35,498 nucleotides of DNA from Chloroflexota bacterium. Its GTDB lineage: Bacteria; Chloroflexota; Anaerolineae; UBA2200. The translations under genes and the position numbers were made by a program. The notes below the pieces were generated by a model that was not told where the DNA came from, did no database searches, and worked only from the letters and a program-made list of their open reading frames with translations. This document shows positions 1 to 35,498 of the stretch, in pieces. Each line of letters begins with the position of its first letter. Within the stretch, counting starts at the first letter, position 1. The DNA lies in assembly GCA_014360905.1 (NCBI GenBank), contig JACIWW010000029.1:1-35498 (forward strand), read 5' to 3'.

Positions 1-1
1 G

Positions 2-2449
2 TTGTTGGGGACTCTGGCTCTACCGCTCATTGCGCCTGTGGTTGTCAGTGTGTTCAAGTGGAATCCCCTGGACTATAGTTCGACTGGCATTGTGCGTACG
101 GGGACCGTGGTGCTGCTATTGTTGGTTGTTTCGATAGCGCTTGGTGTGTGGTGGAAGCGCAAGGTCTGGCTGACTTGTGCCGCAATCTATTACGTTATCT
201 TTATTCTGTTCTACACCACAATGTTAACGAATGCGCGTGGGGTTGTCACGGGCATGGTAGGCATGTTGGGGCACTGGTTGTCGCAGCAGGAGGTGAGGCG
301 CGGTGGGCAGCCCTGGTACTACTTCTTTTTCTTGAATGCACTGTACGAATTTTTGCCCTCTTTGCTGACGGGCGCAGCCATGGTCTATTACTTCTGGACA
401 GGTCGCCGTTCTCAATGGGTGGGGGCGGAGAGCGAGGCCGAGGCAACTCCTGCAACTAGCCCAGGAGCAACGGGACGGAGGCGTAGGACAGGCAGGCAGG
501 AGGCTGCTCCAGCGATTGCGGTGACAAGGGAAGGGGCGAAGGTGTTTGTTCCTTTTCTCATCTATTGGACAGTGACGAACCTTGTCATCTGGGCGTGGGC
601 GGGTGAGAAGATGCCTTGGCAGAACATGCACTTGGTCTTGCCGTTGGGGCTGTTGGGCGGATGGTTTCTTGGTCGGGTATGGGAGTCAACCGATTGGCGC
701 AAGTTAGTGTATCAAGGGGCACTTTCCATGATGCTCTTGCTTGCTGTAGGTGCGTTCTCGCTTTTTATCTTGTTGGCCACCATGCGCAGCCCGATACGCC
801 CATTTAGTGGGACAGGGCTTGATCAGTTGCAATCCACTTTGCGCTGGGTACTGGCGCTGGTTTTGTTTGTGATTGCAGCGGTGTGGATCTATACCCGCGG
901 TCGCCAGCTCGGTTGCAGTGGCTGGGCGCGCATTGTCCTGGCCTTGCTTTGTGTCGTTTTGATCGCCGTTACGGTGCGTTTTGCGTTGATGTTGAGTTTT
1001 ATCAACCAGGACTATGCGACCGAATTCCTCGTGTATGCGGCTGCGACACCGGATACGGCGGCTCTCATGCGTGAGTTGGATGAAATGTCGCGGCGGATGA
1101 TTGGCTCTCAAGTGCTCCAGATTGCCTACGATAATGAATCACAGCAACCCTTCTTCTGGTATCTGCGCGATCGCGAAGGGGTGACCTTCTTCACCGGAGA
1201 GAGCGGTTTGTTTGGTGATCCGCATGTGGTCATCATTGGTCTAGGCAATGAAGCCAAACTGAGATCGCAACTGGTTGGGAAATACATTCGGAGAGGACGA
1301 GACTATCGGCTCATCTGGTGGCCTGATGAAGAGCCATACCGCAACCTGACCCTCGCCAAATTGTGGAACGATCTGTGCGACCCTGCCAGGCGCAAGTACT
1401 GGTGGGACATCATCTGGTCCCGCAAATACCCCCACGCTACTACATCTTGGCCTTTGGTGAGCAAGTTTGCCTTGTACGTGCGCAAGGACATTGCGGCGCA
1501 GTTGTGGGATTATGGGCCTGAGGTGGCAGGCATAGGGCTTGAACTGCCTGAGGATGAATACGAGAAGCGGCGCATTCAAGTTTCGGCGGTGCTGACCTGG
1601 GGCAGTTTTGGCACAGGGGCAGGGCAGTTCAACGATCCGAAGGGGATAGCGGTGGATGAGCAGGGGAATGTGTATGTAGTGGACACGCGCAACCATCGGG
1701 TGCAGGTTTTTGACAATGCTGGGCGGTATGTGCGTGGTTGGGGGCGGCAAGGGGATGGTGCTGGGGAGTTTCAGGAGCCGTGGGGGATAGCGGTGGATAA
1801 GGGAGGGGACGTGTATGTGGCGGACACATGGAACCACCGCATCCAGAAGTTTGATAGGGAAGGGCGTTTTGTGAAGCAGTGGGGTGTATTTGGGGACACG
1901 GGTGGCGTGTTGGGAGCGACGGATGTGTTTTATGGGCCGCGTGACATTGAGGTGGATGGTGAGGGGAAGCTATTGGTGAGCGACACGGGGAACAAGCGGG
2001 TGTTGAAGTTCACAACTGAGGGTGAGTTTGTGGGGCAGTGGGGCGGAGGGGGGTCGTTGAGTGGGCAGATGCGTGAGCCGTGTGGTTTGGCGGTGGATGG
2101 GGGAGGGAACGTGTATGTAGCGGATGTGTGGAACGAGCGGATACAGAAGTTTGATGGGGGTTGGAAGTATGTGACGGAGTGGATGGTATTGGGATGGGAG
2201 AGTGAGTCGCCGGTGAACAAGCCATATGTGGCGGTGGATGGGCGTGGGTATGTGTATGCGACGGCGCCTGAGTATCATCGTGTGGTGAAGTTTGATGGGA
2301 GTGGGAAGGTGGTGGCGGTGTGGGGGGCATATGGGAGCGATGCGGGGTCGTTCAACGTGCCTTCTGGGATCGCGGTGGATGGGGAGGGGAACATCTACGT
2401 GGCGGACTCGGGCAATCACCGCATCATGAAGTTCGCACCAATACCGTGA
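2..2449 (+). CDS. Polytopic glycosyltransferase-like protein with C-terminal NHL propeller (5' truncated)
   Basis: The frame is open at the left edge, so the N-terminus lies outside the window. Residues 1 to about 345 hold many hydrophobic membrane segments, with the sequence GEKMPWQNMHLVLPLG between two of them. That resembles the E-[KR]-MPWL region of the TIGR03663/Agl23-type and GT39-like membrane mannosyltransferases. After the last membrane segment comes a soluble region (about 345-525), then six NHL repeats (about 530-815). Each repeat has the pattern GIAVDxxGNVYVADTxNHRIQKFD, enough for one six-bladed beta-propeller, probably outside the cytoplasmic membrane. The family is expected to transfer sugars from a lipid-linked donor; the propeller may bind protein or glycan. 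Substrate is unknown. The gene converges on the Nudix gene. Sure about the fusion, less so about the exact transferase family. Confidence 0.75.
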   Translation: MLGTLALPLIAPVVVSVFKWNPLDYSSTGIVRTGTVVLLLLVVSIALGVWWKRKVWLTCAAIYYVIFILFYTTMLTNARGVVTGMVGMLGHWLSQQEVRRGGQPWYYFFFLNALYEFLPSLLTGAAMVYYFWTGRRSQWVGAESEAEATPATSPGATGRRRRTGRQEAAPAIAVTREGAKVFVPFLIYWTVTNLVIWAWAGEKMPWQNMHLVLPLGLLGGWFLGRVWESTDWRKLVYQGALSMMLLLAVGAFSLFILLATMRSPIRPFSGTGLDQLQSTLRWVLALVLFVIAAVWIYTRGRQLGCSGWARIVLALLCVVLIAVTVRFALMLSFINQDYATEFLVYAAATPDTAALMRELDEMSRRMIGSQVLQIAYDNESQQPFFWYLRDREGVTFFTGESGLFGDPHVVIIGLGNEAKLRSQLVGKYIRRGRDYRLIWWPDEEPYRNLTLAKLWNDLCDPARRKYWWDIIWSRKYPHATTSWPLVSKFALYVRKDIAAQLWDYGPEVAGIGLELPEDEYEKRRIQVSAVLTWGSFGTGAGQFNDPKGIAVDEQGNVYVVDTRNHRVQVFDNAGRYVRGWGRQGDGAGEFQEPWGIAVDKGGDVYVADTWNHRIQKFDREGRFVKQWGVFGDTGGVLGATDVFYGPRDIEVDGEGKLLVSDTGNKRVLKFTTEGEFVGQWGGGGSLSGQMREPCGLAVDGGGNVYVADVWNERIQKFDGGWKYVTEWMVLGWESESPVNKPYVAVDGRGYVYATAPEYHRVVKFDGSGKVVAVWGAYGSDAGSFNVPSGIAVDGEGNIYVADSGNHRIMKFAPIP

Positions 2450-2500
2450 TCCTTTCTGTTGCTCCCAATTAAGAAGTTGTCATCGAGATTGGCTGGTTTT

Positions 2501-2965
2501 CTATGCTGTGATCCTCTCTGTGGAACGTTTGAAAGTCTGTGCGTAGACGATCAGGCACTTTCTGGTTGGTTCGCTTAGAGGGAGATGGGTCAGAGCGTAT
2601 TGTGGCGAGAAGAAGCCAAAGCTCTGACCCTCTCCCAGGTGCAGTTGATGCAACTCTTTGTCAATCGGGCCGATATAGACATATCGCTCGAACTCCTCGT
2701 CGTGGAATTCGCCAAACGGCTGGTATGACTCCAGGTGAAAGCGGATCTCCTCTTCTACTTCTCGGCGGAGTGCTTCCTCCAAGGTTTCTCCCGGCTCAAC
2801 GTGGCCGCCAACCAATCCCCACGTATTGGGTGCGGGAATGCTTGGATCGTTCGCGCGGTGAAGCAGAAGGATTTCGCCTTTTTGATTCACCAAGATAATC
2901 CCAACAATTTGTCTTCGAGATTTCTGTTTATCCCGGTTTTGCCTTTGCTTGCATGGCTCGTTCAT
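2501..2965 (-). CDS. Nudix hydrolase
   Basis: A 154-residue protein with a complete Nudix box, G-x5-E-x7-R-E-V-x-E-E, at residues 54-73 (GHVEPGETLEEALRREVEEE). It is preceded by a beta-strand run (QIVGIILVNQKGEILLLHR) typical of the fold. Nudix enzymes hydrolyse a nucleoside diphosphate linked to another group, using Mg2+ bound by the box glutamates. The substrate cannot be told from the motif alone. The chosen ATG (2965) begins MNEPCKQ and lies 38 bases inside the 3' end of the upstream MFS gene, so the two are probably translationally coupled. An in-frame start further upstream at 3010 would lengthen the overlap and has no better ribosome binding site. It converges with the NHL protein gene, with 51 bases between the stops. 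Confidence 0.85.
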   Translation of the reverse strand: MNEPCKQRQNRDKQKSRRQIVGIILVNQKGEILLLHRANDPSIPAPNTWGLVGGHVEPGETLEEALRREVEEEIRFHLESYQPFGEFHDEEFERYVYIGPIDKELHQLHLGEGQSFGFFSPQYALTHLPLSEPTRKCLIVYAQTFKRSTERITA

Positions 2966-4235
2966 ATTCAGCTCGCTCGCGCAACTGACCGCGCAGGGCT
3001 GCAATATCACGCGGCACCAAATAGGCTACCACAGCAAAGAAAAGGGCACAGAGTATCCAGGTGGATACGCAAATGGATAGAATGGCATTGTGCAGGGAGG
3101 AGCGTACAGCAATCAGCCCAGCCATCAGTGGTGCTAGAGCTGCACCCGCTGATTCGATAAAGTACTGCACGGCCAGTGCTGTGCTGCGCACCTCTGGCAG
3201 TGTAATGTCATAGACTGTGGAGACCACGTTGGGCGAAGCGATGGGGATGAACAGGGCGGTCAAGCAAAGCAATATCATGAACAGCATTTGATTGCCAGCC
3301 GGGATGCTCAGCGTGATGACCAGCAGGATGGCTCCCATTAAAACACCCGTCATGGCTACCAGCGCCCGGCCACGGGGTGTGCGCTTGAAGAAAAAGTCGC
3401 CCACTGCGCCACCCACGAAGTAGCCTGCCGATAGGACCAGCACGGCGGTGGCCATGGTCGTGAACACGGCGGTGCTGGAGTACCCGCGTTCTGTCTCGAG
3501 GTAGCGGAAAAACCAGTAGGTGATCACATTCCACGGGAAAACGCCAAAGAATCCCTGGATGAACAACAACACTAGGCTACGCTTTTTGAACAGCCCCAGA
3601 GCGGTCTGTAGGTTGAAGCGGTAAATCCCAATCTGTTCCAGGTCCCGCAGTTCAGGTTCGGCTTTGCCGCGTGGCGCTTCGCGCACGCCAAAAAAGATGA
3701 GCAACGACAGCAGGATGCCCAGGGAACCAGTAACGTAGTAAATGCCACGCCAGCCCAATGCATTGCTGAGCAGAAGACCCAACAACATGCCCAGCATATA
3801 GCCAAAGGGCTGCGCGATCTGCAGCAATCCATAGATTTTGCCGCGCATCTCTGGCCCAAAATAGTCGGAGATGAGGCTGTACAGTCCAGGGTAACTGGAA
3901 TCGTCAATGCCAGTCGTGGCGCGGGTGGCCAGAAAGGCTCCGTATGTGGGCGCGATGGCGCTGAGCCAGGTGGTCGAACCCCAAATGAATGAAGCCAACG
4001 CGAGCAGTTTTGAGCGTGCATAACGGTCGTAGAGGTAGCCCCAAACTGGGTACAGGATAGCGCCGACAATGAGCGCACCGGTGACGACTGCCCCCATCTG
4101 TGCTTCGTTGATGTGGAACGTGTTCATAATCTGTGTCGTCAGGGGGCCAATGAGGAGCTTGTCGCATTGATGAAGCAGCATAAAGGCAAAGAAAGTGACG
4201 ACAACGAACCAGCGGTATCTAGAATGTGCTTTCAT
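2928..4235 (-). CDS. Major facilitator superfamily transporter
   Basis: A 435-residue, highly hydrophobic protein with about twelve membrane segments. The MFS motif-A-like loop between segments 2 and 3 is visible as GYLYDRYARSKLL. A DKLLIGPLTTQI stretch in the first helix and a WRGIYYVTGSLG segment in the N-terminal half also fit MFS. It is expected to move a small solute across the cytoplasmic membrane with a coupled ion. The anion:cation-symporter/sugar-acid group is possible but not proved. The start at 4235 is chosen because AAAGGAG lies nine bases upstream; longer in-frame extensions lack this. It is separated from the zinc-ribbon gene by 165 bases and has its own candidate promoter, so it may not belong to the pump operon. 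Confidence 0.85.
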   Translation of the reverse strand: MKAHSRYRWFVVVTFFAFMLLHQCDKLLIGPLTTQIMNTFHINEAQMGAVVTGALIVGAILYPVWGYLYDRYARSKLLALASFIWGSTTWLSAIAPTYGAFLATRATTGIDDSSYPGLYSLISDYFGPEMRGKIYGLLQIAQPFGYMLGMLLGLLLSNALGWRGIYYVTGSLGILLSLLIFFGVREAPRGKAEPELRDLEQIGIYRFNLQTALGLFKKRSLVLLFIQGFFGVFPWNVITYWFFRYLETERGYSSTAVFTTMATAVLVLSAGYFVGGAVGDFFFKRTPRGRALVAMTGVLMGAILLVITLSIPAGNQMLFMILLCLTALFIPIASPNVVSTVYDITLPEVRSTALAVQYFIESAGAALAPLMAGLIAVRSSLHNAILSICVSTWILCALFFAVVAYLVPRDIAALRGQLRERAEYERAMQAKAKPG

Positions 4236-4337
4236 CGCAATTCTCCTTTTCTGTAGCGTGCTGCGTCTTTCTGAGCCAGTGAAGATTACAGCAAGCCCTT
4301 TGGATTTTATGGTGCAAGGCAGGGAAGCCTTGGGCAA

Positions 4338-4367
4338 ATTATAATACGACACAAAGCTACCAAACAA
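4338..4367 (-). promoter_or_regulatory. Candidate promoter for the MFS gene
   Basis: On the minus strand a perfect TATAAT (4338-4343) follows a weak TTGTTT (4362-4367) after 18 bases. Transcription would begin near 4331, giving a leader of about 96 bases. A perfect six-pair hairpin (CAAGGC/GCCTTG, 4315-4332) sits at the expected start of the transcript. The -35 match is poor. Confidence 0.4.
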
Positions 4368-4400
4368 ATCCCTTGATATTGGATGCAGAAGGTTGTGTTC

Positions 4401-5594
4401 CTATTTTCGCTCCATAGGCTGCCAGTTCAGATTCGATCCGATGTTTGGGTTAAAGCCCGGGTCATCGGTTAGGATGTACTCGCCCAGGCTATTGGCCCAA
4501 GCATGCCGATAGCCACCTGGCAGTTCTATACCGTATTCTTTGAATGGGTCATGGTACTCATCAACCCCGCGTATCGCCTGGCTGAAGCTGCTGGAAATGC
4601 GGTCGTATGTCTGTTGTCGCTGATAGTAGGATTCCATCATCATATCGCTGATTTGGTTGCTAGTTTGGCTAATAATGCGGCTGAGTTGACCCACATTGTG
4701 TATCTGTTGAATCTGATTCTGAACCAGGTATTGGCTGACCTGCGTGTAACGGCTGTACCACAGTGGGTTTAGACGGAAGGAACTGGTCATGACTTGGTAG
4801 AGATCCGCCAAGTTATCCAATCGTCCAGCTAGAGCACGGAATGAGAAAAGGTAACTGGCTTGCCAGAAGATGTTTTCCACTGCTCCCATCAGCATTGGCG
4901 TTACAATGCGGGTGAGCTCAACCACGCAGAAAAACTCCTCTTCAATAGTAGCCATGTCTTTTGTGTAGCGCACGCGGGTTTTGGCGCCGTCTGCGGTGGT
5001 TAGAGCACTGGGTGCCTCGGGGCGAGTTGCCTGCAACTGGCTGGCCAGGTCAGGTAGATGCTCCTCATGAGTAATCTGCAGGCCTGCTATATTGCCTCTG
5101 AAACGTGGAAGCACGACCTCACGTAAAGCCTGCTGTGCACCAACAGGAGGTCGAACTTCATTTCCAAAGTAGAAGCTACCCACTGGACACGTCATTAGCA
5201 CCATAGGGTTATTTGTCCAGTAGAAAGGTTGAGCCGGAAAGACCTCAAAGGCCTCTGCGCCACCAGGGTTACGCACTTGAAAGGCAATGACAGCAGGCAT
5301 GCCTGGATTGTTCATCAGCCAATGCACACCTCCTTCGAATTCCCAGCCGCTAGGGATGAGCATGCGAAAGGCTTCCATGCCTACGCCTTGCGTGTCCACA
5401 CAGGAGAAGAGCTTTAGATGCATGCCCTGGACAAAGGCCTCCTGACCCCTTTCTGTTTCTGTAAGTGGTCCTGTGCGATACCGGATGAGGCGGGACCCGC
5501 AATAGGGGCAGATGATTTGCTCGCCGCCTGACGGCAGATTGCCGCCACATTGTGGGCACTGGTCAGCAATCAAGTGAGATTCGCCTGTAGCCAT
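4401..5594 (-). CDS. Zinc-ribbon protein of unknown function
   Basis: A 397-residue soluble protein with no signal peptide. The N-terminus carries a four-cysteine zinc ribbon (C13-P-Q-C16 and C29-P-Y-C32). The central part is a mixed alpha/beta region with aromatic-rich stretches (MLIPSGWEFEGGVHWL, AQPFYWTNNP) that I do not recognise. Residues about 280-340 are Gln/Ser-rich and likely helical or coiled (NQIQQIHNVGQLSRIISQ). The C-terminus ends in a YEL/IELPGGYRHAWANSLGEYILTDD-type segment that looks conserved in form. GGGAGG lies seven bases before the ATG. It follows the second TrkA gene by 12 bases and is the last gene of the pump/TrkA run, suggesting a cytoplasmic accessory role there. Function unknown. 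Confidence 0.7.
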   Translation of the reverse strand: MATGESHLIADQCPQCGGNLPSGGEQIICPYCGSRLIRYRTGPLTETERGQEAFVQGMHLKLFSCVDTQGVGMEAFRMLIPSGWEFEGGVHWLMNNPGMPAVIAFQVRNPGGAEAFEVFPAQPFYWTNNPMVLMTCPVGSFYFGNEVRPPVGAQQALREVVLPRFRGNIAGLQITHEEHLPDLASQLQATRPEAPSALTTADGAKTRVRYTKDMATIEEEFFCVVELTRIVTPMLMGAVENIFWQASYLFSFRALAGRLDNLADLYQVMTSSFRLNPLWYSRYTQVSQYLVQNQIQQIHNVGQLSRIISQTSNQISDMMMESYYQRQQTYDRISSSFSQAIRGVDEYHDPFKEYGIELPGGYRHAWANSLGEYILTDDPGFNPNIGSNLNWQPMERK

Positions 5595-5606
5595 GTTCTT
5601 CCTCCC

Positions 5607-6308
5607 TTATTGTTTTCCGCTTTGAGACGTAGAACTTGCTTGTGGGCCAAGGAGAACTGCCAGTTGGGCTACTTGTGAGGCATGCACCACGGCCAGTACC
5701 TCGTCAGCGGGCTGCAACACGGTATCGCCATGAGGAATGAGGAGCTGTCCCTTGCGGATGATAGCGGCCAATTGACATTCACTGGGTAGTTGCAGTTCGC
5801 GCACTGCCTTACCTACGGCTATGGCGGTGGGATCCACCTTCTCCTCTACCAGCGAGTACTGCCCTTTGCGCAACTTGAGCAAGGTCATCATGTCGCCCAG
5901 CGACATCTCCTCCGCAATGAGATGGGCCATTAGGTCTGCCTGGTTCAGTCCCACGTCCACGCCCATTTCTGGAGTGAATAGCCAAGCGTTCTTGGGGTTG
6001 TTTACGCGAGCGATGACTCTTGGCACATGAAACTCGAAGTGCGCCAGGCTAGCCACAACGAGGTTCGTTTCATCTGCTCCTGTTACAGCCGCGACGACAT
6101 CTGCCTGACGAATACCAGCTGCCTCTAGCACGTTGGGGTCTGTGCCGTTGCCTTGTATCACCACTTCTGCTGGCAGATCACGCTGCAAGCGCGGGATCTC
6201 TTCCCGCTTGAGTTCGATGACTTTCACGCGATACCCCTCGCTTAGTAGCATGGAGGCTAAATGCGTTCCTACTTTGCCTCCCCCTACAATCAAGACCATC
6301 ATGACCAT
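5607..6308 (-). CDS. TrkA/RCK-family K+ transport regulatory protein (second copy)
   Basis: A 233-residue protein. An N-terminal Rossmann (RCK_N) domain begins VLIVGGGKVGTHLA, with the GxGxxG-type nucleotide loop and an acidic residue (E of VIELK) at the end of strand 2. A QGNGTDPNVLEAAGI segment and AAVTGADETNLVV follow, as is usual for TrkA_N. A C-terminal TrkA_C domain runs over about residues 140-222 (VGKAVRELQLPSECQLAAIIRKGQLLIPHGDTVLQPADEVLAVV). Such proteins bind NAD(H), ATP or ADP and gate K+ channels or transporters as cytoplasmic rings. It starts 13 bases after the first TrkA gene, and the zinc-ribbon gene follows 12 bases later. No TrkH or KtrB membrane partner is in the window, so its target is open. 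Confidence 0.9.
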   Translation of the reverse strand: MVMMVLIVGGGKVGTHLASMLLSEGYRVKVIELKREEIPRLQRDLPAEVVIQGNGTDPNVLEAAGIRQADVVAAVTGADETNLVVASLAHFEFHVPRVIARVNNPKNAWLFTPEMGVDVGLNQADLMAHLIAEEMSLGDMMTLLKLRKGQYSLVEEKVDPTAIAVGKAVRELQLPSECQLAAIIRKGQLLIPHGDTVLQPADEVLAVVHASQVAQLAVLLGPQASSTSQSGKQ

Positions 6309-6321
6309 TTGCTTTTCCTCC

Positions 6322-6969
6322 TTATTCCAATCCCAGCAGCGCCTTGAGCCGTTTGGTAGATGTGGTGAGAGCTGCCAGATGAATCAGGTCGCCAGCTTGA
6401 AGCACCGTGCCCTGCGTGGGTAAGAAGGTCTTGCCACTGCGCGTGATTGCCACTACGTGAACCTCGCCCAGGACGGTCAGGTCCCGCACAGTGCGTCCCA
6501 CCAGGAGAGCAGGCACTTCCGCTTCGATGATGTTGACGTCGCTGCCCAGTCTCAGGACGGTTTCCAGGGGAGAACGGCAAAGCAACTCAGCAATTTGATT
6601 GATGCCCCACGTGACGGGAGAGATGGTCTGCAGTCCAAGCCGTTGGTAGATTTCCGCTTTGCGTGGATCATACAGGCGGGCGACAACCTTGGGGACATGG
6701 AATACCTGACTAGCAAGGCGAGCAGCCACCACATTGGCATCATCGCTGGCTGTTACCGCCGCCAGACAATCGGCGCGTTCGATTCCAGCTTGTATTAGGA
6801 CTTCATGATCAAAGCCAATGCCAACTACCGTCTTGCCTTTGAATGCAGGGCCCAAACGTTCAAAGGCAAGAGGATCGCTATCCACCACGGTCACGGCGTG
6901 GCCTTGCAGGCTGAGCAGTTTTGCCAGTCCAGCGCCAAGCCTTCCACAACCAATAATGATGATTTTCAT
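6322..6969 (-). CDS. TrkA/RCK-family K+ transport regulatory protein (first copy)
   Basis: A 215-residue protein starting MKIIIIGCGRLGAGLAKLL, a classical Rossmann nucleotide-binding loop, with DSD at the end of the second strand. LAAVTASDDANVVAARLA and VARLYDPRKAEIYQRLG mark the rest of the RCK_N domain. A TrkA_C domain follows (about 130-212, GRTVRDLTVLGEVHVVAITRSG). The start at 6969 has GAGGAGGTG seven bases upstream; earlier in-frame codons would run into the ATPase gene. It is clearly related to the next gene, but the two differ enough not to be a recent duplication. They may form a hetero-oligomeric RCK ring. It lies 37 bases after the P-type ATPase gene. Confidence 0.9.
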   Translation of the reverse strand: MKIIIIGCGRLGAGLAKLLSLQGHAVTVVDSDPLAFERLGPAFKGKTVVGIGFDHEVLIQAGIERADCLAAVTASDDANVVAARLASQVFHVPKVVARLYDPRKAEIYQRLGLQTISPVTWGINQIAELLCRSPLETVLRLGSDVNIIEAEVPALLVGRTVRDLTVLGEVHVVAITRSGKTFLPTQGTVLQAGDLIHLAALTTSTKRLKALLGLE

Positions 6970-7006
6970 CGAGCACCTCCTCAGTGGAATCGCAAGGATT
7001 CCTTGG

Positions 7007-9832
7007 TTACTTCGGTTGAGTTGGTACAGACCTCTGACGTTCACGGTAGCGCAGCCACATCTTGCGCAATTCGTCCATCAATAGCAAGGACGGCGTCCAG
7101 GCAAACAGGAACAACCAGTTCTGCAATGGGAAGGACGCTGTGCCAAAAATGCTTTGAAACAATGGGACATAAATAATCAGTCCGACGACCGCGAGTTCGC
7201 TGAGGATACCCACCCATAGCAACCGGTTGTTCCACGGACTCACACGAAAGGTAGAGATTCGCTCTGAACGCTGGGCGAACAAGTTGCCAATCTGGGTCGT
7301 TACGACTGCAGCAAGCGCCATAGCCGTTGCAGAACGGTACAGAATGCCACTCGAAGGCAAATCCAACCATTGCCCCCGGTAGCCGTTCATCCAGTACTGC
7401 AGGTAAAAGGCGGCCATCGTCGCCAAACTTTGTACTGGTCCCAACCAGAGATATGCACGAGCCAGCAGGGCAGGGGTAATGGCATGCTCTTTCAAATTGC
7501 GCGGGGGACGATCCATCAACCCAGGTTCTGGGGGCTCAGCACCTAGAGCCAGGGCAGGCACGATGTCGGTGCCTAGGTCAATGGAGAGAATTTGCATCAC
7601 ATTCAGGGCCAATGGGATGCGCGCCCGGCTGAGTGCAAAAAGGATAAAGGGCACGGCTTCAGGCGTGTTGCTAGTAAAGATGTACGTGATGAATTTCTTG
7701 ATATTGGCATAGACCGCTCGCCCTTCCTCTATGGCATTGACAATGGAGGCGAAATTATCGTCCGTCAGGACCATATCCGCTGCCTCCTTAGCCACATCGG
7801 TGCCAGCGAGTCCCATTGCCACTCCGATGTTCGCCTTTTTCAAGGCCGGCGCATCATTGACCCCGTCACCTGTGACCGCCACAATGTGTCCCATCTTCTG
7901 AAGCGCGCTAACCACACGCAGTTTGTGCTCTGGAGCCACACGGGCGAAGATGACCTCAGCCTGCAAAGCTTCCTGCAGCTTCCCGTCATCCATGGCATCC
8001 AATTCGCTGCCGCTGATGATGCGGGGATTTCTGGTGCGGATGATGCCTATGCGGCGGGCGATGCTTTCCGCGGTCAGCCCATAATCTCCGGTGATCATCA
8101 CTACGCGTATACCAGCACGATGACATTTCTCTACAGCTTCCGCCACTTCTGGTCGGGGTGGATCCATCATCGCTACCAACCCGAGAAAGGTCAGATCACG
8201 CTCGACGTCCTGGGCTGTATACTCTGATGGAGCATAACAGGATGCATCTCCTGCTAGTGAGCGCATGGCAACAGCCAGTACACGCAATCCGTTGCGTGCA
8301 TACTCGTCATTGGCAGCGATAATTTGTGCACGCATGGCCTCATCCAAGGGACGCTGCAGACCATCCATTTGGATATGGCTACATAGCGCCAGCGTTTCTT
8401 TTGGCGCGCCTTTGACATAGGCTACTCGCACGGTTCCGCTCTGCCGAACCATGCTCATGCGTTTGCGACGCGACTCGAAGGGGAGTTCGCACAAACATGG
8501 GGCTTGGCGCATTTCGGTTTCCAGGTCGAGCCCACCTTTGAGGGCCAGTACTTGTAAAGCGGCTTCAGTGGGATCGCCTAGCACTGACCAGCGTGGGGAA
8601 TCATCGTTAGGAGGCAGGAGATGAGCATTGTTGCAGAGGACGCCAGCGACAAGCAATTGCCGTAGATCGCCATCTACAGGGATCGGGATAGGTTGTCCAG
8701 CGGACAGGATTCGACCCTCAGGCGCATAACCAACGCCAGTTACGGTCAGTTGCCGTCCGGCTACCCACAGGCCGCGCACCGTCATTTCATTCTGAGTGAG
8801 TGTGCCAGTCTTGTCGGTGCAGATGATGCTGGTGCAGCCCAGCGTCTCGACGGCGGAGAGTTTCTTAATCAAAGCATGGCGTTGAGCCATGCGCTGTGTA
8901 CCCATAGCCAAGGCTAGGGTCACCGTGGGCAGCAGCCCCTCGGGCACAAATGCAACGATCATGCCTAGGGAAAAGATAAAGCTCTCGGCCAGATTGATGC
9001 CAACCAACGCGGCAGCCAACACGAAGAAGATCAAGCCGACTCCCACCGCCACGGCCGTGACCACTTTGGTTACGTTGCTCAACTCTTGCTGCAAGGGGCT
9101 TGGCTCTTCCTCCAATGCTTGCGTGAAATGGGCGATTCTGCCGAACTCGGTTTTCATGCCTGTCGCAAAGACAACTGCCTTGCCTGTGCCAGCAACCACA
9201 TTTGTGCCGGCAAAGACCAGGTTGGGCAACTCGCTACGAGCCAAGTCCGTTTGCAGAACAGCTTCGCTCGTCTTGTGCACTGGGTGGGATTCTCCCGTGA
9301 GGGTGGATTGGTCTATCTGGAGTTCCACCTCATGCACTAGGCGGCCATCGGCAGAGATGTGATCCCCCTCACTCAACAGCAGCACATCGCCGGGCACCAA
9401 TTCCTCAGCAGGAATGTGCTGCTCCTCTCCCTCGCGCAACACACGGGCATAAGTTGGAAGGAGACGGCGCAAAGCCTCGGCGGCTTTCTCTGCACGATAT
9501 TCCTGCCAGAAGCTGAAAGCGCCGTTGATGAAATTGACTAGCCAAATCGCGATGCCTAACTGGGGCATCTGAGCGATGAAAGCGATTGCACCACCAACCC
9601 ACAGCAGGATTGCCATGAGGTGGGTAAAATTGACCAGGAAGCGCAGGATAAGGGGTTTGCCTTTCACCTTATGGATGGCGTTTCGTCCAAAGCGTCGCAG
9701 GCGCTCGGCAGCTTCTGCCTGCGTTAATCCCCCCGGGCGCGTATCCAGGGCCTGGTATACTTCTGCAATTGCTAGAGCATGGATCAGCTCTAGGTTATCT
9801 GTTTCAGTAGGGGCATTGGTCTGTCTGCTCAT
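7007..9832 (-). CDS. P-type cation-transporting ATPase, type II (Na+,K+-ATPase-like ion site)
   Basis: A 941-residue pump. Visible in order: N-terminal cation-ATPase domain; TGES in the actuator domain (LTGESHPVHKT); PEGLL in membrane segment M4; the phosphorylated aspartate D340 in DKTGTLTQNE; KGAP in the nucleotide domain; DPPR; MITGD; TGDGVNDAPALKKA; and a C-terminal cation-ATPase domain. M5 reads TSNTPEAVPF and M6 reads IDLGTDIVPALAL with D752 and D756. These match Ser775, Asn776, Glu779, Asp804 and Asp808 of animal Na+,K+-ATPase better than the Ca2+-pump pattern. The ion is inferred, not proved. ATG 9832 is preferred over a TTG six codons earlier; neither has a clear ribosome binding site. 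The gene lies 26 bases after the molybdoenzyme gene and 37 before the first TrkA gene. Confidence 0.92.
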   Translation of the reverse strand: MSRQTNAPTETDNLELIHALAIAEVYQALDTRPGGLTQAEAAERLRRFGRNAIHKVKGKPLILRFLVNFTHLMAILLWVGGAIAFIAQMPQLGIAIWLVNFINGAFSFWQEYRAEKAAEALRRLLPTYARVLREGEEQHIPAEELVPGDVLLLSEGDHISADGRLVHEVELQIDQSTLTGESHPVHKTSEAVLQTDLARSELPNLVFAGTNVVAGTGKAVVFATGMKTEFGRIAHFTQALEEEPSPLQQELSNVTKVVTAVAVGVGLIFFVLAAALVGINLAESFIFSLGMIVAFVPEGLLPTVTLALAMGTQRMAQRHALIKKLSAVETLGCTSIICTDKTGTLTQNEMTVRGLWVAGRQLTVTGVGYAPEGRILSAGQPIPIPVDGDLRQLLVAGVLCNNAHLLPPNDDSPRWSVLGDPTEAALQVLALKGGLDLETEMRQAPCLCELPFESRRKRMSMVRQSGTVRVAYVKGAPKETLALCSHIQMDGLQRPLDEAMRAQIIAANDEYARNGLRVLAVAMRSLAGDASCYAPSEYTAQDVERDLTFLGLVAMMDPPRPEVAEAVEKCHRAGIRVVMITGDYGLTAESIARRIGIIRTRNPRIISGSELDAMDDGKLQEALQAEVIFARVAPEHKLRVVSALQKMGHIVAVTGDGVNDAPALKKANIGVAMGLAGTDVAKEAADMVLTDDNFASIVNAIEEGRAVYANIKKFITYIFTSNTPEAVPFILFALSRARIPLALNVMQILSIDLGTDIVPALALGAEPPEPGLMDRPPRNLKEHAITPALLARAYLWLGPVQSLATMAAFYLQYWMNGYRGQWLDLPSSGILYRSATAMALAAVVTTQIGNLFAQRSERISTFRVSPWNNRLLWVGILSELAVVGLIIYVPLFQSIFGTASFPLQNWLFLFAWTPSLLLMDELRKMWLRYRERQRSVPTQPK

Positions 9833-9858
9833 GCGATTTTCAAGGGTCAAAGATAGCG

Positions 9859-10452
9859 CTAACTATATCTCTCTTCTTTCCATGGGTCACCGTGATTGTG
9901 GTATCCACGGGATTCCCAAAAGCCGGGCATATCCTTTGCTCTGAATTCGATGCCAGTAACCCATTTGGCGCTTTTCCAAAAGTAGAGTCTAGGTATGACT
10001 AGCCGCACTGGATAACCATGCGCTGGCGTGAGAGGTTGATGGTCATGCTCCATGGCGAATAACGCATCCAATGCGAAGAAATCGTCCAGCGTGAGATTGG
10101 TCGTGAAATTACCTGCGGCGTGGACGATGACAAATTTGGCCTCAGGGAGTATCGTGGTCAAGCTCTTGATCGTGTTGGTGCTTATCCCTCCCCACAGGTT
10201 GTTCAGTCGTGACCAACCTGTGACGCAATGGATGTCAGAGAACACCTTCACACGGGGCAAGGCAGTGAATTCTTCATAACTCAAAACTCGTTTTTCTTTG
10301 ACCAAGCCCGATATAGTGAACGTCCACTGAGCCAAGTCAATTTGGGACACAAAACCGTAATGCAGCACAGGCCATTTGTCAGTGAGCCGCTGGCCCGGGG
10401 GTATCCGGTTTACTCTTTTTGTATCCGGGCTAATGATGATTTCTTCGTCCAT
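9859..10452 (-). CDS. Molybdopterin-dependent oxidoreductase, sulfite oxidase/YedY-like
   Basis: A 197-residue protein of the oxidoreductase molybdopterin-binding fold. Its key feature is the single cysteine C76 in FSDIHCVTGWSRLNN, the expected Mo ligand, followed by W-x-G-I and by VIPRLYFWKSAKWVTGIEF, which matches the conserved K-[ST]-x-KW region near the end of the domain. It lacks a twin-arginine or other signal peptide and the dimerisation domain of sulfite oxidases, so it is a minimal cytoplasmic version, like many archaeal and Chloroflexota homologues. The substrate is unknown. AAAGGAG lies six bases before the ATG. It is the first gene of the pump/TrkA run, with a candidate promoter immediately upstream. 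A mobB gene at 21729 is not adjacent and need not serve this enzyme. Confidence 0.85.
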   Translation of the reverse strand: MDEEIIISPDTKRVNRIPPGQRLTDKWPVLHYGFVSQIDLAQWTFTISGLVKEKRVLSYEEFTALPRVKVFSDIHCVTGWSRLNNLWGGISTNTIKSLTTILPEAKFVIVHAAGNFTTNLTLDDFFALDALFAMEHDHQPLTPAHGYPVRLVIPRLYFWKSAKWVTGIEFRAKDMPGFWESRGYHNHGDPWKEERYS

Positions 10453-10472
10453 GTCTTACTCCTTTGATGCTA

Positions 10473-10501
10473 AGTATAATCTGAATTTCCCGCTGCTCCA
10501 A
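10473..10501 (-). promoter_or_regulatory. Candidate promoter of the molybdoenzyme-ATPase-TrkA operon
   Basis: On the minus strand TTGGAG (10496-10501) is followed after 17 bases by TATACT (10473-10478). Transcription would start near 10466, leaving only about 14 bases before the ATG but still including the AAAGGAG site. Confidence 0.4.
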
Positions 10502-10883
10502 GCTAGCAGAGCCCAGGTTAGGGCATAGCTTCGGACCACTGCTTGATATACTACCTCGAAACATCATTCTGAGCCACTAAGCGGCAAAGAATCACTTTTG
10601 GGAGATTTCGCTTAGAGATGGAGAACCAGAGATTGGCAGGGATGTTCCAACTCGTGTCCGAAGTTCATGGGGGCAACTTAGGCAAAGGATGAATTTAGCA
10701 TGTACTGACTTCGCCATATTGGAGCACGTCGCAGGAAGGGTCTGCACGGTTAAGGAGGCTCGGAGTGCAATCCAAATGGTAGCGGAGCTTGCCAGATACC
10801 CAGCTCCGTCGTGGGCTCTCTGAGGTTTTGCAAGTTTCTTGCCAGAGTGACACGAATGGGTAGCGCGATCCGCGGGTTAGAAC
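10502..10883. other. Intergenic stretch without a recognised gene
   Basis: About 380 bases between the promoter of the pump operon and the stop of the degV gene. I find no convincing reading frame with a ribosome binding site, no RNA gene and no strong hairpin. It may be spacer or the decayed remains of a gene. Confidence 0.4.
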
Positions 10884-11741
10884 CTAGTCCTTATGCTGCA
10901 CAATGGCTGCGGCAATCACTCCTGGACCAGCATGGCTGGATAGGACAGCGCCTGTTTCTGTCATCATGACCTGCTCGAGCGGAAAGTGGATGCACTCCGC
11001 AAGCGTGCGGGCGAAAGAGGGTGCAGCCGCAGCATTGGTCTGTCTGGTGTAAACGACGATGAGCATTTCTGCCGGGGCCCGGCTAGCAATTTCTTGCTGA
11101 ATACGCTCCAGTCCCTTCTCACGCGAGCGAGCAGCGCCCAGCAGTTTGAGTTGGCCATCTATCACTTCGAGAATAGGTTTGATATTTAACATGCGGACCA
11201 CACGTTCCAGCACGGGAATAATCTGATCAGCGCGTCCACCCCGTCGCAAGTACTCGATGGTATCCAGAACAATGAACAGGTGCGTACGGGCGCGGATGTT
11301 TTCAAGTTGGGTCAGGATTTCTTCGAGGCTTTTGCCCTCTGCGGCTGCCTTGGCAGCGGTTATCGCCTGATAGGCCTGGGCTAGCGAGAGAGAAAGCGTG
11401 TCAAAGACCGTGACTTGCCCGGGAAAATTTTGCGCGGCAGCATAGGCTGAGTTAAGCGTTCCGCTATGTTTGCTCGTGATCGTTAAGCACAGGACGTGAT
11501 TGCCTTGTCCGATCAATTCCGCGAATACTTGCTCGAACATCCCGGTGGCTGGCTGTGAAGTCTGGGGGTAAGGTGGCCCTTTTTCCGCTTTTTTCCAGAA
11601 CTCGTCCACCGATAGCTGGCCATCCAGATACACCTCTTCGCCAAAGCGCACGACCAGCGGCACTACGGTAATGCCATATCGGGCGCAAAGCTCTTGGGGC
11701 AGGTCTGCCCCACTATCGGTGACTATCGCAATTTTAGGCAT
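10884..11741 (-). CDS. DegV family fatty-acid-binding protein
   Basis: A 285-residue protein with the family hallmarks: TDSGADLP near the N-terminus, TSQPATGMFEQVF, LTITSKHSGTLNSAY in the first domain, and EYLRRGGRADQ with IKPILEV in the second. DegV/FakB proteins bind a fatty acid carboxylate and, in Firmicutes, present it to the kinase FakA. No fakA is in the window. ATG 11741 is chosen because the protein then begins MPKIAIVTDSG and AGGAG lies about nine bases upstream; an ATG six codons earlier is possible. The gene stands alone, with a 143-base longer gap to its left neighbour than is usual in this window and a divergent plus-strand gene to its right. Confidence 0.9.
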   Translation of the reverse strand: MPKIAIVTDSGADLPQELCARYGITVVPLVVRFGEEVYLDGQLSVDEFWKKAEKGPPYPQTSQPATGMFEQVFAELIGQGNHVLCLTITSKHSGTLNSAYAAAQNFPGQVTVFDTLSLSLAQAYQAITAAKAAAEGKSLEEILTQLENIRARTHLFIVLDTIEYLRRGGRADQIIPVLERVVRMLNIKPILEVIDGQLKLLGAARSREKGLERIQQEIASRAPAEMLIVVYTRQTNAAAAPSFARTLAECIHFPLEQVMMTETGAVLSSHAGPGVIAAAIVQHKD

Positions 11742-11985
11742 ATTCTCTTCTCCTGACATTTATATTTGCTTACAAAACACGCTATAAGAGCATTGGTTAC
11801 GCAAGATAGCGGGATTTCTATTTACATCCACTTGGGCCCAAGGGAGGAAGCGGTGTACAATGCCCTCTGGCGAGCCAAGAGGATGGAAAGACGCGATGGG
11901 CATGGGCCAGAGGTCCTGCTGTCGATGCTGGGCAAAAGTTGCTGCATCAATACGGTAAATTGCGGTAAAGGCTCGCTAGCGATTT

Positions 11986-12005
11986 CATGCAATGCATGCT
12001 ATAAT
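11986..12005 (+). promoter_or_regulatory. Candidate -10 box with abutting palindrome
   Basis: A perfect inverted repeat CATGCA-A-TGCATG (11986-11998) touches a perfect TATAAT (12000-12005), 62 bases before the membrane-protein ATG. No good -35 box is visible at 16-18 bases, so the promoter could need an activator or the palindrome could be an operator. The rest of the 11742-12067 gap shows no gene I can support. Confidence 0.35.
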
Positions 12006-12067
12006 TAATTTATATTGGTTGCATTACTCACGCAAGACAATACGACAAGGAAAGGTGGTATGCGCTG

Positions 12068-12853
12068 ATGGGAAAGCATTGGGGGCGTGTGATTGCAGGA
12101 TTGCTCGTGATCATGGTGGGTGTGCTCTTGCTGCTGGCGCAATTGGGGTGGATTGTGCTCCAGGGAGCAGTGTGGGGCAGCCTGGCCTTGCTGGCCGGAG
12201 CGGTGGTCTTTGGCTCGCTATGGCTAAGCAATCCGGTTGAATGGTGGCCGCTGATCCCCGCTTGCATTATGCTAGCCTGGGGCTTGGGCTTGCTGTTCGG
12301 GGCTCTCGGGTTGCCTGGCTGGCTTATCCAGTTGGTTGGGTTTGGTGGCAGTGCCCTGCCTTTCTTCTACATTTTCTTCAAGCAGAGTGCCAAGGATGGT
12401 TGGTGGGCTCTCATCCCGGCGGGTATCCTTAGCGCTTGGGGAGTGAGTTCTTTGCTGGACGGGCTGGGGCTGCCGGATGTGCTGGTCAATCTGGTGGGCT
12501 TTTGGGGCAGTGCTGTGCCTTTCCTGCTCATCTTCGCCTTGGATCGCCGCAAGAATTGGTGGGCGCTCATTCCCGGCGGCGTCATGGCCTTCATGGGACT
12601 GGTGATGGCATTGGGCCAGTGGTTGGGCGAGGAGTGGATTCCTACCCTCATCATGTTAGGTATAGCGGCTGTGTTTTTGGCGATTTTTGCCGTGGATCGC
12701 CGCAACTGGTGGGCCTTGATACCGGCAGGAGTGCTGACCGTGGTGGGCATAGGCGTGGGGCCATTGGGTGCGACGATGTGGATGCTCTGGCCAGTAGCAC
12801 TGATCCTGCTCGGTGTTTTTCTGATTGTGCGCACTCTTCTGGTACGAGGATAG
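12068..12853 (+). CDS. Membrane protein with four WW-x-LIP repeats
   Basis: A 261-residue, almost wholly hydrophobic protein with about eight membrane segments. The short motif WWxLIPxG recurs four times (WWPLIPAC, WWALIPAG, WWALIPGG, WWALIPAG) about every 55-60 residues. The second, third and fourth copies are preceded by a charged patch (KDG, DRRKN, DRRN). The protein therefore looks like an internal repeat of a two-helix unit (helix, DRR loop, WWALIP helix). I do not recognise a named family; the pattern loosely resembles LiaF/DUF5668-type envelope membrane segments. A GGAAAGGTGG stretch upstream can serve as ribosome binding site. It precedes the small CXXC gene by 46 bases and may be co-transcribed. 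No function is claimed. Confidence 0.7.
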   Translation: MGKHWGRVIAGLLVIMVGVLLLLAQLGWIVLQGAVWGSLALLAGAVVFGSLWLSNPVEWWPLIPACIMLAWGLGLLFGALGLPGWLIQLVGFGGSALPFFYIFFKQSAKDGWWALIPAGILSAWGVSSLLDGLGLPDVLVNLVGFWGSAVPFLLIFALDRRKNWWALIPGGVMAFMGLVMALGQWLGEEWIPTLIMLGIAAVFLAIFAVDRRNWWALIPAGVLTVVGIGVGPLGATMWMLWPVALILLGVFLIVRTLLVRG

Positions 12854-12899
12854 CGTAGGTAGCACCAGGTGTTGCCATTAACTCAGATGTTGTGCTGCT

Positions 12900-13082
12900 A
12901 TGGTTGCTGAACAAAGACCAACCGAGTCAAATACTACAGGGTATGCACGAGCGCGGGCAATCAACCGCATTCTCCTTGTGGTGGCATTGTTTGCCATTGC
13001 GCTTGGTTTGGCATGGGGTCAGGCGCTCATTACCTGGCTGAATGCGACTCTGCTTTGCTCATCCTGCATTGGCATCCAATAG
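12900..13082 (+). CDS. Small CXXC membrane protein, CD1871A-like
   Basis: A 60-residue protein with a polar N-terminus, a single membrane helix (about 24-45) and a C-terminal LLCSSCIGIQ. The ending, a CXXC followed by IGI directly after the helix, is what I recall for the CD1871A family of small CXXC proteins. It sits 65 bases before a NapH-like iron-sulfur membrane protein, which supports a redox role such as metal or thiol handling at the membrane. The ribosome binding site is weak. The length and composition alone would not be convincing, but the tail motif and the neighbour make it likely real. Confidence 0.6.
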   Translation: MVAEQRPTESNTTGYARARAINRILLVVALFAIALGLAWGQALITWLNATLLCSSCIGIQ

Positions 13083-13118
13083 GAAGATGGCAAGTTTGTA
13101 GTACCATAGGTTCGTAGT

Positions 13119-13134
13119 GCGCACTTTAGTGCGC
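13119..13134. repeat. Palindrome before the NapH-like gene
   Basis: GCGCACTTTAGTGCGC is a perfect 7+7 inverted repeat with a two-base centre, ending 13 bases before the ATG of the NapH-like gene. The tiny loop suits a DNA-binding site rather than an RNA hairpin. It could regulate the iron-sulfur protein; no regulator gene is adjacent. Confidence 0.35.
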
Positions 13135-13147
13135 TATTGTAGTGCTA

Positions 13148-14110
13148 ATGTGTTTGCTATCAATACCGAGGTTCAGGGAGTTAGCAATAACCAAAGTGTC
13201 TAGATTGATCTCTTTTTTGCTCACAGCGCGAAGGCGTTACGTCCAGGCCTTTTCGTTTCTCGTGATGAATTCGTTTGTCCTGCAGTCCTTGAAGGCTGTT
13301 CCTTGTTTGGGCATGAATTGTTACGCATGTCCTGCAGCTATCTTTGCCTGTCCTATTGGCACATTGCAGCATTTTGCCGCGATACATCAATTTCCCTTCT
13401 ATACCTTGGGTGTGCTTGGCTTGGTCGGAGCATTGATGGGGCGCCTGGCTTGTGGCTGGTTGTGTCCCTTTGGATGGTTCCAAGAACTGATGTATGGGCT
13501 GGGACGCAGGCTGCGCCCCGAGGATCTCCATCCCACTACATGGCGCTGGCCCGATCAGTGGGTGTCAAGCCACTTGGGCTGGTTGCGTTATGCATTCCTG
13601 ATCATGCTGGTAGGCATTGTTCCATTTTTCACGCACGAACCCTGGTTCTCTAAACTCTGTCCGGTTGGGACGATTGAGGCGGGTATTCCCTGGATTCTCC
13701 TGGATGCCGGCTTGCGTGCACAGGCAGGGTGGTTGTTTGTAGTGAAAGTAGTCATCTTGTTGGGGTTCCTCGTCTGGATGTTGGGTAGCAAGCGTCCATT
13801 CTGCCGCTTGGTCTGCCCTCTTGGGGCCATCTGGTCGCCCTTCAATCGGCTCAGCACGTTGCGTTTGGCTGTGGATGAGACAAGCTGCAGCCAATGCGGA
13901 CTTTGTCGCAGAGTATGCCCAGTGGACATCTGCATCTATGAAGATGCTAACTCCACAGGATGCATCCGCTGCATGGAATGCGTACGGGCCTGTCCAGAGG
14001 CAGCGATTCGTCTGCTAGGGGAAGAGGACAAGCAGATCTGCCGGGTTACGGAACACGGGATACGCGAAAACGTAAAACGGGATATGCAAAACGGAATACG
14101 TAAAACGTAA
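13148..14110 (+). CDS. NapH-like membrane 4Fe-4S polyferredoxin
   Basis: A 320-residue protein with about five membrane segments, the cysteine motifs of the NapH/CcoG-like family and a C-terminal ferredoxin domain. Visible are a cysteine cluster CLGMNCYACPAAIFACP, the signature CGWLCPFGWFQE, LCPVGTIE, CRLVCPLGA, and two classical 4Fe-4S motifs, CSQCGLCRRVCP and CIRCMECVRACP. Such proteins pass electrons from a membrane donor to a periplasmic or cytoplasmic reductase. The partner is not visible in the window. Neither the ATG at 13148 nor a GTG two codons earlier has a clear ribosome binding site. The last ~20 codons (after LLGEEDKQICRV) are read through a degenerate repeat tract, so the C-terminus is probably a recent, functionless extension. 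It converges with the DUF3786 gene. Confidence 0.88.
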   Translation: MCLLSIPRFRELAITKVSRLISFLLTARRRYVQAFSFLVMNSFVLQSLKAVPCLGMNCYACPAAIFACPIGTLQHFAAIHQFPFYTLGVLGLVGALMGRLACGWLCPFGWFQELMYGLGRRLRPEDLHPTTWRWPDQWVSSHLGWLRYAFLIMLVGIVPFFTHEPWFSKLCPVGTIEAGIPWILLDAGLRAQAGWLFVVKVVILLGFLVWMLGSKRPFCRLVCPLGAIWSPFNRLSTLRLAVDETSCSQCGLCRRVCPVDICIYEDANSTGCIRCMECVRACPEAAIRLLGEEDKQICRVTEHGIRENVKRDMQNGIRKT

Positions 14111-14130
14111 TGCGTGACGAGTTACACGTT
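14046..14130. repeat. Degenerate tract of 'taaaacg'-like units
   Basis: Short units such as acgtaaaacgg, gatatgcaaaacgg and aatacgtaaaacg recur imperfectly over about 85 bases between two convergent genes. The tract encodes the end of the NapH-like protein and supplies the stop codon of the DUF3786 gene. It resembles the low-complexity intergenic repeats common in Chloroflexota genomes (from memory). No terminator stem is evident inside. Confidence 0.55.
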
Positions 14131-14748
14131 GCCTGCTTTGATTAACTTGCTGGCTAGCATGCCCCCAAGCACGGCCAGGTCTTCGATGGGCAGGTAATGG
14201 CCAGCAGCCGCATCGAAAAGGACGTTCACAGTTGGCCCAAATTCTTCATCCCCGAGATGGAGAATGACCGCCATGCGTATACGAGGCAGCAGGCGAAACA
14301 TATAAGCGGCGTCACCGAAGGAGAGCCGCTCTCCGCCCAGAGCCTTTGCCGCCACGGCAAAGCCCTTGGCATCCCTCCCATAAGCCTGCACCAAGCGCAG
14401 GCTGGCGCGTTTCTGAAAGGCTTGGTCATAGATCAGCCCATCGGGCAGCTCACGAAACGTGATCCAACGGTCGGCTGGGAACGTCCCATCGGCGTGAATG
14501 AGGTAGTGCAGGATAATAAGGCGCGTGGTGATGTCTGCTTCTTGGCCGCTGGCATTGCGCACGGAAATGTGGGGAAAAGTGACGATATGCTCTTCTCCAA
14601 AAAAGGGAACCAGGAACTGTCCCCCTTCATCATCCTGGCGAAAGTCGCAGCCAGCCATATACGCTGTCTTGTAGGGTTCGAGTTTTTGCAAGTCGCGACA
14701 GGCCTTTTCCAAGGCAGTCTGGTATCCCATTTCTCTTGGACGAGGCAT
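14122..14748 (-). CDS. DUF3786 domain protein
   Basis: A 208-residue soluble protein. WITFRELPDGLIYDQAFQ in the middle and NVLFDAAAGHYLPIEDLAVLGGMLA near the C-terminus match the form I recall for DUF3786, a family of unknown function in anaerobes and often near iron-sulfur or corrinoid proteins. No catalytic motif is obvious. The start at 14748 is chosen because GGAGG lies four to five bases upstream; an in-frame start 18 codons earlier lacks one. The gene has a good candidate promoter 100 bases upstream, divergent from the giant surface-protein promoter. It converges with the NapH-like gene. The neighbour fits an anaerobic redox role but proves nothing. Confidence 0.8.
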   Translation of the reverse strand: MPRPREMGYQTALEKACRDLQKLEPYKTAYMAGCDFRQDDEGGQFLVPFFGEEHIVTFPHISVRNASGQEADITTRLIILHYLIHADGTFPADRWITFRELPDGLIYDQAFQKRASLRLVQAYGRDAKGFAVAAKALGGERLSFGDAAYMFRLLPRIRMAVILHLGDEEFGPTVNVLFDAAAGHYLPIEDLAVLGGMLASKLIKAGNV

Positions 14749-14851
14749 GGTTCCTCCAATCTTTTGTCTGCAAGAGTGCGTGCCCCCTTCCCGGGGCAAC
14801 ACGAGGCGTATCTTTCGTTTTTTGGTTTACGTCATTGATTATAGTGAAATT

Positions 14852-14879
14852 ATTATAACGGAATTCTCTTGTTTGGCAA
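14852..14879 (-). promoter_or_regulatory. Promoter for the DUF3786 gene
   Basis: Minus strand TTGCCA (14874-14879), 16-base spacer, perfect TATAAT (14852-14857). The transcript would begin near 14846 with a leader of about 100 bases. That leader contains a six-pair GC-rich hairpin (TGCCCC/GGGGCA, 14781-14798). Confidence 0.55.
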
Positions 14880-14968
14880 GCAGCAGATACCGAACAATGA
14901 CAATTCGGAGTACTGGGTGGACTTCCAGCAATTGAGTTACAAGAAAGTAAACGCGGATTGCGTGTATG

Positions 14969-14997
14969 TTGACAAATTGACACTTTCGTGGTAAGAT
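14969..14997 (+). promoter_or_regulatory. Promoter for the giant surface protein
   Basis: A perfect TTGACA (14969-14974) is followed after 17 bases by TAAGAT (14992-14997); transcription would start near 15004, about 62 bases before the ATG. A second TTGACA at 14977 has no -10 partner at suitable distance. It lies divergent from, and about 100 bases away from, the DUF3786 promoter. Confidence 0.55.
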
Positions 14998-15065
14998 AGT
15001 AAAGAAGATAAAGCCCCACGAACAGTGCCAGCTATCACAGTGAATTGCACAAGGGAGGAGGAGAA

Positions 15066-18000
15066 ATGCCCAAGGCACTAAGACTTGTAGTTGCATTGAG
15101 CGTTGTCGTTTTTTTATTTGTAGCACTGGCTGGACTCGTTGCAGAATCGCCCTCCGTTGCCCAGGTGGAGGCCACGGCCGATGGAAGCGTTTCTGTCCAG
15201 ACCCAAGTGGGAGATCCTCAGGCACTAGATCCTTTCACCAGATTGCCCCCCGAAGACCCTCCGTACACCAAATCCGAACCCATCTTTAACCCTCAACTCC
15301 TCCAAGCCCCGGTCAAGGACTCGGTGACCTGGAATCCGCTTTTTATGTCCGAGTTCGAGACCTTAGATGGCAACCAGGCTCTTGGTCTGTACAAGCAGAT
15401 CCACGCAGGCACGACCAATGCGACGGAGAAGGTGTGGTTCCGGATGTGGTACGAACCGTGGCACTGGGATAAGGATGTGAACGCGAATGGCGTGCTCGAT
15501 CTCCACCCCACAGCGCAGATGCCCTACACGCAGAGCAAGGGCACGAGGTATGACGAATGGTATCCAGCCGTGATGCAGGAATTCACCTACATGCTCATGG
15601 AGCCCAAACTCGTGTCGCAGAAGCCGGAACCGCTGGCTGGCCCGGTAGATCATAGTTTGGGTGGCACTAGCTTCGTCTTCCCGGTTGGGATTCGCCAGGA
15701 CCAATTGACAAGTCCAATTGGTGAGGGGCTGACCAACCTGGATGCCGATGATGATGGTGTACCAGACATTGTGCACGTGGAAAGCGAGTTGACCCTGTTC
15801 GATCTGACCAAGATCGCCGCTGACTTCAATGGAAATAGCCGAATTGACCCATTGGATAGAGATACGATTGAATTGAATGGGAATGAGCTGGTCATTTTCC
15901 GCTTGGATAGCAAAGCGCTCTATCAAGGGAGTAGAGTGCGGTTCTTGGACTACTGGATGATGGTTGATGCTGTGTATGAGCGCAGTGCTGATATCCGAGT
16001 TTGGTATACAGGCGACACAATCACGGATCTAATGACGGGTTATCGCACGAAAACCATAGGTGTCGGGGATATGCTCCTGTGCGGGCGTGTGGGGCCTCTG
16101 CAGCAAATCCGGGCGGTGGCTAACGGCGGGTCAGGCACGAACATGTGCGACTTCCCCACCGGCCCCTTCTTCATCTACCTGGAGAACATAGATGCAGCAG
16201 AGGGTAGAGCGCGCTTGATTGTAGGGCGTGCCTTGGGTGCTACCTGGAGCGGCATGGAAGACTCACCTGGTCAGCCAGATTTGCGGCAAGGGGACCCATG
16301 GTTCCTCAAACGTTTCTATGTGGATGGTCATGAATACAATGTTGTGGCGATCAAGACGGAAAACGGCGCGGGGGTGGGCATTGACCGCCAGTGCACGCTG
16401 GATGCGGACGGCGATAGGGTCATTGACTCTGACCTGTGGCCACCACCTGTAGATCCCACGCGGTTCAAATTCATCACTATCCGCACGCCGGTTCCTAAGA
16501 CGAGCAGTTACGAGGATATAGGCGGGGGGTATGTCATCGATCAGCATTCGGTGCGCTTGCAGTCTTACGCAGCAGGGCAGCACCTGTCGGTAATGCCACC
16601 TTACAATTATCCGCACTATATTCTTTTGGACATACAAGCGATCACGGATTCCTTTACCTGCAGCGAGGAAGATGTGCAATACCTAGGACCTCTCGTAGAG
16701 GCGCCTCCGGTCGAGTACTCCTACGTGGCGGAGGACAAGAACTGGCAGTTCTTGGGCGAGCTCAAGGAGAAGTATGGAGATCACGCCCAGGACGAGTTTT
16801 GGTACGTAGAACAATTCCACACCTTGCCATGGGAGTATACGGAATTCGTCCTGCCTGATGTGCGTCCTGATCGTACAGATGACCTCTATCTCGTGACAAG
16901 TGCTTTCCTCGCTCCACAAAGCGAAGCGGTGCTGTGGACGCAAGATGTGTCAGCCAATACTACCCTGGCCTATCACCTGCACTGGGATGCACAGAAGCAA
17001 TGCTGGGTGCGCGATGCAAGCGTGAACACCATGCCCCAGGGCTGGAAGCCGCGCCTCAAGTTCTGGTTCGATCCCGCTGACAGCGGAAGGAACTGGAAGT
17101 ACAAGACCAACTATGAGCGAGGAGGTGGCTTACGCCTCTACGGCTTCCGCAACGAAGGTCCTGGCGACAAGGGTGTTGTGGACCCAGGCTCACGTACACT
17201 CACACCTAGCTATCCGGTGGAAGTCTTGCCCTATACGAATTCCTGGGCGCCTTTCAATCCACAATTGCCACAGGCACCGCCCAAGGACTCGCTGACCTTC
17301 AACCCGGCTTACATGGATAGGTACAACTACAGCGAGGGCGATGAGCTGGTGAGCCTATACAGGCAGCTCTCCATCCGCGAGCACGATGCGCGCGAAAAGG
17401 TTTTCCTGCGCATGTGGTACGAGCCGGAGTATCTGGACAAGATCCTGAGGGTGAGTTCGAGCGCGCCGTACGTGCCCACCCAGGTCTATACCTTCCCGGC
17501 GCTGATGCAGGAATTCACCTACATGTACCTGGATACCCGCGACCAGCCTGCTAGTGCGCAGCCGGGTTCCAGCTCCTTTGCTTTCCCGATAGCCACTAAT
17601 CTAACCCAACTGCCCATGCCCGATCCTACTACTGGGGATTTACCACCCCCATTATTGCCCAGCTTTGGGTATGGCCTGACCACTTTTGATGCCAACTTCG
17701 ACGGCTTCCCCGAGGCGGTGCAGATTCACAGTGAGAAATCCTTGGCTACTCTGACGCATATCTATGCCGATTTCAACGGCGATGGGCTGATCGGCATGCT
17801 GGATAAAGACGATACCGTCCTGAACGGCAATGAGATGCTCATCTTTGCTCTGGAATCCATCCGCTTACAGCGTGGGCAGAGTGTGCAGCTCCTGGATCAC
17901 ATGATCACCTTGGACAATATTTCACCTGGCACCGCGGAGTTGCAGTTCTGGTACACGGGTGGTGGCTTGCATGCATTGGGTGGCGGACAGTATTCGCTAC

Positions 18001-20141
18001 ATCCGGATAAAATTGGCTCGCCGGTTACTTTGCGAACAGGGCAAATGGCTATTGCCGATGGGACGAGGCGACTGGTACGGGTTCTGCCTGCAAGTGGCAA
18101 CCTTGGCAGGACGGATGGAGCTTGGTTCGTCTTCGTCAACGATGTATACAGTGAACCTTGGACGTCTCCAGCAGAAGAGTATGTTTCTGTCATTATTGGG
18201 CGGGCGCTAGGTTGCACACACAGTGCTATGGACAATGCCCGTGGTGGGCATGATCTGCAGCCGGGCGATCCCTGGTACCTGAAGCGCTTTTTCGTGGATG
18301 GGCATGAGTACAATGTAGTGGCAATCTATACTGCACGAGCGCGCCAGACTAACCCTGGTGATGAGACCTACGAGTTCAAGTACATCACCATCCGCACGCC
18401 AGTGCCGAAGGTCAACTTTGTTAACTACGAGGATTCGCAGAAGTTGGAGGGTTACTATCCAATTACAGGCCCAGTGGTGTCAGTTTTGCCACCGTTCAAC
18501 TATGCTCACACAGAAGTGGAGGATATCCAAGCATTTCCTGAGAAAGAATCCGAGGTGTTTGTCTTTGGCAATGCGCTTTTCCAAGATGAGGATTGCCGCG
18601 GAGGCCTGTTCCCGGGGGCAATACCGCCTTATGAGATCCGTATCCTCTACGAGGATAGGGAGCCGCAGTTCTTCGGCGAGCTGAAGGAAAAATACAATGA
18701 CGATACCCGGAGAGAACTGTGGCAGACCGAGCAGTGGCACACGCTGCCCGACCAGTACACGGAATTGCAGTTACCTATCATACAACAGCCTGAGGGCTGG
18801 CAGTACCTGTATCTGCTCACCAGCGATTGGGAGTCGGAGCAGAGCCGCGTCTACTACTACGGATGCCCAGATTACAGCCAGAATCAACTGCATGCCTGGA
18901 ATATGGCTATCCCTGCGACCAACATGGTGATAACGGGCACTGGCCAAACTTTCTTCAATGCCAGTGTGTGGCAGCGGCTGCGGGTCAAGTTCCTGTACGA
19001 CCCTACAGACCAGGATGACATCTATGTGAACAGGCTAGATGGATACAATACCCTGCGTGTGTACGGCAGCGGCATCCACAGTGTGCGAACGTGGGGCGTG
19101 CCGGCGCCGACACCGACGCCCACACCTACACGTACGCCGACTCTTACGCCCACGCCGACGCTTGTGCCTGGCCCGACAGGCAGCATCAGTGGCACGGTCA
19201 GGCTGTATGCCCGCACAAACCACAGCGGCGCAATCGTGAGCGCCGGATCAGTAAGCGCAGTCACTGGTAGCGATGGGCGCTTTGTCCTCTCTGGAGTTCC
19301 AGTCGGTACCTACAGTGTTATGGCTGCCATGCCTGGTTACCTGTATGCTTTGGAACCAGGTGTAGTAGTAACGGCAGGCATGACCACTCCTCTGCGCACT
19401 GTGCAGTTGCTGGGTGGTGATGCATGCGGGCCGGGCGAGATTCCTCCGGATTGCGTGGTCAATTTGTATGACATGGTCTTCATCGCTAGGAGGTATGGTA
19501 CCTGCCCACCCAGTGACCCGCGCGCAGACATCAACGCCAATGGGCAAGTAGATATCTTCGATTTGGTTGCAGCAGGATGGGCCTATGGTAAGTCTTGTCC
19601 TCAGCCTTGGGTGTCACCGCCATCGGGTGCTTCGCTGGCGGCAGCACTAGCCACTTTGTTCGTTTCACCAGCGTATCAAAGCGGCCTAGAGGTGGACGAT
19701 CTGCTCACGGTTACCTTGGAATTGCAGGATGTCCACAATCTCTATGGCGTGGACGCGCAACTGGAATTCAACCCTGATGTATTGGAAGTTGTGGATTCCG
19801 ATCCATTCAAAGAAGGGGTGCAGATTACGCGCGGGACGTTCCCTGATCCGGCGCAAGGGGCTGTGTCAGCGGAGGAAGCAGACAATACCGAAGGACTGGT
19901 GCGCTATGCAATAAGTCTAGCCGATCCTGCACCGCCTGCCGAGGGCAGTGGTACACTGTGCAGTATCACCTTCCGCGCCAAGGCTCATGGGTATAGCCGG
20001 TTGCATCCTAGTTCTGTGCAATTGGTAGAGGCAACGAGCGGTGCTTCTATGCCGGTGGTGGCCGTTGGTGGCTCGGTTTACGTCGGACCAACGAATATGC
20101 TTTACCTACCGCTTGTCTTAAAGTCGGGCGTGCCACGTTAG
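15066..20141 (+). CDS. Giant secreted protein with duplicated module, dockerin-like and cohesin-like domains
   Basis: A 1691-residue exported protein. GGGAGGAG lies six bases before the ATG. A signal peptide covers residues 1 to about 34. Two copies of a ~630-residue module follow (about 63-695 and 716-1339); both share KDSxTxNP, KVxxRMWYEP, GDPWxLKRF, VDGHEYNVVAI, ITIRTPVPK and FxGELKEKY. Asp-rich, calcium-type loops (DADDDGVPD, DFNGDGLIG) lie inside them. Then come a Thr-Pro linker (~1344-1372), a carboxypeptidase-regulatory-like beta domain (SGTVRL...SGVPVGTYSV), a dockerin-like region (~1452-1512) whose second loop, DINANGQVDIFD, is a full EF-hand-type loop while the first is degenerate, a cohesin-like domain (~1530-1672), and a YLPLVLKSG tail. 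It probably sits on the cell surface as a structural or binding protein. I do not recognise the repeated module; no glycosidase catalytic domain is evident. Confidence 0.85.
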   Translation: MPKALRLVVALSVVVFLFVALAGLVAESPSVAQVEATADGSVSVQTQVGDPQALDPFTRLPPEDPPYTKSEPIFNPQLLQAPVKDSVTWNPLFMSEFETLDGNQALGLYKQIHAGTTNATEKVWFRMWYEPWHWDKDVNANGVLDLHPTAQMPYTQSKGTRYDEWYPAVMQEFTYMLMEPKLVSQKPEPLAGPVDHSLGGTSFVFPVGIRQDQLTSPIGEGLTNLDADDDGVPDIVHVESELTLFDLTKIAADFNGNSRIDPLDRDTIELNGNELVIFRLDSKALYQGSRVRFLDYWMMVDAVYERSADIRVWYTGDTITDLMTGYRTKTIGVGDMLLCGRVGPLQQIRAVANGGSGTNMCDFPTGPFFIYLENIDAAEGRARLIVGRALGATWSGMEDSPGQPDLRQGDPWFLKRFYVDGHEYNVVAIKTENGAGVGIDRQCTLDADGDRVIDSDLWPPPVDPTRFKFITIRTPVPKTSSYEDIGGGYVIDQHSVRLQSYAAGQHLSVMPPYNYPHYILLDIQAITDSFTCSEEDVQYLGPLVEAPPVEYSYVAEDKNWQFLGELKEKYGDHAQDEFWYVEQFHTLPWEYTEFVLPDVRPDRTDDLYLVTSAFLAPQSEAVLWTQDVSANTTLAYHLHWDAQKQCWVRDASVNTMPQGWKPRLKFWFDPADSGRNWKYKTNYERGGGLRLYGFRNEGPGDKGVVDPGSRTLTPSYPVEVLPYTNSWAPFNPQLPQAPPKDSLTFNPAYMDRYNYSEGDELVSLYRQLSIREHDAREKVFLRMWYEPEYLDKILRVSSSAPYVPTQVYTFPALMQEFTYMYLDTRDQPASAQPGSSSFAFPIATNLTQLPMPDPTTGDLPPPLLPSFGYGLTTFDANFDGFPEAVQIHSEKSLATLTHIYADFNGDGLIGMLDKDDTVLNGNEMLIFALESIRLQRGQSVQLLDHMITLDNISPGTAELQFWYTGGGLHALGGGQYSLHPDKIGSPVTLRTGQMAIADGTRRLVRVLPASGNLGRTDGAWFVFVNDVYSEPWTSPAEEYVSVIIGRALGCTHSAMDNARGGHDLQPGDPWYLKRFFVDGHEYNVVAIYTARARQTNPGDETYEFKYITIRTPVPKVNFVNYEDSQKLEGYYPITGPVVSVLPPFNYAHTEVEDIQAFPEKESEVFVFGNALFQDEDCRGGLFPGAIPPYEIRILYEDREPQFFGELKEKYNDDTRRELWQTEQWHTLPDQYTELQLPIIQQPEGWQYLYLLTSDWESEQSRVYYYGCPDYSQNQLHAWNMAIPATNMVITGTGQTFFNASVWQRLRVKFLYDPTDQDDIYVNRLDGYNTLRVYGSGIHSVRTWGVPAPTPTPTPTRTPTLTPTPTLVPGPTGSISGTVRLYARTNHSGAIVSAGSVSAVTGSDGRFVLSGVPVGTYSVMAAMPGYLYALEPGVVVTAGMTTPLRTVQLLGGDACGPGEIPPDCVVNLYDMVFIARRYGTCPPSDPRADINANGQVDIFDLVAAGWAYGKSCPQPWVSPPSGASLAAALATLFVSPAYQSGLEVDDLLTVTLELQDVHNLYGVDAQLEFNPDVLEVVDSDPFKEGVQITRGTFPDPAQGAVSAEEADNTEGLVRYAISLADPAPPAEGSGTLCSITFRAKAHGYSRLHPSSVQLVEATSGASMPVVAVGGSVYVGPTNMLYLPLVLKSGVPR
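15254..17150 (+). repeat. First copy of the ~630-residue surface module
   Basis: It runs from the PYTKSEPIFNPQL segment to GGGLRLYGF. Compared with copy 2 it carries an extra Asp-rich insert (DADGDRVIDSD) before FKFITIRTPVPK. Bounds are approximate and set by eye from matching landmarks. Confidence 0.75.
17212..19080 (+). repeat. Second copy of the ~630-residue surface module
   Basis: It runs from the PYTNSWAPFNPQL segment to NTLRVYGSG, with the same order of landmarks as copy 1 (KDSLTFNP, RMWYEPEYLDK, DFNGDGLIGMLD, GDPWYLKRFFVDGHEYNVVAI, FFGELKEKY). The copies are clearly diverged, so the duplication is old. Confidence 0.75.
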
Positions 20142-20153
20142 ATGAGGTATTTC

Positions 20154-20210
20154 CAGCAGGGGATAGAGCTCCGCGCTAGGCAGTGCAGCCGTTGGGAGCT
20201 CACCCTGCTG
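20154..20210 (+). promoter_or_regulatory. Long intergenic hairpin between the two surface genes
   Basis: CAGCAGGG (20154-20161) pairs with CCCTGCTG (20203-20210). Inside it GAGCTCC (20166-20172) pairs with GGAGCTC (20195-20201), giving 15 pairs with one asymmetric bulge. A run of five T begins at 20221, ten bases past the stem, so it is not a standard terminator. It ends 18 bases before the AAGGAGGAG of the next gene. It may act as a leaky terminator, RNA-stability element or translation modulator. Confidence 0.55.
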
Positions 20211-20239
20211 AGGCAATTACTTTTTGTAAGGAGGAGTCA

Positions 20240-21358
20240 ATGTCCAGAAAAATTAATCGAAGTGTCCTGTTGCTGTTGGTGTGCTTCATGCTTGTAGCGT
20301 CCTTGCCGCTTTCCTCGGCTCTAGCGGAAGCAACTATTGTGCTGGTGGATCCACCGTCAAGCACAGTGAATCTGAATGATACGTTTACCCTGAACATCAA
20401 GGTGGACACCGTAACCAATCTATATGCAGTGGATATCCGCATCACCTTCGATGCGACCAAGTTGGAGGTGCAGGACGCGAATCCCAGCCTGGGTGGAGTG
20501 CAGATTGAGCCCGGGACTTTTCTCAATCCAGCGCAAGGCTTTATGATTCAGAACGTGGCGGACAATTCCACGGGTAAAATTCAATATGCCTTTACCCTAC
20601 TCTCCCCTGCGTCGGCCGTGAGCGGCACGGGTGTATTGGCCCGCATTACGTTCCGGGCCAAAGCTACGGGCACTGCCCAGATTACATTTGACAGCGTGAC
20701 GCTATCCAATGATCAGGCTCAGCCAATCGTTGCCACGCCGATGCCCGGGTCTGTTACAGTTCTACCAGCAGGTACGCCTACGCCCACAACAGTACCAACT
20801 GGTACGCCGGTACCACCTACTGCTACGCCTGTTGGGACCCCCGCTCCAACAGTGACGGCAGTACCACCACCTGCAGGCGTTGGTTTCCCGTATGTGGTGC
20901 AATGGGGCGATACGGTCTTTGGCATAGCACGATGCTTTGGCCTGCCGCCGGAGGCGATCATCCGCGCGAACAACTTGGTCAATCCCAACCTGATTCGTGT
21001 TGGCCAGATTCTGATCATACCCGCGCTGCCGGCACCGCCTCCAGGCCCGACCATGTACGTGGTGCAACCAGGGGATAACCTCTACCGCATCTCGCTGAAA
21101 TTTCATGTGCCGATTGAGGCTATCATTGCGGTCAATCGCATTGTCAATCCCTGGTACATCCGCGCCGGTCAGATTCTGATCATCCCAACGGGTGCGCCGC
21201 CAGTTCCTCCTGCCACACGCACTTACATCGTGCAACGTGGGGATACGGTGTGGTCCATCGCGGCCATGTTCCGTGTGACGCCTTGGGCGATTATCAGCCT
21301 AAACAATCTGGCCAATCCTAACTTGATCTTTGTTGGGCAACCCTTGTTGATACCTTAG
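20240..21358 (+). CDS. Secreted cohesin-like protein with three LysM domains
   Basis: A 372-residue exported protein. AAGGAGGAG lies four bases before the ATG, and the protein starts MSRKINRSVLLLL. The signal peptide likely ends at ALA29. Residues about 32-172 form a cohesin-like domain (VDTVTNLYAVDIRITFDATK, GTFLNPAQGF, ITFRAKATGTAQITF) clearly related to the cohesin at the end of the preceding protein. A Thr-Pro-rich linker follows (~175-214), then three LysM domains (~215-263, 272-318, 328-372). Each has a YVVQxGDTxxxIA start and a N-L-x-V/A-GQxLxIP end. LysM binds N-acetylglucosamine-containing polymers such as peptidoglycan. The protein therefore looks like a wall-bound receptor exposing one cohesin. 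It follows the giant protein by 98 bases, with a hairpin between. Alternatives: a generic LysM surface protein whose cohesin binds something else. Confidence 0.88.
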   Translation: MSRKINRSVLLLLVCFMLVASLPLSSALAEATIVLVDPPSSTVNLNDTFTLNIKVDTVTNLYAVDIRITFDATKLEVQDANPSLGGVQIEPGTFLNPAQGFMIQNVADNSTGKIQYAFTLLSPASAVSGTGVLARITFRAKATGTAQITFDSVTLSNDQAQPIVATPMPGSVTVLPAGTPTPTTVPTGTPVPPTATPVGTPAPTVTAVPPPAGVGFPYVVQWGDTVFGIARCFGLPPEAIIRANNLVNPNLIRVGQILIIPALPAPPPGPTMYVVQPGDNLYRISLKFHVPIEAIIAVNRIVNPWYIRAGQILIIPTGAPPVPPATRTYIVQRGDTVWSIAAMFRVTPWAIISLNNLANPNLIFVGQPLLIP

Positions 21359-21460
21359 TGCAGGGCAGCATATAAATCCAGACTCACTACTTTGTAGCGA
21401 GCTTGGCTGCGCTCTATTTAGGTAGTTTGTCGGAAGCCCGGTTGCTGACACGTATTGCCA

Positions 21461-21495
21461 GCACACTGTATTAGGTGTGCATGCAGTGTATCTTT
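21461..21495 (+). terminator. Weak candidate terminator after the LysM gene
   Basis: GCACAC (21461-21466) pairs with GTGTGC (21475-21480), followed after ten bases by TCTTTT. The stem is short and the T-run distant. The rest of the gap from 21359 to 21668 shows no gene or RNA I can support. Confidence 0.25.
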
Positions 21496-21668
21496 TAGAA
21501 CGTGTGAGCAAGCGGGCTTTTGTCTTTCTCCATTTCCTTGGCTTCATTGATTCCAAGGAGCGCTTCCCCTCTTCCTGCTAAGCCAAGAGCAATGTGGCCA
21601 AACTGGCAGCCTTGCAATGACCGATGAAGCCATTCTGCAATAGTCCTGTCATGGAGAAGGGAATGGAA

Positions 21669-21697
21669 TTGACAACGTGCGCAAAGTATGGTATATG
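21669..21697 (+). promoter_or_regulatory. Candidate promoter for mobB
   Basis: A perfect TTGACA (21669-21674), 17-base spacer, and TATATG (21692-21697). Transcription would start about 25 bases before the mobB start codon. Confidence 0.5.
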
Positions 21698-21728
21698 AGG
21701 ATATCAAGATGCACAGTTTGGAGAGATG

Positions 21729-22310
21729 ATGCAGGGCGATCGGGCTGTACCGGTTGTGTCCATTGTAGGCCGATCTAACGTGGGCAAAACCACCTTTCTG
21801 GAGAGGCTGATACGCGAGTTGAAGCGACGTGGATATCGCGTGGGCACAATCAAGCATTACGAACATGATTTTGATATTGACGTGCCGGGCAAAGATAGCT
21901 GGCGCCATGCTCAGGCTGGCAGCGATGTCACGGTCATTTCGTCGCCACAGAAAATGGCGCTCGTCCAACGTCTGGAAGCAGAATTGCCGTTAGACCAAGT
22001 GATCGCGGTTATGCCTTCGGTGGATATTGTCCTCACCGAAGGCTATAAGCACGAGAAAAGGCCCAAGATCGAGATTTGCAGAGGCGCGGCGCACGAGTTG
22101 CTTTCTGCGGAGCGCGAATTAATCGCTCTGGTCACGGATCAGCCACTCGATTGCGTGTCTGTGCCGCAATTTCGTTTCGATGAAGTGGCAGGTGTAGCTG
22201 ACCTACTTGAGAAGAAGTACCTTACTAGGGCTTCAGACAGCAAACCCTGGGTGGAAGGAGGAAATAGCAGTGCCCAAGGTGATTTGTTGGCAGACAGATT
22301 GCCTCTATAA
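21729..22310 (+). CDS. mobB: Molybdopterin-guanine dinucleotide biosynthesis adaptor MobB
   Basis: A 193-residue P-loop protein. VPVVSIVGRSNVGKTTFLERLI gives a Walker A (GRSNVGKTT). VGTIKHYEHDFDIDVPGKDSWRHAQAGSD is the characteristic MobB segment, and VDIVLTEGYKHEKRPKIEI supplies the later conserved block. MobB binds GTP and assists MobA in attaching GMP to molybdopterin to make the bis-MGD cofactor. No mobA is in the window. Two adjacent ATGs (21726, 21729) are possible; GGAG lies five bases before the second, so I use it. The 3' end overlaps the DUF1540-like gene. The YedY-like molybdoenzyme 11 kb away would need molybdopterin but probably not the guanine dinucleotide form. Confidence 0.88.
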   Translation: MQGDRAVPVVSIVGRSNVGKTTFLERLIRELKRRGYRVGTIKHYEHDFDIDVPGKDSWRHAQAGSDVTVISSPQKMALVQRLEAELPLDQVIAVMPSVDIVLTEGYKHEKRPKIEICRGAAHELLSAERELIALVTDQPLDCVSVPQFRFDEVAGVADLLEKKYLTRASDSKPWVEGGNSSAQGDLLADRLPL

Positions 22311-22467
22311 TGTGGATGGCAGATGCCGGGCTGAGGAGATAGAATACGACCCTGCTGATGGCTGCCTGACCATGGAACCCCGAACCGAACTCGACGATTC
22401 GGAGGATGAAGAGGAAGAGGAACACTGGGAACGCAGGGGAATGCACCTGCTTGGCGAGGAGGAGTAA
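22270..22467 (+). CDS. Small DUF1540-like cysteine protein with acidic tail
   Basis: A 65-residue protein starting at GTG 22270, chosen because AAGGAGG lies seven bases upstream. This is the best ribosome binding site in the area, and the start is inside the last 41 bases of mobB. The sequence VICWQTDCLYNVDGRCRAEEIEY matches the spacing of cysteines I recall for DUF1540 (C-x4-C-x6-C, then later C), probably a metal-binding motif. It is followed by a strongly acidic stretch (DDSEDEEEEEHWERR). Overlap with mobB implies translational coupling. Function unknown. Confidence 0.7.
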   Translation: MPKVICWQTDCLYNVDGRCRAEEIEYDPADGCLTMEPRTELDDSEDEEEEEHWERRGMHLLGEEE

Positions 22468-22626
22468 TATATTCGCCACGTCAGTCCCTGAAGCCACAGC
22501 ATGAGATAGTAGTGTGGGAAGGTTCTTCTCAGAGCGGGGTCTGCCACGTATTTTGTCCTGGGACGGAGGAGTGCTGAAGAATGCTCTGTATGGCAAGTAA
22601 GACTTGTTCAATACTCTCGGAGTGAT

Positions 22627-22655
22627 TTGCTCTTTATCGTGAAACGAGGTATACT
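22627..22655 (+). promoter_or_regulatory. Promoter of tRNA-His (and probably hisS-rnc)
   Basis: TTGCTC (22627-22632), 17-base spacer, and TATACT (22650-22655). Transcription would start near 22662, about 14 bases before the tRNA. No second promoter is visible between the tRNA terminator and hisS. Confidence 0.6.
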
Positions 22656-22675
22656 TATCATTGTCAGAATGTTGT

Positions 22676-22749
22676 GGTGGGCGTAGCTCAATGGGCAGAG
22701 CACTGGTCTGTGGAACCAGGTGTTACGGGTTCGAGCCCCGTCGTCCACC
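22676..22749 (+). tRNA. tRNA-His (anticodon GTG)
   Basis: A full cloverleaf. The acceptor stem is GTGGGCG with CGTCCAC (one G-T pair). The D arm is GCTC/GAGC. The anticodon stem is CTGGT/ACCAG with loop CTGTGGA, anticodon GTG. The T arm is ACGGG-TTCGAGC-CCCGT. A G precedes the acceptor stem and the discriminator base is C, the G-1:C73 identity pair of bacterial tRNA-His, so position 22676 is taken as G-1. CCA is not encoded. It lies 88 bases before hisS, its cognate synthetase. Confidence 0.96.
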
Positions 22750-22765
22750 TTGGTAGTAGCACTGG

Positions 22766-22800
22766 GAGCGTAGGGCAGTGAAGCCCGCGCTCTTCTTTTT
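22766..22800 (+). terminator. Rho-independent terminator after tRNA-His
   Basis: GAGCG (22766-22770) pairs with CGCTC (22788-22792), and GGGC (22773-22776) with GCCC (22783-22786), loop AGTGAA, followed by TTCTTTTT. It ends 37 bases before the hisS ATG, so readthrough would feed hisS. Confidence 0.8.
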
Positions 22801-22837
22801 ATGGAGACTGTTTTGACGGCCTTAGGAGAGTGTGAAC

Positions 22838-24184
22838 ATGGAAGTGATACAACCTCGCTTACCCAAGGGCATGAGAGACATTCTGCCTCGCCAGATGGTG
22901 TTGCGCCAGTATGTGTTGAACATCGTTGAGGGAGTCTTTGCTGAATTCGGCTTTGAGCCCTTGATTACGCCGGCGGTTGAATTGGCTGAGATTTTGCTAG
23001 GCAAGTACGGTGCAGAGGCAGAGAAGCTGATTTTCATGGTGCAACATCGTGGTGGCAAGGAAAAACTTGCTCTGCGTTACGACCTATCTGTTCCTCTAAG
23101 CAGGGTAGTCGCTCAATACCCAGATTTGCCCAAACCGTTCCGTCGCTACCAAATCGCGCCAGTGTGGCGGGCAGAACGCCCCCAAAAGGGACGCTATCGG
23201 GAATTCTGGCAATGCGATGCAGATATCGTGGGTTCTTCGAGCATGTTGGCTGATGCCGAAATCATCGCTTTGATTTATACCGTGTTGCGACGGCTTGGGT
23301 TCCAGAAATTCGTCATCCGCATCAACGATCGCAAAATACTCACCGGGATTGGTCAATACTCGGGCGTGTCTGAGGCGCAATTGCCGGGGTTATACCGCAC
23401 CATAGACAAATTGGACAAGATAGGACTCAAGGCAGTGCGTGATGAGTTGCTGGAGAACGGATTGGCAGAGCAAACGGTAGACCGTCTGCTTGCTCTCTTG
23501 CAACCCACAACGGATGGAAGAGCGGCACTGGATGACCTGCGCCGCGAATTAGTGGGCTATCCCCTCGCGCAAGAAGGCATTGCTGAACTTGTCGAACTGC
23601 TCGATTACTTGCCCTCTCTCGGAGTGATAGCAGACTTTTATCGAGTAGATCTGGCTATGGTCCGTGGCCTGGACTATTACACCGGCCCTATCTATGAGAC
23701 AGTGGTCGAGAAACCGCGCATTGGCAGCATTACCGGGGGAGGGCGTTTCGATGGCCTGGTGGGCAAGTTTGCAGCGCAGGGCTATCCTGCTACTGGTACG
23801 ACAATAGGCATAGAGCGCATCATCGATGTCATGGAGGAGCTGCACATGCTCCCCTCAGATGTGGGTGAGACAACCGTACAAGTGCTTGTGACAGTTTTCA
23901 GTGCTGACCTGCTCCAAGAATCGTTGCGCTTGATTACCGAGTTGCGCAGCGCAGGGTTGCGCTGTGAGTTGTACTATGATACAGATCCGTTAGGAACCCA
24001 GATTCGCTATGCCCTGAAGAAGGGCATCCCCTTTGTGGTGATTATGGGGCCAGATGAACTCGCTTCTGCTCAGGTTACGCTGCGCAATCTGCCGCTCAAA
24101 TCGCAGATACAAGTAGCACGGTCACAAATCGCCGAGGTTCTACAGAAGCAGGTTGAAGCACATTCAGCGGCATCCGCATCCTAG
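22838..24184 (+). CDS. hisS: Histidine--tRNA ligase
   Basis: A 448-residue class II aminoacyl-tRNA synthetase that charges tRNA-His. Motif 1 region is PRLPKGMRDILP; motif 2 is FRRYQIAPVWRAERPQKGRYREFWQCD; the histidine-specific GLDYYTGPIYE and motif 3 (GGGRFDGLVGKF...GTTIGIERI) follow. The C-terminal anticodon-binding domain runs from about residue 345. Length is close to the usual 420-450. ATG 22838 is chosen over a GTG two codons earlier because AGGAG lies nine bases before the ATG but only three before the GTG. It lies directly behind tRNA-His and its terminator and 3 bases before rnc. No promoter of its own is seen. Confidence 0.96.
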   Translation: MEVIQPRLPKGMRDILPRQMVLRQYVLNIVEGVFAEFGFEPLITPAVELAEILLGKYGAEAEKLIFMVQHRGGKEKLALRYDLSVPLSRVVAQYPDLPKPFRRYQIAPVWRAERPQKGRYREFWQCDADIVGSSSMLADAEIIALIYTVLRRLGFQKFVIRINDRKILTGIGQYSGVSEAQLPGLYRTIDKLDKIGLKAVRDELLENGLAEQTVDRLLALLQPTTDGRAALDDLRRELVGYPLAQEGIAELVELLDYLPSLGVIADFYRVDLAMVRGLDYYTGPIYETVVEKPRIGSITGGGRFDGLVGKFAAQGYPATGTTIGIERIIDVMEELHMLPSDVGETTVQVLVTVFSADLLQESLRLITELRSAGLRCELYYDTDPLGTQIRYALKKGIPFVVIMGPDELASAQVTLRNLPLKSQIQVARSQIAEVLQKQVEAHSAASAS

Positions 24185-24187
24185 GGA

Positions 24188-24946
24188 ATGGCGAGGCAAT
24201 CATTGATGGACGATCTGAGGGACAGATTGACAGCGCTTGCTCCGTTGCAGAAAGGCCTGGGCATTTCTTTTCGCAACCCATTATTGCTGCTGCAGGCGCT
24301 GACTCACTCCTCCTACTTGAACGAAAATCCCACATGCTCGTGGAGCGATAACGAGCGCCTGGAGTTTCTGGGCGATGCAGTAGGTGATTTCCTCACAGCC
24401 GAGTTTCTCTATGAGCGCTTCACCCACTGGCAGGAAGGAGAGTTGACCAGCGTGCGCGCTGAACTTGTGCGCAGCGAAACACTGGCTCGCTTTGCCCAGC
24501 AAATTGGGCTGGGGCATTATTTGCTTCTGGGACATGGTGAGGAACAAAGCGGTGGCCGCACGCGCGTTACGGTGCTCAGCGATGCCTTTGAGGCTCTGTT
24601 GGGCGCGATCTATGTGGATCAGGGACTTGAAGCGGCACGGCGGTTTTTCCTTCCCTTACTGCAACCCTTGGTGGAGACTTTTTCCACGGTGGCGCAATGG
24701 CGTGATGCGAAGAGTCGCTTGCAGGAATGGGCGCAAGCTGTTTTGCACGAGACACCTTCCTATCGCACCGTGCGGGAAGAAGGCCCGGATCACGCTAAAC
24801 AGTTCACCGTTGAAGTGATCATTGGAGGGCAGGTACGGGGCCAAGGTACCGGACGAAGTAAACAAGCCGCAGAACAGGCTGCAGCACAAGCAGCTTTGGA
24901 GATGATCCTTGCGCCACCGAAAGGTGCCAATTCAGATAATCAATGA
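24188..24946 (+). CDS. rnc: Ribonuclease III
   Basis: A 252-residue protein. The signature NERLEFLGDAV (residues 55-65) carries the acidic catalytic residues, and SDAFEALLGAIYVD carries the second acidic pair. A C-terminal double-stranded RNA-binding domain covers about residues 165-238, with DAKSRLQEWAQ at its start and GTGRSKQAAEQAAAQAAL at its end. It cleaves double-stranded RNA such as rRNA precursors. The ATG lies three bases after the hisS stop, so the two are translationally coupled. It converges with livF, with only three bases between stops and no terminator visible. Confidence 0.96.
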   Translation: MARQSLMDDLRDRLTALAPLQKGLGISFRNPLLLLQALTHSSYLNENPTCSWSDNERLEFLGDAVGDFLTAEFLYERFTHWQEGELTSVRAELVRSETLARFAQQIGLGHYLLLGHGEEQSGGRTRVTVLSDAFEALLGAIYVDQGLEAARRFFLPLLQPLVETFSTVAQWRDAKSRLQEWAQAVLHETPSYRTVREEGPDHAKQFTVEVIIGGQVRGQGTGRSKQAAEQAAAQAALEMILAPPKGANSDNQ

Positions 24947-24949
24947 GCA

Positions 24950-25657
24950 TCATGCGCCCAGGTAGGCTTCCCTCACTGCAGGATTGTCGGCCAGTTCCTT
25001 GGAGCTCCCTTCCAAAACGATCGTGCCCGTCTCCAGCACGTAGCAGCGTTGTGCAAACCTAAGGGCCATGCGCGCATTCTGTTCGACTAGCAGGATTGTA
25101 GTCCCTGCTTCGTTGATCTCGCGCAGCACGCGGAAAAGCTCGCGCATCAGGACCGGAGCCAGTCCCATAGAAGGTTCATCGAGCAGCATCAGGCGACCCC
25201 GGGTCATGAGCGCTCTGGCCACGGCCAGCATCTGCTGCTCCCCTCCGCTCAAGGTGTCCCCTCTTTGCTCTTTCCTTTCTGCGAGGCGTGGAAAGAGGGC
25301 AAATATCCGCTCAAAGTCCCGCGCTATTTCTTGGCGATCTTTGCGGTTGTAGGCAGCTAGTTTGAGGTTCTCCATCACAGTCAGATTGCCAAAGATGCGT
25401 CTTCCTTCTGGAACATGGGCCACGCCTAGTTTCACGACGTCATGAGGTGCAAGTTCCAGGAGATTTTTCCCATCGTAGCGAATGCTGCCGGCCTGAACGG
25501 GAATCAGGCGAGAGATAGCCCTAAGCGTTGTGGATTTGCCCGCTCCGTTGGCTCCAATTAGGGCGACGATCTCGCCTTGGTCAACATGAAAAGATATCCC
25601 GTGCAGGGCTTTGATATGGCCGTAAGCAACCTCCAGATTCTCTACCGACAACAGCAT
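24950..25657 (-). CDS. livF: Branched-chain amino acid type ABC transporter, ATPase LivF
   Basis: A 235-residue ABC ATPase. Walker A is GANGAGKST, the signature is LSGGEQQ, Walker B is LMLLDEPSMGLAP, and the switch histidine region reads ILLVEQNARMAL. The ending AVREAYLGA is typical of LivF, as is the HVPEGRRIFGNLTVMENL segment. It powers uptake with LivG across the cytoplasmic membrane. GAGGAGGT lies six bases before the ATG. It is the last gene of the operon, separated from livG by alr, and converges on rnc. Confidence 0.93.
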   Translation of the reverse strand: MLLSVENLEVAYGHIKALHGISFHVDQGEIVALIGANGAGKSTTLRAISRLIPVQAGSIRYDGKNLLELAPHDVVKLGVAHVPEGRRIFGNLTVMENLKLAAYNRKDRQEIARDFERIFALFPRLAERKEQRGDTLSGGEQQMLAVARALMTRGRLMLLDEPSMGLAPVLMRELFRVLREINEAGTTILLVEQNARMALRFAQRCYVLETGTIVLEGSSKELADNPAVREAYLGA

Positions 25658-25684
25658 TTTGCTACCTCCTCGGCTGAGTCCCGT

Positions 25685-26905
25685 TTATGGAGACGCTAGA
25701 GCAGTATCTGGGACAAGCCCAGATAGCGTTCTGATTGCTACGATCTCGCCATTCTGAATATAGACCCGCGGCACACGAGCAGCAATAGCCGTGAGGACTT
25801 CATAATGGATGCTTTGTAGGGTTTCCGCAATAAAGTCAGCGCTGATTTCCTCGTCCCCCTGCTTCCCAATGAACACGACCTCGTCATCTCGCTCCACATC
25901 TGGAATGGCGCTGACGTCCACGATGCATTGATCCATGCAGATTCGTCCAATCACTGGCGCGCGCTTTCCGCGTATGAGGACATAGCCGATGTTGGACAAT
26001 GCGCGGCGAAAGCCATCGCCAAAGCCCAAAGGAATAAGCGCAGCACGGACAGGTTTGGCAGGGATGTAGGTACGTCCGTAGCTAACCCCCCACCCGGCCG
26101 GCAAGGTCTGCACTCGCCCAACACGGCTCTTCAAGGAAAGAGCAGGCTTCAGCGGAATGGAATGGTCTACTTCACGAGAGGGATAGAGGCCATAGATGAC
26201 GGTTCCGCATCTCACCATGTCCAGATGAGCCTCGGGCAGGTCTAGAGTAGTGGGGCTGTTGGCCACATGACGGATGGGTACGGAAATCCTTTTATCGGCC
26301 AGGCTTTGCAGTACTTGCTTATAGATAGCAAATTGCTGGTGCGCATAGGATTTGTCCTTCTCATCCGCCGTAGCAAACTGAGTGTACAAGCCCGTGAAGC
26401 GCAATCCAGGCAGGGTGAGGAGTCGCTCCACAAAGCCTGCTACTTCGTCGGGCATGAGCCCAAAGCGACCCATGCCGGTATCAACCTTCACGTGGACAGG
26501 CGTGATAGTGCCTGCTTGGCAGGACAACTGCGACAGTGCCGTGGCGATGTCCCAATGCATGATGGGAGCCTCGATCCCCCACTTTACCACAGCTGCCATC
26601 TCTTCGACAGGAACATAGCCCAGCACAAAAATGGGGGCAGTAATTCCTGCTTGTCGGAGTTGAATGGCCTCATCAACTCGGGCTGTGGCCAGTCGGGTGG
26701 CGCCATTCTGCAAGGCGCACCTAGCTACCATGACAGCCCCATGACCATAGCCGTCTCCCTTGACCACAGCCATCAGTTCTGTCTTTTCGCCGATCCACTG
26801 CTTGATCACTCGAGTATTGTGGGCAATTGCATCGAGGTCAACCTCTGCCCAATTCGGTTTGCCTTTGAAAGGAAGTTTGGCTAGTTGCCATTCCGTTGCA
26901 GTCAT
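25685..26905 (-). CDS. alr: Alanine racemase
   Basis: A 406-residue PLP enzyme that interconverts L- and D-alanine for peptidoglycan. The PLP lysine K49 lies in AVVKGDGYGHGA (usually AVVKADAYGHGA; note Gly for Ala at two positions). The partner tyrosine lies in GWGVSYGRTYIP, and RIGRICMDQCIVDVS gives the C-terminal domain signature (R-x-C-M-D-Q). AGGAG lies about eleven bases before the ATG. It sits between livG (20 bases) and livF (27 bases) on the same strand, which is unusual. A cytoplasmic amino acid racemase inside a transport operon suggests a link to import of an amino acid related to its substrates, or simply hitch-hiking. Broad-specificity racemisation is possible. Confidence 0.94.
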   Translation of the reverse strand: MTATEWQLAKLPFKGKPNWAEVDLDAIAHNTRVIKQWIGEKTELMAVVKGDGYGHGAVMVARCALQNGATRLATARVDEAIQLRQAGITAPIFVLGYVPVEEMAAVVKWGIEAPIMHWDIATALSQLSCQAGTITPVHVKVDTGMGRFGLMPDEVAGFVERLLTLPGLRFTGLYTQFATADEKDKSYAHQQFAIYKQVLQSLADKRISVPIRHVANSPTTLDLPEAHLDMVRCGTVIYGLYPSREVDHSIPLKPALSLKSRVGRVQTLPAGWGVSYGRTYIPAKPVRAALIPLGFGDGFRRALSNIGYVLIRGKRAPVIGRICMDQCIVDVSAIPDVERDDEVVFIGKQGDEEISADFIAETLQSIHYEVLTAIAARVPRVYIQNGEIVAIRTLSGLVPDTALASP

Positions 26906-26925
26906 CGAATTGTCTTCTCCTGCGG

Positions 26926-27693
26926 CTATTCTATTTCTTCTCCAAGATAGGCCTGGAGCACTCTTGGATTTGTGCGGATCTCTTCAGGAGTACCTTCGGC
27001 GATAGTTTCTCCAAAGTCCATGACCTTGATATGTTTGCAGATGCGCATGACCAGGCGCATTTGATGCTCGATCAGGAAAATGGTAAGCCCAAATTCTTGG
27101 CGAACGCGGTGTATCAAGGCCATGAGCCGGTCAATTTCGCCGGGGTTCATGCCTGCTGCAGGCTCGTCCAACAGCAAAAGACGCGGTTTGGTAGCCAAAG
27201 CTCGGGCGATCTCTACTCTTTTTTGTTCACCATAGGGCAAATTCACAGCCAGTTCGTTGGCATAGCGTTCGAGATTGAGAATCTCCAGTAGCTTGTACGC
27301 TTCGCGGGTGATAGCTTTGTCCTCGGTGACAAGCCGAGGCGTGCGGAGAAAAGCATCGAGCAGGCTTGCGTGAACCTGTGAATAAAAGGCGATCCGGATA
27401 TTATCCAAGACCGAGGCATTGCTGAAGAGGCGAATCGTTTGGAAAGTTCGGCAGATGCCTTTTGCGGCAATCTGGTGGGGCGGCAGGCCTACCAGGTTTT
27501 GTCCATTGAACTGGATGGTGCCCTGAGTTGGTCGGTATATGCCGGTAACCAAGTTAAAGACGGTCGTTTTTCCCGCTCCGTTTGGACCGATCAGCCCGAT
27601 CAGCGCGCCCTCTTCGAGGGCCAGATTAAAATCGTAGACTGCGCGCAGTCCGCCAAAATAATGGGTAAGGCCATTAATGTGAAGCAGGGCCAT
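26926..27693 (-). CDS. livG: Branched-chain amino acid type ABC transporter, ATPase LivG
   Basis: A 255-residue ABC ATPase. Walker A is GPNGAGKTT, the family-type signature is LPYGEQKR, Walker B is RLLLLDEPAAGMNP, and the switch segment is FLIEHQMRLVM. GICRTFQTIRLFSNASVLDNI and the ending VLQAYLGEE are LivG-typical. It forms the ATPase pair with LivF. Its start overlaps the end of livM by 20 bases, implying translational coupling, and alr follows 20 bases after its stop. Confidence 0.94.
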   Translation of the reverse strand: MALLHINGLTHYFGGLRAVYDFNLALEEGALIGLIGPNGAGKTTVFNLVTGIYRPTQGTIQFNGQNLVGLPPHQIAAKGICRTFQTIRLFSNASVLDNIRIAFYSQVHASLLDAFLRTPRLVTEDKAITREAYKLLEILNLERYANELAVNLPYGEQKRVEIARALATKPRLLLLDEPAAGMNPGEIDRLMALIHRVRQEFGLTIFLIEHQMRLVMRICKHIKVMDFGETIAEGTPEEIRTNPRVLQAYLGEEIE

Positions 27694-28906
27694 AGACCTC
27701 TGTCTCCTCTGTTGGGATGAAAAATCTGAATTCGCGGAAACCCATAAGGCCAGCGTGGCGTCGCAATAGCATCACCAGCAGGAGCAGAGGAATCAGAACC
27801 CACTTGTATACTTCGAGTGGACGCAGTATTTCCAATAAGATAGTAAACGTAACTGCTCCTACTAGCGATCCGCTGATGCTGGCCATACCCCCTAGATAGA
27901 CCATAACGAGACACTCGGTGGATTTGAGCAGCGTAAAAGTGCTGGGATTGATGTATAACAGCAGGTGAGCAAACAGACCACCTGCGATGCCAGCAAAGAA
28001 GGAGGAGGTGCAGAAGGCTACCATCTTCATGCGGCGTGTATCCACCGTCATAGCCTCAGCGGCGATCTCATCTTCGCGGATGGCAATAACCCCTCTACCA
28101 TACGGCGAGAGCACGAAATTGCGGATCGCGACCAGGGTGAACACAGACCAAAAGAATACCCACGGGACGTTGGTCAGCTTGGCCATGCCCATGAAGCCCC
28201 GTGAGCCACCAATCCTCTCTATGTTTTCGATGCCGTTTTTGATGATAAAGTTCGTGGCTAGGGTGATGATTGCCAGGTAGTCTCCCCGGATTTTGAACGA
28301 GGGGATAGCGACAAGCAGTGCAGCAATAGCAGCGCCAGCCCCTCCCGCGAGCAGTGCTAACGGAAAGACAAGGTGTCCCAGTGATCTTGGGAATACCCAA
28401 ACAGTAAGTATTGAAGCAATGTAAGCGCCTACGCCCATGAAGCCCGCGTGTCCAACAGAGAACTCGCCCATGTAGCCATTCACAAGGTTCAGGCTGATAC
28501 ACAGGATGAAGTTGATGCCCATAAGACAGAGGATCATCGTCCGGTACTCATGGAAACCACCCCAAAGCAATGCCACCAGGAAAAGGGCCAGCACATAGGC
28601 GAATAGCAAGCGCTGTGAGGGCACTCTCTGTATCCATTTCTTCACCAATGGTGCCACCAAGCGTGCCACGATATAGGTGGGTACCAGGTATATGAGCACA
28701 TCATAGGCAATGATGCCTGGCAAGAGGGCCAATGACTGCTGTATCAGGATAATTCCAAACAGCGTAGGCATGGTAGGTAGCCCAAGCAGTGATGCTGCTG
28801 AAGACCCAACGATGAGCTCGATCGCACTCGCCACTCCAAAGCCAAGAAGGTATGCCAATACTGGGATCTGAGCGATATGCGTGCGAAGTTTTTGCCATTG
28901 TGCCAT
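27674..28906 (-). CDS. livM: Branched-chain amino acid type ABC transporter, permease LivM
   Basis: A 410-residue permease with about ten membrane segments. The LivM core SLNLVNGYMGEFSVGHAGFMGVGAYIASIL and the coupling region IPSFKIRGDYLAIITLATNFIIK are visible. The N-terminal ~110 residues form extra membrane helices seen in long LivM versions. An AGGTGG stretch precedes the ATG. It lies eight bases after livH and overlaps livG by 20 bases. Confidence 0.93.
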   Translation of the reverse strand: MAQWQKLRTHIAQIPVLAYLLGFGVASAIELIVGSSAASLLGLPTMPTLFGIILIQQSLALLPGIIAYDVLIYLVPTYIVARLVAPLVKKWIQRVPSQRLLFAYVLALFLVALLWGGFHEYRTMILCLMGINFILCISLNLVNGYMGEFSVGHAGFMGVGAYIASILTVWVFPRSLGHLVFPLALLAGGAGAAIAALLVAIPSFKIRGDYLAIITLATNFIIKNGIENIERIGGSRGFMGMAKLTNVPWVFFWSVFTLVAIRNFVLSPYGRGVIAIREDEIAAEAMTVDTRRMKMVAFCTSSFFAGIAGGLFAHLLLYINPSTFTLLKSTECLVMVYLGGMASISGSLVGAVTFTILLEILRPLEVYKWVLIPLLLLVMLLRRHAGLMGFREFRFFIPTEETEVYGPASH

Positions 28907-28914
28907 TTTGCCAC

Positions 28915-29823
28915 CTACACTTTCTGGCGAAGTGGTAGGCCAAAGATGCCTGTGGGCTTGGCCAGCAAAACGAGCATCAGCACAACAAAGCTGATCAGGT
29001 CACGCATGCGGGATGGGAAGATAGCCCCAGCAGCGATCTCCACGAATCCAAGGATGTAGCCTCCGAGCATAGCACCTCGGATGACGCCGATACCTCCCAC
29101 AACAGCAGAGATAAACGCTTTCCAACCCACCATGATGCCCATGTACGGCTCAATAATGGGGTAAGCGTGTGCATATAGCAGTCCACCTGCTGCAGCCAGG
29201 CAGGAGGCAATCGCAAAGGTCAGCGTGACAATGTGGTCCACATTCACGCCCATCAATGGGACAGCCTCCCGATCGTAAGAGATAGCTCTCATGGCCATAC
29301 CCTGTTTGGTCTGACGCACGATGAACTCGAGGATGAGCATCAATAATATGGAGACGAATATGATTACCAACTGGGTGGTGGAGATGCTAACGCCGGCAAC
29401 CTTGTGCACTTTTTCGCTGATAAGAGGTTGAAAGGAGATGCGCCATGGGCCTACAATCACGAGGGTCATGTGTTCAAGAAACACGCCCATCCCCAGAGCC
29501 GTGATGACTACCGAGAGACGATACTTGCGTAAGGGCCTATAGGCTATCTTCTCAATGGACAGGGCAACCAAGGCGGTTCCCAGCATAGCCAGCAACATGC
29601 TGCCCAAGAAGATTAGAGCATTGGGTATACCTGCCGAACCTGCCAGCCGCCTAATGAGCAGAGCGGCGAAGTAGGAGAGGAAAGCACCGACCATGAAAAT
29701 ATCGCCGTGGGCAAAGTTGATGAAACGCAGGACCCCATAGACCATGCTGTAGCCTAAGGCGATGAGGGCATAGATGCTACCCAGTTGTATGGCATTGATG
29801 AGCTGCTGCAGGACATAAGTCAT
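28915..29823 (-). CDS. livH: Branched-chain amino acid type ABC transporter, permease LivH
   Basis: A 302-residue permease with about eight membrane segments. The start QLINAIQLGSIYALIALGYSMVYGVLRFINFAHGDIFM is the standard LivH N-terminus. MRAISYDREAVPLMGVNVDHIV is the coupling loop, and AVVGGIGVIRGAMLGGYILGF the C-terminal signature. AAGGAG lies nine bases before the ATG. It follows livK by 95 bases, which contain a stable hairpin, and precedes livM by eight bases. Confidence 0.94.
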   Translation of the reverse strand: MTYVLQQLINAIQLGSIYALIALGYSMVYGVLRFINFAHGDIFMVGAFLSYFAALLIRRLAGSAGIPNALIFLGSMLLAMLGTALVALSIEKIAYRPLRKYRLSVVITALGMGVFLEHMTLVIVGPWRISFQPLISEKVHKVAGVSISTTQLVIIFVSILLMLILEFIVRQTKQGMAMRAISYDREAVPLMGVNVDHIVTLTFAIASCLAAAGGLLYAHAYPIIEPYMGIMVGWKAFISAVVGGIGVIRGAMLGGYILGFVEIAAGAIFPSRMRDLISFVVLMLVLLAKPTGIFGLPLRQKV

Positions 29824-29877
29824 CCTATTTATCTCCTTGGTACGAGATTAAAGGGAAAATATTGTCAACCTGAGAGG

Positions 29878-29907
29878 GTGGGCTAAGGGATAAGCCCCTT
29901 AGCCCAC
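29878..29907 (-). promoter_or_regulatory. Perfect 12-pair hairpin between livK and livH
   Basis: GTGGGCTAAGGG pairs with CCCTTAGCCCAC around a six-base loop. On the transcribed (minus) strand no T-run follows, so it is more likely an mRNA 3'-end stabiliser or partial attenuator than a full terminator. It lies 11 bases past the livK stop and would let the binding protein exceed the membrane parts. Confidence 0.7.
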
Positions 29908-29918
29908 ATTACGGCGCA

Positions 29919-31106
29919 TTATTCAAAAGTCCTGGGTTGCACGGTCTTGTACCAGCGGAACACCCCGGCATCGCAGTCAATCTTGACGATGTGCACGCTC
30001 TTGATCATATCGCCCTGCTCAGTAGGAGTCATCGTGCCCGTAACGCCTTCAAAGTCTTTGATCGCGGCCAAGCCATCGCGGATGCACTTGCGGTCTGTAG
30101 CCAGATTGCCGGTCAGTTTGCCGCAATTTTGGGCTGCCTTGGCAAAGAGATACATGGCATCGTAGGTCAAGCCGGCGACAGAGTCGGGGTCAACGCCGTA
30201 CTTCTCCTTGTACTTCTTGATAAAGGCTTGGGTCTTTTCACCAGCAATGTCCACTGCCCAGTGGGTGGTGAAGTACAGCCCGTTGCAGTCCGCGCCGCAC
30301 AGCTTGCACAGATCGGGAGATTCCCACCCATCGTGTCCAATGATGTGAATCTTCTCGGTAACGCCCAAGCGGTTCGCTTGTTTCACGATGAGGGGCACTT
30401 CGTCGTAATACTGCGGCACATAGAGTACTTCTGCGCCGGACTCCTTGATCTTGGTGAGCTGGGCGGTAAAGTCCTTGTCACCGGTAGTGAAGGTCTCAAA
30501 GGCAACGATTTGGCCCCCCAGCTTTTCCCAGGTGTTCTTGAAGAAGAAGCCCTGGTAGTAGCAGGCATCGCTGCCAATGTCGAAGAGGACCGCTCCCTTT
30601 GTGGCATTGAACTCCTCCATTCCGAACTGGGCGTTCACGCCCGCTTGGAAGCTGTCAATGAAGCAAGCGCGGAAGACCCAGGGCTTATAGAGGGTTGTGT
30701 TGGGGTTGGTGGACCAGGGGCTGATCATCGGGCACTGTAGTTCGTTGCAGACTGATGAGGCTGGGATGGCGTTCTTGCTGGCGTTGGCGCCGATGTGAAT
30801 CAGGACTTTGTCTTGGGTAATCAGCTTGGTTGCAGCAGCGGCGGCAGACTCTGGCTTGTTCTCATTGTCGGCGATGACGAGCTTGATTTTGTACTTCTTG
30901 CCACCGATTTCCAACCCACCGGCGGCATTAATCTCCTCGGCAGCCATTTCTGCAGCGTTTTTGCAAGCTGCTCCTACCATAGGAATAGCCCCCGTGAGTT
31001 CCGCGTTGACACCGACCAGAATTTCCGCTGGCCCCGTGGGAGCACACGCCGTTGCTATGCCTGACAAAGCAAGCACAACCATGAGCAAAATAAGCTTCCT
31101 TAGCAT
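29919..31106 (-). CDS. livK: Branched-chain amino acid type ABC transporter, substrate-binding lipoprotein LivK
   Basis: A 395-residue exported lipoprotein. The signal peptide ends in a lipobox (GIATAC), giving a lipidated cysteine near residue 21. The periplasmic-binding (Leu/Ile/Val) fold begins EILVGVNAELTGAIPMVGAACKNAAEMAAEEINAAGG and includes LVIADNENKPESAAAAATKL and GLTYDAMYLFAKAA. It captures the solute outside the membrane and hands it to LivHM. About eleven further cysteines, including LCKLCGADC, are unusual for this family and could form disulfides. The solute is not certain; leucine-type families also take amides, urea or aromatic compounds. AAAGGAGG lies eight bases before the ATG. 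A near-consensus promoter lies 216 bases upstream. Confidence 0.93.
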   Translation of the reverse strand: MLRKLILLMVVLALSGIATACAPTGPAEILVGVNAELTGAIPMVGAACKNAAEMAAEEINAAGGLEIGGKKYKIKLVIADNENKPESAAAAATKLITQDKVLIHIGANASKNAIPASSVCNELQCPMISPWSTNPNTTLYKPWVFRACFIDSFQAGVNAQFGMEEFNATKGAVLFDIGSDACYYQGFFFKNTWEKLGGQIVAFETFTTGDKDFTAQLTKIKESGAEVLYVPQYYDEVPLIVKQANRLGVTEKIHIIGHDGWESPDLCKLCGADCNGLYFTTHWAVDIAGEKTQAFIKKYKEKYGVDPDSVAGLTYDAMYLFAKAAQNCGKLTGNLATDRKCIRDGLAAIKDFEGVTGTMTPTEQGDMIKSVHIVKIDCDAGVFRWYKTVQPRTFE

Positions 31107-31315
31107 CTCGAGATCCTCCTTTGATACTTATTGATCAAACTGTCTATACCTGACAGATGCTAATTTCCTAGCCGTCTGTTGCTCACCTCCTTTCTCAGAA
31201 AAGGCGCATGTGCTGTCTACGGTGCATAGCTGGTCCTTGCCAGCAATCACATAAAAGGTAGGTAGCGTTTGTGGCTGCGTCGCAATATTACATTTTTCTA
31301 GTGTGTTTACCCAGT
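31107..31315 (-). promoter_or_regulatory. Long livK leader with possible leader peptide
   Basis: About 209 bases lie between the predicted transcript start and livK. In it a ten-codon frame (31195-31227, MHRRQHMRLF) has AAGGA six bases before its ATG. The same AAGGA sits in the loop of a five-pair hairpin (GCTGG/CCAGC, 31229-31244). Further small stems occur at 31140-31156 and 31120-31139, the latter next to the livK ribosome binding site. No known riboswitch is recognised. Confidence 0.35.
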
Positions 31316-31321
31316 TAAAAA

Positions 31322-31349
31322 ATTATAATAGGATGACTTATTTTGTCAA
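31322..31349 (-). promoter_or_regulatory. Promoter of the liv operon
   Basis: Minus strand: perfect TTGACA (31344-31349), 16-base spacer, and perfect TATAAT (31322-31327). Transcription would start near 31315. This is among the best sigma-70-type matches in the window. Confidence 0.75.
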
Positions 31350-31361
31350 ATTATCTGGCTA

Positions 31362-31376
31362 TGGCAAGAATTGCCA
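31362..31376. repeat. Palindrome upstream of the liv promoter
   Basis: TGGCAA-GAA-TTGCCA is a perfect 6+6 inverted repeat ending 13 bases upstream of the -35 box (reading on the minus strand), a place suited to an activator or repressor. The T-rich side does not fit a terminator for the upstream FAH gene. Confidence 0.4.
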
Positions 31377-31448
31377 AATAAAAGTGGCGTAGAGTGTGCC
31401 ATGAGCAGAGCTGCTATAAGAAGAGGCCGGTAGTTGGGCAGTGAGGAG

Positions 31449-32339
31449 CTAGACGACCCGGTTAACGAGGCTGCCTATTCCGCTGATCGTGCATTCCACC
31501 AAGTCGCCCCTGTTGATTGGGGCAATGCCTTCCGGCGTTCCCGTGGCAATCACATCACCTGGCTCGAGGGTCATATGTTTGCTGATATAGGCAATGAGGT
31601 GAGGAATTTTGAACAGGCACATAGCCGTATTTGAGCGCTGTCGTATTTCTCCATTAACGCGTAAGGCTAGCTCAAGATTGTGCGGATCTGCTATTTCATC
31701 TGTCAGAACCAGGTATGGCCCTATGGGGCAGAAGGTGTCAAAGCTTTTGGAACGGAGCCACGGTTTCATCTTCTGGATGTCTCGTCGTTGCATATCCCGA
31801 GCAGTTACATCGTTGACAATGGTGTATCCAGCTACGTACTCCATCGCTCTGTCCTCGGGTACAAACTTGGCTTTCCGCCCAATGACCACAGCCAGCTCAA
31901 TCTCCGGATCGAGGCGTTGCACTCCATCTGGGTAAATGATATTTGCCCCTGGCCCGATAATGGAGGATGAAGCTTTGGCGAAGAAAATGGGCTCATTGGG
32001 CACTGCATAGCCACCCTCTTCGGCATGTGCGCGATAGTTGCGGCCCAAGGCCAGTATTTTGGATGCCCTGGTCACGGGGGCCAGGAATTGCATTTGTCCA
32101 CTGATTCGATAGGTTTCTATCTCCCCTGTTTCAACCAGGTGCGTAAACCACCGGCTGACAGTGCTCAGTAGATCGGGAGTGTTCTCCAGTAGATCCACTA
32201 TGGTCGGCTGGGGGCAAACGCGTAGCCATGGAAACTGGTCTGCGTGCGCTTGCATGAGGCGGCTAAAGTCAATCCATTGTTCAGCACGTGCTAAGCCGAT
32301 GAAGACTTGCCCGTTTTGGCATACATAACCAAGACGCAT
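31449..32339 (-). CDS. Fumarylacetoacetate hydrolase (FAH) family enzyme
   Basis: A 296-residue protein. The N-terminal ~90 residues form the small leader domain. The catalytic beta-roll follows from ILALGRNYRAHAEEGG, with EPIFFAKASSSIIGPG, DPEIELAVVIGRKA (metal-binding acidic residues), YTIVNDVTARDMQ and GDVIATGTPEGIAP, all family hallmarks. FAH-fold enzymes act on C-C bonds or dehydrate keto-acids with Mg2+ or Mn2+; the precise reaction is not readable. Together with the KDPG-type aldolase upstream it suggests breakdown of a sugar acid or similar keto-acid. ATG 32339 is chosen because GGGAGG lies four to five bases upstream; a start 37 codons earlier lacks that. The aldolase gene ends 58 bases upstream. 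Confidence 0.9.
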   Translation of the reverse strand: MRLGYVCQNGQVFIGLARAEQWIDFSRLMQAHADQFPWLRVCPQPTIVDLLENTPDLLSTVSRWFTHLVETGEIETYRISGQMQFLAPVTRASKILALGRNYRAHAEEGGYAVPNEPIFFAKASSSIIGPGANIIYPDGVQRLDPEIELAVVIGRKAKFVPEDRAMEYVAGYTIVNDVTARDMQRRDIQKMKPWLRSKSFDTFCPIGPYLVLTDEIADPHNLELALRVNGEIRQRSNTAMCLFKIPHLIAYISKHMTLEPGDVIATGTPEGIAPINRGDLVECTISGIGSLVNRVV

Positions 32340-32397
32340 TGTTCCTCCCTGAGCTGTTTTCAAAAGTATGTATTGTTCTGAGGATTGAGGAGACACC

Positions 32398-33093
32398 TCA
32401 AACCCATATACCATGTAGCGACTGGCTGCGTATTTCACGAATCCATTCAATGACTTGGGCCGTCAGAGCAGAGATGGCATCAAAGTTCCCGGCTTCGACC
32501 CAGTCTTTTCTAATTAGGTTAGAGCCAATGCCTATTGCAACCACCCCTGATTTGAACCAGGCGGAGATGCTTTCTCTTGTAGCCTCTACGCCACCAGTGG
32601 GCATGAGGTATGTCCACGGGCAGGGTCCCAGAATCGCTTTCACAAACGCTGGGCCACCCACACAATCGCCGGGAAAGATTTTCACGATCTCGACGCCCAA
32701 TTCCTCTGCGGCGGATATTTCAGAGGGACTGGCACAGCCTGGGAGATAGGCCACTTTACGTCGGTTGCAGACTTTGGCTACTTCGGGATTCAATATCGGT
32801 CCGACGACAAAGTTGGCACCGCTAGAGATATAGAGCGCGGCCGTTGCCGGATCGAGAACTGAACCAACCCCCAGGATGGCAGAAGGATCGGTGTTGGTGA
32901 AATGCAGCACCAAGTCGGAGAAGACACGGTAAGCATTGTCACCGCGGTTTGTAAACTCGATCACTCTGGCACCACCTGCGATGCAGGCGGCCACGATTTT
33001 CTTGGCCACTGCCAGGTCTGAATGATGAAAGATAGGCACGATGCCGATACGAATGATCTCGTTCAGTACTTCTAGGCGTTGAAATCTGGCCAT
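32398..33093 (-). CDS. KDPG/KHG-type 2-keto-3-deoxy aldolase
   Basis: A 231-residue class I aldolase. E46 in RVIEFTNRG, the GVGSV loop, LPGCASPSE, the Schiff-base lysine K138 in EIVKIFPGD, and MPTGGV at the phosphate-site loop are all present. Members cleave 2-keto-3-deoxy-6-phosphogluconate or 4-hydroxy-2-oxoglutarate to pyruvate or glyoxylate products. Which substrate applies here cannot be told. GAGGG lies about five bases before ATG 33093. A strong promoter lies 56 bases upstream and the FAH gene follows, so they form a two-gene operon divergent from hutU. Confidence 0.88.
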   Translation of the reverse strand: MARFQRLEVLNEIIRIGIVPIFHHSDLAVAKKIVAACIAGGARVIEFTNRGDNAYRVFSDLVLHFTNTDPSAILGVGSVLDPATAALYISSGANFVVGPILNPEVAKVCNRRKVAYLPGCASPSEISAAEELGVEIVKIFPGDCVGGPAFVKAILGPCPWTYLMPTGGVEATRESISAWFKSGVVAIGIGSNLIRKDWVEAGNFDAISALTAQVIEWIREIRSQSLHGIWV

Positions 33094-33148
33094 TTTTCCC
33101 TCGTTGTCGGCAAATACTGTCATAACCAAAAGCCAAGCTGTTGTGCAC

Positions 33149-33177
33149 ATTATCGAGAATGCGCCAGATTTTGTCAA
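33149..33177 (-). promoter_or_regulatory. Promoter of the aldolase-FAH operon
   Basis: Minus strand: perfect TTGACA (33172-33177), 17-base spacer, and GATAAT (33149-33154). The start would be near 33142, giving a leader of about 50 bases. Confidence 0.65.
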
Positions 33178-33245
33178 AAACTGCACAGCCCTGTGAGATA
33201 GAGTCCAGCAAGGAGCTGCGTTTTTATCCCTGCGCTAGCAGAGTG

Positions 33246-33251
33246 TATAAT
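33246..33251 (+). promoter_or_regulatory. Candidate -10 box for hutU
   Basis: A perfect TATAAT 30 bases before the hutU ATG. The best -35 at 17 bases (TTTATC, 33223) is weak. It is divergent from the aldolase promoter about 70 bases away, so one regulator could serve both. Confidence 0.4.
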
Positions 33252-33280
33252 GAACGCAGCATAAGGGAAGGAGGAGTGCT

Positions 33281-34930
33281 ATGGCCAAACGAATCGTGCG
33301 TGCGCCGCGTGGTACCAAGATTACGTGCAAGGGCTGGGGGCAGGAAGCAGCAATGCGGATGCTCATGAACAATCTCGATCCTGAAGTGGCGGAGAAGCCT
33401 GATGACTTGATCGTGTACGGTGGACGAGGAAAGGCTGCTCGTAACTGGGAATGTTTCGACGCCCTCGTGCGCTGCCTCAAAGAGCTGGAGAATGATGAAA
33501 CGCTCTTGGTTCAATCGGGCAAGCCAGTGGGCATTTTCCGTACCTACCCGGACGCCCCGCGGGTATTAATTGCCAATTCCAACTTGGTGGGGGCATGGGC
33601 GACACCCGAATACTTTGATGAGCTCGATGCCAAGGGCTTGATCATGTACGGGCAGATGACGGCAGGCAGTTGGATTTACATCGGCACGCAGGGTATCCTG
33701 CAAGGGACGTACGAGACCCTGGCGGCTGCGGCAGAGGAGCACTTTCAGAGCAGCCTAAAGGGCAAGTTTGTGTTGACTGCTGGGTTGGGTGGTATGGGCG
33801 GAGCCCAACCGCTGGCAGTTACGATGAACGAGGGCGTGGCGTTGATTGTGGAAGTGGACCGTGCCCGTGCCCAGCGTCGTTTGGACACGCGTTATGTGGA
33901 CATGGTCGTGGATAATCTGGAAGAGGCAATGACCCTGATAGAGCAAGCGCTCAAGGAGAAAAAGCCGCTTTCCATAGGACTGATTGGCAACGCTGCTGAT
34001 GTTTATCCAGAACTCGTCACGCGAGGCGTGACTCCCGATGTTGTGACCGATCAGACGCCTGCACATGACCCGCTGAGCTATGTGCCCTCTAACCTCTCCG
34101 TTGCTGAGGCGGAAAAACTGCGTCGGAAGAACCCGCAGGAATATGTGCGACGCTCTATGGACTCGATGGCCCGCCATGTCCAGGCCATGCTGGAAATGCA
34201 AAAGCGTGGCGCCGTGGTGTTTGACTACGGCAACAACCTGCGCCAGCGAGCTTATGACGCCGGTGTCAAGGATGCTTTTTCCTACCCAGGCTTTGTCCCT
34301 GCTTACATCCGTCCGTTGTTCTGTCTGGGCAAAGGGCCCTTCCGCTGGGTAGCGCTATCTGGAGACCCAAATGATATCTACGTGACGGATGAAGTGGTGA
34401 TGAAAGAATTTGCCTACGATGAGCATCTGGTGCGCTGGATTCGCATGGCTCATGAGCGCGTAGCTTTCCAAGGGCTGCCTGCACGCATCTGCTGGCTAGG
34501 GTATGGCGAAAGGGCAAGGTTTGGTTTGCTCATCAACGATTTGATCGCCAAGGGCAAGATCTCCGCGCCGATCGTGATTGGTCGGGATCATCTGGATGGA
34601 GGCTCGGTGGCCAGCCCTAGGCGAGAGACCGAGGGTATGCGCGACGACTCTGATGCGATAGCCGATTGGCCCATCCTGAATGCGCTGCTAAATGCGGTAG
34701 GAGGCGCTACCTGGGTGAGCTTCCACCACGGCGGAGGGGTCGGCATCGGCTATTCGTTGCATGCAGGGCAGGTGATTGTGGCTGATGGCACGCCGGAAGC
34801 AGCGAGGCGCTTGGAACGTGTGCTCACCTACGATCCAGGAACGGCTATTGTGCGTCACGCTGACGCTGGATACCCTGAGGCCATTGCGGCAGCGAAAAAA
34901 CATGGCATTCGCATCCCCATGGCAAGTTGA
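33281..34930 (+). CDS. hutU: Urocanate hydratase
   Basis: A 549-residue protein, the usual length of urocanase. It converts urocanate to 4-imidazolone-5-propionate in histidine breakdown, using tightly bound NAD+ as an electrophile. Recognisable are [63 protein letters not shown] (nucleotide-binding), [27 protein letters not shown], the conserved cysteine C404 in [16 protein letters not shown], and [27 protein letters not shown] lies seven bases before the ATG. hutH, hutI and hutG are absent from the window, and a small TSUP permease follows 35 bases later. It starts divergently from the aldolase-FAH operon. Confidence 0.96.
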
Positions 34931-34965
34931 CAGTCAATTCATTGCAAAGGGAGAAGGTCAGCACC

Positions 34966-35325
34966 ATGTACAACATTTTGCTCTATTTGCTCATAGGGCT
35001 GGTGGCCGGAACGATAAGCGGGTTGATCGGGATTGGCGGCGGTGTAATCATTGTACCAGCCTTGGTCTATCTGCTTGGATTTTCTCAGCACCAGGCACAG
35101 GGAACAACTCTGGCCTTGCTAGTTCCGCCCATTGGCATCCTCGCCGCTTGGACATACTACCGGCAGGGCTACGTGGACTTGAAAGTGGCTATTTTTGTCT
35201 GTCTGGGTTTCTTTGTCGGAGGGCTGCTGGGGGCTAAAGCAGCAGTGTGCATGTCCAGTGCAGCGTTGCAGAAGGTATTTGGAGTAGCCATGCTGCTCAT
35301 TGCCTTGCGCATGATATTTGCTTGA
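34966..35325 (+). CDS. Half-size TSUP (TauE/SafE) family permease
   Basis: A 119-residue membrane protein with about four helices. It starts LLIGLVAGTISGLIGIGGGVIIVPAL, the repeat signature of the TauE/SafE family (G-x-GGG-x2-x-VP), followed by QAQGTTLALLVPPIG and a second-half-like GLLGAKAA. Full members have two such halves in ~250 residues, so this protein probably works as a dimer. TSUP proteins move sulfite, sulfonates or other organic anions. The start at 34966 follows AAGGGAGAAGG and lies 35 bases after hutU, suggesting co-transcription. Solute unknown. Confidence 0.85.
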   Translation: MYNILLYLLIGLVAGTISGLIGIGGGVIIVPALVYLLGFSQHQAQGTTLALLVPPIGILAAWTYYRQGYVDLKVAIFVCLGFFVGGLLGAKAAVCMSSAALQKVFGVAMLLIALRMIFA

Positions 35326-35498
35326 TCAGCGAATGCCGCGATGCCTTGAGCCATCCTATGGATGCCCTCTCGTTGTAAGTGGCCAATAGATCGTTACCAG
35401 CCTCTTTGTCACAAGCGAGCAGCAGGTCGGTACTAATTGGGTCGAGCAGGATAGGTGGTAGCAAGGCGATATGCTCATCCCCAGTATACCCCAAATGG
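35297..35498 (-). CDS. Partial unknown protein, open at the right edge
   Basis: A minus-strand frame stays open to the window end and stops at 35297, overlapping the 3' end of the TSUP gene by 29 bases. The C-terminal piece (YTGDEHIALLPPILLDPIS, then NDLLATYNERASIGWLKASRH) has a protein-like mix of residues and a sharp break at the stop. I do not recognise the family. It could be a chance frame; the overlap argues mildly against it. Confidence 0.35.
   Translation of the reverse strand, partial: HLGYTGDEHIALLPPILLDPISTDLLLACDKEAGNDLLATYNERASIGWLKASRHSLIKQISCARQ

Follow-up and report, generated by a model that had tools for sequence, protein, structure and literature searches.

A conserved gene pair of Anaerolineae-type Chloroflexota probably hangs a giant exported protein on the cell wall through a LysM-borne cohesin

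The window, as the whole 35,498-nucleotide stretch of DNA analyzed here is called, comes from a Chloroflexota bacterium and carries two adjacent plus-strand genes that are separated by 98 bases and lie 3' of a TTGACA-N17-TAAGAT promoter. The first encodes P1, in which an export signal is followed by repeat 1, repeat 2, a Thr/Pro linker, an X-module, a dockerin and a cohesin; the second encodes P2, a much smaller protein with one cohesin and three LysM domains. Both open reading frames, which an earlier sequence-only reading had picked out, were confirmed. P1 starts with the ATG at 15066 and its stop ends at 20141; the best start of P2 is the ATG at 20240, after AAGGAGG, and its stop ends at 21358. 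The N-terminal export signals of both proteins were judged by eye. The remaining scanned genes of the window are of housekeeping or transport type. That reading had stated that the window holds no glycosidase; none was found by Pfam among the 17 window proteins scanned. The features are as follows:

14969..14997, + strand: promoter of P1, TTGACA - 17 bp - TAAGAT, 10/12 consensus positions
15066..20141, + strand: P1, 1691-aa exported protein (ORF, Pfam and our own HMM)
15210..17156, + strand: P1 repeat 1, ~640 aa, with DxDxDG-type loops (own HMM)
17190..19082, + strand: P1 repeat 2, 39% identical to repeat 1 (own HMM)
19182..19409, + strand: X-module (Pfam CarboxypepD_reg, 7.9e-10), P1 residues 1373-1448
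19434..19610, + strand: dockerin, P1 residues 1457-1515 (own HMM 4e-27, alignments, homology to the Dockerin_1 domain of a protein on contig C22)
19680..19991, + strand: P1 cohesin, residues 1539-1642 (Pfam 24.1 bits, exactly at the cut-off of 24.1; model)
20240..21358, + strand: P2, 372-aa exported protein with a cohesin and three LysM domains (ORF and Pfam)
20354..20758, + strand: P2 cohesin, residues 39-173 (Pfam 4.8e-14; 53.2 bits and, separately, 55.9 bits)
20891..21355, + strand: the three LysM domains of P2, in three stretches (Pfam 1.5e-46; own HMM)

The promoter, 5' leader and ribosome site of P1 show striking conservation in five genomes of the family. The segment at 14850-15110 of the window, which holds the promoter and the leader, is unusually strongly kept across genera and is possibly a regulatory leader. 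Codon bias was considered as a sign of high expression and discarded as uninformative (0.70 for P1 vs 0.69 for the other genes).

Three quarters of P1 consist of the two tandem ~640-residue repeats, which, like the X-module, had escaped the sequence-only reading. No Pfam family covers the repeats and, as judged from sequence, they are an undescribed family. They contain calcium-loop-like motifs, with weak FG-GAP and EF-hand matches, and Pfam detects no CBM in P1. The large domains are beta-rich in the predicted structure (repeat 2: pLDDT 87.9, pTM 0.90). Foldseek searches of the PDB and of viral models with repeat 2 gave no clear or confident match; the best DALI-scale matches are Methanosarcina S-layer proteins, 3u2g (Z 4.2, 119/631 residues) and 3u2h (Z 3.0), at scores far below the reliable level. 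Homology of the repeats to S-layer proteins by sequence was also rejected: PF07752 gave nothing over its cut-off in 249 genomes and nothing in 56 repeats.

A short tail of the form [YFW]LP[LI][VI] lies near the end of several LysM-less cohesin proteins of this genome (the C-terminus of P1 in the window; L067:2425-3012; L068:6674-7282; L070:7302-9248) and is perhaps a sorting or anchoring tail. The YLPLV tail was dropped as a genome-wide motif, with pattern counts near control.

According to the sequence-only reading, P1 has a dockerin-like and a cohesin-like domain close to its C-terminus, whereas P2 combines one cohesin-like domain with three LysM domains. Pfam bears this out for the cohesins (PF00963), both of which meet the curated cut-off, and for LysM, but misses the dockerin: there is no Dockerin_1 (PF00404) match at residues 1457-1515, whereas homologous dockerins of the same genome pass the cut-off. 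Homology, alignments and the structure model nevertheless argue that the dockerin is real, because: i) residues 1348-1518 of P1 are 47% identical to the C-terminus of the C22 protein, whose Dockerin_1 passes the cut-off; ii) most P1 relatives have two canonical DxNxDGxVNxxDL loops at this position; and iii) the region superimposes on crystal structures of X-module-dockerin (X-Doc) dyads. In P1 itself the second calcium loop is canonical and the first has a 6-residue insertion with two Cys. This insertion occurs in the window and in a sister genome, and the genus as a whole has an altered first loop in the P1 dockerin.

A Foldseek search with the model of residues 1365-1691 (pLDDT 88.2) places X-Doc chains from type II complexes at ranks 1, 2, 21 and 28. 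Superposition on 4u3s_B extends over 140 residues across both modules (Z 16.7, rmsd 2.0 Å, 27% identity), and the family profile matches the X-Doc of CipA/ScaA at 1e-17. The CarboxypepD_reg domain is therefore the X-module of an X-Doc dyad. This Ig-like module, directly 5' of the dockerin, is packed with it in the model as one dyad, as in type II X-Doc. An NCBIfam anammox S-layer match was rejected as evidence for an S-layer, scoring 45.7 bits against a cut-off of 1400 and only in the X-module region.

The same model supports the cohesin of P1, with Z about 17 against many cohesins. Its matches to cohesins of type I, of type II and of non-cellulosomal origin are of similar quality, and no type is therefore assigned. 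The cohesins of P1 and P2 are 39% identical. Among the cohesin proteins found in this genome, P2 alone also carries LysM. By its architecture, an exported cohesin joined to a wall-binding module (LysM), it qualifies as an anchoring scaffoldin; the earlier proposal of wall anchoring by LysM is supported as its likely role.

The gene pair is conserved beyond the window. Of 249 genomes from the class, about 25 have a P1 relative, and those with a stated source are Chloroflexota-type MAGs. No P1 was found outside the class: a search of 400 genomes across the phylum gave three matches, each of them again within it. In 12 genomes, which represent five families (f1, f2, f3, f9 and f49), the direct neighbor of P1 is a cohesin-LysM gene; in one of them (G168) this neighbor precedes P1. 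Another 17 cohesin-LysM genes, not next to a P1, were examined, and for six of them, spread over five additional families, an X-Doc gene lies only a few kb away. These neighbors are quite different proteins, for example, a subtilase and cohesin-X-Doc adaptors. Altogether, 18 of 29 cohesin-LysM genes, from 10 families, have an X-Doc gene nearby, whereas the density of dockerins in the window's own genome would predict about 3% per locus. The counted genomes are related, so that the binomial P value for this contrast is far too small to serve as a formal test. The other 11 have no X-Doc gene within the flanks examined.

Five P1 relatives lack both the X-Doc and the cohesin. They come from three genomes of one genus (G028, G062, G090), from G014 and from the Caldilineae contig L086; L086 may be close to G014, and X-Doc-less P1 represents at least two lineages. 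All five end in an undescribed ~95-residue domain, S (example loci of P1 and neighbor: L084:9779-17335, L099:9782-17806, L086:1114-7258), that matches no Pfam family over its cut-off, and the neighboring gene in each encodes three to four S. In the genus of three genomes, the S-bearing neighbor also has three LysM domains. The end of P1 and its neighbor thus change together, which suggests that they evolve as partners. Unlike dockerin-cohesin logic, the S lineages carry the same module on both proteins, and both may bind a third party. Because S is present on both sides, the swap by itself does not prove dockerin-cohesin binding.

The genome as a whole encodes a small cohesin-dockerin network. 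Six cohesin genes were found, namely P1, P2, two on contig C32, one on C3 and one on C23, and every one of them carries just a single cohesin. Besides P1, there are five intact dockerin proteins, one with SpoIID and Amidase_2 on C22, two glycosidase-like on C23 and C31 (the latter by eye), and two on C3, one with malectin and one with CBM96 and an esterase. A sixth dockerin, on C32, is a remnant (L067:3074-3298, 74 aa); its second half is intact and it lies directly beside a cohesin gene, apparently as a decayed dockerin-cohesin pair. Counting this remnant, a dockerin gene stands beside a cohesin gene in three places other than the window. No SLH domain was found in the genome. The combination of a multi-cohesin scaffoldin, a CBM and dockerin-borne cellulases that marks a cellulosome was not seen either, P1 having a single cohesin. 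The description of the system as non-cellulosomal thus holds for the window and the gene pair, but not necessarily for the whole cell, in which two of the other dockerin proteins are glycosidase-like. A denser locus is seen in another genome (G011, contig C59; L152:4931-17850), where about nine dockerin and/or cohesin genes run through 13 kb and some of the cohesins have a C-terminal membrane segment and a basic tail.

These data led to a model for the gene pair that we favor with moderate confidence: P2 is a small LysM anchoring scaffoldin that holds the X-Doc of P1 on peptidoglycan and thereby displays the P1 repeats on the surface. The three LysM domains would hold P2 on the peptidoglycan, and its single cohesin would capture the X-Doc at the C-terminus of P1, and perhaps also other X-Doc proteins of the cell. 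The two ~640-residue domains of P1 would then face outward, on the surface without a membrane anchor. The P1 cohesin, which follows the dockerin, could serve as a second socket for another P1 or another X-Doc protein. The modules, the type II likeness, the conserved gene pair and the co-variation of the partners come from sequence comparison or structure prediction; from them we infer the binding of the P2 cohesin to the P1 X-Doc, the binding of LysM to this wall and the surface role of P1. Docking of P1 on P2 is strengthened by the match of the X-Doc to type II anchoring dockerins. In cellulosomes, it is the X-Doc dyad that binds the anchoring scaffoldins (PMC5141474).

What P1 does on the surface is a separate question. 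A role as a major surface protein or an S-layer-like one would fit how big P1 is, its large tandem domains rich in beta structure, its conserved promoter and the absence of any membrane anchor. The literature passages covered describe, by microscopy, layered envelopes in related Chloroflexota and an outer layer of Litorilinea that resembles an archaeal S-layer, and no identification of the protein of that layer was found in them. As a tentative extension, which we think rather unlikely to hold in full, P1 could be the main S-layer-like protein of its lineage, with LysM as the foot on peptidoglycan and a cohesin-dockerin joint between this foot and P1, a joint that is swapped as a set for S-with-S in sister lineages.

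The best-surviving alternative, still improbable in our view, is that P2 mainly anchors enzymes (SpoIID-amidase, glycosidase-like) and that P1 is a second scaffold in a small cellulosome-like or wall-remodelling system. The five other intact dockerin proteins of the genome, mostly glycosidase- or esterase-like, fit this. So does the exported C22 protein with SpoIID, Amidase_2, Big_7 and a C-terminal X-Doc (L071:4572-9074), which is conserved in G082 and G017 and whose X-Doc is the closest to that of P1; the conserved protein is also seen at L072:2212-6501 and at L066:2440-7047, where it has a cohesin in addition. This peptidoglycan-active protein may dock on the LysM-cohesin. However, the partner that gene adjacency and co-variation indicate for P2 is P1 and not the enzymes. 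The dockerins of C3 (both) and C23, moreover, look different along their helices, and two of these three have a neighboring cohesin gene of their own. Since the genome encodes other dockerin-bearing proteins, P2 as an anchor of P1 may also serve several further clients.

A little less probable is self-assembly of P1, the chain of the sequence-only reading, in which the dockerin of one molecule binds the cohesin of the next to give a chain or lattice and P2 is only the foot. Almost every P1 with an X-Doc or a cohesin does have both, together at its C-terminus, and in other families several cohesin-X-Doc genes stand in a row beside a cohesin-LysM gene (for example, L160). However, with both modules at one end, P1 would make a poor linear chain of large repeats. 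Furthermore, the P1 and P2 cohesins fall into separate clades, that is, distinct orthologous sets, and shared specificity is therefore not necessary; the P1 cohesin is also less conserved within the family (52-53% vs 61-63% for P2). These differences between the two sets hint that the cohesins have different partners.

That the cohesins are merely structural beta-sandwiches (spacers or ligand-binding) and the dockerins vestigial products of domain shuffling in surface proteins is quite unlikely: the altered first dockerin loop of the window and the S lineages with one module on both proteins would fit, but the X-module and dockerin are kept together, both calcium loops are canonical in most relatives, and dockerin and cohesin genes repeatedly adjoin.

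The outer layers of Anaerolineae-type Chloroflexota have been seen by microscopy and are poorly explained at the protein level; in these bacteria, type II-like X-dockerins and LysM-cohesins together look like a general means of attachment to the wall. The modules of P1 and P2, being small, lend themselves to in vitro tests, and their coordinated exchange between lineages provides a natural control for which partner binds which.

Nearly all work on cohesin-dockerin pairs concerns cellulosomes, in which SLH or sortase provides the anchor. The anchors named in a 2025 review are SLH, sortase and some further domains, with no mention of LysM (PMC12484212), and a literature search found no paper on cohesin-LysM proteins. 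Cohesins and dockerins outside cellulosomes have been described from a variety of bacteria and archaea (PMC9012536). In ANME archaea, dockerins occur on S-layer proteins, where a role in fixing functions at the cell surface has been proposed; unlike in P1 and P2, the dockerin is partnered by an S-layer domain and LysM is not described (PMC9012536). The S-layer proteins of Methanosarcina with tandem DUF1608 (PF07752; MA0829, PDB 3u2g) resemble P1 in being exported and having two tandem large domains, but PF07752 matches neither P1 nor its relatives by sequence. Another parallel is Archaeoglobus fulgidus, an organism not known for cellulosomes that has a few cohesins and dockerins; the P1 cohesin model matches its cohesin 2xdh (TMt 0.82). 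Bayer in 1999 and Peer in 2009, both cited in PMC9012536, are said to have described these non-cellulosomal proteins, and a cohesin gene is presumably adjacent to a cohesin-dockerin gene there as well. We know of no LysM or P1-repeat relative in that system.

The closest system is the cellulosomal type II anchoring of CipA/ScaA by SdbA, OlpB and Orf2p, and of ScaA by ScaB in A. cellulolyticus (PDB 2b59, 4u3s). Shared with it are the X-module packed on the dockerin, the cohesin fold and the proposed hanging of a large protein on the surface. The insertion in the first calcium loop of the P1 dockerin is a further likeness, as an insertion, there of 4 residues, also enlarges this loop in the type II dockerin of A. 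cellulolyticus ScaA (PMC5141474). In contrast, P2 uses LysM rather than SLH or sortase and has only one cohesin, and P1, unlike the clients of cellulosomal type II anchors, has no CBM, enzyme or cohesin array and carries two large domains of an undescribed family. Thus, the P1-P2 pair would be an anchoring scaffoldin system in kind, and its novelty lies in the use of LysM as the anchor, in the giant client and in the swapping of domains.
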